Shown: positions 1-64,000 of the stretch, in pieces
Numbering within the stretch: position 1 is the first letter of the stretch
How the letters are laid out: the number at the start of each line of letters is the position of its first letter
Source: Bradyrhizobium sp. 164
Lineage (GTDB): Bacteria; Pseudomonadota; Alphaproteobacteria; Rhizobiales; Xanthobacteraceae
NCBI RefSeq assembly: GCF_023073715.1
Contig: NZ_JADPKA010000004.1
Coordinates: 1-64,000, forward strand
DNA: 64,000 bases
Direction: 5' to 3'
The notes under the pieces: model-generated
What the model was told of the DNA's origin: nothing
What the model saw: the letters and a program-made list of their open reading frames with translations, nothing else
Database searches by the model: none
Position numbers and translations under genes: made by a program

Positions 1-1
1 C

Positions 2-490
2 ACCATCCTGAAAGTTGCAACCGAGATCGTGCGCCAGCAGGACGGCTTCTTCACCCATGGCGTGGCGCATTTGCGGCCGCTCAATCTGAAGGCTGTCGCA
101 GACGCCATCCAGATGCATGAATCCACGGTGTCGCGCGTTACCGCCAACAAATACATGGCGACCAATCGCGGCACGTTCGAGCTGAAATATTTCTTTACGG
201 CCTCAATCGCCTCGGCTGACGGCGGCGAGGCGCATTCCGCCGAAGCGGTACGTCACCACATCAAGCAGCTGATCGATTCGGAAGCGCCCACGGCAATCCT
301 GTCGGATGACACCATCGTGGAACGCTTGCGCGCTTCGGGCATTGATATTGCCCGCCGCACGGTCGCGAAGTACCGCGAAGCCATGCGCATTCCCTCTTCG
401 GTGCAACGCCGCCGCGACAAGCAGAGCGCTCTTGGTAACGTCCTCGCCACCGCAATGTCCGATCGCCCCCGCAACACCGAGCCGGCCTGA
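2..490 (+). CDS. rpoN: RNA polymerase sigma-54 factor, C-terminal part (5' end outside window)
   Basis: The open frame runs in from the left edge, so only the last ~162 residues are present. RpoN recognises -24/-12 promoters and needs an AAA+ enhancer-binding activator. Visible are the C-terminal DNA-binding segment (ESTVSRVTANKYM, then NRGTFELKYFF) and the diagnostic RpoN box ARRTVAKYREA near the end. The protein ends with a short variable tail rich in R, N and P. It is followed by hpf and ptsN, the usual rpoN neighbourhood in proteobacteria. Identification is secure; the true start cannot be seen. Confidence 0.96.
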   Translation, partial: TILKVATEIVRQQDGFFTHGVAHLRPLNLKAVADAIQMHESTVSRVTANKYMATNRGTFELKYFFTASIASADGGEAHSAEAVRHHIKQLIDSEAPTAILSDDTIVERLRASGIDIARRTVAKYREAMRIPSSVQRRRDKQSALGNVLATAMSDRPRNTEPA

Positions 491-573
491 TTGCGCTGGC
501 GCGAAATCGCGCTACTCTCGATGTCCCATCGAGACCGATCCAAGCTAGGCACTTGAACCAAGCGAGGCATCAC

Positions 574-1176
574 ATGACTCTTCGAATTTCGGGAAAGAGC
601 ATCAGCGTCGGCGAGGCCCTGCGCGGCCGCGTTGCCGACCGCACGGATGAGGTGCTGCGCAAATATTTCGACGGCAATTATTCCGGTCACATCACGCTGA
701 GCAAGGACGGCTTCGGCTTCCGCACCGATTGCGCGCTGCATCTCGATTCGGGAATCACGCTGGAGGCCGATTCGAACGCGCCGGACGCCTATGCCAGCGC
801 CGACCAGGCGCTGGTGATGATCGAGAAGCGGCTGCGCCGCTACAAGAATCGCCTCAAGGACCGTTCCGCCCGCAAGGCCCATGTCGCCTCCGAGGCGATG
901 GCTGCGCTCGATGCCACGAGCTATGTGCTCGAGGCGCCCGAAGGCGAGGACGAGGTCGCCGGCTACAGCCCCGTCATCATCGCCGAGCAAACCACCTCGC
1001 TGAAGCGCCTCTCGGTCAGCGAGGCCGTCATGGAACTCGACCTCAGCGGGGCGCCCTGCCTGGTCTTCCAGCACGGCTCCTCGGGCCGGGTGAACATCAT
1101 TTACCGCCGGGCGGATGGCAATGTCGGCTGGATCGACCCTCCGGGGGCCAAGGTGGACGGTAAGTCCGATGGTTAG
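574..1176 (+). CDS. hpf: Ribosome hibernation promoting factor, long form
   Basis: This 200-residue protein has an N-terminal S30AE/RaiA domain (roughly 1-105, starting MTLRISGKSISVG) and a C-terminal dimerisation domain (about 140-195, from SLKRLSVSEAVMELDLSG to GWIDP). Long HPF binds the decoding centre of idle 70S ribosomes and pairs them as inactive 100S dimers in stationary phase. The ATG at 574 is chosen because AGCGAGG lies just upstream and the S30AE domain starts immediately; an in-frame TTG at 553 would add seven residues without a family match. It sits between rpoN and ptsN, as in many rhizobia. Confidence 0.93.
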   Translation: MTLRISGKSISVGEALRGRVADRTDEVLRKYFDGNYSGHITLSKDGFGFRTDCALHLDSGITLEADSNAPDAYASADQALVMIEKRLRRYKNRLKDRSARKAHVASEAMAALDATSYVLEAPEGEDEVAGYSPVIIAEQTTSLKRLSVSEAVMELDLSGAPCLVFQHGSSGRVNIIYRRADGNVGWIDPPGAKVDGKSDG

Positions 1177-1396
1177 GTCCGAGACCCGGGCTCCGTACCA
1201 TCCCGGGCCTTTAACAATGTCCGTGGCAAAGCCGCACGCGGGAGTTGGCACCGGGATTGCGTTGGAGTAGAAGCGCCCCACATCAGGACCGGGGCTAAGT
1301 CCGCCTCCTGCTTCATGTTATTGACGTCGGCGCAGCTTGGTCTATCAAGCTGGCCAAATCGGAACCTGACGGCTTAATTCACCTCGGAAAGCTTCC

Positions 1397-1858
1397 ATGC
1401 CGATTACCGATCTGGTCGCACCCGAGGCGATTCTCCCGGCATTGAAAGTCAACAGCAAGAAGCAGGCGTTGCAGGAACTCGCGGCCAAGGCCGCCGAGCT
1501 GACCGGGCAGAACGAACGCTCCGTGTTCGAGGTCCTGCTTCAGCGCGAAAAGCTCGGCACCACCGCAGTCGGTTACGGCGTCGCCATTCCCCACGGCAAG
1601 CTGCCCAAGCTGGAAAAGATCTTTGGCCTGTTCGCGCGCCTCGATCGCCCGATCGATTTCGAATCGATGGACGGCCAGCCGGTCGATCTCGTCTTCCTGC
1701 TGCTCGCCCCCGAAGGCGCCGGCGCCGACCATCTCAAGGCACTCGCCCGCATCGCTCGCCTCTTGCGCGACCAGGACATCGCCAAGAAACTCCGCGCCTC
1801 GCGCGACGCCCAGGCGATCTATTCGGTGCTGGCCCTGCCGCCGGCGACGGCGGCTTGA
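1397..1858 (+). CDS. ptsN: Nitrogen-PTS enzyme IIA (PtsN, EIIA-Ntr)
   Basis: A single PTS EIIA type-2 domain fills the 153-residue protein. The phosphorylatable histidine is His66 in the motif YGVAIPHGKLP. EIIA-Ntr receives phosphate from NPr/EI-Ntr and acts as a regulator, not in sugar uptake, signalling nitrogen and potassium status to partner proteins. It lies about 220 bp after hpf in the rpoN-hpf-ptsN group, and the gap may hold its own promoter. Length and sequence match rhizobial PtsN closely. Confidence 0.95.
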   Translation: MPITDLVAPEAILPALKVNSKKQALQELAAKAAELTGQNERSVFEVLLQREKLGTTAVGYGVAIPHGKLPKLEKIFGLFARLDRPIDFESMDGQPVDLVFLLLAPEGAGADHLKALARIARLLRDQDIAKKLRASRDAQAIYSVLALPPATAA

Positions 1859-1883
1859 GCGTCATTGCCGACTCTAAGGGCGC

Positions 1884-1932
1884 GTGCCCCGGACGCAGCG
1901 CAGCGCTGGGCGTTGCAGCTTGTCCGGGACAC
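1884..1932. repeat. Imperfect inverted repeat, dispersed family
   Basis: The ends GTGCCCCGGAC and GTCCGGGACAC are near-perfect inverted copies. The left 24 bases reappear identically at 31706-31729, so this belongs to a dispersed intergenic palindromic family and is not only a local hairpin. Confidence 0.7.
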
Positions 1933-1997
1933 GAGAGTTAAGCCGCACTCCGCCGCGTTCGCAGTGACGACGCGCGAGACTGCATCTCCCGAAATGA

Positions 1998-2033
1998 AAA
2001 CGGGCACGCCTTCTCATGAAGGCATGCCCGTTT
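1998..2033 (-). terminator. Strong 16-bp stem-loop terminator between convergent units
   Basis: Arms at 1998-2013 and 2018-2033 pair over 16 positions with one mismatch around a TCAT loop. The A-rich and T-rich stem ends allow termination in both directions. It lies between ptsN (rightward) and the DUF1150/heat-shock unit (leftward). Confidence 0.75.
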
Positions 2034-2060
2034 GAAACCCTGTTCGCGCGACGCGCGTGC

Positions 2061-2333
2061 TCAGTGCACGCTCACCGCTTGCAGCTCGTTGCTCCAGGCA
2101 TTGGCGATCGCGGCTTCGCGGCTGTCGGTCAGCATGATCGGCGTGCCGTCGGCGGCGTGGAGCGCGAAGAGTTTTAAGCCCGGCGCGATTTTCGGTGCTT
2201 CGGGAAACAGGCCCGGCACGTCCTCCGAGCGGATCTGCTTCACATAGGCGATATGGCCTTCGCCGAGGGTTGCCAGCGTCTCGGGCGAGACATTCTTGGC
2301 TTCGTATTCGAACGCAACGTGACCTTCACTCAT
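2061..2333 (-). CDS. DUF1150 family protein
   Basis: This small 90-residue protein (start MSEGHVAFEYEAKNVS) matches the DUF1150 family, which is common in alphaproteobacteria and often lies next to small heat-shock genes. No signal peptide, membrane segment or catalytic motif is visible. The segment IAYVKQIRSEDVPGLFP is the recognisable core. It starts 50 bp after the hsp20 stop in the same direction, so the two are probably co-transcribed and heat-induced. Function is unknown; a role linked to protein quality control is inference from position only. Confidence 0.82.
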   Translation of the reverse strand: MSEGHVAFEYEAKNVSPETLATLGEGHIAYVKQIRSEDVPGLFPEAPKIAPGLKLFALHAADGTPIMLTDSREAAIANAWSNELQAVSVH

Positions 2334-2383
2334 GGTCTCGACTCCTCTGGAACACTAAGCGGTCGAGTCCGCTACTCGTTCCA

Positions 2384-2809
2384 TTATTCGTGTTCATTGA
2401 TAGCGATTGTCTTAACGATCCTCTCCGGTTCAGGCCGGGCCAGATCGACCGACAACAGCCCGTTCTTCAGATCCGCACCCAGCACCAGCATCCCCTCCGC
2501 CAGCACGAAGGTGCGCTGGAAGTGGCGGGCGGCGATCCCGCGATGGATGTATTGCCGGGTCTTGTCGTCCTGCTGCCGCCCGCGGATCACGAGCTGGTTT
2601 TCCTCAATAGTTACATCGAGTTGGTCGCGGGTGAAGCCGGCGACCGCCAGCGTGATGCGCAAACGCTCGGGCTGGCCGTCCGACCGGTCGCACCTCTCGA
2701 TATTGTAGGGAGGATAACCGTCGGCACCTTTGACGACCCGATCGAGCACGCGCTCGATCTCGTCGAAGCCCAGCAGGAAGGGACTGGAGAGCGTTGGAAC
2801 ACGAGACAT
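2384..2809 (-). CDS. Hsp20/IbpA-type small heat-shock protein
   Basis: The 141-residue protein has a short N-terminal arm (with FLLGFDEIERVLDRV), an alpha-crystallin domain from about 35 to 125 (YPPYNIER, then LVIRGRQQDD) and a short C-terminal tail. It is an ATP-independent holdase that keeps denatured proteins refoldable. Bradyrhizobium carries several such genes (class A, IbpA-like). The mRNA leader immediately upstream carries a ROSE-type thermometer hairpin, so translation is probably released by heat. DUF1150 follows in the same unit. Confidence 0.93.
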   Translation of the reverse strand: MSRVPTLSSPFLLGFDEIERVLDRVVKGADGYPPYNIERCDRSDGQPERLRITLAVAGFTRDQLDVTIEENQLVIRGRQQDDKTRQYIHRGIAARHFQRTFVLAEGMLVLGADLKNGLLSVDLARPEPERIVKTIAINEHE

Positions 2810-2920
2810 AGTTTACAAAGTCCTCGCAGAAGCGACTTTGGTGTGTCGGAGCCCGCAAGCGGCACCCCTTGGTCAGCAATATGGGCATATCCCCGTGTGG
2901 GTTCAAGCAGGTAGCAGGAG
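2810..2920 (-). promoter_or_regulatory. ROSE-type RNA thermometer in the hsp20 leader
   Basis: On the transcript strand the last hairpin occupies 2839 to 2817: the arm AAAGUC-GCU pairs with AGGACUUU around UCUG-CG. It contains the ROSE signature UYGCU (here UCGCU) pairing with the Shine-Dalgarno AGGA (2824-2821) and leaving one G opposite nothing, as in characterised ROSE elements. The ATG follows 11 nt after AGGA. Further weak hairpins lie upstream to about 2920; their limits are uncertain. Confidence 0.78.
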
Positions 2921-2980
2921 CCCTGCACAGGTGGCATTCCCGCATGTGATGCGCTTTGCTTCGCGCCGGGCGTTTCCACA

Positions 2981-3030
2981 TCGTCATGGCCGGGGCATGG
3001 CCGTCCGTAGGACGGCGTCGCTACCGCTCG
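2981..3030. repeat. Short palindromic intergenic element
   Basis: This stretch holds GTCATGGCCGGGGCATGGCCGT followed by the hairpin CCGTCC-gta-GGACGG. This type of sequence is familiar as a scattered intergenic element in Bradyrhizobium genomes. The rest of 2921-3120 shows no gene. Confidence 0.45.
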
Positions 3031-3120
3031 CCGATATCCCCCACGACCTTTCTCTCGACAGCCAGAGCAACGCCCGGGACAAGTTCGGGGACGGCAAATT
3101 GCAGGCCGATTTATGTCAAT

Positions 3121-3158
3121 GAAAACAAGGCCCCGCTACTGTGCATGGGGTTGTTTTC
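3121..3158 (-). terminator. Terminator hairpin after ugpC
   Basis: GAAAACAA plus CCCC at 3121-3134 pairs with GGGG plus TTGTTTTC at 3147-3158, with a GG bulge. Read leftward, the distal arm ends in U-rich sequence. It lies 34 bp past the ugpC stop and probably ends the ugpBAEC transcript. Confidence 0.65.
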
Positions 3159-3191
3159 GCACTTTTTGTTAGCTGTCCCTTCGGAACCCGG

Positions 3192-4277
3192 TCAGGCTTC
3201 CAACCGCTTCCGCCCATCGCCGCTGAACAAATGCAGCTTTTGGCGAACCGCTGCGACGCGGATCTGCTGGCCGATGGCTGGCGCCTCGGTTCCGGGAAGG
3301 CGGACGATGACCTCGCCGGGCGGCAGCTCGCCGGGCGTGGCGGCGACGCGCTGGTCTTCCTGAGCCCGCGAGCCGTAGACGAAGGTTTCGGCGCCGACGC
3401 GTTCGATCGCTTCAACGGTAAGTGGCAGCGCGACGCCGCCGGCGGGCGTCTGGTCGGTGATGACGAAGTCTTCGGGACGGATGCCGAGGATGCCGGCTTC
3501 GCCCGCGCTGCCGCCGAGCTGCGACTTGATCTCGTCGGGACGGGTGGACATCAGGTTCATCGGCGGCGCGCCGATGAAAGAGGCGACGAAGGTCGTGGCC
3601 GGCTTTTGGTAGATCGCGAGGGGATTGCCGACCTGCTCGACCTGGCCGCCATTCATCACCACCAGAATATCGGCGAGCGTCATCGCCTCGAGCTGGTCAT
3701 GGGTGACGTAGATCGACGTCGTGTTGAGCCGGCGCTGCAATCTGCGGATCTCGACGCGCATCGCGATGCGCAGCTTGGCATCGAGATTGGAGAGCGGTTC
3801 GTCGAACAGAAACACCTTCGGCTGGCGCACGATGGCGCGGCCCATGGCGACGCGCTGGCGCTGGCCGCCGGAAAGCTGGCGCGGCTTGCGCTCCAGCATG
3901 GCGGAGAGCTCGAGCACGCGCGCCGCTTCCCCGACGCGGGTCTTGATCTCGGCTTCCGCCATTCCGCGGTTGCGCAGGCCATAGGCCATGTTGTTGTAGA
4001 CGCTCATATGCGGATAGAGCGCGTAGTTCTGAAACACCATCGCGATGTCGCGATCGGCGGGCTCGATCTGGTTGACGACGCGGCCGCCGATGTCGATCTC
4101 GCCGCCGGTGACAGTCTCCAGCCCCGCGACCATGCGCAGCAAGGTCGACTTGCCGCAGCCGGACGGGCCGACCAGCACGCAGAACTGGCCGTCGCCGACA
4201 TCGACGTCGATGCCCTTGATGGCTTCGAAGCCGCCGGGATAGGTCTTGCGAACGTTGCGCAGGGTGACGTTAGCCAT
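3192..4277 (-). CDS. ugpC: sn-glycerol-3-phosphate importer ATP-binding protein UgpC
   Basis: The 361-residue protein is an ABC ATPase of the MalK/UgpC group. Visible are Walker [10 protein letters not shown] (37-45), the Q-loop [13 protein letters not shown], signature LSGGQRQR (135-142), Walker B VFLFDEP (155-161), and a C-terminal TOBE/regulatory domain (about 240-355). It hydrolyses ATP to drive import of glycerol-3-phosphate or its diesters through UgpA/UgpE. It is the last gene of ugpB-ugpA-ugpE-ugpC, 20 bp after ugpE. MalK-like ATPases are alike in sequence, so the substrate is assigned from the operon. Confidence 0.92.
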
Positions 4278-4297
4278 GAAAACTCACTTGCAAGAAC

Positions 4298-5146
4298 CTA
4301 CTTCTCCGTCTCGACCAGGCCGCGCACGAACAGCTTCTGCATGGCGACGACGACGAACACCGGCGGCAGCATGGCCAGCACGGCAGTTGCCATCACGATC
4401 GGCCATTCGGTCAGCGCGTCGGTGGTGGTGATCATCTTGCGGATGCCGATCTGGATCGTCTGCATGTCGTCGCGGGTGGTGATCAGCAGCGGCCAGAGAT
4501 ATTGATTCCAGCCGAGGATGAACAGGATGACGAACAGCGCCGCCATGTTGGTGCGCGACAGCGGCAACAGCGTATCCCAGAAGAAGCGCAAGGGACCGGC
4601 GCCGTCGATCCGCGAGGCTTCCAAAAGCTCGTCCGGCACGGTCATGAAGAACTGGCGGAACAGCAGCGTTGCGGTGGCCGACGCGATCAGCGGCAGCGAC
4701 AGGCCGGCATAGCTGTCGAGCATGTGCAGATCGGCGACGATCTTGTAGGTGGGATAGATGCGCACCTCGACCGGCAGCATCAGGGTGATGAAGATCAGCC
4801 AGAAGATCGGCATCCGGAACGGAAAGCGGAAATACACGATCGCATAGGCCGAGATGATCGAGATCGCGATCTTGCCGACCGCGATCAAGAGCGCCATCAC
4901 CAGCGAGTTCAGCATCATGTTGCCGACCGGCTCCCGGGTCGAGCCGCTCGTGCCGATGAAGATCGTCTGGTAGTAAGTCTTGAAGAAATGACCGCCTGGC
5001 AGCAGCGACATCTGTCCGTTCGCGATCAGCGCGTTGTCCTGGGTCGAGGCGACGATCGCGATGTAGACGGGGAAGGCGACGATCGCGATCCCGATCCAGA
5101 GGATGATATGAGCGACGTAGCGCCGAAAGCCTTCTTCCTCGACCAT
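4298..5146 (-). CDS. ugpE: sn-glycerol-3-phosphate ABC permease UgpE
   Basis: The 282-residue inner-membrane permease has six predicted hydrophobic helices and the EAA loop EASRIDGAGPLRFFWDTLLP that docks with the ATPase. The first helix is IILWIGIAIVAFPVYIAIVAS. It pairs with UgpA to form the translocation channel. Its ATG overlaps the ugpA stop by one base (TGATG), which points to coupled translation. The segment LPGGHFFKTYY and the overall length match UgpE-type permeases. Confidence 0.92.
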   Translation of the reverse strand: MVEEEGFRRYVAHIILWIGIAIVAFPVYIAIVASTQDNALIANGQMSLLPGGHFFKTYYQTIFIGTSGSTREPVGNMMLNSLVMALLIAVGKIAISIISAYAIVYFRFPFRMPIFWLIFITLMLPVEVRIYPTYKIVADLHMLDSYAGLSLPLIASATATLLFRQFFMTVPDELLEASRIDGAGPLRFFWDTLLPLSRTNMAALFVILFILGWNQYLWPLLITTRDDMQTIQIGIRKMITTTDALTEWPIVMATAVLAMLPPVFVVVAMQKLFVRGLVETEK

Positions 5147-6027
5147 CAGTAGGTCACCTTGCGTTCGACGAAGCGGAACTGGATTCCCGTCAGCACGATC
5201 ACCATGATCATCAGGATCACCGATTGCGCCGCGGAGCTGCCGAGATTGCCGCCGAGCAGGCCGTCGGAATAGACCTTGTAGACCAGCGTCTCCGTCGACT
5301 TGCCGGGACCGCCGCGGGTCATGGTGTCGATGATGCCGAACGTGTCGAAGAAGGCGTAGACGATGTTGACGACCAAAAGGAAGAAGATGGTCGGCGACAG
5401 CAGCGGGAAGGTCACGGTCCAGAACCTGCGCATCGGGCGCGCGCCGTCGATCGCGGCGGCCTCCAGCACGCTTCGCGGGATGCTCTGCAGGCCCGCGAGG
5501 AAGAACAGGAAATTATAGGAGATCTGCTTCCAGGCGGCGGCGAGGATGATCAGCGTTGCGGCCTGGTCGCCGTCGAGCAGCGGATTCCAGTCGATGCCCA
5601 GGACGCGCAAATAACGCGAGAGCACGCCCAGCGAGGGATGCAGCATGAAAATCCAGAGCACGCCGACGACCGGCGGCGCCACCGCATAGGGCCAGATCAG
5701 CAGCGTGCGGTAGAGCATCGAGCCGCGCAGCGGCTTGTCCGCCATCACGGCGAGGAGCAGCGCAAAGGATAGCGATGAGACCGCGATGGCGAACGAGAAG
5801 AAGAAGGTCCGCACGATCGCTTCGAAATAGGCGCGGTCCTGCAGAAGCTCGAGATAGTTGTCGAACCAGACGAAGCTCGTCGAAAGACCGAAGGCGTCCT
5901 GGAGCAGGAAGGACTGGATCACTGCCTGCAACGCCGGCCAGTAGAAGAAAATCAGGACGATCGCGAGCTGCGGCGCAACCAGCGCGTAGGGCAATAGCTT
6001 CGATTGGAAAATGGCTTGCTTTTGCAT
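5146..6027 (-). CDS. ugpA: sn-glycerol-3-phosphate ABC permease UgpA
   Basis: The 293-residue inner-membrane permease has about six hydrophobic helices. The N-terminal segment [20 protein letters not shown] forms helix 1, and the EAA motif is [17 protein letters not shown]. The stretch [16 protein letters not shown] is typical of UgpA-type permeases. It forms the heterodimeric channel with UgpE. It lies 49 bp after ugpB and before ugpE in the same unit. Confidence 0.92.
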
Positions 6028-6076
6028 GATGCGCGCAGGAGCGGCAGGCCGGGTTACCGGCCTGCCGCCGATCGCC

Positions 6077-7393
6077 TCACTTCACGGCGGTCTTTTCGAA
6101 CTGCCGCAGCATCGTGTTGCCGCGTTCGACCGCGGCATCGAGCGCCTGCTTGGCGGTCTTCTTGCCGGCGAGCGCCTGCTCGATCTCTTCCGACCAGACG
6201 TCACGGAGCTGCACCATGTTGCCAAGGCGCAGGCCGCGGGAATTCTCGGTCGGCTCCTTATTGGTCAGCTCGAGCAGCGGGGTCTCGAGATAGGGCTGGT
6301 CCTTGTAGAAGCCTTCCGCCTTGGCCTTCTCATAGGCCGCCTTGGTGATCGGCAGATAGCCGGAGGCCTTGTGGATGTAGACTTGGCGGTCGGTGTCGGA
6401 CAGGAAGCCCAGGAATTTCGCGACGCCCTTGTACTCGTCGGCCGACTTGCCGCCCATCACCCAGAGCGAGGCGCCGCCGATGATCGAGTTCTGCGGTGCG
6501 CCCTTGACGTCGGGATAATAGGGCATCGGCACGGCGGTGAAGGCGAACTTGGCTTGCGCCTTGACGTTGCCGAAGAACGCCGAGGAGGTCAGATAGAGCG
6601 GGCATTCACCTGACGTGAAGCGGCCTTCGCCGGTGTTGGTGCGGCCGGCATAATCGTAGGTCTTGTCCTTCTGGAGCTCGACCAGCTTCTCGAGGTGCTT
6701 GACCTGAAGCGGGCCGTTGAATTCGAGCACGGTGTCGAAGCCGTCGAGGCCGTTGGCCTTGGTCGACAGCGGCACGTTGTGCCAGGCGGAGAGCTGTTCG
6801 AGATTGACCCAGGTGACCCAGGAATTGGAGAAGCCGCAGGTGGGGTGGCCGTTGTCGTGCAGCTTCTTGGCGACATCGAACACTTCAGGCCAGGTCTTCG
6901 GGATTGCGACGTTCGCCTTCTTCAGCTCGTCGAGGTTGACCCACATCACCGTCGACGACGAGTTGAACGGGAAGGACAGCATCTCGCCCTTCGAGGTCGA
7001 GTAATAGCCGGTGATCGCGGGCAGGTAGGCCTTCGGATCGAACTTCTCGCCGGTCTCGGCCATCAGCTTGTAGACCGGCTTCACCGCGCCGGTCGCCGCC
7101 ATCATGGTGGCGGTGCCGACCTCGAACACCTGCATGATGTGCGGCGCATTGCCGGCGCGGAAGGCCGCGATGCCGGCGTTCATCGTGTCGGGGTAGTTGC
7201 CCTTGTAGGTCGGGATTACCTTGTAGTCGCTCTGCGACGCGTTGAAGTCGGTGGCGAGCTTGACGATGACGTCGTTGTTGGCGCCGGTCATCGCGTGCCA
7301 CCACTGGATGTCGGTCACGGCCAGGGCCGGCGAGGCCATCATGCCGACCGTGACTGCGACAGCCGCAGCCGCACCAAAATGTCGAAGAGCCAT
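6077..7393 (-). CDS. ugpB: sn-glycerol-3-phosphate periplasmic binding protein UgpB
   Basis: The 438-residue solute-binding protein (ABC family 1) has an N-terminal signal peptide: MALRHFG, a hydrophobic core, then SPALA with probable cleavage before VTDIQWWH. The mature start [15 protein letters not shown] is characteristic of UgpB. It captures glycerol-3-phosphate in the periplasm and delivers it to UgpAE. The ATG at 7393 is preferred because GGGAGG lies eight bases upstream; an in-frame TTG is adjacent. A PHO box lies about 50 bp upstream, so phosphate starvation probably induces the operon. Confidence 0.94.
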
Positions 7394-7447
7394 CAAGAAA
7401 ACCTCCCTTGCCCGTCAATAAAGAAGCGCTTGCGCTAGCAGTGCCAC

Positions 7448-7465
7448 ATGACGTTCACATGACTG
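7448..7465 (-). promoter_or_regulatory. PHO box (PhoB site) upstream of ugpB
   Basis: On the ugp strand the site reads CAGTCAT-GTGA-ACGTCAT. This is two 7-bp direct repeats separated by 4 bp, so GTCAT recurs with the 11-bp period of the PhoB consensus CTGTCAT-N4-CTGTCAT. It lies 54 bp before the ugpB ATG. The ugp operons are classical Pho-regulon members. Confidence 0.72.
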
Positions 7466-7630
7466 TGTAAGCGGCCGAAACGAAAGCGGCAAGCGCTGGA
7501 AAAGGGAAGCCGGAAAATAGGCGAAGGCGTGCGGGAGACCGCGCCGTGCGTTCGCGCTGCACACGCGTGCTCGCGCCGCAGTGCGGCATTGGATGACGTG
7601 AGTTGTCCATCAGGCGGCGATCTCGAACAC

Positions 7631-7650
7631 CTCTCCCGCTTGCGGGAGAG
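7631..7650. repeat. CTCTCCCGC palindromic repeat, copy 1
   Basis: CTCTCCCGCT and its inverse TGCGGGAGAG form a near-perfect palindrome, followed by GTCGCGCCGAAGGCGCGGGTGA. Related copies occur at 7724, 42601 and 56974. The 395-bp space between ugpB and the CoA-transferase (7394-7791) holds the PHO box, this copy and copy 2, and no gene. Confidence 0.75.
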
Positions 7651-7723
7651 GTCGCGCCGAAGGCGCGGGTGACTGCTCTCTCCGCTTGGGGATTGTCCCG
7701 TTCTGGAGACGCCCTCTCCCCAA

Positions 7724-7746
7724 CCCTCCCCCGCAAGCGGGGAGGG
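7724..7746. repeat. CCCTCCCC palindromic repeat, copy 2 (opposite order)
   Basis: CCCTCCCCCGC pairs with GCGGGGAGGG around a short AA-containing loop. It sits about 75 bp from copy 1 and about 45 bp past the end of the leftward CoA-transferase gene, where it could also act as a transcription stop. Confidence 0.7.
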
Positions 7747-7791
7747 AGCGCACCGCCGTTGCGGCAACGCTGAAGTCTATTTCACGAGGCC

Positions 7792-8997
7792 TCAGCGCTT
7801 ACGCTCGGGGCCGCAGACCACGCCCTTTTCGACCATCGCGTCGATGTCCGCCCGGGAGTAGCCGAACTCGCCCAGCACCTCAGCCGCGTGCTGGCTGAAT
7901 TTCGGCGGCAGGCGGCGCAGGCTCGGCTTGCTGCGGTCGAGCCGGATCGGCGAGGCGACGCCCTTGTACCAATCCTTCTCGATGATATCGCCGCGCGCGA
8001 TCGTGTGCGGATTCGTGAGTGCCTGGTCGATCTTCTGCACCGGGCCAGCGGGCAGGCCCGCCGCGAGCAGGCGGTTGCAGAGCGGCTCGGCCTCGTGCTG
8101 GCTGAACACCGCGGCGAGTTCGGCGCGCAGCGCCTCGCGATTGGCGATGCGGTCCTTGTTGCGGGCAAAGCGCGGATCGGTGCCGAGCTCGGGCTTGCCG
8201 ATCTCCTTGGCGAGCTTGCGGAACGTGCCGTCGTTGCCGACGCCGATGAAGATGTTGTCGGTTTTCGTCGGGAAGATCGCGTAAGGCACGAGGTTGGGAT
8301 GCTCGTTGCCAGTGAGCGCGGGTGGCTTGCCATGCATGAAATAATTGGCGGTGTGCGGATGCATGATGGCAAGGCCGGTCTCGTACAGCGTCGTCTCCAG
8401 GAACTGGCCCCTGCCGGAGCGCTGGCGCTCCGACAGCGCCATCAGGATGCCGATCGCCGCGTACAGGCCAGTGGTGATGTCGACCAGCGGCACGCCGATC
8501 CGCATCGGGCCGCTCTCCGGCGAGCCGGTCGCCGCGATCATGCCGGTCATGGCCTGGATGATGGCGTCATAGCCGGGATTGCCGCCGCGCGGGCCGTCGG
8601 CGCCGAAGCCGCAGATCCGACAGTGCACGAGGCGCGGGAATTTTGCGCGCAGCACCTCGTTGCCGATGCCCCATTTCTCCAGCGTGCCTGGCTTGAAGTT
8701 CTCGATCAGGACGTCGGCCGTCTCCAGCATCTTCAGCAGCACGGCGCGGCCGCCTTCGGAGGCGAGGTCGAGGCCGATCGAGCGCTTGTTGCGGTTGATG
8801 CCGACGAAATAGGCCGCATCCTCCTCATGGAAGGGAGGGCCCCATTCGCGCACCTCGTCGCCCGCGGGCGGCTCGACCTTGATCACGTCGGCGCCGTGGT
8901 CGGCGAGGATCTGGGTGCAGTAGGGACCGCCGAGCACGCGCGTGAGATCGATGACGCGCAATCCGCTCATGGCACCTGTGGCGGCTTCAGAACTCAT
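7792..8997 (-). CDS. CaiB/BaiF family CoA-transferase (class III)
   Basis: The 401-residue protein carries the class III CoA-transferase fold: N-terminal LRVIDLTRVLGGPYCTQILADHGADVIKVE, then NRNKRSIGLDL and FKPGTLEKWG, and the central PGYDAIIQAMTGM, whose Asp is the conserved catalytic candidate. It moves CoA between carboxylic acids; formyl-, succinyl- or carnitine-type substrates cannot be told apart here. The start at 8997 (MSSEAATGAMS) is preferred because GGGGAAGCG precedes it and the family core begins 12 residues later. It stands alone and reads leftward. Confidence 0.9.
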   Translation of the reverse strand: MSSEAATGAMSGLRVIDLTRVLGGPYCTQILADHGADVIKVEPPAGDEVREWGPPFHEEDAAYFVGINRNKRSIGLDLASEGGRAVLLKMLETADVLIENFKPGTLEKWGIGNEVLRAKFPRLVHCRICGFGADGPRGGNPGYDAIIQAMTGMIAATGSPESGPMRIGVPLVDITTGLYAAIGILMALSERQRSGRGQFLETTLYETGLAIMHPHTANYFMHGKPPALTGNEHPNLVPYAIFPTKTDNIFIGVGNDGTFRKLAKEIGKPELGTDPRFARNKDRIANREALRAELAAVFSQHEAEPLCNRLLAAGLPAGPVQKIDQALTNPHTIARGDIIEKDWYKGVASPIRLDRSKPSLRRLPPKFSQHAAEVLGEFGYSRADIDAMVEKGVVCGPERKR

Positions 8998-9132
8998 GCC
9001 TTCGCTTCCCCTGTGTCGATGCTTGATCACAGGCCTAGCGAGGTTCGTGCATCCCAGCAATGGCTTCGCGCGTAGGGCCGCATGCGCCGCCGCGGCGCAA
9101 TCCCAGAATGGCAAACCAATGGGAAGCGGCCA

Positions 9133-9152
9133 GCCCGAGGGGGATCTCGGGC
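9133..9152 (-). terminator. Hairpin after ohr
   Basis: GCCCGAG (9133-9139) and CTCGGGC (9146-9152) pair around GGGGAT about 20 bp past the ohr stop. No long U-run follows, so its strength as a terminator is uncertain. Confidence 0.45.
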
Positions 9153-9172
9153 CAGCCAATCCGCAATTGCGG

Positions 9173-9598
9173 TCAGACGACCGTCAGACGAACGTCGACA
9201 TTGCCGCGCGTGGCGTTGGAGTACGGGCACACCTGGTGCGCCTTCTCGACCAACGCCTCAGCCTCGGCGCGAGCCAGGCCCGGCAGCGAGACGGCGAGAT
9301 CGATCTCGAGACCGAAACCGCCCTCGGAGCGCGGGCCGATGCCGACGGTCGAAGTGACGGACGCGTCATTGGGAACCTTGGGGCCGCCCTGCGACGCCAC
9401 GAACTTCATCGCGCCGATGAAGCAGGCCGCATAGCCCGCCGCAAACAGCTGCTCGGGATTGTTGCCGGCGCCGCCTCCGCCGCCGAGCTCCTTCGGCGTG
9501 GTCAGCTTGACGTCTAGGGCGCCGTCGAGCGTTGCAGCATGGCCGTCGCGGCCGCCGGTCGCCTTGGCACTGGTCTTGTAGAGGACGTTCACGGACAT
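9173..9598 (-). CDS. ohr: Organic hydroperoxide reductase Ohr
   Basis: This 141-residue OsmC/Ohr-family thiol peroxidase reduces organic hydroperoxides and fatty-acid peroxides using lipoylated partners. The two catalytic cysteines are present, in [12 protein letters not shown] (about 60) and [13 protein letters not shown] (about 125). The glycine-rich [15 protein letters not shown] and the length are typical of Ohr as opposed to OsmC. The ATG at 9598 is chosen because AGGGAG lies at the right spacing; an ATG two codons earlier is too close to it. The divergent neighbour is its regulator ohrR. Confidence 0.95.
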
Positions 9599-9684
9599 TT
9601 TCATCTCCCTGGGGGTTCGGGTGGACGCGATCTGTATCGCTTCAATTAGATCGCGCACAACTGAAATTACAGTGCCTCACATTT

Positions 9685-9698
9685 AATTGTTTGCAATT
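9685..9698. promoter_or_regulatory. Candidate OhrR operator in the ohr/ohrR intergenic region
   Basis: AATTG-N4-CAATT is a dyad in the 152-bp space shared by the divergent ohr and ohrR genes, embedded in AT-rich sequence unlike its GC-rich surroundings. OhrR proteins bind AT-rich dyads containing CAATT/AATTG elements. A second CAATT half-site lies near 9645. Confidence 0.6.
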
Positions 9699-9750
9699 GA
9701 ATTTACGGCCGCCCGACCCCACAATACGGGCAAATCCCGTGAGAGTCCCC

Positions 9751-10212
9751 ATGGCCCGGAAACCATCGGCAGCGGACGCGCCGCTGCGGCTCGACAATCA
9801 GATCTGCTTTGCGGTCTATTCGGCCGCGCATGCTTTCAATCGTGTCTACAAGCCGCTGCTCGGTCGGCTCGGCCTGACCTATCCGCAATATCTGGTGATG
9901 CTGGTGCTATGGGAGCGCGACGACGTACCGGTGAGGGACATCGGCGAGAAGCTGTTCCTGGATTCGGGCACGCTGACGCCGCTGCTCAAGCGGCTCGAGG
10001 CCGCCCATCTCGTGAGGCGCACCCGCTCGAGCGAGGACGAGCGTCAGGTGCTGATCGCCCTGACGCCGCAGGGCCAGGCGCTGAAGGACAAGGCACGCAG
10101 CGTGCCGCAATCCATTCTGGCGGCCTCGGATTGCTCGGTGCCGGAACTGGTCGCAATGAAGGACGAGATCGTCGCATTGCGCGACCGGCTCAATGCGGTG
10201 ATCGGGGAGTAG
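9751..10212 (+). CDS. ohrR: OhrR, MarR-family organic peroxide sensor
   Basis: The 153-residue winged-helix regulator has the N-terminal peroxide-sensing cysteine Cys19 in [20 protein letters not shown], followed by [12 protein letters not shown] and the recognition helix region [20 protein letters not shown] with wing SSEDERQV. OhrR represses ohr until the cysteine is oxidised by organic hydroperoxide. The ATG at 9751 follows GAGAG and gives the family's usual length. It is divergent from ohr. Confidence 0.94.
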
Positions 10213-10228
10213 GGGAGTTCGTCAGAGC

Positions 10229-10471
10229 CTAGGAAAGCCGCTTCTTCGTGAAGGCGCGGCCGGAATGAGACTTCAGGTACTTTTCAAACGCCAGAGCTTT
10301 GTACTTGTCGGGGAAGGCGCAGTACCAGATCAGTTTCCAAGGCTTATATTTAGCGGTGTGGCTAGATTTGCCGGCATTGTGTTCCGGAATTCGCCGCTTC
10401 AAATCTTCCGTGGCGCCGATGTATTCCTGATCAGGAAAGTCAACGCTTTGGAGAATGTAGACGTACCACAT
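10229..10471 (-). CDS. GIY-YIG domain protein (UPF0213/YhbQ-like)
   Basis: The 80-residue protein has a GIY-YIG nuclease domain: WYVYILQS for the GIY strand, EYIGATEDLKRRIPEHN for the YIG strand with the conserved Arg, and a late Glu in AFEKYLKS. Stand-alone GIY-YIG proteins of this size are common in bacterial chromosomes, and few have a known role. Several closely similar copies occur in most Bradyrhizobium genomes. Its codon use looks less GC-rich than its neighbours, consistent with mobility. Confidence 0.88.
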   Translation of the reverse strand: MWYVYILQSVDFPDQEYIGATEDLKRRIPEHNAGKSSHTAKYKPWKLIWYCAFPDKYKALAFEKYLKSHSGRAFTKKRLS

Positions 10472-10520
10472 TGACGCCTATCGCCTGGGTAGTCGTTAGG
10501 TGGGCGTCGCACCAGTCCGT

Positions 10521-10604
10521 CTTCGCCCTTCGGGCTACGCCGGACACCACGCTTTACCCTTCGGGCTCTGCGTGGCTGCGCCACGCGAAGCCCGAAGGGC
10601 GAAG
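10521..10604. repeat. Long inverted repeat abutting tRNA-Ala
   Basis: CTTCGCCCTTCGGGCT (10521-10536) and its exact inverse (10589-10604) enclose a second hairpin GCGTGGC/GCCACGC (10570-10586). The right end is two bases from the tRNA 3' CCA. It may end the leftward tRNA transcript or be a palindromic element settled next to the tRNA. Confidence 0.65.
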
Positions 10605-10606
10605 CG

Positions 10607-10682
<76 letters not shown>

Positions 10683-10775
10683 TTAACTTAGACCGGATGA
10701 ACCTGGTGGATCACCCCAACCGGCGAGCCCTGGTGACTCGCGCGGTGCACCCTTTTTCACAGATCAGGGCTGATC

Positions 10776-11183
10776 TCAAGTCTCTTCATCACCTCCGACA
10801 TCACCAATGATGTCGGTTACGTCCTCATCGCCTTCTTCGTCGTCGGCAATGAAGGTCGAATCGTCGTCATCGTCATCCTCGATGGTCTCGTCGACCTCGA
10901 TGTCGTCCTCGGACTCCGGAACGACGGCCTTGACCTTGCCGGTGTTCTCCTCGGCGTCGGCCTCCTCGAGCGAGACCAACTCCTCGGCCTCTGCCGGCTC
11001 CGGCGTCGTGTCCGGGGCCACGTTGCGGGCTTCGGCGCCGCGGGACGCACGTGCGGGCGCGACCGGGGCGATCGGCACCACTTCGCCGGTATAGGGCGAG
11101 ATCACCGGATTCTTGTTGAGGTCATAGAACTTCTTGCCCGTGGTCGGGCAAATACGTTTAGTTCCGAGTTCGGACTTGGCCAC
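10776..11183 (-). CDS. TIGR02300 (FYDLN acidic) family protein
   Basis: The 135-residue protein begins (V/M)AKSELGTKRICPTTGKKFYDLNKNPVISPYTG, the hallmark of the alphaproteobacterial TIGR02300/FYDLN_acid family, and ends in a highly acidic tail (about residues 75-135) with runs of D and E. It is probably cytosolic. Function is unknown; the N-terminal CPTTGKKFYDL region resembles a half zinc-ribbon with one Cys. The GTG at 11183 is chosen because the family starts at MAK; another GTG at 11222 would add 13 atypical residues. It is divergent from aroA. Confidence 0.85.
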   Translation of the reverse strand: MAKSELGTKRICPTTGKKFYDLNKNPVISPYTGEVVPIAPVAPARASRGAEARNVAPDTTPEPAEAEELVSLEEADAEENTGKVKAVVPESEDDIEVDETIEDDDDDDSTFIADDEEGDEDVTDIIGDVGGDEET

Positions 11184-11270
11184 GGCAGGAATCCTGGGAA
11201 TGTCTGAAAAGCGGTGCTTCACTTGGCTAGTTGGCGGCCCGCTGTCAATAGCGCATTACAGGAGAACGAC

Positions 11271-11321
11271 ATGCCCGTGACGGGGCGCGGACCATGTGGT
11301 ACCTGCGCCCCAGCCCCTTAG
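11271..11321 (+). CDS. Possible 16-residue leader ORF upstream of aroA
   Basis: An ATG at 11271 is preceded by AGGAG at ideal spacing and opens a 16-codon frame ending TAG at 11319-11321, 21 bp before the aroA TTG. The peptide contains a CGTC motif and three prolines but no aromatic residue, so a classical aromatic-amino-acid attenuator is unlikely. A strong hairpin (GGGGCGC at 11282-11288 with GCGCCCC at 11305-11311, plus an inner GGaCCA/TGGtaCC) lies within the frame, so ribosome passage would unfold it. Whether it is translated is untested. Confidence 0.4.
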   Translation: MPVTGRGPCGTCAPAP

Positions 11322-11342
11322 GGCGCATCCAAGGACACAATC

Positions 11343-12680
11343 TTGACCCATTCCGACCAACCGAGGCCGCTGCAGTCTCGCGCCAGCGGCCCCCTGACCG
11401 GGAAAGTACGGGTACCCGGTGACAAGTCGATCTCCCACCGCGCCCTGATCCTGGGGGCGCTCGCGGTCGGCGAGACCCGGGTTTCGGGACTGCTCGAGGG
11501 CGAAGACGTTCTCAACACCGCCAAATCCATGCAGGCGCTGGGCGCCAGGGTCGAGCGCACCGGTGATTTCGCCTGGACGGTGAACGGTGTCGGCGTCGGT
11601 GGCTTCGCCCAGCCCAAGGCGGCGCTGGATTTCGGCAATTCCGGCACCGGCTGCCGCCTGGTCATGGGCGCCGTCGCGGGTTGCCCGATCTCGGCGGTGT
11701 TCGACGGGGACGCCTCGCTGCGCAGCCGCCCGATGCGCCGGATCCTCGATCCACTCGAACAGATGGGCGCCAGGGCCTTGTCGGGCAGCGAGGGCGGCCG
11801 TCTGCCGCTGACCCTGCAGGGCGCGCGCGATCCGCTGCCGATCACCTACATGACCCCGGTCGCCTCGGCCCAGATCAAATCGGCCGTGCTGCTCGCGGGC
11901 CTGGCTGCGCCGGGCACAACCACGGTGATCGAGACCGAGGCGAGCCGCGACCATACCGAGCTGATGCTGCAGCATTTTGGTGCCGCCATCACCTCCACGA
12001 AGGAAGGCCAGCACGGCCGCCGCATCACGCTTCAAGGCCAGCCAGAGCTGCACGGTGCCAACGTCATCGTGCCGGCCGACCCGTCCTCGGCGGCCTTCCC
12101 CGTCGTTGCCGCGCTGATCGCCGATGGCTCCGACGTCGTCCTGTCCGACGTAATGACCAATCCGCTGCGCACCGGCCTGTTCACCACGCTGCGCGAAATG
12201 GGCGCCTCGATCGAGGAGAGCGACGTACGACGCGACGCCGGCGAGCCGATGGCCCAGCTGCGCGTGCGCGCGTCGAAGCTGCGCGGCGTCGAGGTGCCGC
12301 CGGAGCGCGCGCCCTCGATGATCGACGAATACCTCGTATTGGCCGTCGCGGCCGCTTTCGCCGAGGGCACGACCATCATGCGCGGCCTGCAAGAGCTGCG
12401 CGTCAAGGAATCCGACCGGCTCGAGGCCACGGCCGACATGCTTCGCGTCAACGGCGTCAAGGTCGAGGTCTCCGGTGACGATCTGATCGTCGAAGGCCGC
12501 GGTCACGTGCCCGGCGGGGGCGTTGTTGCCACCCACATGGACCATCGCATCGCGATGTCCGCGCTGGTGATGGGTTGCGCGTCCGACCAGCCGGTCGGCG
12601 TCGACGACACCGCCTTCATCGCCACCAGCTTTCCGGATTTCATTCCGATGATGCGTTCGCTAGGGGCCGAGTTTTCATGA
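11343..12680 (+). CDS. aroA: 3-phosphoshikimate 1-carboxyvinyltransferase (EPSP synthase, class II-like)
   Basis: The 445-residue enzyme transfers the enolpyruvyl group of PEP to shikimate-3-phosphate, step six of the shikimate pathway. Motifs include [13 protein letters not shown] (25-37), [11 protein letters not shown] (97-107), [11 protein letters not shown] and IKESDRL-like [12 protein letters not shown]. Layout and motifs resemble the class II enzymes typified by the Agrobacterium CP4 protein, but the position equivalent to CP4 Ala100 is Gly101 here, the usual glyphosate-sensitive state. It starts with TTG, with AAGGA ten bases before. It overlaps cmk by four bases. Confidence 0.96.
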
Positions 12681-13315
12681 TCATCGCCATCGACGGGCCC
12701 GCAGCCTCGGGCAAGGGGACGCTCGGCAAGCGCCTCGCCCACCATTACGGTTATCGCCATCTCGATACCGGCGTCATCTATCGCGCAGTGGCTTACGAGC
12801 TGATGCAGTCCGGTCATGATCTCCGCGACGAGGCAGCCGCGGTCGCGGCGGCGCTGGAACTCGACCCCGAAAAGTTCGGCAATCCCGTCCTCAAGACCCA
12901 GACGGTCGGCGAGGGGGCCTCCATCGTCTCGGCCATTCCGAGAGTCCGCGAAGTCCTGGTCAATTTCCAGCGGCAATTCGCCGCCGATCCGCCCGGCGCC
13001 GTGCTCGATGGCCGGGACATTGGAACCGTGATCTGCCCCCATGCCGACGTGAAGATTTTCGTGGTCGCCGACCCCAGGGTCCGCGCTCACCGCCGGACCA
13101 TGGAGGCGCGGGCGCGGGGCGAGGAGGCGGACGAGGCGGCCGTGCTTGCCGACATCATGCAGCGCGACGAGCGCGACAAGAACCGGCCGATTGCGCCTTT
13201 AAAGCCGGCGCCGGATGCTTACTTGCTTGATAACTCCCAACTGGATATAGAAGGCGGCGTCCGGGCTGCCATCGACATTATCGAGGCCGTCCGAGCGGGC
13301 CGGTCGCGGGGTTAA
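12677..13315 (+). CDS. cmk: (d)CMP kinase
   Basis: The 212-residue P-loop kinase phosphorylates CMP and dCMP. Visible are [14 protein letters not shown] (Walker A, about 3-16), the CMP-binding [29 protein letters not shown], and the lid region [16 protein letters not shown]. Its ATG overlaps the aroA stop (ATGA), so the two are translationally coupled. The aroA-cmk-rpsA order is conserved in many proteobacteria. Confidence 0.96.
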
Positions 13316-13433
13316 GCCGCAGCCGTCATTGGAGGAAGCGCCCGCTCCCGCTCTTTGAGGTCGATAACCTTCGGTCCCTATTTGGGGCCGACGCGATCCA
13401 GGCTCCGGACAAGAATTTCCACGTATCGAACGC

Positions 13434-13453
13434 GCGGGCCTCAGCCGGCCCGC
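13434..13453 (+). terminator. Hairpin in the cmk-rpsA spacer
   Basis: GCGGGCC (13434-13440) pairs with GGCCCGC (13447-13453) around TCAGCC in the 266-bp spacer. A weak T-rich stretch follows. It may end aroA-cmk transcripts or be part of the rpsA leader; no gene lies in the spacer. Confidence 0.35.
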
Positions 13454-13581
13454 TTCCGCTGCTCCAGCACCGAGCCGGAGCCGCGAGCGGTCGCTCGAAG
13501 GTCTTGCGGACCTTCCGACACTGCGTGTGCGATGCGCCCATGAACCCAACGGCCGGCAAGACTTCCGCAACTGGAGAACAA

Positions 13582-15288
13582 ATGGCTTCGACTTCTGCTG
13601 ATACCTATAGCCCCTCGCGCGACGATTTCGCCGCGATGCTCGACGAATCCTTCGCAGGCGGCAACCTGCAGGAAAGCTCCGTCGTCAAGGGCAAGGTGGT
13701 TGCAATTGAAAAGGACATGGCCGTCATCGACGTCGGCCTGAAGACCGAGGGCCGCGTTGCCCTGCGCGAATTTTCCGGCCCCGGCCGTGACAGCGAGATC
13801 AAGGTCGGCGACGAGGTGGAAGTGTTCCTCGATCGCATCGAGAACGCCCTCGGCGAAGCCGTGCTGTCGCGCGACAAGGCGCGCCGCGAAGAGAGCTGGG
13901 GCAAGCTCGAGAAGGCGTTCCAGAACAACGAGAAGGTCAACGGCGTCATCTTCAACCAGGTCAAGGGCGGCTTCACCGTCGACCTCGACGGTGCCGTGGC
14001 CTTCCTGCCGCGCTCGCAGGTCGACATCCGTCCGATCCGCGACGTCGCGCCGCTGATGAACAATTCGCAGCCGTTCCAGATCCTCAAAATGGATCGCCGT
14101 CGCGGCAACATCGTCGTGTCCCGCCGCACCGTGCTGGAAGAGACCCGCGCCGAGCAGCGTCAGGAGCTGGTGCAGAATCTCGAAGAGGGTCAGGTCATCG
14201 ACGGCGTGGTCAAGAACATCACCGACTACGGTGCGTTCGTTGATCTCGGCGGCATCGACGGCCTCCTGCACGTCACCGACATCGCCTGGCGCCGCGTCAA
14301 CCATCCGACCGAGGTGCTCTCGATCGGCCAGACCGTGAAGGTCAAGATCATCAAGATCAACCACGAGACGCACCGCATCTCGCTGGGCATGAAACAGCTC
14401 TTGGATGATCCGTGGCAGGGCATCGAAGCCAAGTACCCGCTGGGTGCCCGCTTCACCGGCCGCGTCACCAACATCACCGACTACGGCGCGTTCGTCGAGC
14501 TCGAGCCGGGCATCGAAGGCCTGATCCACGTCTCCGAGATGTCGTGGACCAAGAAGAACATGCACCCCGGCAAGATCGTTTCGACCTCGCAGGAAGTCGA
14601 CGTGCAGGTGCTGGAAGTCGATTCCGTCAAGCGCCGCATCTCGCTCGGCCTCAAGCAGACCATGCGCAACCCCTGGGAGGTCTTCGTCGAAGCTCACCCG
14701 ACCGGTTCGGTGGTCGAAGGCGAGGTCAAGAACAAGACCGAGTTCGGTCTGTTCCTGGGTCTCGAAGGCGACGTCGACGGCATGGTCCACCTCTCCGACC
14801 TCGACTGGAAGCTTCCGGGCGAGCAGGTGATCGACAACTACAAGAAGGGCGACATGGTCAAGGCCGTGGTGCTCGACGTGGACGTCGAGAAGGAGCGCAT
14901 CTCGCTCGGCATCAAGCAGCTCGAAGGCGACCCCTTCGCCGAGCCGGGCGATGTCAAGAAGGGCGCGGTCGTGACCTGCGAAGTGCTCGAAGTGAAGGAG
15001 AGCGGCATCGAGGTGAAGATCGCCGGTACCGACTTCTCGACCTTCATCAAGCGCTCGGAGCTCGCCCGTGACCGCAACGACCAGCGCGCTGAACGCTTTG
15101 CCGTCGGCGAGAAGGTCGATGCCCGCGTGATCCAGTTCGACAAGAAGGCCCGCAAGGTCCAGGTGTCGATCAAGGCGCTCGAAGTCGCCGAAGAAAAGGA
15201 AGCCATCGCGCAGTACGGCTCCTCCGATTCGGGTGCAACGCTCGGCGACATCTTGGGCACCGCGCTCAAGAACCGCGACAACAAGTAA
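13582..15288 (+). CDS. rpsA: 30S ribosomal protein S1
   Basis: The 568-residue protein carries six S1 RNA-binding domains, at about 34-100, 118-183, 205-273, 290-360, 377-447 and 463-535. Repeated signatures are VVKNITDYGAFVDLGG, RVTNITDYGAFVELEPG and NKTEFGLFLGLEG. S1 recruits mRNA to the 30S subunit. The ATG at 13582 (MASTSADTYSPSRDDF) follows GGAGAACAA; in-frame upstream codons lack family similarity. A strong terminator follows, so this is the end of the aroA-cmk-rpsA group. Confidence 0.97.
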   Translation: MASTSADTYSPSRDDFAAMLDESFAGGNLQESSVVKGKVVAIEKDMAVIDVGLKTEGRVALREFSGPGRDSEIKVGDEVEVFLDRIENALGEAVLSRDKARREESWGKLEKAFQNNEKVNGVIFNQVKGGFTVDLDGAVAFLPRSQVDIRPIRDVAPLMNNSQPFQILKMDRRRGNIVVSRRTVLEETRAEQRQELVQNLEEGQVIDGVVKNITDYGAFVDLGGIDGLLHVTDIAWRRVNHPTEVLSIGQTVKVKIIKINHETHRISLGMKQLLDDPWQGIEAKYPLGARFTGRVTNITDYGAFVELEPGIEGLIHVSEMSWTKKNMHPGKIVSTSQEVDVQVLEVDSVKRRISLGLKQTMRNPWEVFVEAHPTGSVVEGEVKNKTEFGLFLGLEGDVDGMVHLSDLDWKLPGEQVIDNYKKGDMVKAVVLDVDVEKERISLGIKQLEGDPFAEPGDVKKGAVVTCEVLEVKESGIEVKIAGTDFSTFIKRSELARDRNDQRAERFAVGEKVDARVIQFDKKARKVQVSIKALEVAEEKEAIAQYGSSDSGATLGDILGTALKNRDNK

Positions 15289-15313
15289 GCGAAACGCACG
15301 TTTCGCTGCATCG

Positions 15314-15340
15314 AAGCCCCGGCGCGAGCCGGGGCTTTTT
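15314..15340 (+). terminator. Rho-independent terminator of rpsA
   Basis: AAGCCCCGGC and GCCGGGGCTT pair perfectly around GCGA, followed directly by T-rich sequence. It lies 25 bp past the rpsA stop. Confidence 0.92.
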
Positions 15341-15355
15341 GTTGCGTGCTCGCGG

Positions 15356-15430
15356 CCCGGATGGAGCGCAGCGTCATCCGGGAAAGTCCTTGCGCCGCCA
15401 ATCCCGGATTGCGCTTCGCTCCATCCGGGC
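15356..15430. repeat. Paired CCCGGATGGAGCG hairpins
   Basis: CCCGGATGGAGCGCAGCG at the left end is matched in reverse by CGCTTCGCTCCATCCGGG at the right end, with a second internal CCGGG copy. This is a scattered palindromic element between rpsA and sppA, with no coding potential. Confidence 0.65.
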
Positions 15431-15543
15431 TAGGACGGGCCTTGTTTTCTTCAAATTGCGCCGCAATTGATGTATCGAGAATAAGCCGACGGTCACGCTG
15501 TGACGGCACAACGCGCTCCGTCTTTCATTTTGGAGATATTCCG

Positions 15544-16524
15544 ATGTCGCTGGATTCGGACATCATCGTCGATCGCCGCAGGATCCGCCGCAAGCTGACG
15601 TTTTGGCGCGTGATGGCCGCGCTGATCGCGATCGCGGCGATCGCGAGCTTTGCGCTGATCGCGACACCAGGTGCGCGCGGCACGTTCGCGTCTGCTGGTT
15701 CGATCGCGCGCGTCCACATCGAGGGCCTGATCCGCAGCGATTCCGATCGCACCCAGGCGCTGGAGCGGCTGGAGAATTCGCAGGCCGCTGCCGTCATCGT
15801 TCACGTCAACTCGCCGGGCGGCACCACCGCCGGCTCCGAGCAGCTCTACGATTCGCTCACCCGACTGAAGGCGAAGAAGCCGCTCGTCGTCGTGGTCGAG
15901 GGCCTTGCCGCCTCCGGCGGCTACATCACCGCGATCGCCAGCGACCACATCATCGCCCAGCAGAGCTCGCTGGTCGGCTCGATCGGCGTGTTGTTTCAAT
16001 ACCCCAATGTCTCCGAGTTGCTGAAGACCATCGGCGTCAAGGTCGAGGAGGTGAAGTCGTCGCCGCTGAAGGCCGCGCCCAATGGTTTCGAGCCCACCAG
16101 CCCCGAGGCGCGGGCCGCGCTCGATGCGCTGGTGAAGGATTCCTACGCCTGGTTCAGGGGCCTGGTGAAGGAACGGCGTGGCATGGATGACACGCTGCTC
16201 GAGAAAGTGGCCGATGGCCGCGTCTTCACCGGCCGCCAGGCGATCGATCTCAAGCTGATCGACCAGATCGGCGACGAGAAGACGGCGGTGACCTGGCTGG
16301 TCGAGCAGAAGGGCGTCAAGAAGGGGCTCAGCGTGCGCGATTACAAGCTCGAGCCGCGCTTCGGCGATCTGCCCTTCCTCAAGACGGCCGCCGCCGTGAC
16401 GCTGGAAGCGCTGGGTTTGAGCTCGATTGCGCATCAAATCGGGCAAACCGGCGTCGCACAGGCGGTCGATCGGTTCGGAATGGATGGAATGCTGGCCCTG
16501 TGGCAGCCGGCCGCGTCAAACTGA
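15544..16524 (+). CDS. sppA: Signal peptide peptidase SppA, short form
   Basis: The 326-residue membrane-anchored serine protease has one N-terminal transmembrane helix (about 22-41), then an S49 protease domain. It cleaves remnant signal peptides in the membrane. The nucleophile is Ser124 in EGLAASGGYITA and the general-base lysine is probably Lys176 in SSPLKAAPNGF, the Ser/Lys dyad of the family. HVNSPGGTTAGSEQLYDSL is also typical. The ATG at 15544 (MSLDSDIIVD) follows TTGGAGA; an upstream extension would run through the repeat. Confidence 0.94.
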   Translation: MSLDSDIIVDRRRIRRKLTFWRVMAALIAIAAIASFALIATPGARGTFASAGSIARVHIEGLIRSDSDRTQALERLENSQAAAVIVHVNSPGGTTAGSEQLYDSLTRLKAKKPLVVVVEGLAASGGYITAIASDHIIAQQSSLVGSIGVLFQYPNVSELLKTIGVKVEEVKSSPLKAAPNGFEPTSPEARAALDALVKDSYAWFRGLVKERRGMDDTLLEKVADGRVFTGRQAIDLKLIDQIGDEKTAVTWLVEQKGVKKGLSVRDYKLEPRFGDLPFLKTAAAVTLEALGLSSIAHQIGQTGVAQAVDRFGMDGMLALWQPAASN

Positions 16525-16697
16525 CCGGAACCGAGGCGAGCGTGCGGGGGTTTTCCCGCGTGACGGGTGCCGGCACAGCCTGCTTTTTCGGCATTTGTCA
16601 CGTATTTTCACGACGCTCAATCTTGATTTAGCGTCTTGACAGATCAAGGTATTTTCACGGAAATGGTCATCCGCACGCTCCCGGGTCCTATCTCTCG

Positions 16698-17003
16698 ATG
16701 ATCAAATCCGAACTTGTTCAGCGTATCGCCGAGCACAACCCGCATCTGTACCAGCGGGATGTCGAGAACATTGTGAATGCGATTCTCGAAGAGATCGTAG
16801 CGGCCCTCGCACGCGGTGATCGCGTCGAGCTGCGCGGCTTCGGTGCCTTCTCGGTCAAGCATCGCCCTGCACGCGCCGGACGTAATCCGCGCACCGGCGC
16901 TCATGTGCCTGTCGACCAGAAGAGCGTCCCGTTCTTCAAGACCGGCAAGGAAATGCGCGAGCGGCTGAACCGCGACCATCCGGATCCCGGCGCGGCAGAT
17001 TGA
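16698..17003 (+). CDS. ihfB: Integration host factor beta subunit
   Basis: The 101-residue HU/IHF-family DNA-bending protein shows [22 protein letters not shown] at the N-terminus, [20 protein letters not shown] and the minor-groove arm [26 protein letters not shown], which carries the intercalating Pro. It pairs with IhfA (not in this window) to bend DNA at sigma-54 promoters, recombination sites and elsewhere. rpsA-sppA-ihfB-lapA is a commonly conserved order. It ends 72 bp before lapA. Confidence 0.96.
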
Positions 17004-17074
17004 GCCGGGCATCAGGATTTTCTGCGGTCGCGCATGATGCGGCCGCAAGCTTGATTCAAGGCGAGCGAAGCGAG

Positions 17075-17467
17075 ATGCGAAAGTTCCTGACCGCGCTGAT
17101 CGTGATTCCGCTGGGCCTGCTCCTGCTGGTTTTCGCCGTCGCCAACCGGCATTTCGTCACCGTCTCCTTCGATCCCTTCATGTCGGCCGACCCCTCGCTG
17201 TCGGTCACCTTGCCGCTGTTCCTGCTTTTGATCCTGGTCGCTGCCCTTGGCGTGCTGACGGGTGGATGCGCAGTCTGGCTCGGCCAGTGGCACTGGCGGC
17301 GCGCGGCGCGCCGCAATGAGGCGGATGCACGCGCTGCCAGGGGCGAACTGGCCGATCTGCGGGCCCAAATGGCGGCGGCAAGGCCCGAGTCCCAGCGCCT
17401 CCCAGTCCCTTCGGGGGTCGGCCTTTATGGGCCCATCGGGCGAGACAAGCAGCGCGCGACGTTGTAG
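17075..17467 (+). CDS. LapA (DUF1049) domain inner-membrane protein
   Basis: The 130-residue protein has two hydrophobic helices (about 3-25 and 45-72) bracketing AVANRHFVTVSFDPF, the LapA/DUF1049 signature, followed by a basic and Ala-rich cytosolic tail that may form a coiled coil (RRAARRNEADARAARGELA). In enterobacteria LapA helps control LPS assembly through FtsH/LpxC. The ATG at 17075 is chosen because the first helix starts right after it and AGCGAAGCGAG precedes it. The same neighbour order after ihfB is seen in other alphaproteobacteria. Confidence 0.82.
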   Translation: MRKFLTALIVIPLGLLLLVFAVANRHFVTVSFDPFMSADPSLSVTLPLFLLLILVAALGVLTGGCAVWLGQWHWRRAARRNEADARAARGELADLRAQMAAARPESQRLPVPSGVGLYGPIGRDKQRATL

Positions 17468-17533
17468 AAGCGGCCGCAATCGAAAGCCCTGTTTTCCGGC
17501 CGCGGGCCCGCGGCCTCCATCCGCTTTGAGACC

Positions 17534-18201
17534 ATGTCCCTGCTCGTCAAAATCTGCGGTCTGTCCACGCCCGAGACGCTCGAGGTGGCGCTCGAGGCGG
17601 GTGCCGACATGGTGGGTTTCGTGTTCTTTCGGCCGTCGCCGCGGCACCTGTCGCTGGAAGCGGGACGCGATCTCGGGCGCCAGGTGAAGCGCCGTGCGCT
17701 CAAGGTCGCGCTGATCGTCGATGCCGACGATGCCATGCTCGACAACATCATGGACGCGCTGGCGCCGGACATTCTTCAGCTCCATGGCAAGGAGAGCGTG
17801 GCGCGGCTGCGCGACATCAAGCAGCGGTTCGGCCGTCCGGTGATGAAGGCGGTGCCGGTCGCCACATCTGCCGATCTCGCGGTGCTGCCCGGCTACGCCG
17901 CAGTCGCCGACCGCATCCTGTTCGATGCGCGCGCACCGAAAGATGCAACCCGCCCCGGTGGTCTCGGCGCCCCCTTCGACTGGCACCTGCTCCAAAATCT
18001 CGATGTGAGCCTGCCCTATATGGTCTCGGGCGGGCTTCACGCCGACAACGTTGCGGAAGCCCTCCGCGTCACCGGAGCCGGCGGCGTCGACGTCTCCTCC
18101 GGTGTCGAGAGCGCTCCGGGCGTGAAAGATCCGGAGATGATCAAGGCCTTCATCCGCGCCGCGCGCGCCAGCCAAGATACGAGCCAAGAGTTGAGTGTCC
18201 G

Positions 18202-18205
<4 letters not shown>
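17534..18205 (+). CDS. trpF: Phosphoribosylanthranilate isomerase
   Basis: The 223-residue TIM-barrel enzyme converts phosphoribosylanthranilate to the carboxyphenylamino-deoxyribulose phosphate in tryptophan synthesis. The catalytic cysteine lies in [16 protein letters not shown]; other motifs are [24 protein letters not shown] and LFDARAPK. The C-terminal [27 protein letters not shown] binds phosphate. Its stop overlaps the trpB ATG by four bases. Confidence 0.96.
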
Positions 18206-19412
<1,207 letters not shown>

Positions 19413-19416
<4 letters not shown>

Positions 19417-20249
19417 GCACGCGTATCGACACCCGTTTTGCCGAGCTTGCGAAGCAGGGCCGCCCGGCCTTCGTGACCTTCCTGATGGCCGGCGACCCTG
19501 ATGCGGCGACGTCGCTCGAGATCATCAAGGCGCTGCCGCGGTCGGGTGCCGACGTGATCGAGATCGGCATGCCCTTCACCGATCCGATGGCCGATGGTCC
19601 GTCGATCCAGGCCGCGGGTCTCCGCGCGCTCAAGGCCGGCATGACGCTGAAGAAGACGCTAGAGCTCGTGCGCGGCTTCCGCAAGGACGATAACGCGACG
19701 CCGATCGTGCTGATGGGCTATTACAATCCGATCTACATCTACGGCGTCGACAAGTTCCTGGCTGACGCGAAGAGCGCAGGTGTCGATGGCCTCATCATCG
19801 TCGATCTGCCGCCGGAGGAAGACGACGAGCTGTGCCTGCCGGCGATGAAGGCCGGCCTCAACTTCATCCGCCTGGCGACGCCGACCACCGACGACAAGCG
19901 CCTGCCGGCCGTGCTCGCCAACACATCGGGCTTCGTCTACTACGTCTCGATCACCGGTATCACCGGAGCGGCGGCTGCGGACTCCTCGGCGGTGAGCGAA
20001 GCCGTTGCGCGCATCAAGCGACATACCAAGCTGCCGGTCTGCGTCGGCTTCGGCATCCGCACGCCGGAGACAGCCAAGGCGATCGCCTCGCACGCCAATG
20101 GTGCGGTGGTTGGCACAGCACTGGTGGATGCGCTCAAGAACAGCCTCGATGCCGAGGGGCGAGCGACCGATAAAACCGTTGACGCCGTCGCCGAGCTGAC
20201 GGCGGCCCTGGCCCAGGGCGTCAAGGGGGCGCAGCAAGCGGCGGAATAG
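19413..20249 (+). CDS. trpA: Tryptophan synthase alpha chain
   Basis: The 278-residue TIM barrel cleaves indole-3-glycerol phosphate to indole. The catalytic residues are Glu50 in [16 protein letters not shown] and Asp61 in the same motif. [12 protein letters not shown] and [14 protein letters not shown] are family signatures for substrate phosphate binding. The start is a GTG overlapping the trpB stop. It ends the trpFBA unit; no trp attenuator or leader peptide was seen before trpF. Confidence 0.98.
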
Positions 20250-20360
20250 GCCATAGTTCCGCTTTCCGGGCAGGCGACACGGCAGCTTGCCGGGCAGCGG
20301 CCCGGCCGCCATATATTCTACAGGCGACCCGCGAGGCGGGTTCGCGCATCGGAGCAAAGC

Positions 20361-21302
20361 ATGAACTGGCTTACCAATGTGGTCCGGCCGAAGATCCGCA
20401 ACATGCTGCGGCGGGAGACGCCGGAGAATCTGTGGATCAAGTGTCCGGATTCCGGACAGCTCGTGTTCTACAAGGACGTCGAGGCCAACCAGTTCGTCAT
20501 CCCCGGCTCGAACTACCACATGCGCATGGGCGCGGTGGCGCGGTTGAAGTCGATCTTCGACAACGAGACCTGGTTCGACGTCGCGCTGCCCGAGGTCACG
20601 CCCGACCCGCTCAAGTTTCGCGACGAGAAAAAATACGTCGACCGCATCAAGGATGCGCGCGCGCGCACCAACCTCAACGACGCGATCAAGGTCGGCTACG
20701 GCAAGCTTGAAGGCTCCGCCGTCGTCGTCGCCGTGCAGGACTTCGATTTCATGGGCGGCTCGCTCGGCATGGCCGCGGGCGAAGCCATCGTGCGTGGAAT
20801 GGAGCTCGCGGTCGAGAAGAAGTCGCCATTCATCGTGTTTGCCGCATCGGGCGGCGCGCGCATGCAGGAAGGCATTTTGTCGTTGATGCAGATGCCGCGC
20901 ACCACGGTGGCGGTGCAGATGCTGCGTGAGGCAAAACTGCCCTATATCGTCGTGCTGACCAATCCGACCACCGGCGGTGTCACCGCGTCCTACGCCATGC
21001 TGGGCGACGTGCACATTGCCGAGCCCGGCGCGTTGATCGGTTTCGCCGGCGCGCGCGTGATCGAGCAGACCATCCGCGAAAAGCTCCCCGAGGGGTTCCA
21101 GCGCGCCGAGTATCTGAAGGAGCACGGCATGGTCGACATGGTCGTACATCGCCACGAATTGCGTCCGACCCTGGCGCGGCTCTGCCGCTTGCTGACCAAG
21201 GCGCCGCCGCAGGAAGGCGCATCGAGATCGGTGCAGCCGGTCGCGAGCCCCGCGCAGATCGTATCGGCCGCCGAGACGGCGCCGGCTGCGCCCCACGCGT
21301 GA
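20361..21302 (+). CDS. accD: Acetyl-CoA carboxylase carboxyltransferase beta subunit
   Basis: The 313-residue subunit, with AccA, moves carboxyl from biotin to acetyl-CoA, making malonyl-CoA. The carboxyltransferase core shows [38 protein letters not shown] and [12 protein letters not shown]. The usual N-terminal four-cysteine zinc ribbon is degenerate: [18 protein letters not shown] keeps only one Cys. The start follows GGAGCAAAGC. accD-folC follow trp genes in many alphaproteobacteria. It overlaps folC by four bases. Confidence 0.95.
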
Positions 21303-22642
21303 ACGCCTCCTCTGACAGCACAAAGCCGCCGCTCGGCGAACTGATCGGGCGGCTGTCGGCCCTGCATCAGAAACGCATCGATCTCGGGCTCGAGCGGATG
21401 CATCGTCTGCTCGCGCGGCTCGGCCATCCCGAACGCAAGCTGCCGCCGGTGATCCACATCGCCGGGACCAACGGCAAGGGCTCCACGCTCGCCTATCTGC
21501 GCGCGACGCTGGAGGCCGCAGGCTTGCGCGTCCACGCCTATACCTCACCCTATCTCGTCCGCATCAACGAATGCTTCCGGCTCGGTCGCGTCGGCGGCGG
21601 CGTGCTCGTCAGCGATGATGAACTGCGCACCGCTCTGGAAGAGATCGAGCGCGCCAATGCCGGCGAGGCTGCGACATTGTTCGAGCTGAAGACCGCCGCG
21701 GCCTTTCATCTGTTCGCGCAAAATGCGGCCGACGTGGTGCTGCTCGAGGTTGGTCTCGGCGGCCGGCTCGATTCGACCAATGTGGTCGATGCGCCGGCGG
21801 CCTGCGTGATCACGCCTGTCAGCATGGACCACATGGACTTCCTCGGCGACACCCTGGCATCCATCGCCGGCGAGAAGGCCGCGATCATCAAGCGTGGCGC
21901 GCCCGTGATTTGTGCCGAGCAGGCTGCCGAGGCGATGACCGTGATCGAAGCACAGGCCAGGCGCATGCGTGCGCCGCTGTTTGCGGCGAACGAAAGTTGG
22001 CACGTCAATGTCGAGCGCGGACGTCTGGTCTATTCTGACGATCGCGGCCTGATGGATCTTGCGGCGCCGCGCCTGTTCGGCCGCCACCAGTTCGACAATG
22101 CCGGCCTTGCAATCGCGACGCTGCGCGCCGTCCCGGCGTTCAAGGTCAGCCAGACGGCGTTCGAGGCCGGTATCGTCGGGGCGGAATGGCCGGCACGAAT
22201 GCAGCGCATCACCTCGGGGGAGCTGCTCTCTTGGGGACCGCAGGGCTCGGACATCTGGCTCGATGGTGGGCACAATGCTGAAGGCGGCCGCGTGGCCGCC
22301 GCCGCGCTCGGTGATCTCGAAGAGCGGGTGTCGCGGCCGCTGGTCGTCATCGCCGGCATGATGGCCAACAAGGATGCGCAGGGTTTTCTTGCCAATTTCG
22401 CCGGGCTTACCCGTCACATCATCGCGGTGCCGATCCCTGATACCGAGAACGCGATGCCGGTCGACCGCCTAGCGGACGCCGCGCGCAGCCTCGGCATGCG
22501 TGTGGAGCCCGCGCCCGGCATCGAAGCTGCGCTGCGCGCATTGGCGAAGCTCGCCTACGAGGTGCCGCCGCGCATCCTGATCACCGGCTCGCTGTATCTG
22601 GCCGGCCACGTGCTCGCAATCAACGGCACGCCTCCTGCATAG
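21299..22642 (+). CDS. folC: Bifunctional folylpolyglutamate/dihydrofolate synthase
   Basis: The 447-residue Mur-ligase-like enzyme adds glutamate to dihydropteroate and to folates. The P-loop is [17 protein letters not shown] (about 57-73), followed by [31 protein letters not shown] and [22 protein letters not shown], where one Lys is carbamylated in the family. The C-terminal domain has [11 protein letters not shown]. It starts with GTG overlapping the accD stop (GTGA), so it is translationally coupled. Confidence 0.95.
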
Positions 22643-22659
22643 CGACTACGGTGACCACG

Positions 22660-23400
22660 ATGCGTTTTGCTGCGATTGCCGACGTCCACGGAAACTACCT
22701 CGCGCTCGAAGCGGTGCTCGCCGACATCCGCACACTCGGCATTGCCGACATCGTCAATCTCGGCGACATGCTGAGCGGGCCACTCGATGCTCGCAGGACG
22801 ATCGAGATCCTGATGAGGATCGACGCCGTGCACGTGCTTGGCAATCACGATCGCTATCTGCTCGACCGCGCTCCGGAAAAGATGGGCTCGTGGGATCGCC
22901 CCGCCCATGCGCAGATCGACGCCGCGCAGCTCGACTGGCTGCGCGCGCAGCCGATGACACGGGTCTTCCGAGAACAGGTGTTCCTTTGCCATGCGACGCC
23001 CGGCAGCGACGAGGTGTACTGGCTCGATACCGTGCGTCCCGACGGCACGGTCGCGCTATCGCCGCTCGATCGCATCGAACCATTCGCGCAAGGCATCACG
23101 CAATCCTTGATCCTCTGCGCCCACACCCACCTTGCGCGGGCCGTGCGCCTGCCCGACGGGCGGCTGATCGTCAATCCCGGCAGCGTCGGCAGTCCCGGCT
23201 TTCGGGACAAGCATCCATTCCCGCATGCCGTCGAAGCCGGCACGCCGCACGCGCGTTATGCCGTTCTCGAACTCGCTGACGGCGCTTGGCAGGTGACGTT
23301 CCGCCACGTCGCTTATGATCACGAGGCCATGGCCGCGCTGGCGCGACGCAACAATCAGCCCGAACTGGCGAATGCGCTGGCGACGGGGTGGATCAAGTAG
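22660..23400 (+). CDS. Metallophosphoesterase (YfcE/Calcineurin-like)
   Basis: The protein of 246 residues has the two-metal phosphoesterase motif set: AIADVHGNYLALEAVL, NLGDMLSG, VLGNHDRYLL, a late FLCHATPGSD, and CAHTHLARAVRLPDGRLIVNPGSVGSPG. It probably hydrolyses a small phosphodiester or phosphoprotein; the substrate is unknown. The ATG at 22660 is preferred; an in-frame GTG at 22651 would add three residues. It stands 17 bp after folC, so may be the last gene of that unit, and ends face to face with the leftward ligase gene. Confidence 0.88.
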   Translation: MRFAAIADVHGNYLALEAVLADIRTLGIADIVNLGDMLSGPLDARRTIEILMRIDAVHVLGNHDRYLLDRAPEKMGSWDRPAHAQIDAAQLDWLRAQPMTRVFREQVFLCHATPGSDEVYWLDTVRPDGTVALSPLDRIEPFAQGITQSLILCAHTHLARAVRLPDGRLIVNPGSVGSPGFRDKHPFPHAVEAGTPHARYAVLELADGAWQVTFRHVAYDHEAMAALARRNNQPELANALATGWIK

Positions 23401-23412
23401 CTGCGGCTACGT

Positions 23413-24471
23413 TCACTTCAATAATTTCATCGGATCGGCCACTTTCTGCATCAACTGCTCGAATGTGCATTGCCGTGGTGCCTTGTCGGGACGCCAGCGC
23501 AGGATCGAGGTGCCGTGGCGAAAGCGTTCTCCGCTGAAATGGTCGTAGCAGACCTCGATCACCAGCTTCGGCTTGAGCGGACACCATTTGGCCGAGCGCT
23601 CGGTGGACCAGCGGCTCGGTCCGCCCGGGGCGTTGCCGGTGAAACCGGGCTCGCCAATCAATGCCTCCAGGCGATCGGTCAGCGCCGGCTTCTCCTGCGC
23701 CTTGATGGCCGAGGTGAAGCCGACATGGTGCAGCAAGCCATTGTCGTCATAGAGCCCGAGCAGCAGCGAGCCGACCACGTTGCGTCCGCCGATCTTATTG
23801 CTGGCATAGCGGAAGCCGCCGACCACGCAATCGGCGCTGCGAAACTTCTTGATCTTCTGCATGCCCTCGCGCGTTCCCGCCTGGTAGGGCAGGTCGATGC
23901 GCTTGGCGATGACGCCGTCCGAGCCGCCGCCCGACTGCGCCAGCCATTTTTGGGCGGTGGCGTAGCTCGTCGTCGCCGGCGAGAGATGGAAAAGGCTGTT
24001 CTTCAAATGGTCTTTCGCAAATGCTTCCAGGAGCGGGCGCCGCTCGCTCAGCGATTTTCCGGCAAGCTGCTTCTCCTTGGCCGTTTCGAGCAGGTCGAAG
24101 ACGAGGTAGAGCGCCGGCGTATCCTGCGAGAGTTTCTTCACGCGGCTTGCGGCAGGATGGATTCGTTGCAGCAATGCGTCGAAGGAAAAGCCTTTACCGT
24201 GCGGCACGACGATCTCGCCGTCGAGCGTGAAACGATCCGCTTTCAGGCTCAGCGCGGCGGCGACGATCTCAGGAAAATAGCGCGCGAGATCCTCGCCGGA
24301 CTTCGAGCGAAGATCGACGTTGCTGCCACTGCGCGCCAGCAAGCAGCGGAAGCCATCCCATTTCGGCTCGTACTGCCATTCCTTGCCGCGCGGGATCGCC
24401 TCGACCGACCTCGCCTCCATTGCTACGAGAGAGGCCGATTTTCGGGCGCGTTTTGCGGGAGGGGCTGGCAA
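23413..24471 (-). CDS. ATP-dependent DNA ligase, short LigC/LigD-ligase type
   Basis: The 352-residue protein carries the nucleotidyltransferase domain with the AMP-accepting Lys37 in YEPKWDGFR, motif III (LYLVFDLLE), motif IV (SDGVIAKR), motif V (MQKIKKF) and a C-terminal OB fold (about 220-345, VGFTSAIK, KLVIEVCYDHFSGERFRHG). It lacks the polymerase and phosphoesterase domains of full LigD, and no Ku gene is beside it. The start appears to be a TTG at 24471; an ATG at 24499 is out of frame. It may serve in non-homologous or repair ligation. Confidence 0.88.
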   Translation of the reverse strand: MPAPPAKRARKSASLVAMEARSVEAIPRGKEWQYEPKWDGFRCLLARSGSNVDLRSKSGEDLARYFPEIVAAALSLKADRFTLDGEIVVPHGKGFSFDALLQRIHPAASRVKKLSQDTPALYLVFDLLETAKEKQLAGKSLSERRPLLEAFAKDHLKNSLFHLSPATTSYATAQKWLAQSGGGSDGVIAKRIDLPYQAGTREGMQKIKKFRSADCVVGGFRYASNKIGGRNVVGSLLLGLYDDNGLLHHVGFTSAIKAQEKPALTDRLEALIGEPGFTGNAPGGPSRWSTERSAKWCPLKPKLVIEVCYDHFSGERFRHGTSILRWRPDKAPRQCTFEQLMQKVADPMKLLK

Positions 24472-24512
24472 GGGCTGGGACTCGTCCTACGCTGAACATG
24501 TCCCGTCAACGC

Positions 24513-24540
24513 AAAGCGGCCGGCTTTCGCCGGCCGCTTT
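24513..24540 (-). terminator. Terminator after trxA
   Basis: AAAGCGGCCGGC (24513-24524) and GCCGGCCGCTTT (24529-24540) pair perfectly around TTTC. It lies about 25 bp past the trxA stop on the leftward strand. The symmetric A/T ends could work both ways. Confidence 0.8.
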
Positions 24541-24565
24541 CGAAAATAATCCTGCGCGAGGCGGA

Positions 24566-24886
24566 TCAGACCGCGGAGGTGATCCACTGCTGAAGCTTCG
24601 CCTTCGGCGCCGCGCCCACTTGGCGGGAAGCCATCTCACCGCCCTTGAAGATCATCAGGGTCGGGATCGACATGACGCCGTACTTGGACGCGGTCTTCGG
24701 ACTCTCGTCGACGTTGAGCTTCACGATCTTGACCTTGTCGCCCATCGCGCCGGCGATCTCGTCGAGCGCGGGCGCGATCATGCGGCAGGGGCCGCACCAT
24801 TCGGCCCAGAAATCGACGACCACGGGGCCGTTCGCCTTGAGCACTTCGGTTTCGAAATCGGCGTCGGAAACCTTGCTAACGGCCAT
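24566..24886 (-). CDS. trxA: Thioredoxin 1
   Basis: The 106-residue thioredoxin has the redox motif [13 protein letters not shown] with Cys31 and Cys34, the cis-Pro region [15 protein letters not shown], and no signal peptide, so it is cytosolic. It reduces disulfides in ribonucleotide reductase, peroxidases and others. It follows addA by about 70 bp in the same direction, an arrangement conserved across Rhizobiales. Confidence 0.97.
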
Positions 24887-24953
24887 TGGAGTACCTCACT
24901 CGGTTGAAAGAATCGGCGCGACCCGGAATCGCGCTTGGGATCATGAGGTCAAC

Positions 24954-27900
24954 CTATGAACGGCCCCTTGCCGGGTCAAGGACGCTCACACCGAGATGAA
25001 GGGATGCCAGCGCCGCGTCCAGCGCGGGGGCCGAAATCTCCATATATTCAAGGGCCTCGGTCCAGAGCAGGACGGCGCGGACCAGCTTTTGGGGATAAAG
25101 CCGCGATAGCACCGCCCGGTACAGCGCGAGCTGCCGGACATAGGCGGCGGGTGCCTCGGCCGCGCTTCCGGGCGCCGCCCGGTTGGTCTTGAAGTCGACG
25201 ATCAGGACCTCCTCGGGGCGAACGACCAGCCGGTCGATCTGCCCCGACACCAGCGCCGGGGCGCGGCCCGGCCGCTCCAATTTGCCGGCGATGGCAACCT
25301 CGGCCCTGCTGCCGGCGGCAAATACCGGGGCGAAGCGCGGCTCAGTGATCAAGGCGAGCACCTTGTCGGCCAGCGCGGCGCGGTCGGCCTCCGGCCAGTC
25401 CGAGGCGTTGCGGGCCATGAAGTCGCGTGCGGCCTCGCGCCGGCGCTCGGCGGCAATGTCGGGCAGCGATTGCAGCAGGCGGTGCACCAGCGTGCCGCGC
25501 TGCAGCGCCAGCGCGCGCGACTGCACCGATTCGCCTGATCGTACGCTGCGGCCCTCTTCGGCCGACTGGCCCGAGGGGCGCAGGGCATCATCGTCGACGA
25601 TCTCGCGCGGAGCCGGCGCCCGCAGCCAGCCCGGCAGCGTGATCGTCTGGCGGACCGATGCCGCCGGTGCGCCCAGTGCCACGATATCCTCCGGCCGCGA
25701 GAACCGCGTCACCTTGCCGAGCGGCGTCTCGATGACCTGCTTGTCCAGGCCCGAGCCGGCGAGACCGGTGTCGACCAGATCGTACCAGCTCAGCTTGCGG
25801 ACGGTCTTCATGTTGCCGGGCATGCAGCCGCCGACGATCAGGCGGTCGGCCGCGCGCGTCATCGCGACATAGAGCAGGCGGCGATACTCGTCCTCGGTCT
25901 CCTCCAGCATCGCCTTGCGCGCCTCGGCGACCGGCTTCGGGTCGTCCGCCTTGCGGCCGGCCCAGACCACCACCTCGCCGCCATTGCCGCGCGGCACATG
26001 GATCAGCCGCAGCCGCTGCGAGTCCGCGGGCGAGGACGTGGTGTCCACCATGAACACGACCGAAGCCTCCAGGCCCTTGGCGCCGTGCACCGTCATCACC
26101 CGCACCTCGTCGCGCGAGATTTCCATGTCGCGCTTCACCTCGGTGTCGGCCGAACGCAGCCAGGCCATGAAGCCTTGCAGCGAGGCCGGCGCCTTGCGCT
26201 CGTAGTTCAGTGCCAGCTCAAGAAATTCGTCGAGCGCATCGTTGGCCTCAAAGCCGAGCCGGCGCAGGATGCGCGCACGGCCGCCATCGCCGCCGAGCAG
26301 CCAGGCGTAGAACGCGAACGGCGTCTCCTCGCGCGCGCGTGCCTCGCAGGCTTCCAGGCGCCGCAATGCCGTGGCGAACTTCTCGCGTGTGGCTGCATGC
26401 TCGCGAAGCGCACGGCGCAGCGATGCCTTGCGATCCCAGGCGAGGGTAAAGAGGTCGTCGTCGTCGAGCCCGAACAGCGGGCTCTTCAGCGCCACCGCGA
26501 GCGCGAGATCGTCCTGCGGCAGCAGCAGCGCATCGGCGAGATTCATCAGATCGATGATGGCGATGTGCTCGGTGAGCTTGAGTCGATCGGCGCCGGCGAC
26601 CGGCACGTTGGCATGCTTCAGCGCCTGGATCACGGCATCGAATGCGTTGCCGCGTCGCCGCACCAGGATCAGCATGTCGCCATAGCGCAGCGGCCGGCGT
26701 TCGCCTTCGTGCCCCGTCAGCGTGCCGCTCTCGACCAGCCGCTTGATTTCGGCCTGGATGCGGTGAGCGAGCTTTACTTCGGGGCTGGTGACGGCGACGC
26801 CGTCGAAGGGGGCGCGCCAGCCTTCGATATCCTGCCGATCGTCGGCCTCCGCGAGATCCCACAGCTCGATCACGCTCGGCCCTGCATCGGCGAGGGCGTT
26901 GTGCAGGGGGTGGCCGATCTCGACCGAATGGATGCTCTTGTAGATCTGGGGATCGCGGAAGACGTGATCGACCGAGTGCAGGATCGTGGCGCCCGAGCGA
27001 AACGAATAGGTGAAGGCGACCGGGTCGAATTTCAGCCCGGCCGCGGTGAACTTGCGGTGCAGCTCGCGCCGTCGGGCATCGAATTCGTGGGGAGCCGCGC
27101 CCTGGAACGAGAAGATCGATTGCTTCTCGTCGCCGACGGCGAAGATGGTGCGGTTCAGCCCCTCGCGCGCGCCTTCGCCTGCGGTGAACTCGGAGATGAT
27201 GTGCGCGACAATGTCCCATTGCCGCGGGCTGGTGTCCTGGGCCTCGTCGATCAAGACGTGATCGACGCCGCGATCGAGCTTGTAATGCACCCAGCCCGCG
27301 GAGACGCGGTCCAGCATCGCCAGGGTCTTGTCGATGAGGTCGTCGTAGTCGAGCAGTCCGCGCTCCTGCTTCTCGCGGCGGTAGTTTTGGGCAGCAGCGG
27401 TCGCGATATGTAGCAGGGCCGCGGTGCGGTCGCGCATGGTCACCGCGCGGCGCTTCTCGATCAGCCCACCGAGCCGCTGCGCCTCGGCCTCGAACAGGCG
27501 GGCCACGGACGGGTTGTGATCGCAAAGCTTCTTGGTCAGCACCACCTTGCGCGGCAGCTTGTCGTCGGTAAGGAAGACGCAGAGATAGGCATCGACCTGC
27601 GCGCTGCCGGAAAAGACTTTTGCTTCGCGGAGCCGGCCGGCCTGGTCCTTGTCCGACTTGCTGCCGTCCTCCAGCGCAAGCGCGATATCGTCCCAGCGCG
27701 ACCGCGGCAGGAAAGGGCCGTCGAGAATCTCCGTCTCGACATCCTCGATCTGGTCGCCCGCGTCGACTCCCAGCACAGCCGCCATCTGTTCGACCGCCGC
27801 TCCGGCATCGCCAGCTTGGTCGGTCCAGGCCATGAAATGATCGCGGCTGAGGCACGCCTCGCGTACGACCTCCTTGAAGGTGACGTCGGCGGCGCTCGCC

Positions 27901-28463
27901 ATTGCCGTCAACAGTGCGCGGCCGGTGAGGCTCTCGGGATCACGCGCGGCCTCCAGCAGCACCCTCAGATTGGCGCGTTCCATCATGTCGGTCTGGTCGC
28001 GCTCGTCGATCACGGCGAAGCGTGCCGGCACGTTGGCTTCGAACGGGAACTGCTGGAGCAGGCGCGTGCACAGCGCGTGAATCGTTTGCACCTTCAGCCC
28101 GCCCGGCGTTTCCAGCGCGCAGGCGAACAGCTTTCGCGCCTCGCGCCGCAGCTTTGCACTGGGATGCGGGATGCCGACCGCGCGAATGGCTGCGTCGAGC
28201 GCAGCGTCGTCCAGCGTCACCCAATGACCGAGCGTGGTGAACACGCGCTCGGCCATGTTGGCGGCCGCGGCCTTGGTGAAGGTGATGCAGAGGATCTTTT
28301 CCGGCGGGACGCCCGCGAGCAGCAGACGGATGACCCGCTGCACCAGCACATGCGTCTTGCCCGAGCCGGCGTTGGCCGACACGAAAGCCGATGCGGTCGG
28401 ATCGGATGCACGCGCCTGCCGCGCGCGCACCTCGTCGGGGATGGGGCGCGGTGCCTTCACCAT
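24954..28463 (-). CDS. addA: Double-strand break repair helicase-nuclease AddA
   Basis: The 1169-residue UvrD-like helicase has Walker A ANAGSGKTHVLVQR (30-43), ILCITFTKAAAANM, Walker B HVLIDEAQDTSPRQWD, SIFSFQGA, RVMTVHGAKGLEA and YVAMTRAADRL, and a C-terminal RecB-type nuclease with VLIVDFKTN (Lys1092). With AddB it resects DNA ends for RecA loading, the role of RecBCD elsewhere. The ATG at 28463 overlaps the addB stop (ATGGTGA). An upstream extension of 11 residues is possible but unlikely. Confidence 0.95.
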   Translation of the reverse strand: MVKAPRPIPDEVRARQARASDPTASAFVSANAGSGKTHVLVQRVIRLLLAGVPPEKILCITFTKAAAANMAERVFTTLGHWVTLDDAALDAAIRAVGIPHPSAKLRREARKLFACALETPGGLKVQTIHALCTRLLQQFPFEANVPARFAVIDERDQTDMMERANLRVLLEAARDPESLTGRALLTAMASAADVTFKEVVREACLSRDHFMAWTDQAGDAGAAVEQMAAVLGVDAGDQIEDVETEILDGPFLPRSRWDDIALALEDGSKSDKDQAGRLREAKVFSGSAQVDAYLCVFLTDDKLPRKVVLTKKLCDHNPSVARLFEAEAQRLGGLIEKRRAVTMRDRTAALLHIATAAAQNYRREKQERGLLDYDDLIDKTLAMLDRVSAGWVHYKLDRGVDHVLIDEAQDTSPRQWDIVAHIISEFTAGEGAREGLNRTIFAVGDEKQSIFSFQGAAPHEFDARRRELHRKFTAAGLKFDPVAFTYSFRSGATILHSVDHVFRDPQIYKSIHSVEIGHPLHNALADAGPSVIELWDLAEADDRQDIEGWRAPFDGVAVTSPEVKLAHRIQAEIKRLVESGTLTGHEGERRPLRYGDMLILVRRRGNAFDAVIQALKHANVPVAGADRLKLTEHIAIIDLMNLADALLLPQDDLALAVALKSPLFGLDDDDLFTLAWDRKASLRRALREHAATREKFATALRRLEACEARAREETPFAFYAWLLGGDGGRARILRRLGFEANDALDEFLELALNYERKAPASLQGFMAWLRSADTEVKRDMEISRDEVRVMTVHGAKGLEASVVFMVDTTSSPADSQRLRLIHVPRGNGGEVVVWAGRKADDPKPVAEARKAMLEETEDEYRRLLYVAMTRAADRLIVGGCMPGNMKTVRKLSWYDLVDTGLAGSGLDKQVIETPLGKVTRFSRPEDIVALGAPAASVRQTITLPGWLRAPAPREIVDDDALRPSGQSAEEGRSVRSGESVQSRALALQRGTLVHRLLQSLPDIAAERRREAARDFMARNASDWPEADRAALADKVLALITEPRFAPVFAAGSRAEVAIAGKLERPGRAPALVSGQIDRLVVRPEEVLIVDFKTNRAAPGSAAEAPAAYVRQLALYRAVLSRLYPQKLVRAVLLWTEALEYMEISAPALDAALASLHLGVSVLDPARGRS

Positions 28464-31400
28464 TCCTCGATCCCCAATCCGCCGGCCGCCGACCATTCCT
28501 TGATCCGGGCGAGATCGTCATAGGTGCCGTAGCGGTTCGCCCACATCGGCAGGTTCAGCGAGGTATAGGCCTGGTTCTCGTCCTCGAAGGCGCGGATCAG
28601 CGCCTCCAATTTGGCGCGCGCCTCGGCCGCCGCGGTGTCCGGTGGTTGCGGCTCGTCGCCTGGCTTGAACTTGAGTTCGAGAACGCGCTCCTCGCCCGGT
28701 GGATTGTTGCCGCTGAGGCGGACATAGACGAGCTGGCTCACGGACGCGCCGGCCTCGATGTCTGGGAAGCCTCCCTCGCGCAGGATCGCAGCTTCCAGCG
28801 TGAGCTGGGGCGACAGGCCCATGCGGACCTGCTTGCCGGTGGGCGGCTGCCCGGTCTTGTAATCGAGGATGGCATAGCGGCCGCCCTGGCGCCGTTCGAT
28901 GCGGTCCGCGCGCGCGGAGAGGCGGAAGCTGCGCGCGTTGTCGAGCGCGATCGAGATCTCGCCGTGGGTCTCTGCCGTGATGGCCTCGATCGCGTCGCGC
29001 CGCGCCGTCTCCCATTCGCCGAACCAGCGCGCGATGCGCTGGAAACGCGGCCACCACAGCGCCCGCGCCTCGGGCCGCTCCATCAGCGGGGCAAAATGTT
29101 TTTCGCCAATCGCGCGCAGCACGCGCGCGGGATCGTCGGGCAGGCGTGCCGCATAGGTTTCCGTGAACTCGCCGAGCGCGCCATGGATCGCCGAGCCGCG
29201 GTCGGCAGCCGAGAGCGGCATGTCGACCGGATCGAGTGCATCCAATCGCAAGATGCGTTTGGCGTAGATCGTGTAGGGATCGCGCAGCCAGTCTTCGATT
29301 TCGGTGACCGACATCTTGAGCGGCCGCGTCGCGCGCGGCGGTCGCGGCTCCGGCTGCTTGATCGGCCTGACCTCGTCGGGCTGGTCCATTGCGCCGGCGA
29401 ACTGCACGTATTTCTCGCCGGCGCGAACTGCCGCGTTCCAATGATGGTCGCCCGCAACCGCCTCTAACCGGTGCAGGAAGCGCGACGCCACCGCCGGCGC
29501 GCCGCCGGCCTTGGCGGAATGGGTGAGGATCACCTCGTCGGCGCCGAGCAGCTGTGCGAAGTCATGCGCGGAGAGGCCGATGCGGCGCTCCGGCAGATCG
29601 AGACCGAGCTCGTGCCGCATCGGCCGGCTCAGCCAGGGATCGATGCGTGGTGCCGGTGGCCAGACGCCCTCGATCAGACCGCCGACGATGATGCGGTCGG
29701 CCTGCATCAGGCGCGATTCCAGGGGGCCGTAGATCTGCAGCCGCGCGCCGGGCCTATCCCGCCGCCGCACCGCGCGGTCGCCGAACGCGGTCTGGAAGAC
29801 ATCGGGATAGTCAGGCAACGGCACCATCAACCCGCTGGTCGTTCCGCCGCGCAGCAGATCGTCGAAGGCGCTGGCGAGGGCGAGGCCCTCGCGATCCTCG
29901 AAGGCGAGCGGAATGCCTTGCTCGTCGCGCGACAGCTCGATCAGGATTTCGCGATGCCGGTGCGCGAGCTCGGCGAAGTCATAAGGTTTTGATGAGGCCA
30001 GGCTCTCGATCGGCGCCAATGCGTGTCGCAAAGCATCGATCAGCGCCTGGATGCGATCGAGATCCTCCGCCTTGAGCCGCGCGCGGGGCTCCGCGCGATG
30101 GAGCGCGGAGACTTCGCTGCGCCACAGCTTTGCCAGCTCGTCGCGAAAGCGGTTGAATTCGCGCAACAGGCCGGCCGTGCCGGCGGGTGGGCGTGTGCCG
30201 CGCAAGACCGCGAGCTCGAGTCCCTCGATCGCCGCCTTCCATGCGCCAGGTAGCCGGCCGAGCCGGCACAGCGGATGTTTCAGCATCGCCAGGAGCGTCG
30301 GCGGCTCCAGGCCCTTGGTCGCGACCTCTGCTGCGAGGCGGGCAAAGACACCGGCCGACGTTTCCATCAACACGTCGCCGCCGGAATCGTCGAAGGCGAG
30401 GTCCCATCGGGTCAGCGCAGCCATTACCCGCCGCGCCAGCGCGCGATCGGGCGTCACCAGCGCCGCCGATTTGTCGAGATGCCGCGCCTCGCGCATCGCG
30501 ATGGCGATCGCGAGGGCTTCCATTTCGGGGTTGGGGGCTTCCACGACCGCCAGGTTCTTCATGCCGCCAGCGATCTTTGCGGCGACATCCGGCTGCTTCA
30601 GCCGGTCATGCCAAACTTCCGTCTTGGCCGAGGGCCGCATCGATTCCGATGCGAGCAGATCGCGCCCGCCTTCTGCCGGCGGCTGGAGAATGTCGACGTC
30701 GCTGCGCTTGATGCCAAAACGCTGCAACAGCGCATGCATGGCATATTGCGGATGGTTCGACGCCGGATGCTCCGCGAACTTGCCGAGCGCATCGCGCACG
30801 CCGCCGATGGTGCGCCAGGCGTCCTCGTCGAGATCGGTGTCGAGGCCCGGCAGAACCACGGCGCCATGCGGCAGCAATGCGACCGCATGGAGGAATTTAG
30901 CGGTGGCCGGCATCGAGCCGGTTGAACCGGCCGCGATCACCGGCCCGTTCGGATGCGCGGTCAGCCGCCTGGCTTCCGCCGCGATGAGGAGATCGCGCCG
31001 TGCCGCCGGCTCGATCCGTTTGATCTCGGCGAGGTGGCCGGGCCAGGCAACGCGCGCGATGCGCAAGAATTCGAGCGAGTGCTGCCAGTAGCGGTCGAGA
31101 TTATCAGGCACGAGCCCATCGAGCGCGCTCCAGTCGACACCGCGCGTCACCATGTCGTCGATCAGCCGTGCAAGATCGGACGCCAATGCAAGCGTCGAGG
31201 CGGGGCCGCCGACCACCAGCGGGGACAGCACCGGGCGCTTGGCCCAGGCCGCCACCAGTTGCGCAAGTGTCAGCCGCCGTTCGAGCTCGCCGAGCCGGGG
31301 CGGAATGTCGAGCGGCGTCGCGCCGGAGAACTGTTCGCCCTCGTCGGCAAAGGCGAGCTCGTCCTCGTCGATGTCGCCGAGTGCGACGATGCGCGGCAGC

Positions 31401-31603
31401 ACCACAGCATCCGCCTTCATCTCGTCGAGGAAGATCTCGCGGACCACGCGCATCGCGCGTCGGGTCGGCAGGTACAGAGTCGCATCCGCAAGCCGCGCCG
31501 GTTCCTTGCGCGCCTCGAAGCCATCGGCCAGCCGGCCGTCGAGCAGGCTCGCGACGACCGTGCGCAGGAACGGAACTGAGATGGGAACGCTGAAAACGCG
31601 CAT
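28457..31603 (-). CDS. addB: Double-strand break repair protein AddB, alphaproteobacterial type
   Basis: The 1048-residue protein is the inactive-helicase partner of AddA with a C-terminal nuclease domain (AILDYKTGQPPTGKQV; Asp914, Lys916). The N-terminus MRVFSVPISVPFLRTVV and the P-loop-free layout match the alphaproteobacterial AddB family (TIGR02786). It scans for regulatory sequence and cuts one strand during end resection. The ATG at 31603 is chosen because the family starts there; an earlier codon would add nine residues. It is followed by addA and trxA. Confidence 0.93.
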   Translation of the reverse strand: MRVFSVPISVPFLRTVVASLLDGRLADGFEARKEPARLADATLYLPTRRAMRVVREIFLDEMKADAVVLPRIVALGDIDEDELAFADEGEQFSGATPLDIPPRLGELERRLTLAQLVAAWAKRPVLSPLVVGGPASTLALASDLARLIDDMVTRGVDWSALDGLVPDNLDRYWQHSLEFLRIARVAWPGHLAEIKRIEPAARRDLLIAAEARRLTAHPNGPVIAAGSTGSMPATAKFLHAVALLPHGAVVLPGLDTDLDEDAWRTIGGVRDALGKFAEHPASNHPQYAMHALLQRFGIKRSDVDILQPPAEGGRDLLASESMRPSAKTEVWHDRLKQPDVAAKIAGGMKNLAVVEAPNPEMEALAIAIAMREARHLDKSAALVTPDRALARRVMAALTRWDLAFDDSGGDVLMETSAGVFARLAAEVATKGLEPPTLLAMLKHPLCRLGRLPGAWKAAIEGLELAVLRGTRPPAGTAGLLREFNRFRDELAKLWRSEVSALHRAEPRARLKAEDLDRIQALIDALRHALAPIESLASSKPYDFAELAHRHREILIELSRDEQGIPLAFEDREGLALASAFDDLLRGGTTSGLMVPLPDYPDVFQTAFGDRAVRRRDRPGARLQIYGPLESRLMQADRIIVGGLIEGVWPPAPRIDPWLSRPMRHELGLDLPERRIGLSAHDFAQLLGADEVILTHSAKAGGAPAVASRFLHRLEAVAGDHHWNAAVRAGEKYVQFAGAMDQPDEVRPIKQPEPRPPRATRPLKMSVTEIEDWLRDPYTIYAKRILRLDALDPVDMPLSAADRGSAIHGALGEFTETYAARLPDDPARVLRAIGEKHFAPLMERPEARALWWPRFQRIARWFGEWETARRDAIEAITAETHGEISIALDNARSFRLSARADRIERRQGGRYAILDYKTGQPPTGKQVRMGLSPQLTLEAAILREGGFPDIEAGASVSQLVYVRLSGNNPPGEERVLELKFKPGDEPQPPDTAAAEARAKLEALIRAFEDENQAYTSLNLPMWANRYGTYDDLARIKEWSAAGGLGIEEW

Positions 31604-31705
31604 GGGCTGCCTGATTCGATCAGGCGCCAATATAGGGAGACAAGGTCAAATGGTCATGGGCCGAGGTGACGTCTTCCCCGCCGTTTGCGCGGCATCACCG
31701 TTCTC

Positions 31706-31834
31706 GTGCCCCGGACGCAGCGCAGCGCTCCTTCGATGCGCTGCAGAGCCGGGGCCCATCTCGCCGCCTTGCCTGTAGCTTTCTGGATCCCGGCTCAGCG
31801 GCGCACCGCTACGCGCTGCACCGCGTCCGGGACA
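31706..31834. repeat. Long inverted-ended dispersed element, relative of 1884-1932
   Basis: The left end GTGCCCCGGACGCAGCG and the right end CGCGTCCGGGACAT are inverted copies of each other and share 24 identical left-end bases with the copy at 1884. Internal GAGCCGGGGCCC and GATCCCGGCTC also pair. It fills most of the murU-addB spacer and contains no gene. Confidence 0.72.
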
Positions 31835-31845
31835 TGGAAGCAGCC

Positions 31846-32568
31846 CTAGGCCACGCTCTCCAGAAACGCCTCTTCAGCCGCATGCACCGCATCAGGCGTG
31901 CCGACATGCATCCAGACGCCGTCGAGCCGCAGGCCGAACAGCCGCTCCTGCTCGTTGGCGCGATCGAACATTTTTGTCAGCGAGAACTCGCCCCTGGGCG
32001 CATCGGCAAAGATCGCGGGCGACATGATCGCGGCGCCGGCATAGACGAACGGAACGACCTCCTTTTCCTTGCGCTTGCGCAAGGCCCCGTCGGGCAGCAT
32101 GCCGTAATCGCCGCGGCCGCTATAGCCGATGCTGGTCGCGGTCGGCGCCATCAGCAGCAGAATGTCCATGCGCGCGGGGTCGAAGTTTTCCGCAAGCCGC
32201 GTCAGGTTCGAGCGCACGCCGTCGATCCACAGCGTGTCGGAATTGACGTGGAAGAACGGCGCGTCGCCGAGCAGCGGCAGCGCCTTCACGACGCCGCCGC
32301 CGGTGCCGAGCACTTGGTCGCGTTCGTCGGAGATGGTCACGCGCGGATGCTGGCGCGATGCGGTGTGATTGATGATCTGGTCCGGCAGATAGTGCACGTT
32401 GACCACCGCCTCGGTCACGCCGGCATGGCCGAGCTTGTCGAGCACGTGGTCGAGCAGCGGCTGGCCGGCCACCGGCACCATCGGCTTCGGCATCTTGTCC
32501 GTCAGCGGACGCATGCGCAGGCCGAACCCTGCGGCAAGCACCATGGCTTTGGTCGGTTTGACGGACAT
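31846..32568 (-). CDS. murU: MurU-like nucleotidyltransferase (N-acetylmuramate-1-phosphate uridylyltransferase)
   Basis: The 240-residue NTP-transferase has the sugar-nucleotide signature MVLAAGFGLRMRPLTDKMPKPMVPVAGQPLL, then ERDQVLGTGGGVVKALP and the metal Asp in FFHVNSDTLWIDG. MurU makes UDP-MurNAc from MurNAc-alpha-1-phosphate in the peptidoglycan-recycling bypass of de novo synthesis. The assignment from sequence alone could be a mannose-1-phosphate guanylyltransferase, but the amgK-type kinase gene two genes upstream supports MurU. It ends close to a dispersed repeat. Confidence 0.83.
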   Translation of the reverse strand: MSVKPTKAMVLAAGFGLRMRPLTDKMPKPMVPVAGQPLLDHVLDKLGHAGVTEAVVNVHYLPDQIINHTASRQHPRVTISDERDQVLGTGGGVVKALPLLGDAPFFHVNSDTLWIDGVRSNLTRLAENFDPARMDILLLMAPTATSIGYSGRGDYGMLPDGALRKRKEKEVVPFVYAGAAIMSPAIFADAPRGEFSLTKMFDRANEQERLFGLRLDGVWMHVGTPDAVHAAEEAFLESVA

Positions 32569-32691
32569 TCTCGCTTTCTCAAATCCCTTGATTTCGCTTT
32601 CGCGGCAATCCTAGCATGAGCCTCGGCCAGCCGCACCGCATCCCAACCGCCTTAATCGCCCGCCGTGACGGTTGTACGACGGGTGTTGCCG

Positions 32692-33009
32692 TCACGCCCC
32701 GATGGCGGTGGAGCGCACCTTTTTCTTCTTGTCGCCGAGCTTGAGGAAATTGACGCCGATCTGGTCGCCATTGACCCAGGCCAGCTCGCAGCGCCGGTAC
32801 GCAAGTCCGGTGGACGACAGCAGGAGAAAAAATTCCTTCAGATGGAGGCCTTCGACCGAGCCGTCGATGGTCAGCTTGGCGCCGGTATCGGAAACGTCCT
32901 CCATGGTGCAGTCACGCCGCCAGGTGCCGTCGATGCCCATCATCTGGGCCGGAACCCCGCGCTCGAAAACGACCCGGTTATTGCCGCGCTGATCCGCTTT
33001 CGCCGTCAT
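32692..33009 (-). CDS. Single-domain PilZ protein
   Basis: The 105-residue protein shows the PilZ c-di-GMP-binding layout: an N-terminal RGNNR (RxxxR motif), then VSDTGAKLTIDG (D/NxSxxG motif) and the beta-barrel strands LKEFFLLLSST, AYRRCELAWVNGDQIGVNFL. Such small PilZ proteins signal c-di-GMP to partners. It sits between the tsaE-amgK fusion and murU on the same strand, so may be co-transcribed with them; a functional tie to cell-wall recycling is unproven. The ATG at 33009 is preferred over a GTG one codon earlier. Confidence 0.85.
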   Translation of the reverse strand: MTAKADQRGNNRVVFERGVPAQMMGIDGTWRRDCTMEDVSDTGAKLTIDGSVEGLHLKEFFLLLSSTGLAYRRCELAWVNGDQIGVNFLKLGDKKKKVRSTAIGA

Positions 33010-33096
33010 CACCCTTGCTCCAGCCCCGTAACGATCCGGCTGCCTCGCGGCCAGAATAGCGACATCTTGGCTAACGGCTGGTAAATCGGGCCCGGA

Positions 33097-34617
33097 TCAG
33101 GGTTGCGGCGGCGGGACGTTGGCGAGATACCAGTCGCGCAAAGAGCCGAGCGCGGGATGCGCCAGCGAGCGTTGGAGATAGGTCCAGATCCGCGGCTGGT
33201 GACGCAGATAATGCGGCTTGCCATCGCGGCGATTCAGCCGGGCGAAGGTGCCGAGCAGGCGGGTATTCCGCTGCGCCGACATGATGGCGTAGAGCTCGGC
33301 GAAGCCGGCGGCGTCGAAGCTTGCGTCGCTGGCGCGGCGTGCCTTGATATAGCGCGACAGCAGCGTCAGCTCGAGGCTTTCGGGCACGTCGATGCGGGCG
33401 TCCTGGAGCAACGACACCACATCGTAGGATTTCGGTCCAAGCACGGTGTCCTGGAAATCGATCACGCCGACGCGTTCGATGCCGCTGCGATTCCCAAGCC
33501 AGATCAGATTGGGCGAGTGGTAGTCCCGGATGATCCACGTCCGCGGCGCCGCCAAGGGCTTCTTCAGCAGCTCGCGCCACATCGCGAGAAACTCGGCGCG
33601 CGCCTCTTGGCTGAGCGGAGCATTGCGATCGGGCAGATACCATTCCGGCATCAGGCCGATCTCGATCAGCAGCGCCTCGGCGTCGAAGACCGGTATCTCG
33701 TAGCTCTGGCCGGCGAGCGGTAAGGTTTCCGGCAGCGTCCTGCCGTGCAGCATGGCCAGCACATCGATCGCAGCCTCATAGCGTTCGGGAATCGGGCGCG
33801 GCGGATCGCCTTCGATCACGCCTTCGCTGCCGAAATCTTCGGTGATCAGAAAGCCGTGGTCGAGATCCGAATGGTGGATCGCGGGCGCAGAGATTCCCTG
33901 TGCACGCAGGCCTTCGTCGATGGCGACGAAGGGCTTTACATTTTCGGCGAGATGCACTGCGGCGCTGTAGGACTTTCCGTCATAAAGGGCGGCGCCGTCG
34001 GGGCGCTGCGGAAAGTTCATGAGAATGACGGTCTCGCCGTCGCGCAGCAGCCGCGCATAGGAGCGGGTCGAGGCATCGCCGGCCATGCGCCGACGCGTCG
34101 CGTCGAGATAGCCGGAGGCGTCGAGGAATTCGCGCAGGGCCTTCAGTCGCACGACTTGCGCGGCGCCCTTGCCGTAACCGGTGATGTCGGCCGCGCGCGC
34201 ATTCGAGCCCAGCGCCGGCCGGTGCGTCAGCGCGATGTCGATGCGGTCTTCGGGCATCGCCGACGGCGCACGCTCTGGCCATTCGATCAGAACGAGGGTT
34301 GCGTCCGGCAGCGGCGACAGCCCGATCTCCTCGAGCTCGCTCTCGTCCTCGACGCGGTAGAGGTCAGCATGCATCACCGGGAAGGGTGGCAGCTCGTAGC
34401 CCTGCACCAGCGTGAAGGTCGGGCTCGGAACTTCCAGCGTCTCGTCACCGGCGAGATAGCGGATCAGGGCGCGCGCGGCTGCGGTCTTGCCGGCCCCGAG
34501 ATCGCCAGTGAGCGTGACGGCGTCGCCGGGGCCGACCAGCAGCGCGAGGTCGGCCATCAATTGCGCGGTAGCCGTCTCGTTGTGGAGCGCGACGGAGAAT
34601 GTGGTTGCTTCGGTCAT
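33097..34617 (-). CDS. tsaE-amgK: TsaE-AmgK fusion: tRNA t6A ATPase plus amino-sugar kinase
   Basis: The 506-residue protein joins two enzymes. Residues ~1-155 are TsaE, the ATPase for tRNA threonylcarbamoyladenosine synthesis: P-loop GDLGAGKT (38-45), SPTFTLVQGY, MHADLYRVEDESELEEIG and LIEWPER. Residues ~165-506 are an aminoglycoside-phosphotransferase-like kinase: TRSYARLL, GFLITEDFGSEGV, catalytic RDYHSPNLIWL (Asp364) and IDFQDT (Asp386). It matches AmgK, which phosphorylates MurNAc/GlcNAc. Both halves keep catalytic residues. Its ATG overlaps the divL stop (ATGA); murU follows the PilZ gene. Confidence 0.92.
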   Translation of the reverse strand: MTEATTFSVALHNETATAQLMADLALLVGPGDAVTLTGDLGAGKTAAARALIRYLAGDETLEVPSPTFTLVQGYELPPFPVMHADLYRVEDESELEEIGLSPLPDATLVLIEWPERAPSAMPEDRIDIALTHRPALGSNARAADITGYGKGAAQVVRLKALREFLDASGYLDATRRRMAGDASTRSYARLLRDGETVILMNFPQRPDGAALYDGKSYSAAVHLAENVKPFVAIDEGLRAQGISAPAIHHSDLDHGFLITEDFGSEGVIEGDPPRPIPERYEAAIDVLAMLHGRTLPETLPLAGQSYEIPVFDAEALLIEIGLMPEWYLPDRNAPLSQEARAEFLAMWRELLKKPLAAPRTWIIRDYHSPNLIWLGNRSGIERVGVIDFQDTVLGPKSYDVVSLLQDARIDVPESLELTLLSRYIKARRASDASFDAAGFAELYAIMSAQRNTRLLGTFARLNRRDGKPHYLRHQPRIWTYLQRSLAHPALGSLRDWYLANVPPPQP

Positions 34618-37118
34618 TCGGCGGCGTCGCGATGCGCCGCCTGGTCGGTCGGGAAGTCGCAGATCACGACCGTGCCCCGGCCGACGATCGAGTCCACCCG
34701 TACTTTGCCGCCATGCAGCTCGACGAAGGAGCGCACCAGCGACAGGCCGAGCCCGGCGCCGCGGTGACGCGAGCCCTGCGAGCGGCTTTCGAACCAGTTG
34801 AACACCTTGTCCTTCATGTCGGCAGGTATTCCAGGCCCTGAATCTGTCACGGTGAAGACCACGCTGCGCTCGGTGCGGCGTGCGCTGATGCCGACGGTGG
34901 AATCCTGTGGAGAAAACCCGACTGCGTTGGCAAGGAGGTTATAGAGCACCTGCACCACGCGCTTCTCGTCGCCGATGAAGCTGCCGATGTCGGGCGCGAT
35001 CTCGACCTTGAGGCGGATGCGGTCAGTGGCGAGGCGGTCCTGGATACCCTCGGCCGCGAGCTCGATGGCCTTGCTGACGTCGACCGGGCCGAGTTCCAGC
35101 TTCATCGCGCCGGCGTCGATGGTGGCGAGATCGAGGATGTTGTTGGTCAGCGCCAGCAGCGCATTGGTCGATTTGGTGACGTAGTCGAGATATTCGGCCT
35201 GCTTCGGCGTCAGCGGTCCGGTCGAGGGATCGCTGAGGAAATGCGCGAAGCCGATGATGGTGGTAAGGGGAGAGCGCAGCTCGTAGGAGACGTGGTGGAC
35301 GAAATCCACCTTCATCTGGTCGGCGGCCTCCAACGCCTCGTTGCGCTCGCGCAGCGCGCGTTCGACATTCTCGGTGTCGGTGATGTCCTGGAACGTCAAC
35401 ATGGTCGCGCCGTCATGCAGCGGGCGGATCATGCCATCGAGCACGCTGCCGTCCTTGCGTTCCAGCTTCAGCGGCACGTCGGCGCGGTTCTCGATCGAGG
35501 TGATGGCTTCGCGGATCTGGCGCCAGACCACGGGATCATCGTAGAGCTGATGACACCAGCCTTCGACCGTCTGGATGTGCGGTTCGTCGCGCATGGCATC
35601 GCTGGACAGCTTCCACATCCGGACAAAGGCCGGGTTGAACAGCTGCGCCTTGCCGTTGCTGCCGAACACCGCGACGCCTTCCGCGAGGCTGTCCAGCGTC
35701 TCGCGCTGAACCCGGATCATGCCGTCGAAGCGGCGGGCGAGCTCGAGGCTCTCGGTGACATCGTCGAACAGATAGGTGACGCCGCCTTCGGGATTCGGCG
35801 TGGTGACGACGGAAAGCGCGCGGCCGTCGGGAAGGTACCAGGTGTCCTTGGCGGTCTCGACCGCGCGATAGGCTTCGTGCAGCTTGGCCTTCCAGGCGCG
35901 GAAGTCCGGCTGCTCCGGCAATTTGCGCGCGGCGCGGAGCTGGTCGAGCACACCGGAATCATCAGGGTTGGCGTCGAGGAAGGTGCGGTCGAGGTCCCAC
36001 AGCCGCCGATAGGAATCGTTGTAGAAGGCGAGGCGCCGCTGGCCATCGAACACGGCAACGCCCGAGGAGAGCTGGTCCAGTGTGCGGCGATGCGCTTCCG
36101 CCATGCGTACGAGGGCCGAGCTCAGCGCGTCTGCCTCGCTGGCATCGATGGCGACGCCGACACTGCCGCTGCCGACATTGACCGCGCGCACGTCATACAT
36201 GCGCCGCTCACCACCGATCACGATCGGCAGCCGCGAGGTGAAATTGGCGGCGTCCTTCAGCCCTCGGTCCATCGCGGTGCGGTTGGCGCTGTCGAGCAGC
36301 TCGAGCTTGCGCTCCTGGGCATCGATGATGCTGTTCGCCTCAGTCGCTCGGACATAGGCGGGGTTGGCGTAGGTCAGTGCGCCATTCTCCCCCTTGGCCC
36401 AGATCGGCCAGGGTGCTGCGGCGGCGAAGCCGCGCAGCATCTCGGTCTCGTCGGAGAGCGCCTTGTAACGCAGATTGGTCTCGGCCAGATCGCGCCGGAG
36501 CCCGGAGAGTTCGCGAATCCGCACAATGGCCTGGCCGCCGATGGCGCGGCCGATGGCCTCGAGCGTGTGGCCATGCGCAGTCGTCAGCGTCAGCTGGAAC
36601 CCATCGCCGCGCTCGCGCAGCGCATCGACCGCATGATCCATCTGGAGCGCGGGTTCCGGCGGCAGCCAGGTTCCGAATGCGAGCACGCGTTGCGGCGAGG
36701 AATCGCGCGGCAGCACCATGGAGATGTCACCGGAAATCTGCGCGCGATTGTCGCCGGCCGCCCAGGAGATCAGGATCTGCGGCTCGGCGAACAGCAGGGC
36801 GCCGAAGCGATCGGCCTGAAGTTGCAGTTCCCCGATTCGCGCGCGCAGCCGCGCCTCGTTCTTCGCCGTGCGCACGCGCGTGCGCATCAACAGGATCGCG
36901 GCCATCACCGAGAAGCCGAGCAGGGCCAGCGCAGTGGCGAGCACCGCGAGTTCCTGCCGGTTGAAATCCAGCATGATGGAGAGAGTGTCGACGAGGTCGG
37001 CGGCCTCAGCCGGCGCAGCCGGCAGCAGCGCCGCCAAAGCGCCTCCCAACAAGCCGTTGCGCACCAACGATGTGCACGACAGCAGCGTCCGACGCATCGA
37101 CACGATCACGCCTGACAT
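34614..37118 (-). CDS. divL: DivL, non-canonical cell-cycle PAS 'histidine kinase' with Tyr at the phosphoacceptor site
   Basis: The 834-residue membrane protein has a signal/TM start (segments around 20-45 and 55-80), then tandem PAS domains (about 225-580), a DHp helix and a C-terminal ATPase. The usual histidine of SHELR is replaced by Tyr612: VHHVSYELRSPLTT (codon TAC at 35285-35283). The ATPase has an N-box-like NLLANAVGFSP, DSGPGIP and GAGLGLSLV. DivL binds CckA and DivK to control CtrA and asymmetric division. Neighbouring tsaE-amgK is overlapped. The start is taken as the ATG at 37118. Confidence 0.87.
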   Translation of the reverse strand: MSGVIVSMRRTLLSCTSLVRNGLLGGALAALLPAAPAEAADLVDTLSIMLDFNRQELAVLATALALLGFSVMAAILLMRTRVRTAKNEARLRARIGELQLQADRFGALLFAEPQILISWAAGDNRAQISGDISMVLPRDSSPQRVLAFGTWLPPEPALQMDHAVDALRERGDGFQLTLTTAHGHTLEAIGRAIGGQAIVRIRELSGLRRDLAETNLRYKALSDETEMLRGFAAAAPWPIWAKGENGALTYANPAYVRATEANSIIDAQERKLELLDSANRTAMDRGLKDAANFTSRLPIVIGGERRMYDVRAVNVGSGSVGVAIDASEADALSSALVRMAEAHRRTLDQLSSGVAVFDGQRRLAFYNDSYRRLWDLDRTFLDANPDDSGVLDQLRAARKLPEQPDFRAWKAKLHEAYRAVETAKDTWYLPDGRALSVVTTPNPEGGVTYLFDDVTESLELARRFDGMIRVQRETLDSLAEGVAVFGSNGKAQLFNPAFVRMWKLSSDAMRDEPHIQTVEGWCHQLYDDPVVWRQIREAITSIENRADVPLKLERKDGSVLDGMIRPLHDGATMLTFQDITDTENVERALRERNEALEAADQMKVDFVHHVSYELRSPLTTIIGFAHFLSDPSTGPLTPKQAEYLDYVTKSTNALLALTNNILDLATIDAGAMKLELGPVDVSKAIELAAEGIQDRLATDRIRLKVEIAPDIGSFIGDEKRVVQVLYNLLANAVGFSPQDSTVGISARRTERSVVFTVTDSGPGIPADMKDKVFNWFESRSQGSRHRGAGLGLSLVRSFVELHGGKVRVDSIVGRGTVVICDFPTDQAAHRDAAE

Positions 37119-37308
37119 AGTTGCCCCAAGATCGCACGGATTTGCGCGCGGCGACCCCCGTCGCGCGCGAATCAAAAGACAATACCCTCACCGTGACTCC
37201 GCCGGTAAGAGTCCAGATCGTGAACGCAAAGGCGGCCCCCCAAAAATGCCGGGCACGTTGTTCCAACGCACGTAGTTCTTCGGGTGATTCGGCCGGAGCT
37301 ATCGTGCC

Positions 37309-37767
37309 TTAGCGGCCGGTCGAGCCGAAGCCGCCGGCGCCGCGATCGGTCGTCGACAAGGTCGCCACGGGAACCAGCGCGGCCTGCACCACGGGCGCGA
37401 TCACCATCTGTGCGATGCGCTCGCCGCGCTTGATCACGAAGGGCGCCTGGCCATGATTGATCAGGATCACCTTGATCTCGCCGCGATAGTCCGCGTCGAT
37501 CGTGCCGGGCGAGTTCAGCACGGTGACGCCGTGCTTGGCCGCAAGCCCCGAGCGCGGCCGCACCTGCGCCTCGTGCCCGGCCGGCAAGGCGATCGCGAGG
37601 CCCGTCGGTACCGGCGCATATTGACCGGGCGCGAGCGTCAAGGGCTCGCTGTCCGGAACCGCAGCCATCAGGTCGAGGCCGGCGGCCTCGGCGGTCTGAT
37701 AGGCGGGCAGCGGCAGGCCATCGGCATGCGCGAGGCGTTGCAGTTCGACCGTGACTTTCGTGCTCAA
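37309..37767 (-). CDS. dut: dUTP diphosphatase
   Basis: The 152-residue trimeric dUTPase keeps all five motifs: [10 protein letters not shown] (I), [14 protein letters not shown] (II), [17 protein letters not shown] (III), [10 protein letters not shown] (IV) and [10 protein letters not shown] (V). It removes dUTP and supplies dUMP for thymidylate. The apparent start is a TTG overlapping the coaBC stop by four bases (TTGA), which fits the family N-terminus [11 protein letters not shown]. It is the last gene of ubiE-ubiB-coaBC-dut. Confidence 0.95.
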
Positions 37768-39218
37768 GATGCCGGCTCCCGGGATTTGTCGGTCACGGTC
37801 CTTGCGACATGCGCGACCAGTTCGATGGCGACCTGTTCCTTGGTCATCACCGGCCAGGAATCAACTGCAAACTCGCCGTCCTTCGCGCCATTCTTGCGGC
37901 TGATCAGGTGCACGGTGTTGCGATCGCCGCCCATCACGCCGGTGGCCGGCGAGACGTCGTTGGCGACGATCCAGTCGCAACCCTTGCGGGCAAGTTTTGA
38001 TTTGGCGTTGTCGATGAGATGCTCGGTCTCGGCGGCAAAGCCGATCACCAGCGGCGGGCGCTTGTCGGCCAGCTTGGCGATGGTGGCGAGAATGTCGGGG
38101 TTTTCGACGAGCTGAAGCGGTGGCATGCCGGCCGAGGTCTTCTTCAGCTTCTGTTCGCCCTCGTTGGCGACGCGCCAGTCGGCGACCGCGGCGGCGAAGA
38201 TCGCGACGTCGACGGGAAGCGCCGCCTGCACCTGCTCCAGCATCTGCCGTGCCGATTCCACATGCTTCACCGTCACGCCCTGGGGATCGTCGAGGTCGAC
38301 CGGACCGCTGACCAAGATCACCTCGGCGCCCGCGGCCTGCGCGGCGGCGGCAATGGCAAAGCCCTGCTTGCCGGAGGAGCGGTTGGCGATGTAGCGCACC
38401 GGATCGATCGGCTCATGCGTGGGACCTGCGGTGATGAGCACGCGCTTGCCGGCGAGCGGGCGCGGCACCGGCGGCCGCAGCAGCCGCTCGGCGGCATTGG
38501 CGATCTCGATGGCTTCCGACATGCGGCCGATGCCAGCCTCGCCGGCTTCCGCCATCTCGCCGGAATTGGGTCCGATCAACACCGCACCGTCGCGCTGAAG
38601 CTGCGCGACGTTGCGGCGTGTCGCCGCGTTGTTCCACATCAGCGGATTCATCGCCGGCGCCAGCAACACCTTGCGATTGGTGGCGAGCAGGATGGCGCTG
38701 GCGAGATCATCGGCATGACCGTTTGCCAGCTTGGCCAGGAGATCGGCGGTTGCCGGCGCCACCACGATCAGGTCGCAGTCGCGCGCCAGCCGTATATGGC
38801 CGGCGTCGAACTCGCTCTGCGGGTCGAACAGGTCGGTGTAGACGCGCTCATGCGACAGCGCGCTCACCGCCAGCGGCGTGACGAATTGCTGCGCCGCCTT
38901 GGTCAGCACGCAGCGAACCTCGACGCGGCGTTCCTTCAGCCGGCGGATCAGGTCGAGCGATTTATAGGCCGCGATACCGCCGCCGATGATCAGGGTGACG
39001 CTGGCTTCGGGAACGGCGCTGGTACGTTGTTGTGTCGGAGCTGAGGAGGATGCCGCAGGTGGGACCGCAAACGGCGTCAGCGGCTCCTCGCGGCCCTCGA
39101 TCAGCTCCCGCAGGATGACCCGGACCTCTTCCTCGACCGACCTGCGGTTCTTGGCCGAGCGCAGCCGGAGATAGGTTTTGACGGCATCGTCGAGCTTGCG
39201 GATGGTCAGGCTTGCCAT
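37764..39218 (-). CDS. coaBC: CoaBC with an N-terminal FitA/VapB-like ribbon-helix-helix domain
   Basis: The 484-residue protein has the usual CoaC flavoprotein decarboxylase (about 75-245, [27 protein letters not shown]) and CoaB ligase (about 255-475, [29 protein letters not shown]), making 4'-phosphopantetheine for CoA. Ahead of it lie ~45 extra residues, [20 protein letters not shown] then [19 protein letters not shown]. These match the ribbon-helix-helix fold of FitA/VapB antitoxins, followed by a Pro/Ala/Ser linker. No toxin gene is nearby. The ATG at 39218 follows GGAGGG; upstream dyads could be its operator. Confidence 0.9.
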
Positions 39219-39277
39219 GACGCCCTCCAACACGGAATGATCGCGATGCTATCATTCGTGTGATTGCAGTGCAATCA
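39219..39277 (-). promoter_or_regulatory. coaBC promoter-operator with two inverted repeats
   Basis: Between ubiB and coaBC lie TGATTGC-agt-GCAATCA (39261-39277) and GAATGAT-N9-ATCATTC (39235-39257). On the coaBC strand a candidate promoter reads TTGCAC-N17-TAGCAT, so one dyad covers the -35 and the other the -10. The octamer TGATAGCA (39254-39247) resembles, from memory, the FitA operator half-site of Neisseria. The site also overlaps the ubiB stop. Confidence 0.5.
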
Positions 39278-40849
39278 TAGATTCCGGACGGCGATCAGGA
39301 TGCCGATGAAGGTCGCGGCGATGATCCAGAGCGCCACGGTGCGCCAGCGGTTCTTGCGGCCCTCGCTGCGGCCCATCGCCGCGATGCTCTCCGGCGACAG
39401 CCTTATGCCGTCCCGCGTCATGGTCTCGAGCTGCTCCAGCACCTTCACCGACCGCTCGGCGATCTCCGGCAGCCGCATCAGCACCCGCGCAATGTCCCCG
39501 GTGCCCGCCAGCGCGCCCTGGACCCGGCCGATCGGACCGAGGTTGCGCTCGATCCATTCGCGCACCACGGGGTCGGCAATCTTCCAGATATCCAGCTTGG
39601 GATCGAAAGCCCGCGCCACCCCCTCGACCACGACCATGGTCTTCTGAAGCAGGATCAGCTCGGGCCGCGTCGTCATGTCGAACAGGCCGGTGACCTCGAG
39701 CAGCAGCGTCAGCAGCCGCGCCATCGAGATTTCCTCGGCGGTGCGGTTGTGGATCGGCTCACCGATGGCGCGGATCGCTTGCGCGAAGTTCTCGACCGAA
39801 TGATGCGCGGGCACATAGCCGGCCTCGAAATGCACCTCGGCGACGCGGCGATAATCGCGGGTGATGAAGCCGAGCAGGATCTCGGCGAGGAAGCGCCGCT
39901 CCTTCATGCCGAGCCGGCCCATGATGCCGAAATCGACTGCGACGAGACGGCCGGCATCGTCCAGGAACAGATTGCCCGGATGCATGTCGGCGTGGAAGAA
40001 GCCGTCGCGCAGCGCGTGCCGCAAAAAGCTTTGGATCACCTTGCGGCCGAGATCGGGCAGGTCGACCTGCGCCTCCGCAAGGCGCTTGTGATCGTTCAGC
40101 GCGATACCGTCGATCCACTCCAGCGTCAGCACGTTGTGTGTGGTGCGGTCCCAGTCGACGGCCGGCACGCGAAAATCAGGATCGTCGCGCGTGTTCTCCG
40201 CCATCTCCGACAGCGCGGCGGCTTCGAGCCGGAGGTCCATCTCCATCGCGACCGAGCGCGACATGGTGTTGATGACTTCGACGAGGCGCAGGCGCCGCGC
40301 CTCGGCCGAATAGGCTTCGGCCTTGTGCGCGACGAAGAAAAAGTCGGAGAGGTCGCGGCGGAAACGTGCGGCGACATTGGGCCGGAGCACCTTGATCGCC
40401 ACCGGCCTACGGATGCCGCCCCGCAAGACCTCGCCGCGATGCACCTGTGCGATCGAGGCGGCCGCGACCGGCGGGCCGAAGCTTGCAAACACATCCTTCA
40501 GCGGCCGTTCCAGCGATATCGTGATCGTGGCTTCCGCTTCGGCTTGCGAAAACGGCGGCAGGCGGTCCTGGAGGCTTTCGAGGTCGCGCGCGATGATGAC
40601 GCCGACGACGTCGGGGCGCGTTGCCAGGAACTGCCCGAGCTTGAGATAGGCCGGGCCCATTCGGGTGAGGGCGCGCGATATTCGCGGGCCGTGCTTGACG
40701 CCGCGCCGCTCGATCAGGCGCGCAAGCTTCAGCGCGAGTTGCCCGGGCGGCGGCACCAGGCTCGGATCGACCGAACCGAACACGCCCTCGCGCGCGAACA
40801 CGAACGCGGCGCGGATCAGGCGCGAAATGTGGGTGATGGCAGAGATCAC
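39275..40849 (-). CDS. ubiB: UbiB, ABC1-type ATPase/kinase-like ubiquinone factor
   Basis: The 524-residue protein has the UbiB/ADCK protein-kinase-like fold: the KxGQ motif in [13 protein letters not shown], the Ala-rich loop [23 protein letters not shown] and [11 protein letters not shown]. The C-terminus has a transmembrane helix ([14 protein letters not shown]). UbiB is required for ubiquinone synthesis and is thought to act as an ATPase that extracts lipid intermediates. It starts with a GTG overlapping the ubiE stop (GTGA). Confidence 0.95.
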
Positions 40850-41607
40850 AAACGCCAGCCTGAATGCAGTGCGACGATACCCCCGGTGAGTGTCTGCCAG
40901 CTGACGCGAGAAAAGCCGGCGTCGCGGATCATGTCGGCGAAGGCGCCGGGCTTTGGAAACTTGCGGATCGATTCGACCAGGTACTGGTAGGACTCGGCGT
41001 CGCCCGTGACCATGCGGCCAAGCGGCGGGATCACCTTGAACGAGAACAAGTCATAGAGACGATCGAGCCCGGGCATTTCGACGGTCGAGAATTCCAGGCA
41101 TAGGAAGCGGCTGCCCGGCTTCAGCACCCGATAGGCCTCGCGCAGCGCCAGATCGATCCGCGGCACGTTGCGGATGCCGAAAGCGATCGTGTATGCGTCG
41201 AAGCTGCGATCGGCAAAGGCGAGTGCTTCGGCGTTGCCCTCAACAAAATCGACCTGAGTCTCGAGATGCCGCTTGGCGGCGCGCTCGCGGCCGACGGCCA
41301 GCATGTCGGTGTTGATGTCGCAGACAGTGGCGTGGAAGCCAGCGCCTGCCGCCTTGGCGGCGCGGAACGAGATGTCGCCGGTGCCGCCGGCGACGTCGAG
41401 CAGCGCGAACGGCCGATCGCTCCTCGGCGGGTCGAGCGCGTTGATCATGATGTCCTTCCAGACCCGGTGCAGGCCACCGGACATCAGATCGTTCATCAGA
41501 TCATAGCGCGCGGCCACGCTGTGAAACACGTCGTTCACCAGCGTCTGCTTGTCCCCTAAGGGCACGTCCCTGAAGCCAAAATGCGTGGTTTCGCCCGGCC
41601 GATCCAT
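40846..41607 (-). CDS. ubiE: Ubiquinone/menaquinone C-methyltransferase UbiE
   Basis: The 253-residue SAM-dependent methyltransferase has the family start [23 protein letters not shown], motif [17 protein letters not shown], then [25 protein letters not shown] and a late MRLLPLFS-like [16 protein letters not shown]. It methylates the quinone ring at C2. The ATG at 41607 ([12 protein letters not shown]) is used. It is divergent from mutM with 80 bp between and starts the ubiE-ubiB-coaBC-dut unit. Confidence 0.95.
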
Positions 41608-41687
41608 TACTCTACTCCACTGGCGGACCATAGCGCGCCCGCCGCAATGGCGCTATCACACCGCTCTCATAAGGTGAATGCCCGACC

Positions 41688-42569
41688 ATGCCTGAATTGC
41701 CCGAAGTCGAGACCGTCCGCCGCGGCCTTCAGCCCGTCATGGAGGGAGCGAAAATCCTCAAGGCGGAGGCCCGGCGGGCGGATTTGCGCTTTCCGTTCCA
41801 GCCGGACTTCGTCGCGCGGCTCAAGGGGCAGGTCGTCACCGGCCTCGGCCGCCGCGCAAAATATCTCATGGCCGATCTCGCCTCCGGCGACGTGCTCTTG
41901 ATGCATCTGGGCATGTCGGGTTCGTTTCGTGTCATCAGACCGGACAACGACGCGCAGCCTGGCGAGTTTCACTATCCGCGAGCCAAGGATTCCGCGCACG
42001 ACCACGTGCTGTTTCGGATGTCCTCCGGAGCGGACATCGTCTTCAACGACCCGCGCCGCTTCGGTTACATGAAAGTGATCGCGCGCGATGCGCTTGATGA
42101 AGAGCCGCTGCTGCGCGGACTCGGTCCCGAGCCGCTCGGCAACGAGTTCGATGCCGCGATGCTGGCGCAGTCCTGTGCCGGCAAGACCACGAGCTTGAAG
42201 GCGGCGCTGCTCGACCAGCGTGTGGTGGCGGGGCTCGGCAACATCTATGTCTGCGAAGCGCTGCATCGCTCGCACCTTTCGCCGCGCCGGATCGCCGCGA
42301 CGCTATCGACCAAGAAGGGTGAGCCGACGGACCATGCCAAGCGCCTGGTCGGCGCGATCCACACCGTGCTGAACGATGCGATCAAGGCCGGGGGCTCGAG
42401 CTTGCGGGACCATCGCCAGACCTCGGGCGAGCTCGGCTATTTCCAGCACTCCTTCAAGGTCTACGACCGCGAAGGCGAGAAATGCACGATGCCTCGCTGC
42501 GGCGGCACGATCAAGCGGTTTACGCAGAATGGCCGGTCGACCTTCTGGTGCCCGAAATGTCAGAAATAA
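41688..42569 (+). CDS. mutM: Formamidopyrimidine-DNA glycosylase (Fpg/MutM)
   Basis: The 293-residue base-excision enzyme begins [13 protein letters not shown], with the catalytic Pro1/Glu2 after Met removal. It has KYLMADL with the conserved Lys, an H2TH region ([17 protein letters not shown]) and a C-terminal zinc finger with four cysteines ([10 protein letters not shown] to FWCPKCQ). It excises 8-oxoguanine and formamidopyrimidines and nicks the AP site. It is followed by a CTCTCC palindromic repeat, where the facing gene also ends. Confidence 0.97.
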
Positions 42570-42600
42570 CTCGGCCATGCTGATCGAGGTGTGGTGCGCT

Positions 42601-42629
42601 CCCTCTCCTGCAAGCTTTGCGGGAGAGGG
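42601..42629. repeat. CTCTCCCGC palindromic repeat, copy 3
   Basis: CCCTCTCCTGCA and TGCGGGAGAGGG pair around a short loop, the same design as the copies at 7631, 7724 and 56974. It lies between the convergent mutM and the trypsin-like gene and may stop transcription from both. Confidence 0.7.
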
Positions 42630-42707
42630 TCGGGAGCTCGCGGCTACATCGGTCTCACCAACTGCCATCAACGCCTGGGACACGAGAATGGAGATGCTTG
42701 CAGCACC

Positions 42708-44066
42708 CTACTTCCGCACGCAGATCACGCGTACGACCGCGGCTTTCGCATCCGTCGATGTGCCATTCGCCGCAACACCGTTCGCCTTGAGGAAATCGCG
42801 CACCGTCTCGGCGGCGATCATCACCCCCTGTGACGCCGGCACCGATGTGGCGGGACCCGCGACCGTCGCCGGCTTCAGCAGCGCGATGCCCGCAAACCTG
42901 CCGTCGGCGCCGATGGCCGGGCTGCCGGAGAAGCCGAGCGCCGGCGGAGGCGACAGCGCGGAATTGCTGTTTGTCACCGGTGCCAGCGCAGCCTTGAGGC
43001 TCGACACGCCGGTGGCGCCGCCCTGGCTCTGTGGATCGGCGATGCCGATGACATCCGCACTCGCCTTCGCTGCGTCGCCGGCGAGGCTGAGCGGCTTCAG
43101 GCCGCGTGCGCCGTAGACGTGCAGGAGCGCCAGATCGTGCTCCTTGTCCTCGGCGAGACGGTCGGCACTGCCATAGCCGCCGATCGTGATGGTGAGACAG
43201 CCATCGGTGACGAGGCGGTCGGCGACGATCGCGCCATCATCGCTGACGACAATTCCGGTGCCGTAGTCGACGGTCTTGCGCGGCGGCGGCGCGGCTTGCG
43301 GCCCCGACGGAAACGCATTGAAGGCGCTCGACATCGCGATCACGACCGGCTCGACAACGTTCTCGGCTGCCTGGTCGTAGAGGATCGTCATGGTGCGAAC
43401 CTCGTCGCCTTTGAAGGTGCCGCGGACGTAGAACTTCTTCAGACCCTGCAATCCCGACAGCACGAAGAAGTCGGGCTTCACCACAGTGTAATCGACCTTG
43501 CGCCCAGACGGCTCCTTCTCCAGATCGGCGAGCCTCGCCGATGTCGGATTCACCTCCTGGCGGCGGCTGAGCAGCACCTGAACCGTGCCGGTCGGGGAAG
43601 TCCATTTCGCGCCGCTGGCGTCGCTCGCCTGCTGCGGCACCAGCTTGCCGGGGATGCCGAGCCGGGCGCCGGTGGTCGGCTCGGTCACGATCTTCCAGCC
43701 GACGCTCTCCTGTTTCTTTCGTGCCGCCTCAGCCAGCGCGGCGCGCTCCTGCGCATTGAGCACGCCGGTCGGCTTGCTGCCCTTGGCCTTCTGGTACTCC
43801 TTGATGGCATTGACCATGCGCTCACTGGCGTCGCCGGTGATGGCGCCATTATACTGGCCGACCCAGGCGAGGTCTGACTGAAGCGCCAGCCGCTCAGCTC
43901 TTGCCATGGCATCCATTGTGGCCGACGGAGTCTGCATCGCGGGAGGCCGGGTCGGTACGGTCTGGACCGTCTTCGGCTTGGTACCGGGGACCTGTGGCGC
44001 CGTCATCTGGGCGTTCGCGCCTGTGGCGGCCGCAAACATCAGTGTTGCCGCAAGCATCGATCTCAT
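42708..44066 (-). CDS. Secreted protein with peptidoglycan-binding-like and degenerate trypsin-like domains
   Basis: The 452-residue protein starts with a signal peptide (MRSMLAATLMFAAATGANA, cleavage before Gln20). A short peptidoglycan-binding-like helical repeat spans about 55-105 (AWVGQYNGAITGDASERMVNAI), and a trypsin-like fold spans about 265-450. The Asp (Asp311 in EHDLALLHV) and Ser (Ser380 in GFSGSP) are present, but where the family has NAHVV it reads ADRLV (Leu285), so the catalytic His is missing. It is probably an inactive protease. The start is uncertain; an ATG ten codons earlier is possible. Confidence 0.75.
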   Translation of the reverse strand: MRSMLAATLMFAAATGANAQMTAPQVPGTKPKTVQTVPTRPPAMQTPSATMDAMARAERLALQSDLAWVGQYNGAITGDASERMVNAIKEYQKAKGSKPTGVLNAQERAALAEAARKKQESVGWKIVTEPTTGARLGIPGKLVPQQASDASGAKWTSPTGTVQVLLSRRQEVNPTSARLADLEKEPSGRKVDYTVVKPDFFVLSGLQGLKKFYVRGTFKGDEVRTMTILYDQAAENVVEPVVIAMSSAFNAFPSGPQAAPPPRKTVDYGTGIVVSDDGAIVADRLVTDGCLTITIGGYGSADRLAEDKEHDLALLHVYGARGLKPLSLAGDAAKASADVIGIADPQSQGGATGVSSLKAALAPVTNSNSALSPPPALGFSGSPAIGADGRFAGIALLKPATVAGPATSVPASQGVMIAAETVRDFLKANGVAANGTSTDAKAAVVRVICVRK

Positions 44067-44315
44067 GACAAATCCAGCCAGCCCATTGAACGCCATGTCA
44101 TTGAAGCACATCTCGTTGGTCGCGAACAATCTCGCGGTGGTTCAGACGGTGCCGCTCATCCTGAAGGAGCCGCGCAAGCGGCGTCTCGAAGGATGGCCGC
44201 AGGCGAGATCCGGGCCTTCATGGTTCGCCGGGCGATGCGAAGCATCGTCCGGAGAGCGCGTTCCGCGCTCCGCACCGCGAGGGTCGATAGCGAGGGTGTA
44301 GAGAGGCGTACGACG

Positions 44316-45119
44316 ATGCTGAGCCCGGACGAACTCGAACGCTATGCCCGTCATATCGTGCTGCGCGACGTCGGCGGTCCCGGACAGGCTGCGCTGAAGC
44401 GGGCCTCGGTGCTGGTGATCGGCGCCGGCGGGCTCGGCGCGCCCGCCTTGATGTATCTGGCCGCCGCCGGCGTGGGCACGCTCGGCGTGGTCGATGACGA
44501 CGTGGTGTCGCTGTCCAACCTCCAGCGACAGGTGATCCATACGACGCCCGACATCGGCCGGCACAAGGTCGAAAGCGCGGCCGAGCGGATCGCGGCACTC
44601 AATCCACATGTCCGGTTCGTCGGCCACGCCACCTGGCTCAACGCCGACAATGCACTCGGCCTGATCGGCGATTACGATCTCGTGCTCGACGGCTCCGATA
44701 ATTTCTCAACGCGCTATCTGGTCTCGGACGCCTGCTTCTTTGCAAAGCGGCCGCTGATCACCGCGGCGCTCGGAACCTTTGACGGCTCGCTCACCACCAT
44801 CCGTGCACATGAGATGAACGAGCAGGGCGAATTCAATCCGACCTATCGCTGCCTGTTTCCCGAGGCGCCGCCGCCTGGCACGGTGCCGGCCTGTGCGGAG
44901 GCCGGCGTCATGGGGGCGCTGGCGGGCGTGCTCGGCTCGATGATGGCGCTGGAGGCGATCCGCGAGATCGTCGGCTTTGGCGACGGCCTCATCGGCCGCC
45001 TCCTGATGATCGATGCGCGCGCGATGCGCTTCGAAACGCTGCGCTATGGGCGCGATCCCGCCAATCCGCTCAACGGCGATGGGCCCGTCATCACTGATCT
45101 CAGCGCTCATCGCACCTGA
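44316..45119 (+). CDS. moeB: MoeB/ThiF/HesA-family adenylyltransferase
   Basis: The 267-residue E1-like enzyme has the nucleotide loop VIGAGGLGAPALMYLAAAGVG, then LSNLQRQVIHTTPDIGRHK and LDGSDNFSTRYLVSDAC. It activates the C-terminal glycine of a ubiquitin-like sulfur carrier (MoaD or ThiS) by adenylation. The adenylate-side Cys lies in TYRCLFPEAPPPG, but the paired Zn-binding cysteines of E. coli MoeB are absent. The ATG at 44316 (MLSPDELERYARH) is the family start. Which carrier it serves is unknown. Confidence 0.87.
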   Translation: MLSPDELERYARHIVLRDVGGPGQAALKRASVLVIGAGGLGAPALMYLAAAGVGTLGVVDDDVVSLSNLQRQVIHTTPDIGRHKVESAAERIAALNPHVRFVGHATWLNADNALGLIGDYDLVLDGSDNFSTRYLVSDACFFAKRPLITAALGTFDGSLTTIRAHEMNEQGEFNPTYRCLFPEAPPPGTVPACAEAGVMGALAGVLGSMMALEAIREIVGFGDGLIGRLLMIDARAMRFETLRYGRDPANPLNGDGPVITDLSAHRT

Positions 45120-45125
45120 TCGCCG

Positions 45126-46133
<1,008 letters not shown>

Positions 46134-46216
46134 GATGGCTCTCCTCGAAAGGTGCGGCAGGCTGAATGCGCCGCGTGACGAGGCCAGATATGCCCTTGGT
46201 CCATTGCCCCGATAAG

Positions 46217-46248
46217 CTGGACAATCCAGAATAGCTTGTTCATTCTGG
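46217..46248. promoter_or_regulatory. Candidate LysR operator between AKR and its regulator
   Basis: Two dyads overlap: CTGGA-caa-TCCAG (46217-46229) and CCAGAAT-N9-ATTCTGG (46226-46248). Both fit the symmetric sites bound by LysR-type regulators in divergent promoters, and the second ends six bases before the regulator ATG. Confidence 0.5.
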
Positions 46249-46254
46249 CGAATA

Positions 46255-47166
46255 ATGGCCGAGCCTGACCTGCGCGATCTCGATGTCTTCGTAGCGGTCG
46301 CCCGCACCCGCAATTTCCGGCGTGCGGCGCAGGATATTCGCGTGTCGGTGTCGAGCCTTAGCCAGCGACTACGGGACCTGGAGGAGCGCCTCGGCGTCCG
46401 CCTGATGAACCGCACCACCCGCAGTGTCGCGCTGACCGAGGCGGGCGAACTGCTGCTATCGCGCGTCGCACCGGCCTTGCGCGACGTCGGCGATGCCTTG
46501 GATCTGGTGCGGGGCCTGCGCGAGGTCGCCTCGGGCCGCCTGCGTATCAATGCGCCGCCGCCGGCGGTCGACCTCGTGCTGGCGCCGATGGCGGGGCCGT
46601 TCCTCGCAGCATATCCGCAAATCGATCTCGACATCGTCTCCGAGAGCGGTTTCGTCGACATCGTCAGCGCCGGCTACGATGCCGGCGTGCGCTATGGCGA
46701 ACATCTCGCGCAGGACATGGTGGCGATTCCGCTAAGCGGCTCGCAGCGCTATATTGTCGTCGCATCGCCCGACTACGTCGCGCGCCGCGGCAGGCCGAAA
46801 CATCCGAGGGACCTGCTCGACCATGATTGCATCCGCGCACGCTACTCAAGCGGCGTCATGCACGATTGGGAATTCGAGAAGGCCGGCCAAATCGTGAAGG
46901 TGGATCCGCCGGCCAAGCTGATTTCGACCAATATGAATCTTTCCATGCGCGCTGTACTCGACGGCGCCGGCATCTGGGCAACGCTCGATGGCTACGTCCA
47001 TGACGCCGTGAAGTCCGGCGCGCTGGTCAGCCTCATGGAGGACTGGTGCGAGCCGTTTCCCGGACCGTTCCTCTACTATCCGAGCCGCCGCCAGGTGCCG
47101 CCGGCGCTGCGGGCCTTCATCGATTTCGTCGCAGGTTGGCGGAAGCGCAAGACGGATCGATCCTAG
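46255..47166 (+). CDS. LysR-family transcriptional regulator
   Basis: The 303-residue protein has an N-terminal winged helix (MAEPDLRDLDVFVAVARTRNF, then VSSLSQRLRDLEERLGVRL, recognition helix) and a C-terminal periplasmic-binding-like effector domain (about 90-300) resembling the DsdC/GcvA-type group. It is divergent from the aldo/keto reductase gene, with a dyad in the shared promoter, so it probably regulates that gene in response to an unknown effector. Its stop overlaps the stop of the facing dehydrogenase gene by three bases. Confidence 0.88.
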   Translation: MAEPDLRDLDVFVAVARTRNFRRAAQDIRVSVSSLSQRLRDLEERLGVRLMNRTTRSVALTEAGELLLSRVAPALRDVGDALDLVRGLREVASGRLRINAPPPAVDLVLAPMAGPFLAAYPQIDLDIVSESGFVDIVSAGYDAGVRYGEHLAQDMVAIPLSGSQRYIVVASPDYVARRGRPKHPRDLLDHDCIRARYSSGVMHDWEFEKAGQIVKVDPPAKLISTNMNLSMRAVLDGAGIWATLDGYVHDAVKSGALVSLMEDWCEPFPGPFLYYPSRRQVPPALRAFIDFVAGWRKRKTDRS

Positions 47167-48164
47167 AGCATGCTCGGCAGCACGCGATCCGGCGGCTTGT
47201 GGGCATCGAGGAAGGTGCGGATGTTGATGATGACCTTCTCGCCCATCTCGACGCGGCCTTCGATGGTGGCGGAGCCCATATGCGGCATCAGTGTCACCTT
47301 GCCCGCCTTGGCGAGCCGCACCAGTTTTGGGTTGACCGCAGGCTCATGCTCGTAGACATCGAGGCCGGCGCCGCCGATCTCGCCGCCTTCGATCAGCTTT
47401 ATCAGCGTGTCCTCGTCGGTCACTTCGCCGCGAGCGGTGTTGACGATGTAGGCGTCTTTCCGGATCAGCTTCAGTCGCCGCGCCGAGAGCAAATGATAGG
47501 TCGCCGGCGTGTGCGGACAGTTCACCGAGATGATGTCCATCCGCGCCAGCATCTGGTCGAGGCTCTCCCAATAGGTCGCGCCCAGCTCTTCGGCGATCTT
47601 CGGCGCGACCGGGCGGCGGTTGTGATAGTGGATCTGCAGGCCGAAGGCGCGGGCGCGGCGCGCCACCGCCTGGCCGATGCGGCCCATGCCGATGATGCCG
47701 AGCCGTTTTCCCCCGATGCGATGGCCGAGCATCCAGGTCGGCGACCAGCCTGCCCAGGGCTTTCCTTCCGTCAGGATCGAAGCGCCTTCTATCATCCGCC
47801 TGGGTACGGCGAGGATCAGCGCCATGGTCATATCGGCGGTGTCTTCGGTCAGAACTTTTGGCGTGTTGGTGACGGTGATGCCGCGGGCATGCGCGGCTTC
47901 GACGTCGATATTGTCCACGCCATTGCCGAAATTGGCGATCAGGCGGAGCTTGCAGTCTGGCTGATTGATGACATCGGCACTGATGTGGTCGGTCACGGTC
48001 GGAACCAGCACGTCGGCGGTGCGCGCGGCTTCCGCGATCTGCTCGGCCGACATCGGCGTATCGTCGAGATTGATCCGCGCGTCGAACAGCTCGCGCATGC
48101 GCGTCTCGACCGAGTCCGGCAGCTTGCGCGTCACAACGACGAGGGGCTTTTTCTTCACCGACAT
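47163..48164 (-). CDS. D-2-hydroxyacid dehydrogenase (glyoxylate/hydroxypyruvate reductase-like)
   Basis: The 333-residue NAD(P)-dependent enzyme has the Rossmann loop GIIGMGRIGQAVARRA (about 156-171), the catalytic Arg in NTARGEVTDEDTL, Glu in LDVYEHEP and His in MPHMGSATIEGR. NFGNGVDNIDV and PKVLTEDTADMTMALIL are the usual N-terminal features. It probably reduces glyoxylate or hydroxypyruvate; the sequence does not settle the exact substrate. It is convergent with the LysR gene. Confidence 0.9.
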   Translation of the reverse strand: MSVKKKPLVVVTRKLPDSVETRMRELFDARINLDDTPMSAEQIAEAARTADVLVPTVTDHISADVINQPDCKLRLIANFGNGVDNIDVEAAHARGITVTNTPKVLTEDTADMTMALILAVPRRMIEGASILTEGKPWAGWSPTWMLGHRIGGKRLGIIGMGRIGQAVARRARAFGLQIHYHNRRPVAPKIAEELGATYWESLDQMLARMDIISVNCPHTPATYHLLSARRLKLIRKDAYIVNTARGEVTDEDTLIKLIEGGEIGGAGLDVYEHEPAVNPKLVRLAKAGKVTLMPHMGSATIEGRVEMGEKVIINIRTFLDAHKPPDRVLPSML

Positions 48165-48503
48165 GTCCTGCCCTCATGAGGCGTCGCAGCCCGCCTCTGT
48201 CACCAAAAGCTGGCCGTTGAGGCCTCATTAACCCGGTTGTTCGACACTGCCCTAGCCGTGTCGTCCCCGGCGTTTCCTTCAAGCTCTCCCGATATTTCCG
48301 GCCGGAAAATCGGGGCAAACTGGTTGTTCAAGCGTCCGTCCTCTCTAGCAGAAGGCCGGGCCAAGACAAGAACCACGGGTCAGGGCTTGCGGACCTCGTT
48401 CTGGGGAACACCCGCGTGGGGCGGGACAGGGGCTGACGCGGCAGGGTTTTGGATTTTGGGGTGAGGACCCGCCTCGGGCGGGTCTTCGACAGGAGACGGG
48501 TTG
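48165..48503. other. 339-bp intergenic stretch with one leader hairpin
   Basis: No gene is visible here. It separates the divergent hydroxyacid dehydrogenase and SH3 protein. GACCCGCC and GGCGGGTC (48466-48484) form a hairpin about 20 bp before the SH3 protein ATG, followed by AGGAGAC as its ribosome site. The remainder shows only weak GC-rich dyads. Confidence 0.5.
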
Positions 48504-49034
48504 ATGGCGTTGGGGCGTTTTTGTTCGGTGATGGCGCTCGTTTGCACCTGGTTGAGCGCCTCGGTCAGCCCCTCGCATTCGGCGAAGGACACCACCCCCC
48601 AGACCGCCAGCGGACTGCCGGTGCCGCGCTATGTCAGCCTCAAGTCGGATCACGTCAACGTTCGCGCCGGCCCGACCAAGGACAATGACGTGGCCTGGGT
48701 CTATACCCGCGCCGGCCTGCCGGTGGAAATCACTGCTGAATTCGAGAACTGGCGCCGGGTGCGTGATTCCGAAGGCGCCGAGGGCTGGGTCTATCACTCG
48801 CTGCTGTCGGGCCGCCGTACCGCGGTCGTCACCATGAAGCACAAGGACGACCTCGCGCCGATCTACGACCGTCCCGATCCCGACAGCGCGGTCGCAGCCA
48901 AGCTCCAGGCCGGCGTCGTCACGCAAGTGAAGAAGTGCAGCGCAGGCTGGTGTCACGTCACCGGCAGCGGCTTTGACGGCTGGATCCAGCAGGAGCGCCT
49001 CTGGGGCGTGTACTCGGACGAGCAGGTGAATTGA
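48504..49034 (+). CDS. Secreted bacterial SH3 (SH3b) domain protein
   Basis: The 176-residue protein begins with a signal peptide (hydrophobic FCSVMALVCTWLSASVSPSHSA) and then two SH3-like barrels: one at about 40-100 (SLKSDHVNVRAGPTKDNDVAWVYTRAGLPVEI), another at about 110-170 (DLAPIYDRPDPDSAVAAKLQAG, CSAGWCHVTGSGFDGWIQQE) with a probable Cys-Cys pair. SH3b proteins in alphaproteobacteria bind cell-wall peptides; many are periplasmic. The role is unproven. The ATG at 48504 follows AGGAGAC. Confidence 0.85.
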   Translation: MALGRFCSVMALVCTWLSASVSPSHSAKDTTPQTASGLPVPRYVSLKSDHVNVRAGPTKDNDVAWVYTRAGLPVEITAEFENWRRVRDSEGAEGWVYHSLLSGRRTAVVTMKHKDDLAPIYDRPDPDSAVAAKLQAGVVTQVKKCSAGWCHVTGSGFDGWIQQERLWGVYSDEQVN

Positions 49035-49069
49035 CGCCGCAGGCGTCGTCCAGGACGGCTGGGCAAACG

Positions 49070-49095
49070 AAAAATGGCCGGGACAAGCCCGGCCA
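49070..49095 (-). terminator. Rho-independent terminator of irr
   Basis: TGGCCGGG (49075-49082) and CCCGGCCA (49088-49095) pair around ACAAG. On the irr strand the hairpin is followed by TTTTT (49074-49070), a classic intrinsic stop, about 30 bp after the irr stop. In the other direction it also lies 40 bp past the SH3 gene. Confidence 0.85.
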
Positions 49096-49124
49096 CGACG
49101 ATCTCAGATTTATCTCAGCAAATC

Positions 49125-49616
49125 TCAGCGCTTCTTGCGCAGGCGCACGACCATGTCGATGCGCGAGATCTCGTAACCCTCGGGCACCTCGGGCATCTTG
49201 GACAGCGCCAGATGCGGATCCTCGATATCCACCAGCTCATGGCTGTTCTCGAGGTAATAGTGGTGGTGGGTGGTGACGTTGGTGTCGAAATAGGTCTTGG
49301 TGCCGTCGACGCTGACCTGACGGAGCAGGCCGGCATCGGTGAGCTGGTTCAGCGTGTTGTAGACGGTCGCCAGCGACACCGGAACCTTGGCCAACGTCGC
49401 TTCCTCGTAGAGCATTTCAGCCGTGAGGTGGCGCGCACCCTTGCCGAACAGGAGCCAGCCGAGCGCCATGCGCTGGCGCGTCGGACGGAGCCCGGCGGAC
49501 TGGAGCATTTCGTTGACGTCGTGCCACGGGCAACCGGTCAGGGCCGGCTGGCGGCCGGACAAGAGGGCTGCGGAATGGACGTCGTCGTCGTGAGGGGGCG
49601 CGGTATTCTCGCTCAT
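49125..49616 (-). CDS. irr: Iron response regulator Irr (Fur family)
   Basis: The 163-residue Fur-family repressor/activator has the N-terminal haem-regulatory motif GCPWHD with Cys29, a winged helix (about 40-100, LRPTRQRMALGWLLFGKG, VSLATVYNTLNQLTDAGLL) and a His117-119 triplet in TTHHHYYLEN, the second haem site. Irr accumulates when iron is low and is degraded on binding haem, controlling haem synthesis and iron genes across Rhizobiales. Length and both motifs match the Bradyrhizobium protein exactly. The ATG at 49616 is chosen as the family start. Confidence 0.96.
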   Translation of the reverse strand: MSENTAPPHDDDVHSAALLSGRQPALTGCPWHDVNEMLQSAGLRPTRQRMALGWLLFGKGARHLTAEMLYEEATLAKVPVSLATVYNTLNQLTDAGLLRQVSVDGTKTYFDTNVTTHHHYYLENSHELVDIEDPHLALSKMPEVPEGYEISRIDMVVRLRKKR

Positions 49617-49969
49617 TATCCAGATTTCGGGCGCGCGTGAACTATATGTCTCTTGCAATATAAGGACAGAAAGATGCAGGTGCAAGTTTCTCGCAAGTAG
49701 AGAGGTTCTAATCAAGCTTGGAACCGCGCGAAGCGCCGGTCATTTTACCTTCATAGACGCGCTTTGCCACTCGAAATGGCCTGTGTTAGAGAGCGCGCGG
49801 TTCCGCCTAGCCGATTTGGCGCAGCCAAGCATGGTGGCCCGGTCCGCAGTCCATCCGGGCTTGCGGGAGGTGCCCCTGACGATGGCAATTGGCGTTGCTC
49901 TCCGACCGAGACGGGGCCCATTTTCGCCAAAAAACGCCGCTCAATCGGGATTAGAACAGAGGCTCGTGC
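49617..49969. promoter_or_regulatory. Divergent irr/fabA intergenic region
   Basis: No gene is visible in these 353 bp. GGTTC-N12-GAACC (49704-49725) is a dyad about 90 bp upstream of irr, near AT-rich sequence suited to a promoter. The fabA side has AGAGG before its ATG. A Fur or Irr site is expected here from work on Bradyrhizobium irr, but the exact boxes cannot be called by eye. Confidence 0.45.
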
Positions 49970-50491
49970 ATGCTGAACAGGCGCAACGGTTACGAATACG
50001 AAGATCTGCTGGCGTGTGCCCGCGGCGAAATGTTCGGCCCGGGCAATGCCCAGTTGCCGCTGCCGCCGATGCTGATGTTCGACCGCATTACGGAAATTAC
50101 CGACAATGGCGGGGAGTTCGGCAAGGGCCTAGTGCGCGCCGAACTCGACGTGAAGCCCGACCTCTGGTTCTTCGGCTGCCACTTCAAGAACGATCCGGTG
50201 ATGCCCGGCTGCCTCGGTCTTGATGCGCTGTGGCAGATGGTCGGCTTTTATCTCGGCTGGAGCGGCGGCGAAGGTCGCGGCCGCGCGCTCGGCCTCAGCG
50301 AGCTGAAGTTCGGCGGCCAGGTGCTGACCGACGCGCGCAAGGTTGTGTACAACGTCGATATCAAACGCGTGATGCGCGCAAAGCTCGTGCTCGGTATCGC
50401 CGACGGGTGGCTTTCGGTCGATGACCAGATTATTTATCGCGCCAAGGATCTGAAGGTCGGCCTGTTCAAGCAGGGCACGAGCCTGGGCTGA
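49970..50491 (+). CDS. fabA: 3-hydroxydecanoyl-ACP dehydratase/isomerase
   Basis: The 173-residue enzyme dehydrates hydroxyacyl-ACP and isomerises trans-2 to cis-3-decenoyl-ACP, the branch point to unsaturated fatty acids. Catalytic His71 ([15 protein letters not shown]) and Asp85 (GLDALWQM) are present, with LMFDRITEI and the YNVDIKRV tail. It forms a dimer with active sites at the interface. It is followed 39 bp later by fabB, then fabI. Confidence 0.97.
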
Positions 50492-50530
50492 GCGCATCAC
50501 CAAGAAGGCAACGATTGAGGCGAGGCTGTC

Positions 50531-51754
50531 ATGAGGCGGGTTGTGGTCACCGGGATGGGCATCGTCTCGTCGATCGGAAACAACACCCAGGAAGTGCTTG
50601 CGAGCCTTCACGAGGCGAAGTCGGGCATTTCGCGGGCTGAGAAATATGCCGAGCTCGGCTTCCGTTCGCAGGTACAAGGCGAGCCCACACTCGATCCATC
50701 GACGGTGGTCGACCGCCGCGCCATGCGTTTCCTCGGTCAGGGCGCGGCGTGGAATCACGTCGCGATGGAGCAGGCGATCCAGGATTCCGGTCTGTCGCCC
50801 GACGAAGTCTCCAACGTCCGCACCGGCATCATCATGGGCTCCGGCGGCCCCTCGGCGCGAACCATCGTCGAGTCCGCCGACATCACCCGCACCAAGGGGC
50901 CGAAGCGCGTCGGCCCGTTTGCGGTGCCGAAGGCGATGTCCTCCACGGCCTCCGCGACGCTGGCGACCTGGTTCAAGATCAAGGGCGTGAACTACTCGAT
51001 CTCCTCGGCCTGCGCGACCTCGAACCATTGCGTCGGCAATGCCTACGAGACGATCCAGATCGGCAAGCAGGACGTCATCTTTGCAGGCGGCTGCGAGGAG
51101 CTGGACTGGTCGCTATCGGTGCTGTTCGATGCCATGGGTGCGATGTCCTCGAAGTACAATGACACGCCCGCCACGGCCTCGCGTCCCTACGACGTCAATC
51201 GCGATGGTTTCGTCATCGCCGGCGGCGCCGGCGTGCTGGTGCTGGAAGAGCTCGAGCATGCCAACGCGCGCGGTGCGCGCATCTATGGCGAGATCGTCGG
51301 TTATGGCGCGACCTCGGACGGTCACGACATGGTCGCACCATCAGGCGAAGGCGCCGAGCGCTGCATGCGCATGGCGATGTCGACGGTGAAGACCAAAGTC
51401 GACTACATCAATCCGCACGCGACCTCGACGCCTGCCGGCGATCCGCCGGAGATCGAGGCGATCCGAAGGGTGTTCGGCGTCGGCGAGAAGTGCCCGCCGA
51501 TCTCCGCGACCAAGGCGCTGACCGGCCACTCCCTGGGCGCTACCGGCGTGCAGGAGGCGATCTATTCGCTGCTGATGATGAACAATGGTTTCATCTGCGA
51601 GAGCGCGCACATCCAGGAGCTCGATCCCGTGTTCGCGGATATGCCGATCGTGCGCAAGCGCATCGACAACGTCAAGATCGGCACCGTGCTGTCGAACTCC
51701 TTCGGCTTCGGCGGCACCAACGCCACTCTGGTGTTCAGCCGGCTGGATGTGTGA
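50531..51754 (+). CDS. fabB: 3-oxoacyl-ACP synthase I
   Basis: The 407-residue condensing enzyme carries Cys161 in [11 protein letters not shown] as nucleophile and the histidines in [11 protein letters not shown] and [23 protein letters not shown] and [12 protein letters not shown] flank the domain. FabB elongates the cis-3-decenoyl-ACP made by FabA, so it is the committed step of unsaturated chain formation. It starts 39 bp after fabA; a dispersed repeat lies before fabI. Confidence 0.96.
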
Positions 51755-51767
51755 TTTTAGCGATGCT

Positions 51768-51865
51768 GTCATGCCCGCGAAGGCGGGCATCCAGTGTGCC
51801 GTGGCTTCTCGATCTATCACATACGGCTCTGGAATACTGGATCGCCCGCCTGCGCGGGCGATGAC
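51768..51865. repeat. Two-hairpin dispersed element between fabB and fabI
   Basis: It has outer ends GTCATGCCCGCGAAGGCGGGCAT and CGCCCGCCTGCGCGGGCGATGAC, with an inner CCAGT and CTGGA pair. GTCAT at the left end and ATGAC at the right end form an inverted pair. It sits inside the fabABI gene series and contains no gene. Confidence 0.72.
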
Positions 51866-51891
51866 CCCGGAATAGTGGGAGCAAAGAAGCA

Positions 51892-52692
51892 ATGGAAGGT
51901 TTGATGAAAGGCAAGCGCGGTCTGATCATGGGCATCGCCAATGATCATTCGATCGCCTGGGGCATGGCGAGGACGCTGCATGCCCAGGGCGCCGAGCTGG
52001 CCTTCACCTTTCAGGGCGAGGCCTTGGGCAAGCGCGTCAAGCCGTTGGCGGAGCAGCTCGGCGTCGATCTGGTGCTGCCTTGCGACGTCGAGGACATCAC
52101 CAGCGTCGATGCGACCTTCGCAGCGCTCCGCGACAAGTGGGGCCAGCTCGACTTCGTGATCCACGCGATCGGCTTCGCCGACAAGAACGAGCTGAAGGGC
52201 CGCTACGCCGACACCACCCGCGAGAATTTCTCGCGCACCATGGTGATCTCCTGCTTCTCTTTCACTGAAGTCGCCAAGCGCGCCGCCGAGCTGATGACAG
52301 AGGGCGGCAGCATGATCACGCTGACCTTCGGCGCCTCGATGCGGGCGATGCCGAATTACAACGTGATGGGTGTGGCCAAGGCGGCGCTGGAAGCCTCAGT
52401 GCGCTATCTCGCCGCGGATTTCGGGCCGCGCGGCATCCGCGTCAACGCGATCTCCGCAGGCCCCATCCGTACGCTCGCCGGCTCCGGCATCGGTGAAGCG
52501 CGGGCGATGTTCGCATTCCAGCAGAAACATGCGCCGCTGCGCCGCGGCGTCACGCTCGACGAGCTCGGCGGCTCGGCGCTGTATCTGCTGTCGGATCTGT
52601 CGGGCGGCGTGACCGGCGAGATTCACTACGTCGATTCCGGGTACAACATCATCCTGATGCCGAAGCCGGACGACTTGAAGTCGCCGGACTAG
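51892..52692 (+). CDS. fabI: Enoyl-ACP reductase (NADH), FabI type
   Basis: The 266-residue short-chain dehydrogenase-like enzyme has GLMKGKRGLIMGIANDHSIAWGMA at the cofactor site and the catalytic Tyr156-x6-Lys163 in NYNVMGVAKAALEASVRY. The second conserved tyrosine of E. coli FabI (position 146) is Phe here (TLTFGASMRAMP), a variant seen in some rhizobial copies. It completes the elongation cycle after FabA/FabB. ATG 51892 is the family start; the gene ends overlapping the facing GST gene. Confidence 0.93.
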   Translation: MEGLMKGKRGLIMGIANDHSIAWGMARTLHAQGAELAFTFQGEALGKRVKPLAEQLGVDLVLPCDVEDITSVDATFAALRDKWGQLDFVIHAIGFADKNELKGRYADTTRENFSRTMVISCFSFTEVAKRAAELMTEGGSMITLTFGASMRAMPNYNVMGVAKAALEASVRYLAADFGPRGIRVNAISAGPIRTLAGSGIGEARAMFAFQQKHAPLRRGVTLDELGGSALYLLSDLSGGVTGEIHYVDSGYNIILMPKPDDLKSPD

Positions 52693-53285
52693 CCGGCCGC
52701 GATCTTCTCTGCGCGCTGGAACGCCGGCCGGGCCATGCAGCGCGCGAGATAGGTGTCGAAGACCGGACGCGACGGCACCATCTTGAACAGACGCACCGCG
52801 AAGTTCAGGCCCGAGCCGATTGTGATGTCAGCAGCGGAAAAATTGTCGCCCAAGATCCACGGTCCCTTCTCGAGCGCCGCTTCCAGCACGTCGAAGACCT
52901 GCGTCGCGCTGCCCCAGGCCGCGGTCGAGGTCGGGATCTCGATCTTGGTGAAGATCTGGATGATGGCGGGCTCGATGCAGCTCGGCGAGAAGAACAGCCA
53001 TTGCAGATAGCGCGCGCGGCGCGGATCGATCACAGCGGGCGCGAGCTTGGTCTCGGGATAGCGATCGCCGATATAGGCGCAGATCGCAGCGGCCTCGCCG
53101 AGCGCGGCGTCGCCGTCAGTCAACGCCGGCACTTTGCCCATCGGGTTGATCTTCAAATAATCCGGCGCCTTCTGCGCGCCGGTCGAGATGTCGGTCAGCA
53201 CGCGCTCGTAGGGCAGACCGCTCTCCTCCATCAACCAGAGCGTCGTGAACGAGCGCGACCGGGGTGACCAATAAAGCTTGATCAT
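52689..53285 (-). CDS. Glutathione S-transferase family protein
   Basis: The 198-residue protein has the N-terminal thioredoxin fold with KLYWSPRSRSFTTLWLMEESGLPYE and the glutathione-binding Pro in NPMGKVPALTDGD, then an all-helical C-terminal domain. The catalytic Ser/Tyr is not certain; Ser is plausible (SPRS). It overlaps the GNAT gene by four bases and ends opposite fabI. It probably conjugates electrophiles or peroxides; being near oxyR it may belong to an oxidative-stress set. Confidence 0.87.
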   Translation of the reverse strand: MIKLYWSPRSRSFTTLWLMEESGLPYERVLTDISTGAQKAPDYLKINPMGKVPALTDGDAALGEAAAICAYIGDRYPETKLAPAVIDPRRARYLQWLFFSPSCIEPAIIQIFTKIEIPTSTAAWGSATQVFDVLEAALEKGPWILGDNFSAADITIGSGLNFAVRLFKMVPSRPVFDTYLARCMARPAFQRAEKIAAG

Positions 53286-53746
53286 GACGCGTCTCCTTTA
53301 TTCTTCCATCGATAATATTTCATCACGAACCCGTTCGACGGTTCGATCTCTTCCGTCTCGAACACGAAACCTTCGCGCTCATACCAGCGCCAGGCCTTTT
53401 CGTTCTCGCGCACGCAACGCAGGTACATCTCGTCAGGCAGTTGCGTGCGTGTGAAGGCGAGCAATCGCCGGCCGAGCGATTGGCCCTGATAAGCGGGCGC
53501 GACGAAAAGCATGTCGAGATAGCGCTTCGGCAGATGCAGCGCCAGCATCGCGGCGATCGTGCCGTTGTCGTCGGCGACGAACAGGCTCCAGCCGTCCTCG
53601 ATCTCGCGTCGGATCCGGACGCGGAGATTTGCCAGCAGGAAATCGCTGACCTCGGCGAGGCCGGTCGAGACCCAGCTCAGCATCCAGACGCGGGCGATCT
53701 CGTCATATTCGTCTGCGCGCGCGATGCGGATGATCGGTTGCGACAT
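53282..53746 (-). CDS. GNAT-family N-acetyltransferase
   Basis: The 154-residue protein shows the GNAT fold: IRIARADEYDEIARVW at the start, the acetyl-CoA pyrophosphate loop APAYQGQSLGRRLLAF (Q/RxxGxG/A), then YLRCVRENEKAWRWYEREGF, the classical motif B. The substrate is unknown; many such enzymes acetylate amines, peptides or small molecules. It starts about nine bases after the oxyR stop and overlaps the GST gene by four bases. Confidence 0.87.
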   Translation of the reverse strand: MSQPIIRIARADEYDEIARVWMLSWVSTGLAEVSDFLLANLRVRIRREIEDGWSLFVADDNGTIAAMLALHLPKRYLDMLFVAPAYQGQSLGRRLLAFTRTQLPDEMYLRCVRENEKAWRWYEREGFVFETEEIEPSNGFVMKYYRWKNKGDAS

Positions 53747-53754
53747 CCGGCAAC

Positions 53755-56964
<3,210 letters not shown>

Positions 56965-56973
56965 GGCTCTGCA

Positions 56974-57000
56974 CCTCTCCCGCTTGCTTGCGGGAGAGGG
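56974..57000. repeat. CTCTCCCGC palindromic repeat, copy 4
   Basis: CCTCTCCCGC and GCGGGAGAGG pair around TTGCTT, the same design as the copies at 7631, 7724 and 42601. It lies ten bases past the katG stop, followed by GAGCGCAGCGCTC, another small palindrome. Confidence 0.72.
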
Positions 57001-57027
57001 AGCGCAGCGCTCCCCAGGGGCGAGAAA

Positions 57028-57060
57028 AAGGGCGGCCTCTCGGCCGCCCTTCGTGTTTTT
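57028..57060 (+). terminator. Bidirectional terminator between katG and pnp
   Basis: AAGGGCGGCC (57028-57037) and GGCCGCCCTT (57042-57051) pair around TCTC; a T-rich tail follows rightward (katG) and five A bases precede it, giving a U-run leftward (pnp). Both convergent genes end within 65 bp of it. Confidence 0.88.
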
Positions 57061-57076
57061 GTCCGTGTGGCGAGAC

Positions 57077-59239
<2,163 letters not shown>

Positions 59240-59287
59240 AGGAGGTCTTCTTTCATGGGTTCTCGAAAGAAGGGACGCTTCGAAAAA

Positions 59288-59362
59288 CAAAAACCATGCG
59301 CAAGATTGCGGGACGCTGATCGGCGTGATGACCAGCGGCCTGCGATCCTGCCATGGTTTTTG
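59288..59362 (-). promoter_or_regulatory. Long pnp leader stem-loop (possible RNase III site)
   Basis: CAAAAACCATG (59288-59298) and its exact inverse (59352-59362) form the base; inside, 16 of the next 19 positions also pair, leaving a loop at about 59319-59332 and one bulge. This makes an imperfect stem of about 30 bp, ending 49 nt before the pnp ATG. In E. coli an RNase III-cleaved leader stem lets PNPase repress its own mRNA. Confidence 0.6.
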
Positions 59363-59586
59363 AATTTCGGATGGCGTCCATCCTTTCGGGTCATACGGGC
59401 GCCTTGCCCGTTGTGCCCAGCCGCCGGATTGCTGCTGGACTGTCAGTCGGTACGAACGCGAACACCGAACCGTGGTCTTCGCCATCATGCCCGGATGCCA
59501 ACCGTCAACGGCTCGCATCCGACGCGCACGCAGCCTCAATCAAAAACCTTTAAAGAAGCGCTTTCGTTCGAAACCACGCGCGAAAA

Positions 59587-59605
59587 CGCGCGCCAGTGGC
59601 GCGCG
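59587..59605 (-). terminator. GC-rich hairpin after rpsO
   Basis: CGCGCGCC and GGCGCGCG pair perfectly around AGT, 11 bases past the rpsO stop; on that strand TTTTC follows. It may be a partial stop or an RNA-processing site in the rpsO-pnp spacer (59240-59615), which also holds the pnp leader hairpin and no gene. Confidence 0.55.
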
Positions 59606-59615
59606 CAGGAACTCT

Positions 59616-59885
59616 TTAGCGACGAATGTTGTGCTTCTCGAGCAGCGCCTTGTACCGCGCCTCGTCCTTCTTCTTGAGGTAGTCGAGGAGCGAGCGGCGG
59701 GTCGAGACCAGCTTCAAGAGGCCGCGACGCGAATGGTTATCCTTCACGTGGGTCTTGAAATGGTTGGTGAGGTTGTTGATGCGTTCCGACAGGATCGCGA
59801 CCTGAACCTCAGGCGAGCCGGTGTCACCGGCTTTGGTGGCATTCGTCTTGATGACTTCCGCTTTGCGTTCTGCGGCAATCGACAT
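59616..59885 (-). CDS. rpsO: 30S ribosomal protein S15
   Basis: The 89-residue protein begins [12 protein letters not shown] and has the S15 core [38 protein letters not shown], then the C-terminal [21 protein letters not shown]. It binds 16S rRNA helices 20-22 early in 30S assembly. The ATG at 59885 is two bases after the truB stop; a preceding TTG would add two residues. It lies before pnp, as in nearly all bacteria. Confidence 0.97.
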
Positions 59886-59887
59886 CG

Positions 59888-61009
59888 TCAATTTCTCTCG
59901 TTGCGACCGGGGCTGGCAGTCAGGCCGGTCAGGTTGAACACACGCTTGGGGATGATTTCGCCATTGCCAACTTCGGCAAGCGCCAAAAGACGGCCTGCCA
60001 CCGTGACATAGACTGTGCCGCTACAAGTGGGCGCATCCCGTCCGCGCAACAAAACGGCCTGGCCCCGGTGGAGCCTTGCCGCATCAGCCCGAGTGACGGC
60101 CAGTGCCGGGATGTCGTCCAGCGCGGTCTCAACGGGCAAAAGCGCGTCGGCGAGGCTGCCCTCGCCGGACGCGGCTCTATGGCACAAAGCCTCCAACTGA
60201 TCCAGCGGAATCATGTCGTTTTCGCCAAATGGGCCGACCAGGGTCCGCCGCAGCGCGCAGATATGGCCAAAAGTGCCGAGAATCCGACCCATATCGCGGG
60301 CCAGCGCCCGCACATACGTGCCCTTGCCGCACTCCGCCTCGAACACGGCCCGGTCGGTATCCAGTTGATCGACAAGGGTTAAATGATGAATCTCGACGGG
60401 GCGGGGCGCCAGCTCTACGACCTCGCCGTCGCGCGCGAGGTCATAGGCGCGCTCGCCCTGGACCTTGATCGCGGAATAGCGCGGCGGGATCTGCTCGATC
60501 ACCCCGGTAAACCGGGGCAACAGGGCCATGATGGCTTCCCGGGTCGGGCGCTGGTCGGAGGTCGCGGTCACCCGCCCTTCGATGTCGTCGGTATCGCGCT
60601 CCTCGCCCCAGCACACGGTGAACTGATAGCGTTTGCGGCCGTCCATCACGAAGGGGACGGTCTTGGTGGCTTCGCCGAGTGCGATTGGCAGGCCGCCCGA
60701 GGCGAGCGGATCGAGCGTGCCGGCGTGTCCCGCGCGCTTGGCGTTGAACAGGCGCTTCAGCACCGCGACCGCTTGCGTCGAGGTCATGCCGATCGGCTTG
60801 TCGAGCACGACCCAGCCGTGGACGTCGCGCCGGTCGCGGCGCGGCTGGTTGCCCTTCTGCTGCTGCTTGGCGCGGGGATCATTGTTGACGCGGCGCGGCT
60901 CCTGGTGCGGCTGAGAATTGCTGCCCAGATCCGCAAAATTATTTGTCTGCACGTCGCGTTGATCGGCCTGTTCGCCGCTGATCGTGTCGTGAGCCGGGTC
61001 CATCGTCAT
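59888..61009 (-). CDS. truB: tRNA pseudouridine-55 synthase
   Basis: The 373-residue enzyme makes pseudouridine 55 in the T-loop of tRNAs. The catalytic Asp100 lies in [15 protein letters not shown], with [16 protein letters not shown] before it and a C-terminal PUA-like part. About 60 N-terminal residues (rich in N, Q, R, D) precede the core and have no counterpart in E. coli TruB; they look disordered. Its ATG overlaps the rbfA stop (ATGA). Confidence 0.94.
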
Positions 61010-61440
61010 CGTTCTTCTTCCCGATCCGAATCCGGATCCTGTTCCAGGTCCTTCTGCACCGCAGGTGTTCGCAAAAGCTTCTCGATCCGTTCCGCTTCAT
61101 CGAATCGCTCATCGACGCGGAAGCGAATGTCAGGTGCAAATTTCAGGTTAACGCGCCGCGCGACTTCGCCACGCAGGAACTTCTTGTTGCGCTCGAGTGC
61201 GCTGATGACGATCTCGGTGTCGCGGCCACCGAGCGGCATCACGTAGATCGTTGCGAGCTTCAGGTCGGGCGACATCCGCACCTCCGGCACGGTGATGTTG
61301 TGACCTTCGAGATCCGCATCATGCACGTTGCCTTGCGCCAGAATCTCGGCCATCGCATGGCGAACCTGCTCGCCGACGCGCAACTGGCGTTGCGAGCCTC
61401 CGCCGGGCGCGGAACTCTTCTTCTGATGATGGCGTGGCAT
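61006..61440 (-). CDS. rbfA: Ribosome-binding factor A
   Basis: The 144-residue KH-fold protein aids 16S 5'-end maturation and cold adaptation. The core is [43 protein letters not shown] and [22 protein letters not shown]. The N-terminus is Ser/Gly/His-rich and the C-terminus is Asp/Glu-rich. It follows infB and overlaps truB by four bases, matching the conserved operon. Confidence 0.95.
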
Positions 61441-61459
61441 TCTCGAAAATCACCTCGTC

Positions 61460-61537
61460 ATGCCCGTGTTTGGGACACGGGCATTGTCGTTTGTCTTGTT
61501 GAAACGAAGAGGGGTGGAGGGCCGGAAAAATCCGGCC
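61460..61537 (-). other. Two hairpins in the infB-rbfA spacer
   Basis: ATGCCCGTGT and ACACGGGCAT (61460-61484) form a perfect 10-bp stem; GGCCGGA-aaaa-TCCGGCC (61520-61537) is a second. On the transcript strand both have T-rich loops or flanks but no long U-run, so they may be processing or attenuation sites instead of full stops, because rbfA-truB-rpsO-pnp still need reading. Confidence 0.5.
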
Positions 61538-61594
61538 ATCGCACTCCCGCAATCTCAGTTCAAAAAGATCCGAACGCTTCGGTAAGATTTGGAC

Positions 61595-64000
61595 TTACAG
61601 GGAGCGCTGGATCGTCTCCACGCGATAACACTCGATTACGTCACCGGCTCGCATGTCGTGATAGTTCTCGAAGGCCATGCCGCATTCCTGGCCCGACTGG
61701 ACTTCCTTCACTTCGTCCTTGAAGCGCTTCAGCGTCGAGAGCTTGCCTTCGTGCACGACCACGTTGTCGCGGATCAGGCGCACATTGGCGCCGCGTTCCA
61801 CGGTGCCGTCGGTGACCCGGCAGCCGGCGACCTTGCCGACCTTGGAGATGTTGAAGATCTCCAGGATCGCGGCATTGCCCAGCATGGTTTCGCGCAAGGT
61901 CGGCGCGAGCAGGCCGCTCATCGCCTTCTTCACGTCGTCCACGAGGTCGTAGATGATGTTGTAGTAGCGGATCTCGATGCCGTTGCGCTTGGCCGCCGCG
62001 GCCGCTTCCTTGTTGGCTCGAACCGAGAAGCCGATGATCGCGGCGTTGAAGCCTTCCGCGAGCGTCACGTCGGATTCCGAAATGCCGCCGACGCCGGCAT
62101 GCAGGATGCGGGCTGCGACTTCGTCGGTGCCGAGCTTCTCCAGTGAGCCGAGGATCGCTTCCAGCGAGCCCTGCACGTCGGCCTTGATGATCAGCGGGAA
62201 TTCCTTGCGGCCCGCGGTCTTCAATTGGGACATCATCTGCTCGAGCGAGCCGCGCATGCCGGAGATCGAGGCAGCCGCGTTCTCGCGCTTCTGATGCGCG
62301 CGGTAGCTGGTGATCTGGCGGGCGCGGGCTTCGTTCTCGACCACCGCGAGACGATCGCCGGCTTCCGGCGGACCGTTGAAGCCGAGCACCTCGACCGGCA
62401 CCGAAGGACCGGCCTCCTGCACCGTCTCGCCCTGATCGGAGATCAGCGCGCGGACGCGGCCCATCTCGGCGCCTGCGACGATGATATCACCGACACGGAG
62501 CGTGCCGCGCTGGACCAGCACGGTCGCGACCGGACCACGGCCGCGATCGAGCTTGGCCTCGATCACGGTGCCTTCGGCCGGACGCTCCGAATTGGTCTTG
62601 AGGTCGAGGATTTCGGCCTGCAGCGCGATCATCTCGAGCAGCTTGTCGAGATTGGTCTTGTTCTTGGCGGACACCTCGACGTCGACGACTTCGCCGCCGA
62701 AGGATTCGACCTGAACCTCGTGCTGGAGCAGCTCGGTGCGGACGCGCTCGGGCTTGGCATCAGGCTTGTCGATCTTGTTGATGGCAACGATGATCGGCAC
62801 GCCTGCCGCCTTGGCGTGGTTGATGGCTTCGACCGTTTGCGGCATCACGCCGTCATCGGCCGCGACCACCAGCACGACGATGTCGGTGACCTTGGCGCCG
62901 CGGGCGCGCATCGCAGTGAACGCAGCGTGGCCGGGCGTGTCGATGAAGGTGATCTTCTTGCCGCTCTCCGGCGACAGCACCTGATAGGCGCCGATATGCT
63001 GGGTGATGCCGCCGGCTTCGCCGGAAACCACGTTGGCATGGCGCAGCGCATCGAGCAGCGAGGTCTTGCCGTGGTCGACGTGACCCATCACGGTCACGAC
63101 AGGCGAACGCGGTTCGGTGTCGGTGGAATCGTCGACCTGGTCGAACAGGCCCTCTTCCACGTCCGAGGCGGCAACGCGCTTGACGGTGTGGCCGAGCTCT
63201 TCCGCGATCAGCTGCGCGGTGTCGGCGTCGATCACGTCGGTGATCTTGTGCATCGCGCCCTGCTTCATCAGCATGCGGATGACGTCGACCGCGCGCTCGG
63301 ACATGCGGTTGGCGAGCTCCTGGATGGTGATCGCTTCCGGAATCGTCACCTCGCGGACGAGCTTTTCCTTGGGCTCGTTCGAGGCGTGGCCCTTGAGGCG
63401 CTGGGTGCGGCGGCGGAACGAGGCGATCGAACGCTCGCGCACCTCATCGGCATTGAGCGCGGTGACGACGGTGAGGCGGCCGCGCTCCTTCTGTGGACCG
63501 GGCTTGTGGGTGGTCTTGGGGGCGGCCGCAGGACGCGCAACACCGCCGGGACCGCGACGGATCTGGCGCGGACCATCGTCCTCGTCGGGTCCGGCCGCAA
63601 CCGCGGGAGCGCGCCCCGCCGGGCCGGCCGGCCGCTGAGTGGTCGTTGTCGGGCGCGCAGTGGTGGTCGCCGCAGGTCGCGCCGTACCTGGCGCGGAGCG
63701 GGGAGCGCTAGTCGCCGGAGCTGCCGTTGCGGGACGTGCGGCAGAAGGCTGTTCGCCTTCGCCAAAACGCTTCTTGGCCTCGGTCTCGGCCTTCCGCTTG
63801 GCTTCGTCCTCGTGGCGATGACGCTCATCCTCGGCCTTGCGACGGGCTTCGGCGGCTTCGCGCTCGGCGCGTTCGGCAGCCTCGCGGGCAGCGCGGCGCT
63901 GCGCCTCTTCCTCGGCCTGACGGCGTTCCTCGACCTCGCGCAGCTTGGCATCGGCCAGCGCGCTGGCGCGGGCCGAACGCTCGTCTTCGGTCAGGGTACG
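61595..64000 (-). CDS. infB: Translation initiation factor IF-2 (5' end outside window)
   Basis: The open frame continues to the right edge, so the N-terminus is missing. The visible part starts in the charged alpha-helical linker ([21 protein letters not shown], then Ala/Pro/Arg-rich segments) and continues into the GTPase with G1 [17 protein letters not shown]3 [19 protein letters not shown], and the C-terminal domains that hold fMet-tRNA. The Lys/Glu/Ala-rich linker is typical of long alphaproteobacterial IF-2. It heads infB-rbfA-truB-rpsO-pnp. Confidence 0.97.

Follow-up and report, generated by a model that had tools for sequence, protein, structure and literature searches.

The stretch of DNA analysed here (64 kb, referred to below as the window) carries a coaBC gene on the minus strand, downstream of ubiE and ubiB, the latter ending at 39275, and upstream of dut. 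The names ubiE, ubiB and dut are presumed ones, given from resemblance and from a first-pass annotation of the same DNA. The start codon of dut overlaps the stop codon of coaBC and the two genes are therefore probably co-transcribed. The coding features are as follows.

37309..37767, minus strand: open reading frame presumed to be dut, with a TTG start that overlaps the coaBC stop
37764..39218, minus strand: RHH-CoaBC fusion gene, 484 amino acids, ATG at 39218, from the open reading frame, the Pfam families DFP, Flavoprotein and FitA-like_RHH, and TIGR00521
39093..39218, minus strand: FitA-like ribbon-helix-helix (RHH) domain, residues 1-42, from PF22513
39003..39092, minus strand: linker rich in Pro, Ala and Ser, residues 43-72, from the sequence; model confidence is low in this part
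37767..39002, minus strand: CoaC and CoaB catalytic part, from TIGR00521 and motifs

The first-pass annotation had read the N-terminus as a FitA/VapB-type RHH sequence joined by a Pro/Ala/Ser linker to a complete CoaBC, and both the domains and the linker were borne out. Residues 2-38 belong to the Pfam family PF22513 (FitA-like_RHH; 51.5 bits with a cut-off of 27, E = 9.7e-14) and residues 74-471 to TIGR00521 (CoaBC; 388.6 bits with an equivalog cut-off of 219.7). The CoaBC motifs AMNPLMW, GHIRLA and KLKK were all found in the protein. No in-frame ATG, GTG or TTG is present in the window sequence from the RHH domain to the CoaC core, which indicates that the fusion is genuine.

When residues 1-70 were modelled, helices were assigned to residues 11-24 and 28-41 within a block with a pLDDT of 87-89, and no beta strand was assigned in this monomer model; the two modelled helices agree with the RHH fold of the FitA-like family. 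The top Foldseek matches of the model were mostly RHH proteins (CopG with a TM score of 0.90 by target length) and all had E values of 1.3 or higher, as may be expected for a domain this short. A profile built from 41 fused N-domains matched the FitA structure 2h1o in the Protein Data Bank (E = 3e-8). The single-sequence model of the full-length protein had a pLDDT of 39.7, too low for use. In 17 comparisons between the window and near relatives, dN/dS was lowest in the enzyme core (0.12), higher in the RHH domain (0.16) and highest in the linker (0.28), and by this measure the RHH domain is under purifying selection.

No PIN gene was found near coaBC, as had been noted before, and the only PIN match of the genome is located on another contig. 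The adjacent PIN toxin gene that belongs to a VapBC or FitAB module is thus absent from the window.

Operator-like boxes at the predicted promoter

Upstream of the start codon the following features were identified.

39261..39277, no strand assigned: predicted operator dyad 1, TGATTGCA-N-TGCAATCA, two 8-bp boxes, the sole exact match in the genome and kept upstream of fused genes
39238..39254, no strand assigned: predicted operator dyad 2, TGATAGCA-N-CGCGATCA, matching dyad 1 with one mismatch
39269..39274, minus strand: candidate -35 TTGCAC, from our own scoring, 17-bp spacing
39246..39254, minus strand: candidate extended -10 TGATAGCAT, inferred from our own scoring

Two dyads over the promoter had been reported in the first-pass annotation and both are present, one of them in a revised form. 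Dyad 1 (TGATTGC-N3-GCAATCA) is a perfect 17-bp dyad that overlaps the candidate -35 and the stop codon of ubiB, the TGA of which (39275-39277) makes up the first three bases of the dyad. The other had been described as GAATGAT-N9-ATCATTC (39235-39257), but is better read as dyad 2 (TGATAGC-N3-GCgATCA), which is one mismatch from the perfect 17-bp dyad and overlaps the candidate extended -10; its perfect form, TGATAGCATCGCTATCA, occurs in several Bradyrhizobium relatives (e.g. L001-L006 and L025). What is repeated is the 8-bp sequence TGATWGCA, which can point either way, and adjacent boxes are 9 bp apart; the window has four of these boxes, including an imperfect one, arranged as two dyads 23 bp apart. 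Judged against the 64 kb of the window by itself, the pair is no more than mildly unusual: two dyad matches with at most two mismatches were found when 0.54 were expected, and 9 of 100 shuffles reached two.

The top-scoring predicted promoter, TTGCAC-N17-TAGCAT with a TG before the -10, is overlapped by three exact 7-bp half-boxes, and the same arrangement of candidate -35 and -10 recurs in eight of the ten loci L001-L010 (not in L007 and L008). In loci of the Mesorhizobium group the box TGCTATCA doubles as the predicted extended -10. Overall a box overlaps the top-scoring predicted promoter in 43/53 fused loci, by a scoring that we devised and that may be biased towards the boxes; a stricter general promoter scan did not report the candidate promoter.

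The fusion was found in 52 of 80 relatives fetched by protein, which were the best 80 of 591 and hence a selected set; one more (L036) carries the fusion and is cut by a contig end, and 27 are without it. Together with the window this gave 53 fused loci, where L028, the frame of which is broken after the RHH domain, was counted as fused, and L071, which bears a different (XRE) fusion, as unfused. Fused genes were present in records named Bradyrhizobium, Rhodopseudomonas, Afipia, Nitrobacter, Pseudolabrys and Xanthobacteraceae, and also in records named Mesorhizobium, Phyllobacterium, Nitratireductor and Zhengella. They were not found in the fetched records of Rhizobium, Ensifer, Shinella, Microvirga, Methylobacterium and Hyphomicrobium, nor in the Mesorhizobium locus L065. 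Judged by where in the CoaBC frame the RHH match lies, at least 16 of 249 genomes drawn from the order carry the fusion, and in 120 genomes of the phylum an RHH inside a CoaBC-sized frame was seen, among the matches listed, only within this order. A 1.5-Mb genome (L164, G148) keeps the fusion with a diverged RHH domain and has the box TGCTATCA before the gene.

Within 150 nt upstream, 33/53 fused loci have the exact 17-bp dyad, 41/53 have it with at most one mismatch and 49/53 have an exact 8-bp box, while dinucleotide-preserving shuffling (200 sets) gave a box in 1.4 of the 53 loci on average and in five at most. No exact box was found in the 300 nt before the core in any of 24 unfused loci. 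When 134 loci, many of them close relatives, were searched on both strands over 520 nt before the core, an exact TGATWGCA was found in 63 of 67 fused and one of 67 unfused loci, so that the boxes track the fusion. The first-pass annotation had named, as evidence against its proposal, relatives in which the fusion persists but the dyads are lost. This was seen in part: 20/53 fused loci are without the exact dyad and 12/53 without even a one-mismatch dyad, but only 4/67 are without an exact box. These four are L019, L023, L029 and L213, the last of which has boxes of a near-variant TGAC type; L024 has no exact box within 150 nt. On the CoaBC tree there were only three usable independent pairs and all agreed (sign test, p = 0.25), a number of pairs for which significance is out of reach.

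In place of DNA operators, the dyads could be hairpins in the leader RNA, acting in attenuation or translational control, and TGATTGCACTGCAATCA, as read from the sequence, could make a short stem near the start codon. This is very improbable, however, given that the boxes overlap the predicted promoter and that in three loci of the Phyllobacterium group (L035, L040 and L043) and in L032 they form direct repeats with a 9-bp spacing; boxes in this arrangement are unable to base-pair with one another, which argues against a shared function as RNA hairpins.

In the 7.44-Mb genome of the window the exact dyad is present only at this locus. Five sites have at most one mismatch, two of them being the dyads described here, and a reversed control pattern gave one. 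The other three are located in or beside other genes and were considered as a possible regulon beyond coaBC; in view of the control they were taken as chance matches. The exact dyad was found at 15 sites in 28 other genomes; 13 of the 18 with the fusion have it, and none of the ten without. A script placed 14 of the 15 sites just upstream of the RHH-coaBC start, and the fifteenth, in the genome of L056, was assigned by the same dyad in the upstream DNA of that locus. With exact dyads confined to its own locus in the genomes searched, the fused protein looks like a dedicated autoregulator. One of the three further one-mismatch sites in the genome of the window (L086, 1501-1517) is located about 50 bp before a likely gshB, inside the preceding frame, and is probably due to chance.

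Toxin-antitoxin modules and other domains at the coaBC locus

In at least 7 of the 249 genomes, an unfused coaBC is directly preceded on the same strand by a FitA-like RHH gene and then a PIN gene. By group codes the seven genomes represent three families, and the PIN domain was confirmed by Pfam in all seven. Such RHH-PIN modules are located between ubiB and coaBC in the unfused relatives L162, L163 and L187-L191. The frames of the toxin and coaBC overlap in at least L163 and L187, and in some of these loci coaBC is thus apparently the last gene of a toxin-antitoxin operon.

Boxes of the form TGAYWGCA, a pattern broadened from TGATWGCA after the fact, were found within 110 nt before six of the seven antitoxin genes, five of the seven having two boxes 9 bp apart; in 1000 shuffles the mean was 0.28, at most two genes had a box and no pairs occurred. 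The coaBC-adjacent antitoxin gene without a box is that of L163, and L189 has a perfect dyad, TGATTGCATTGCAATCA, identical to that of RHH-coaBC genes. At stand-alone RHH loci away from coaBC a box was found in 3/19. Given that boxes precede both free and fused RHH genes here, the box accompanies RHH domains of this type at the coaBC position. The operator of gonococcal FitAB may have half-sites of the TGATAGCA kind; a literature search found no paper that joins FitA to such a sequence, and the similarity is not counted as evidence.

These data bear on the idea that a different regulator binds the boxes and that the RHH domain either aids CoaBC assembly or is a leftover. RHH domains do also dimerise, as in PutA (PMC5293562). 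Still, the boxes are absent at 66/67 unfused loci and of the same type before the stand-alone antitoxin genes, the only FitA-like RHH match in the genome of the window is RHH-CoaBC itself, and the purifying selection on the domain speaks against a leftover, so we consider this explanation unlikely.

That RHH-CoaBC still acts as an antitoxin, guarding against incoming PIN toxins, might be suggested by the relationship of the domain to FitA and by the PIN partners at the same place in relatives. FitA-type antitoxins, however, hold the toxin by a C-terminal tail, and in RHH-CoaBC the position of this tail is taken by the faster-changing linker; with no PIN gene nearby, we give such a role hardly any credence.

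The RHH-PIN modules at coaBC are the likely source of the fused RHH domain, as judged from the sequences. The one unfused locus with a box, L206 (G164), has a perfect dyad before a shortened PIN gene, no RHH was found there, and it looks like a decayed toxin-antitoxin module at the coaBC locus. A simple order of events, in which an upstream module became fused by deletion, was considered and is plausible, but in the CoaBC tree L162 falls among the fused loci of the Mesorhizobium group, so that some modules may postdate a fusion. A single clade of all fused genes was rejected (p-AU = 3e-6); one gain followed by later losses is still compatible with the data.

Residue 3 of the RHH domain was compared with the fourth base of the box. 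Serine goes with TGAT boxes (fused MAS forms, L187 and L189) and threonine with TGAC boxes (L190, L191, L140 and the fused L213), the combination being mixed in L188 and L163 having no box. Arginine occurs with a TGAC box in L162, and asparagine in the fused L019 and L029, where an exact box is absent. This covariation may be a hint of recognition, seen in few independent cases.

A separate fusion was found in L071 (Hyphomicrobiaceae), where an XRE-type helix-turn-helix domain (Pfam HTH_3) is fused N-terminally to CoaBC (2770-3000). The whole XRE extension was present in seven more genomes among 397 of the order, giving eight loci (L071 and L167-L173). A dyad devised after the fact, ATTACAT-N3-ATGTAAT, fits four of the eight loci at -25 relative to the start with no more than one mismatch; the other four have 3, 3, 3 and 4 mismatches, with the best fit of L071 elsewhere. 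A fit to within one mismatch was not obtained in any of 4000 shuffled copies. Together with its own dyad, the fusion suggests that an unrelated DNA-binding domain may have been put to the same use on CoaBC. No further DNA-binding fusion was seen in 20 loci with long frames, given that all 19 with a readable core have an ATG, GTG or TTG at most about 15 codons ahead of it (the nearest being GTG in L218 and TTG in L226, L228 and L229).

Probable self-repression of coaBC

We regard it as very probable that the FitA-type RHH domain makes CoaBC the repressor of its own operon, the predicted promoter of which is covered by the boxes. Self-repression of coaBC (and dut), as the first-pass annotation had proposed, is strongly supported by comparison, in that the boxes track the fusion, the exact dyads are confined to this locus in the genomes searched and the boxes before antitoxin genes are alike. 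Two RHH arms would pair and each pair would bind one 8-bp box. As the four boxes cover the candidate -35 and extended -10, bound CoaBC would exclude RNA polymerase and so block transcription of coaBC-dut once the amount of enzyme suffices; concentration-dependent self-repression would be the simplest account. Mycobacterial CoaBC is a dodecamer (PMC7794376), and a particle of this kind could carry as many as six RHH pairs and hold several boxes at the same time. DNA binding, repression, RHH pairing and multivalency are all steps that we infer.

The nearest precedent is PutA, a flavoenzyme with an N-terminal RHH domain that acts as an autogenous repressor (PMC5293562). RHH-CoaBC is most likely a PutA-like autogenous repressor made from a CoA enzyme and antitoxin parts, since here too a DNA-binding domain is fused to an enzyme and conserved operator-like sites, recognised by sequence, are located at its own predicted promoter. 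In contrast to PutA, it is a different enzyme of a biosynthetic pathway, its RHH belongs to the FitA family, it has no known ligand switch, and relatives have toxin-antitoxin modules at the same place.

Beyond self-repression, affinity for DNA could be set by CoA, acyl-CoA or the state of FMN, making the protein a metabolite-sensing repressor; the first-pass annotation had suggested modulation by CoA, FMN or pantothenate intermediates. CoaB of M. tuberculosis is inhibited by CoA and acyl-CoAs (PMC7794376), which makes a CoA signal possible, and in trifunctional PutA, proline and the flavin redox state govern the change from repressor to membrane enzyme and back (PMC5293562). On the other hand, the DNA affinity of PutA falls only 2-fold upon flavin reduction according to the same source. 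We hold ligand control of this kind to be a tentative possibility, with the odds somewhat against it.

RHH-CoaBC shares with FitAB and VapBC the RHH family PF22513 and a type of box that also precedes RHH-PIN genes; FitAB is reported to contact six of the eight nucleotides of each repeat half (PMC6118392). It differs from them in that no PIN toxin is near in the window and that the RHH domain is followed by a linker and an enzyme. From other CoaBC proteins (TIGR00521), with which it shares the complete bifunctional enzyme, it differs by the extra N-terminal DNA-binding domain. BirA and NadR are metabolic enzymes that double as repressors of genes of their own pathway, with helix-turn-helix domains and other targets. 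For RHH-CoaBC, by contrast, one candidate target locus was found in the searches made.

A literature search, mostly of open-access papers, found no account of a CoaBC that is fused to an RHH or antitoxin domain or that is autoregulating. No paper on coaBC with Bradyrhizobium was found, and those retrieved for coaBC with toxin-antitoxin were on other subjects, going by their listing. Little has been described of how bacteria control CoA biosynthesis at the level of transcription. In a broad survey of toxin-antitoxin systems the words 'phosphopantothen' and 'Dfp' are absent from the main text (PMC2701414), and others have discussed antitoxins being co-opted as regulators (PMC8987985).

The present case looks like a part of a toxin-antitoxin system that has turned into a housekeeping regulator, and the relatives display the free module, the broken module, the fusion and the bare gene all at one place, with a parallel case from an unrelated (XRE) DNA-binding domain. 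A self-repressing CoA enzyme would make the control of CoA biosynthesis directly accessible to experiments, given the short boxes, the relatives without the domain and the stand-alone antitoxins that are available for comparison. It is possible, at odds that we put somewhat below even, that coaBC has repeatedly come under its own control by way of borrowed domains (RHH in perhaps two to three lineages and XRE separately), each with a single target and each reading the CoA status at the active site. If this is true, the supply of CoA would be governed by a feedback loop derived from a selfish element that was tamed in place between ubiB and coaBC.
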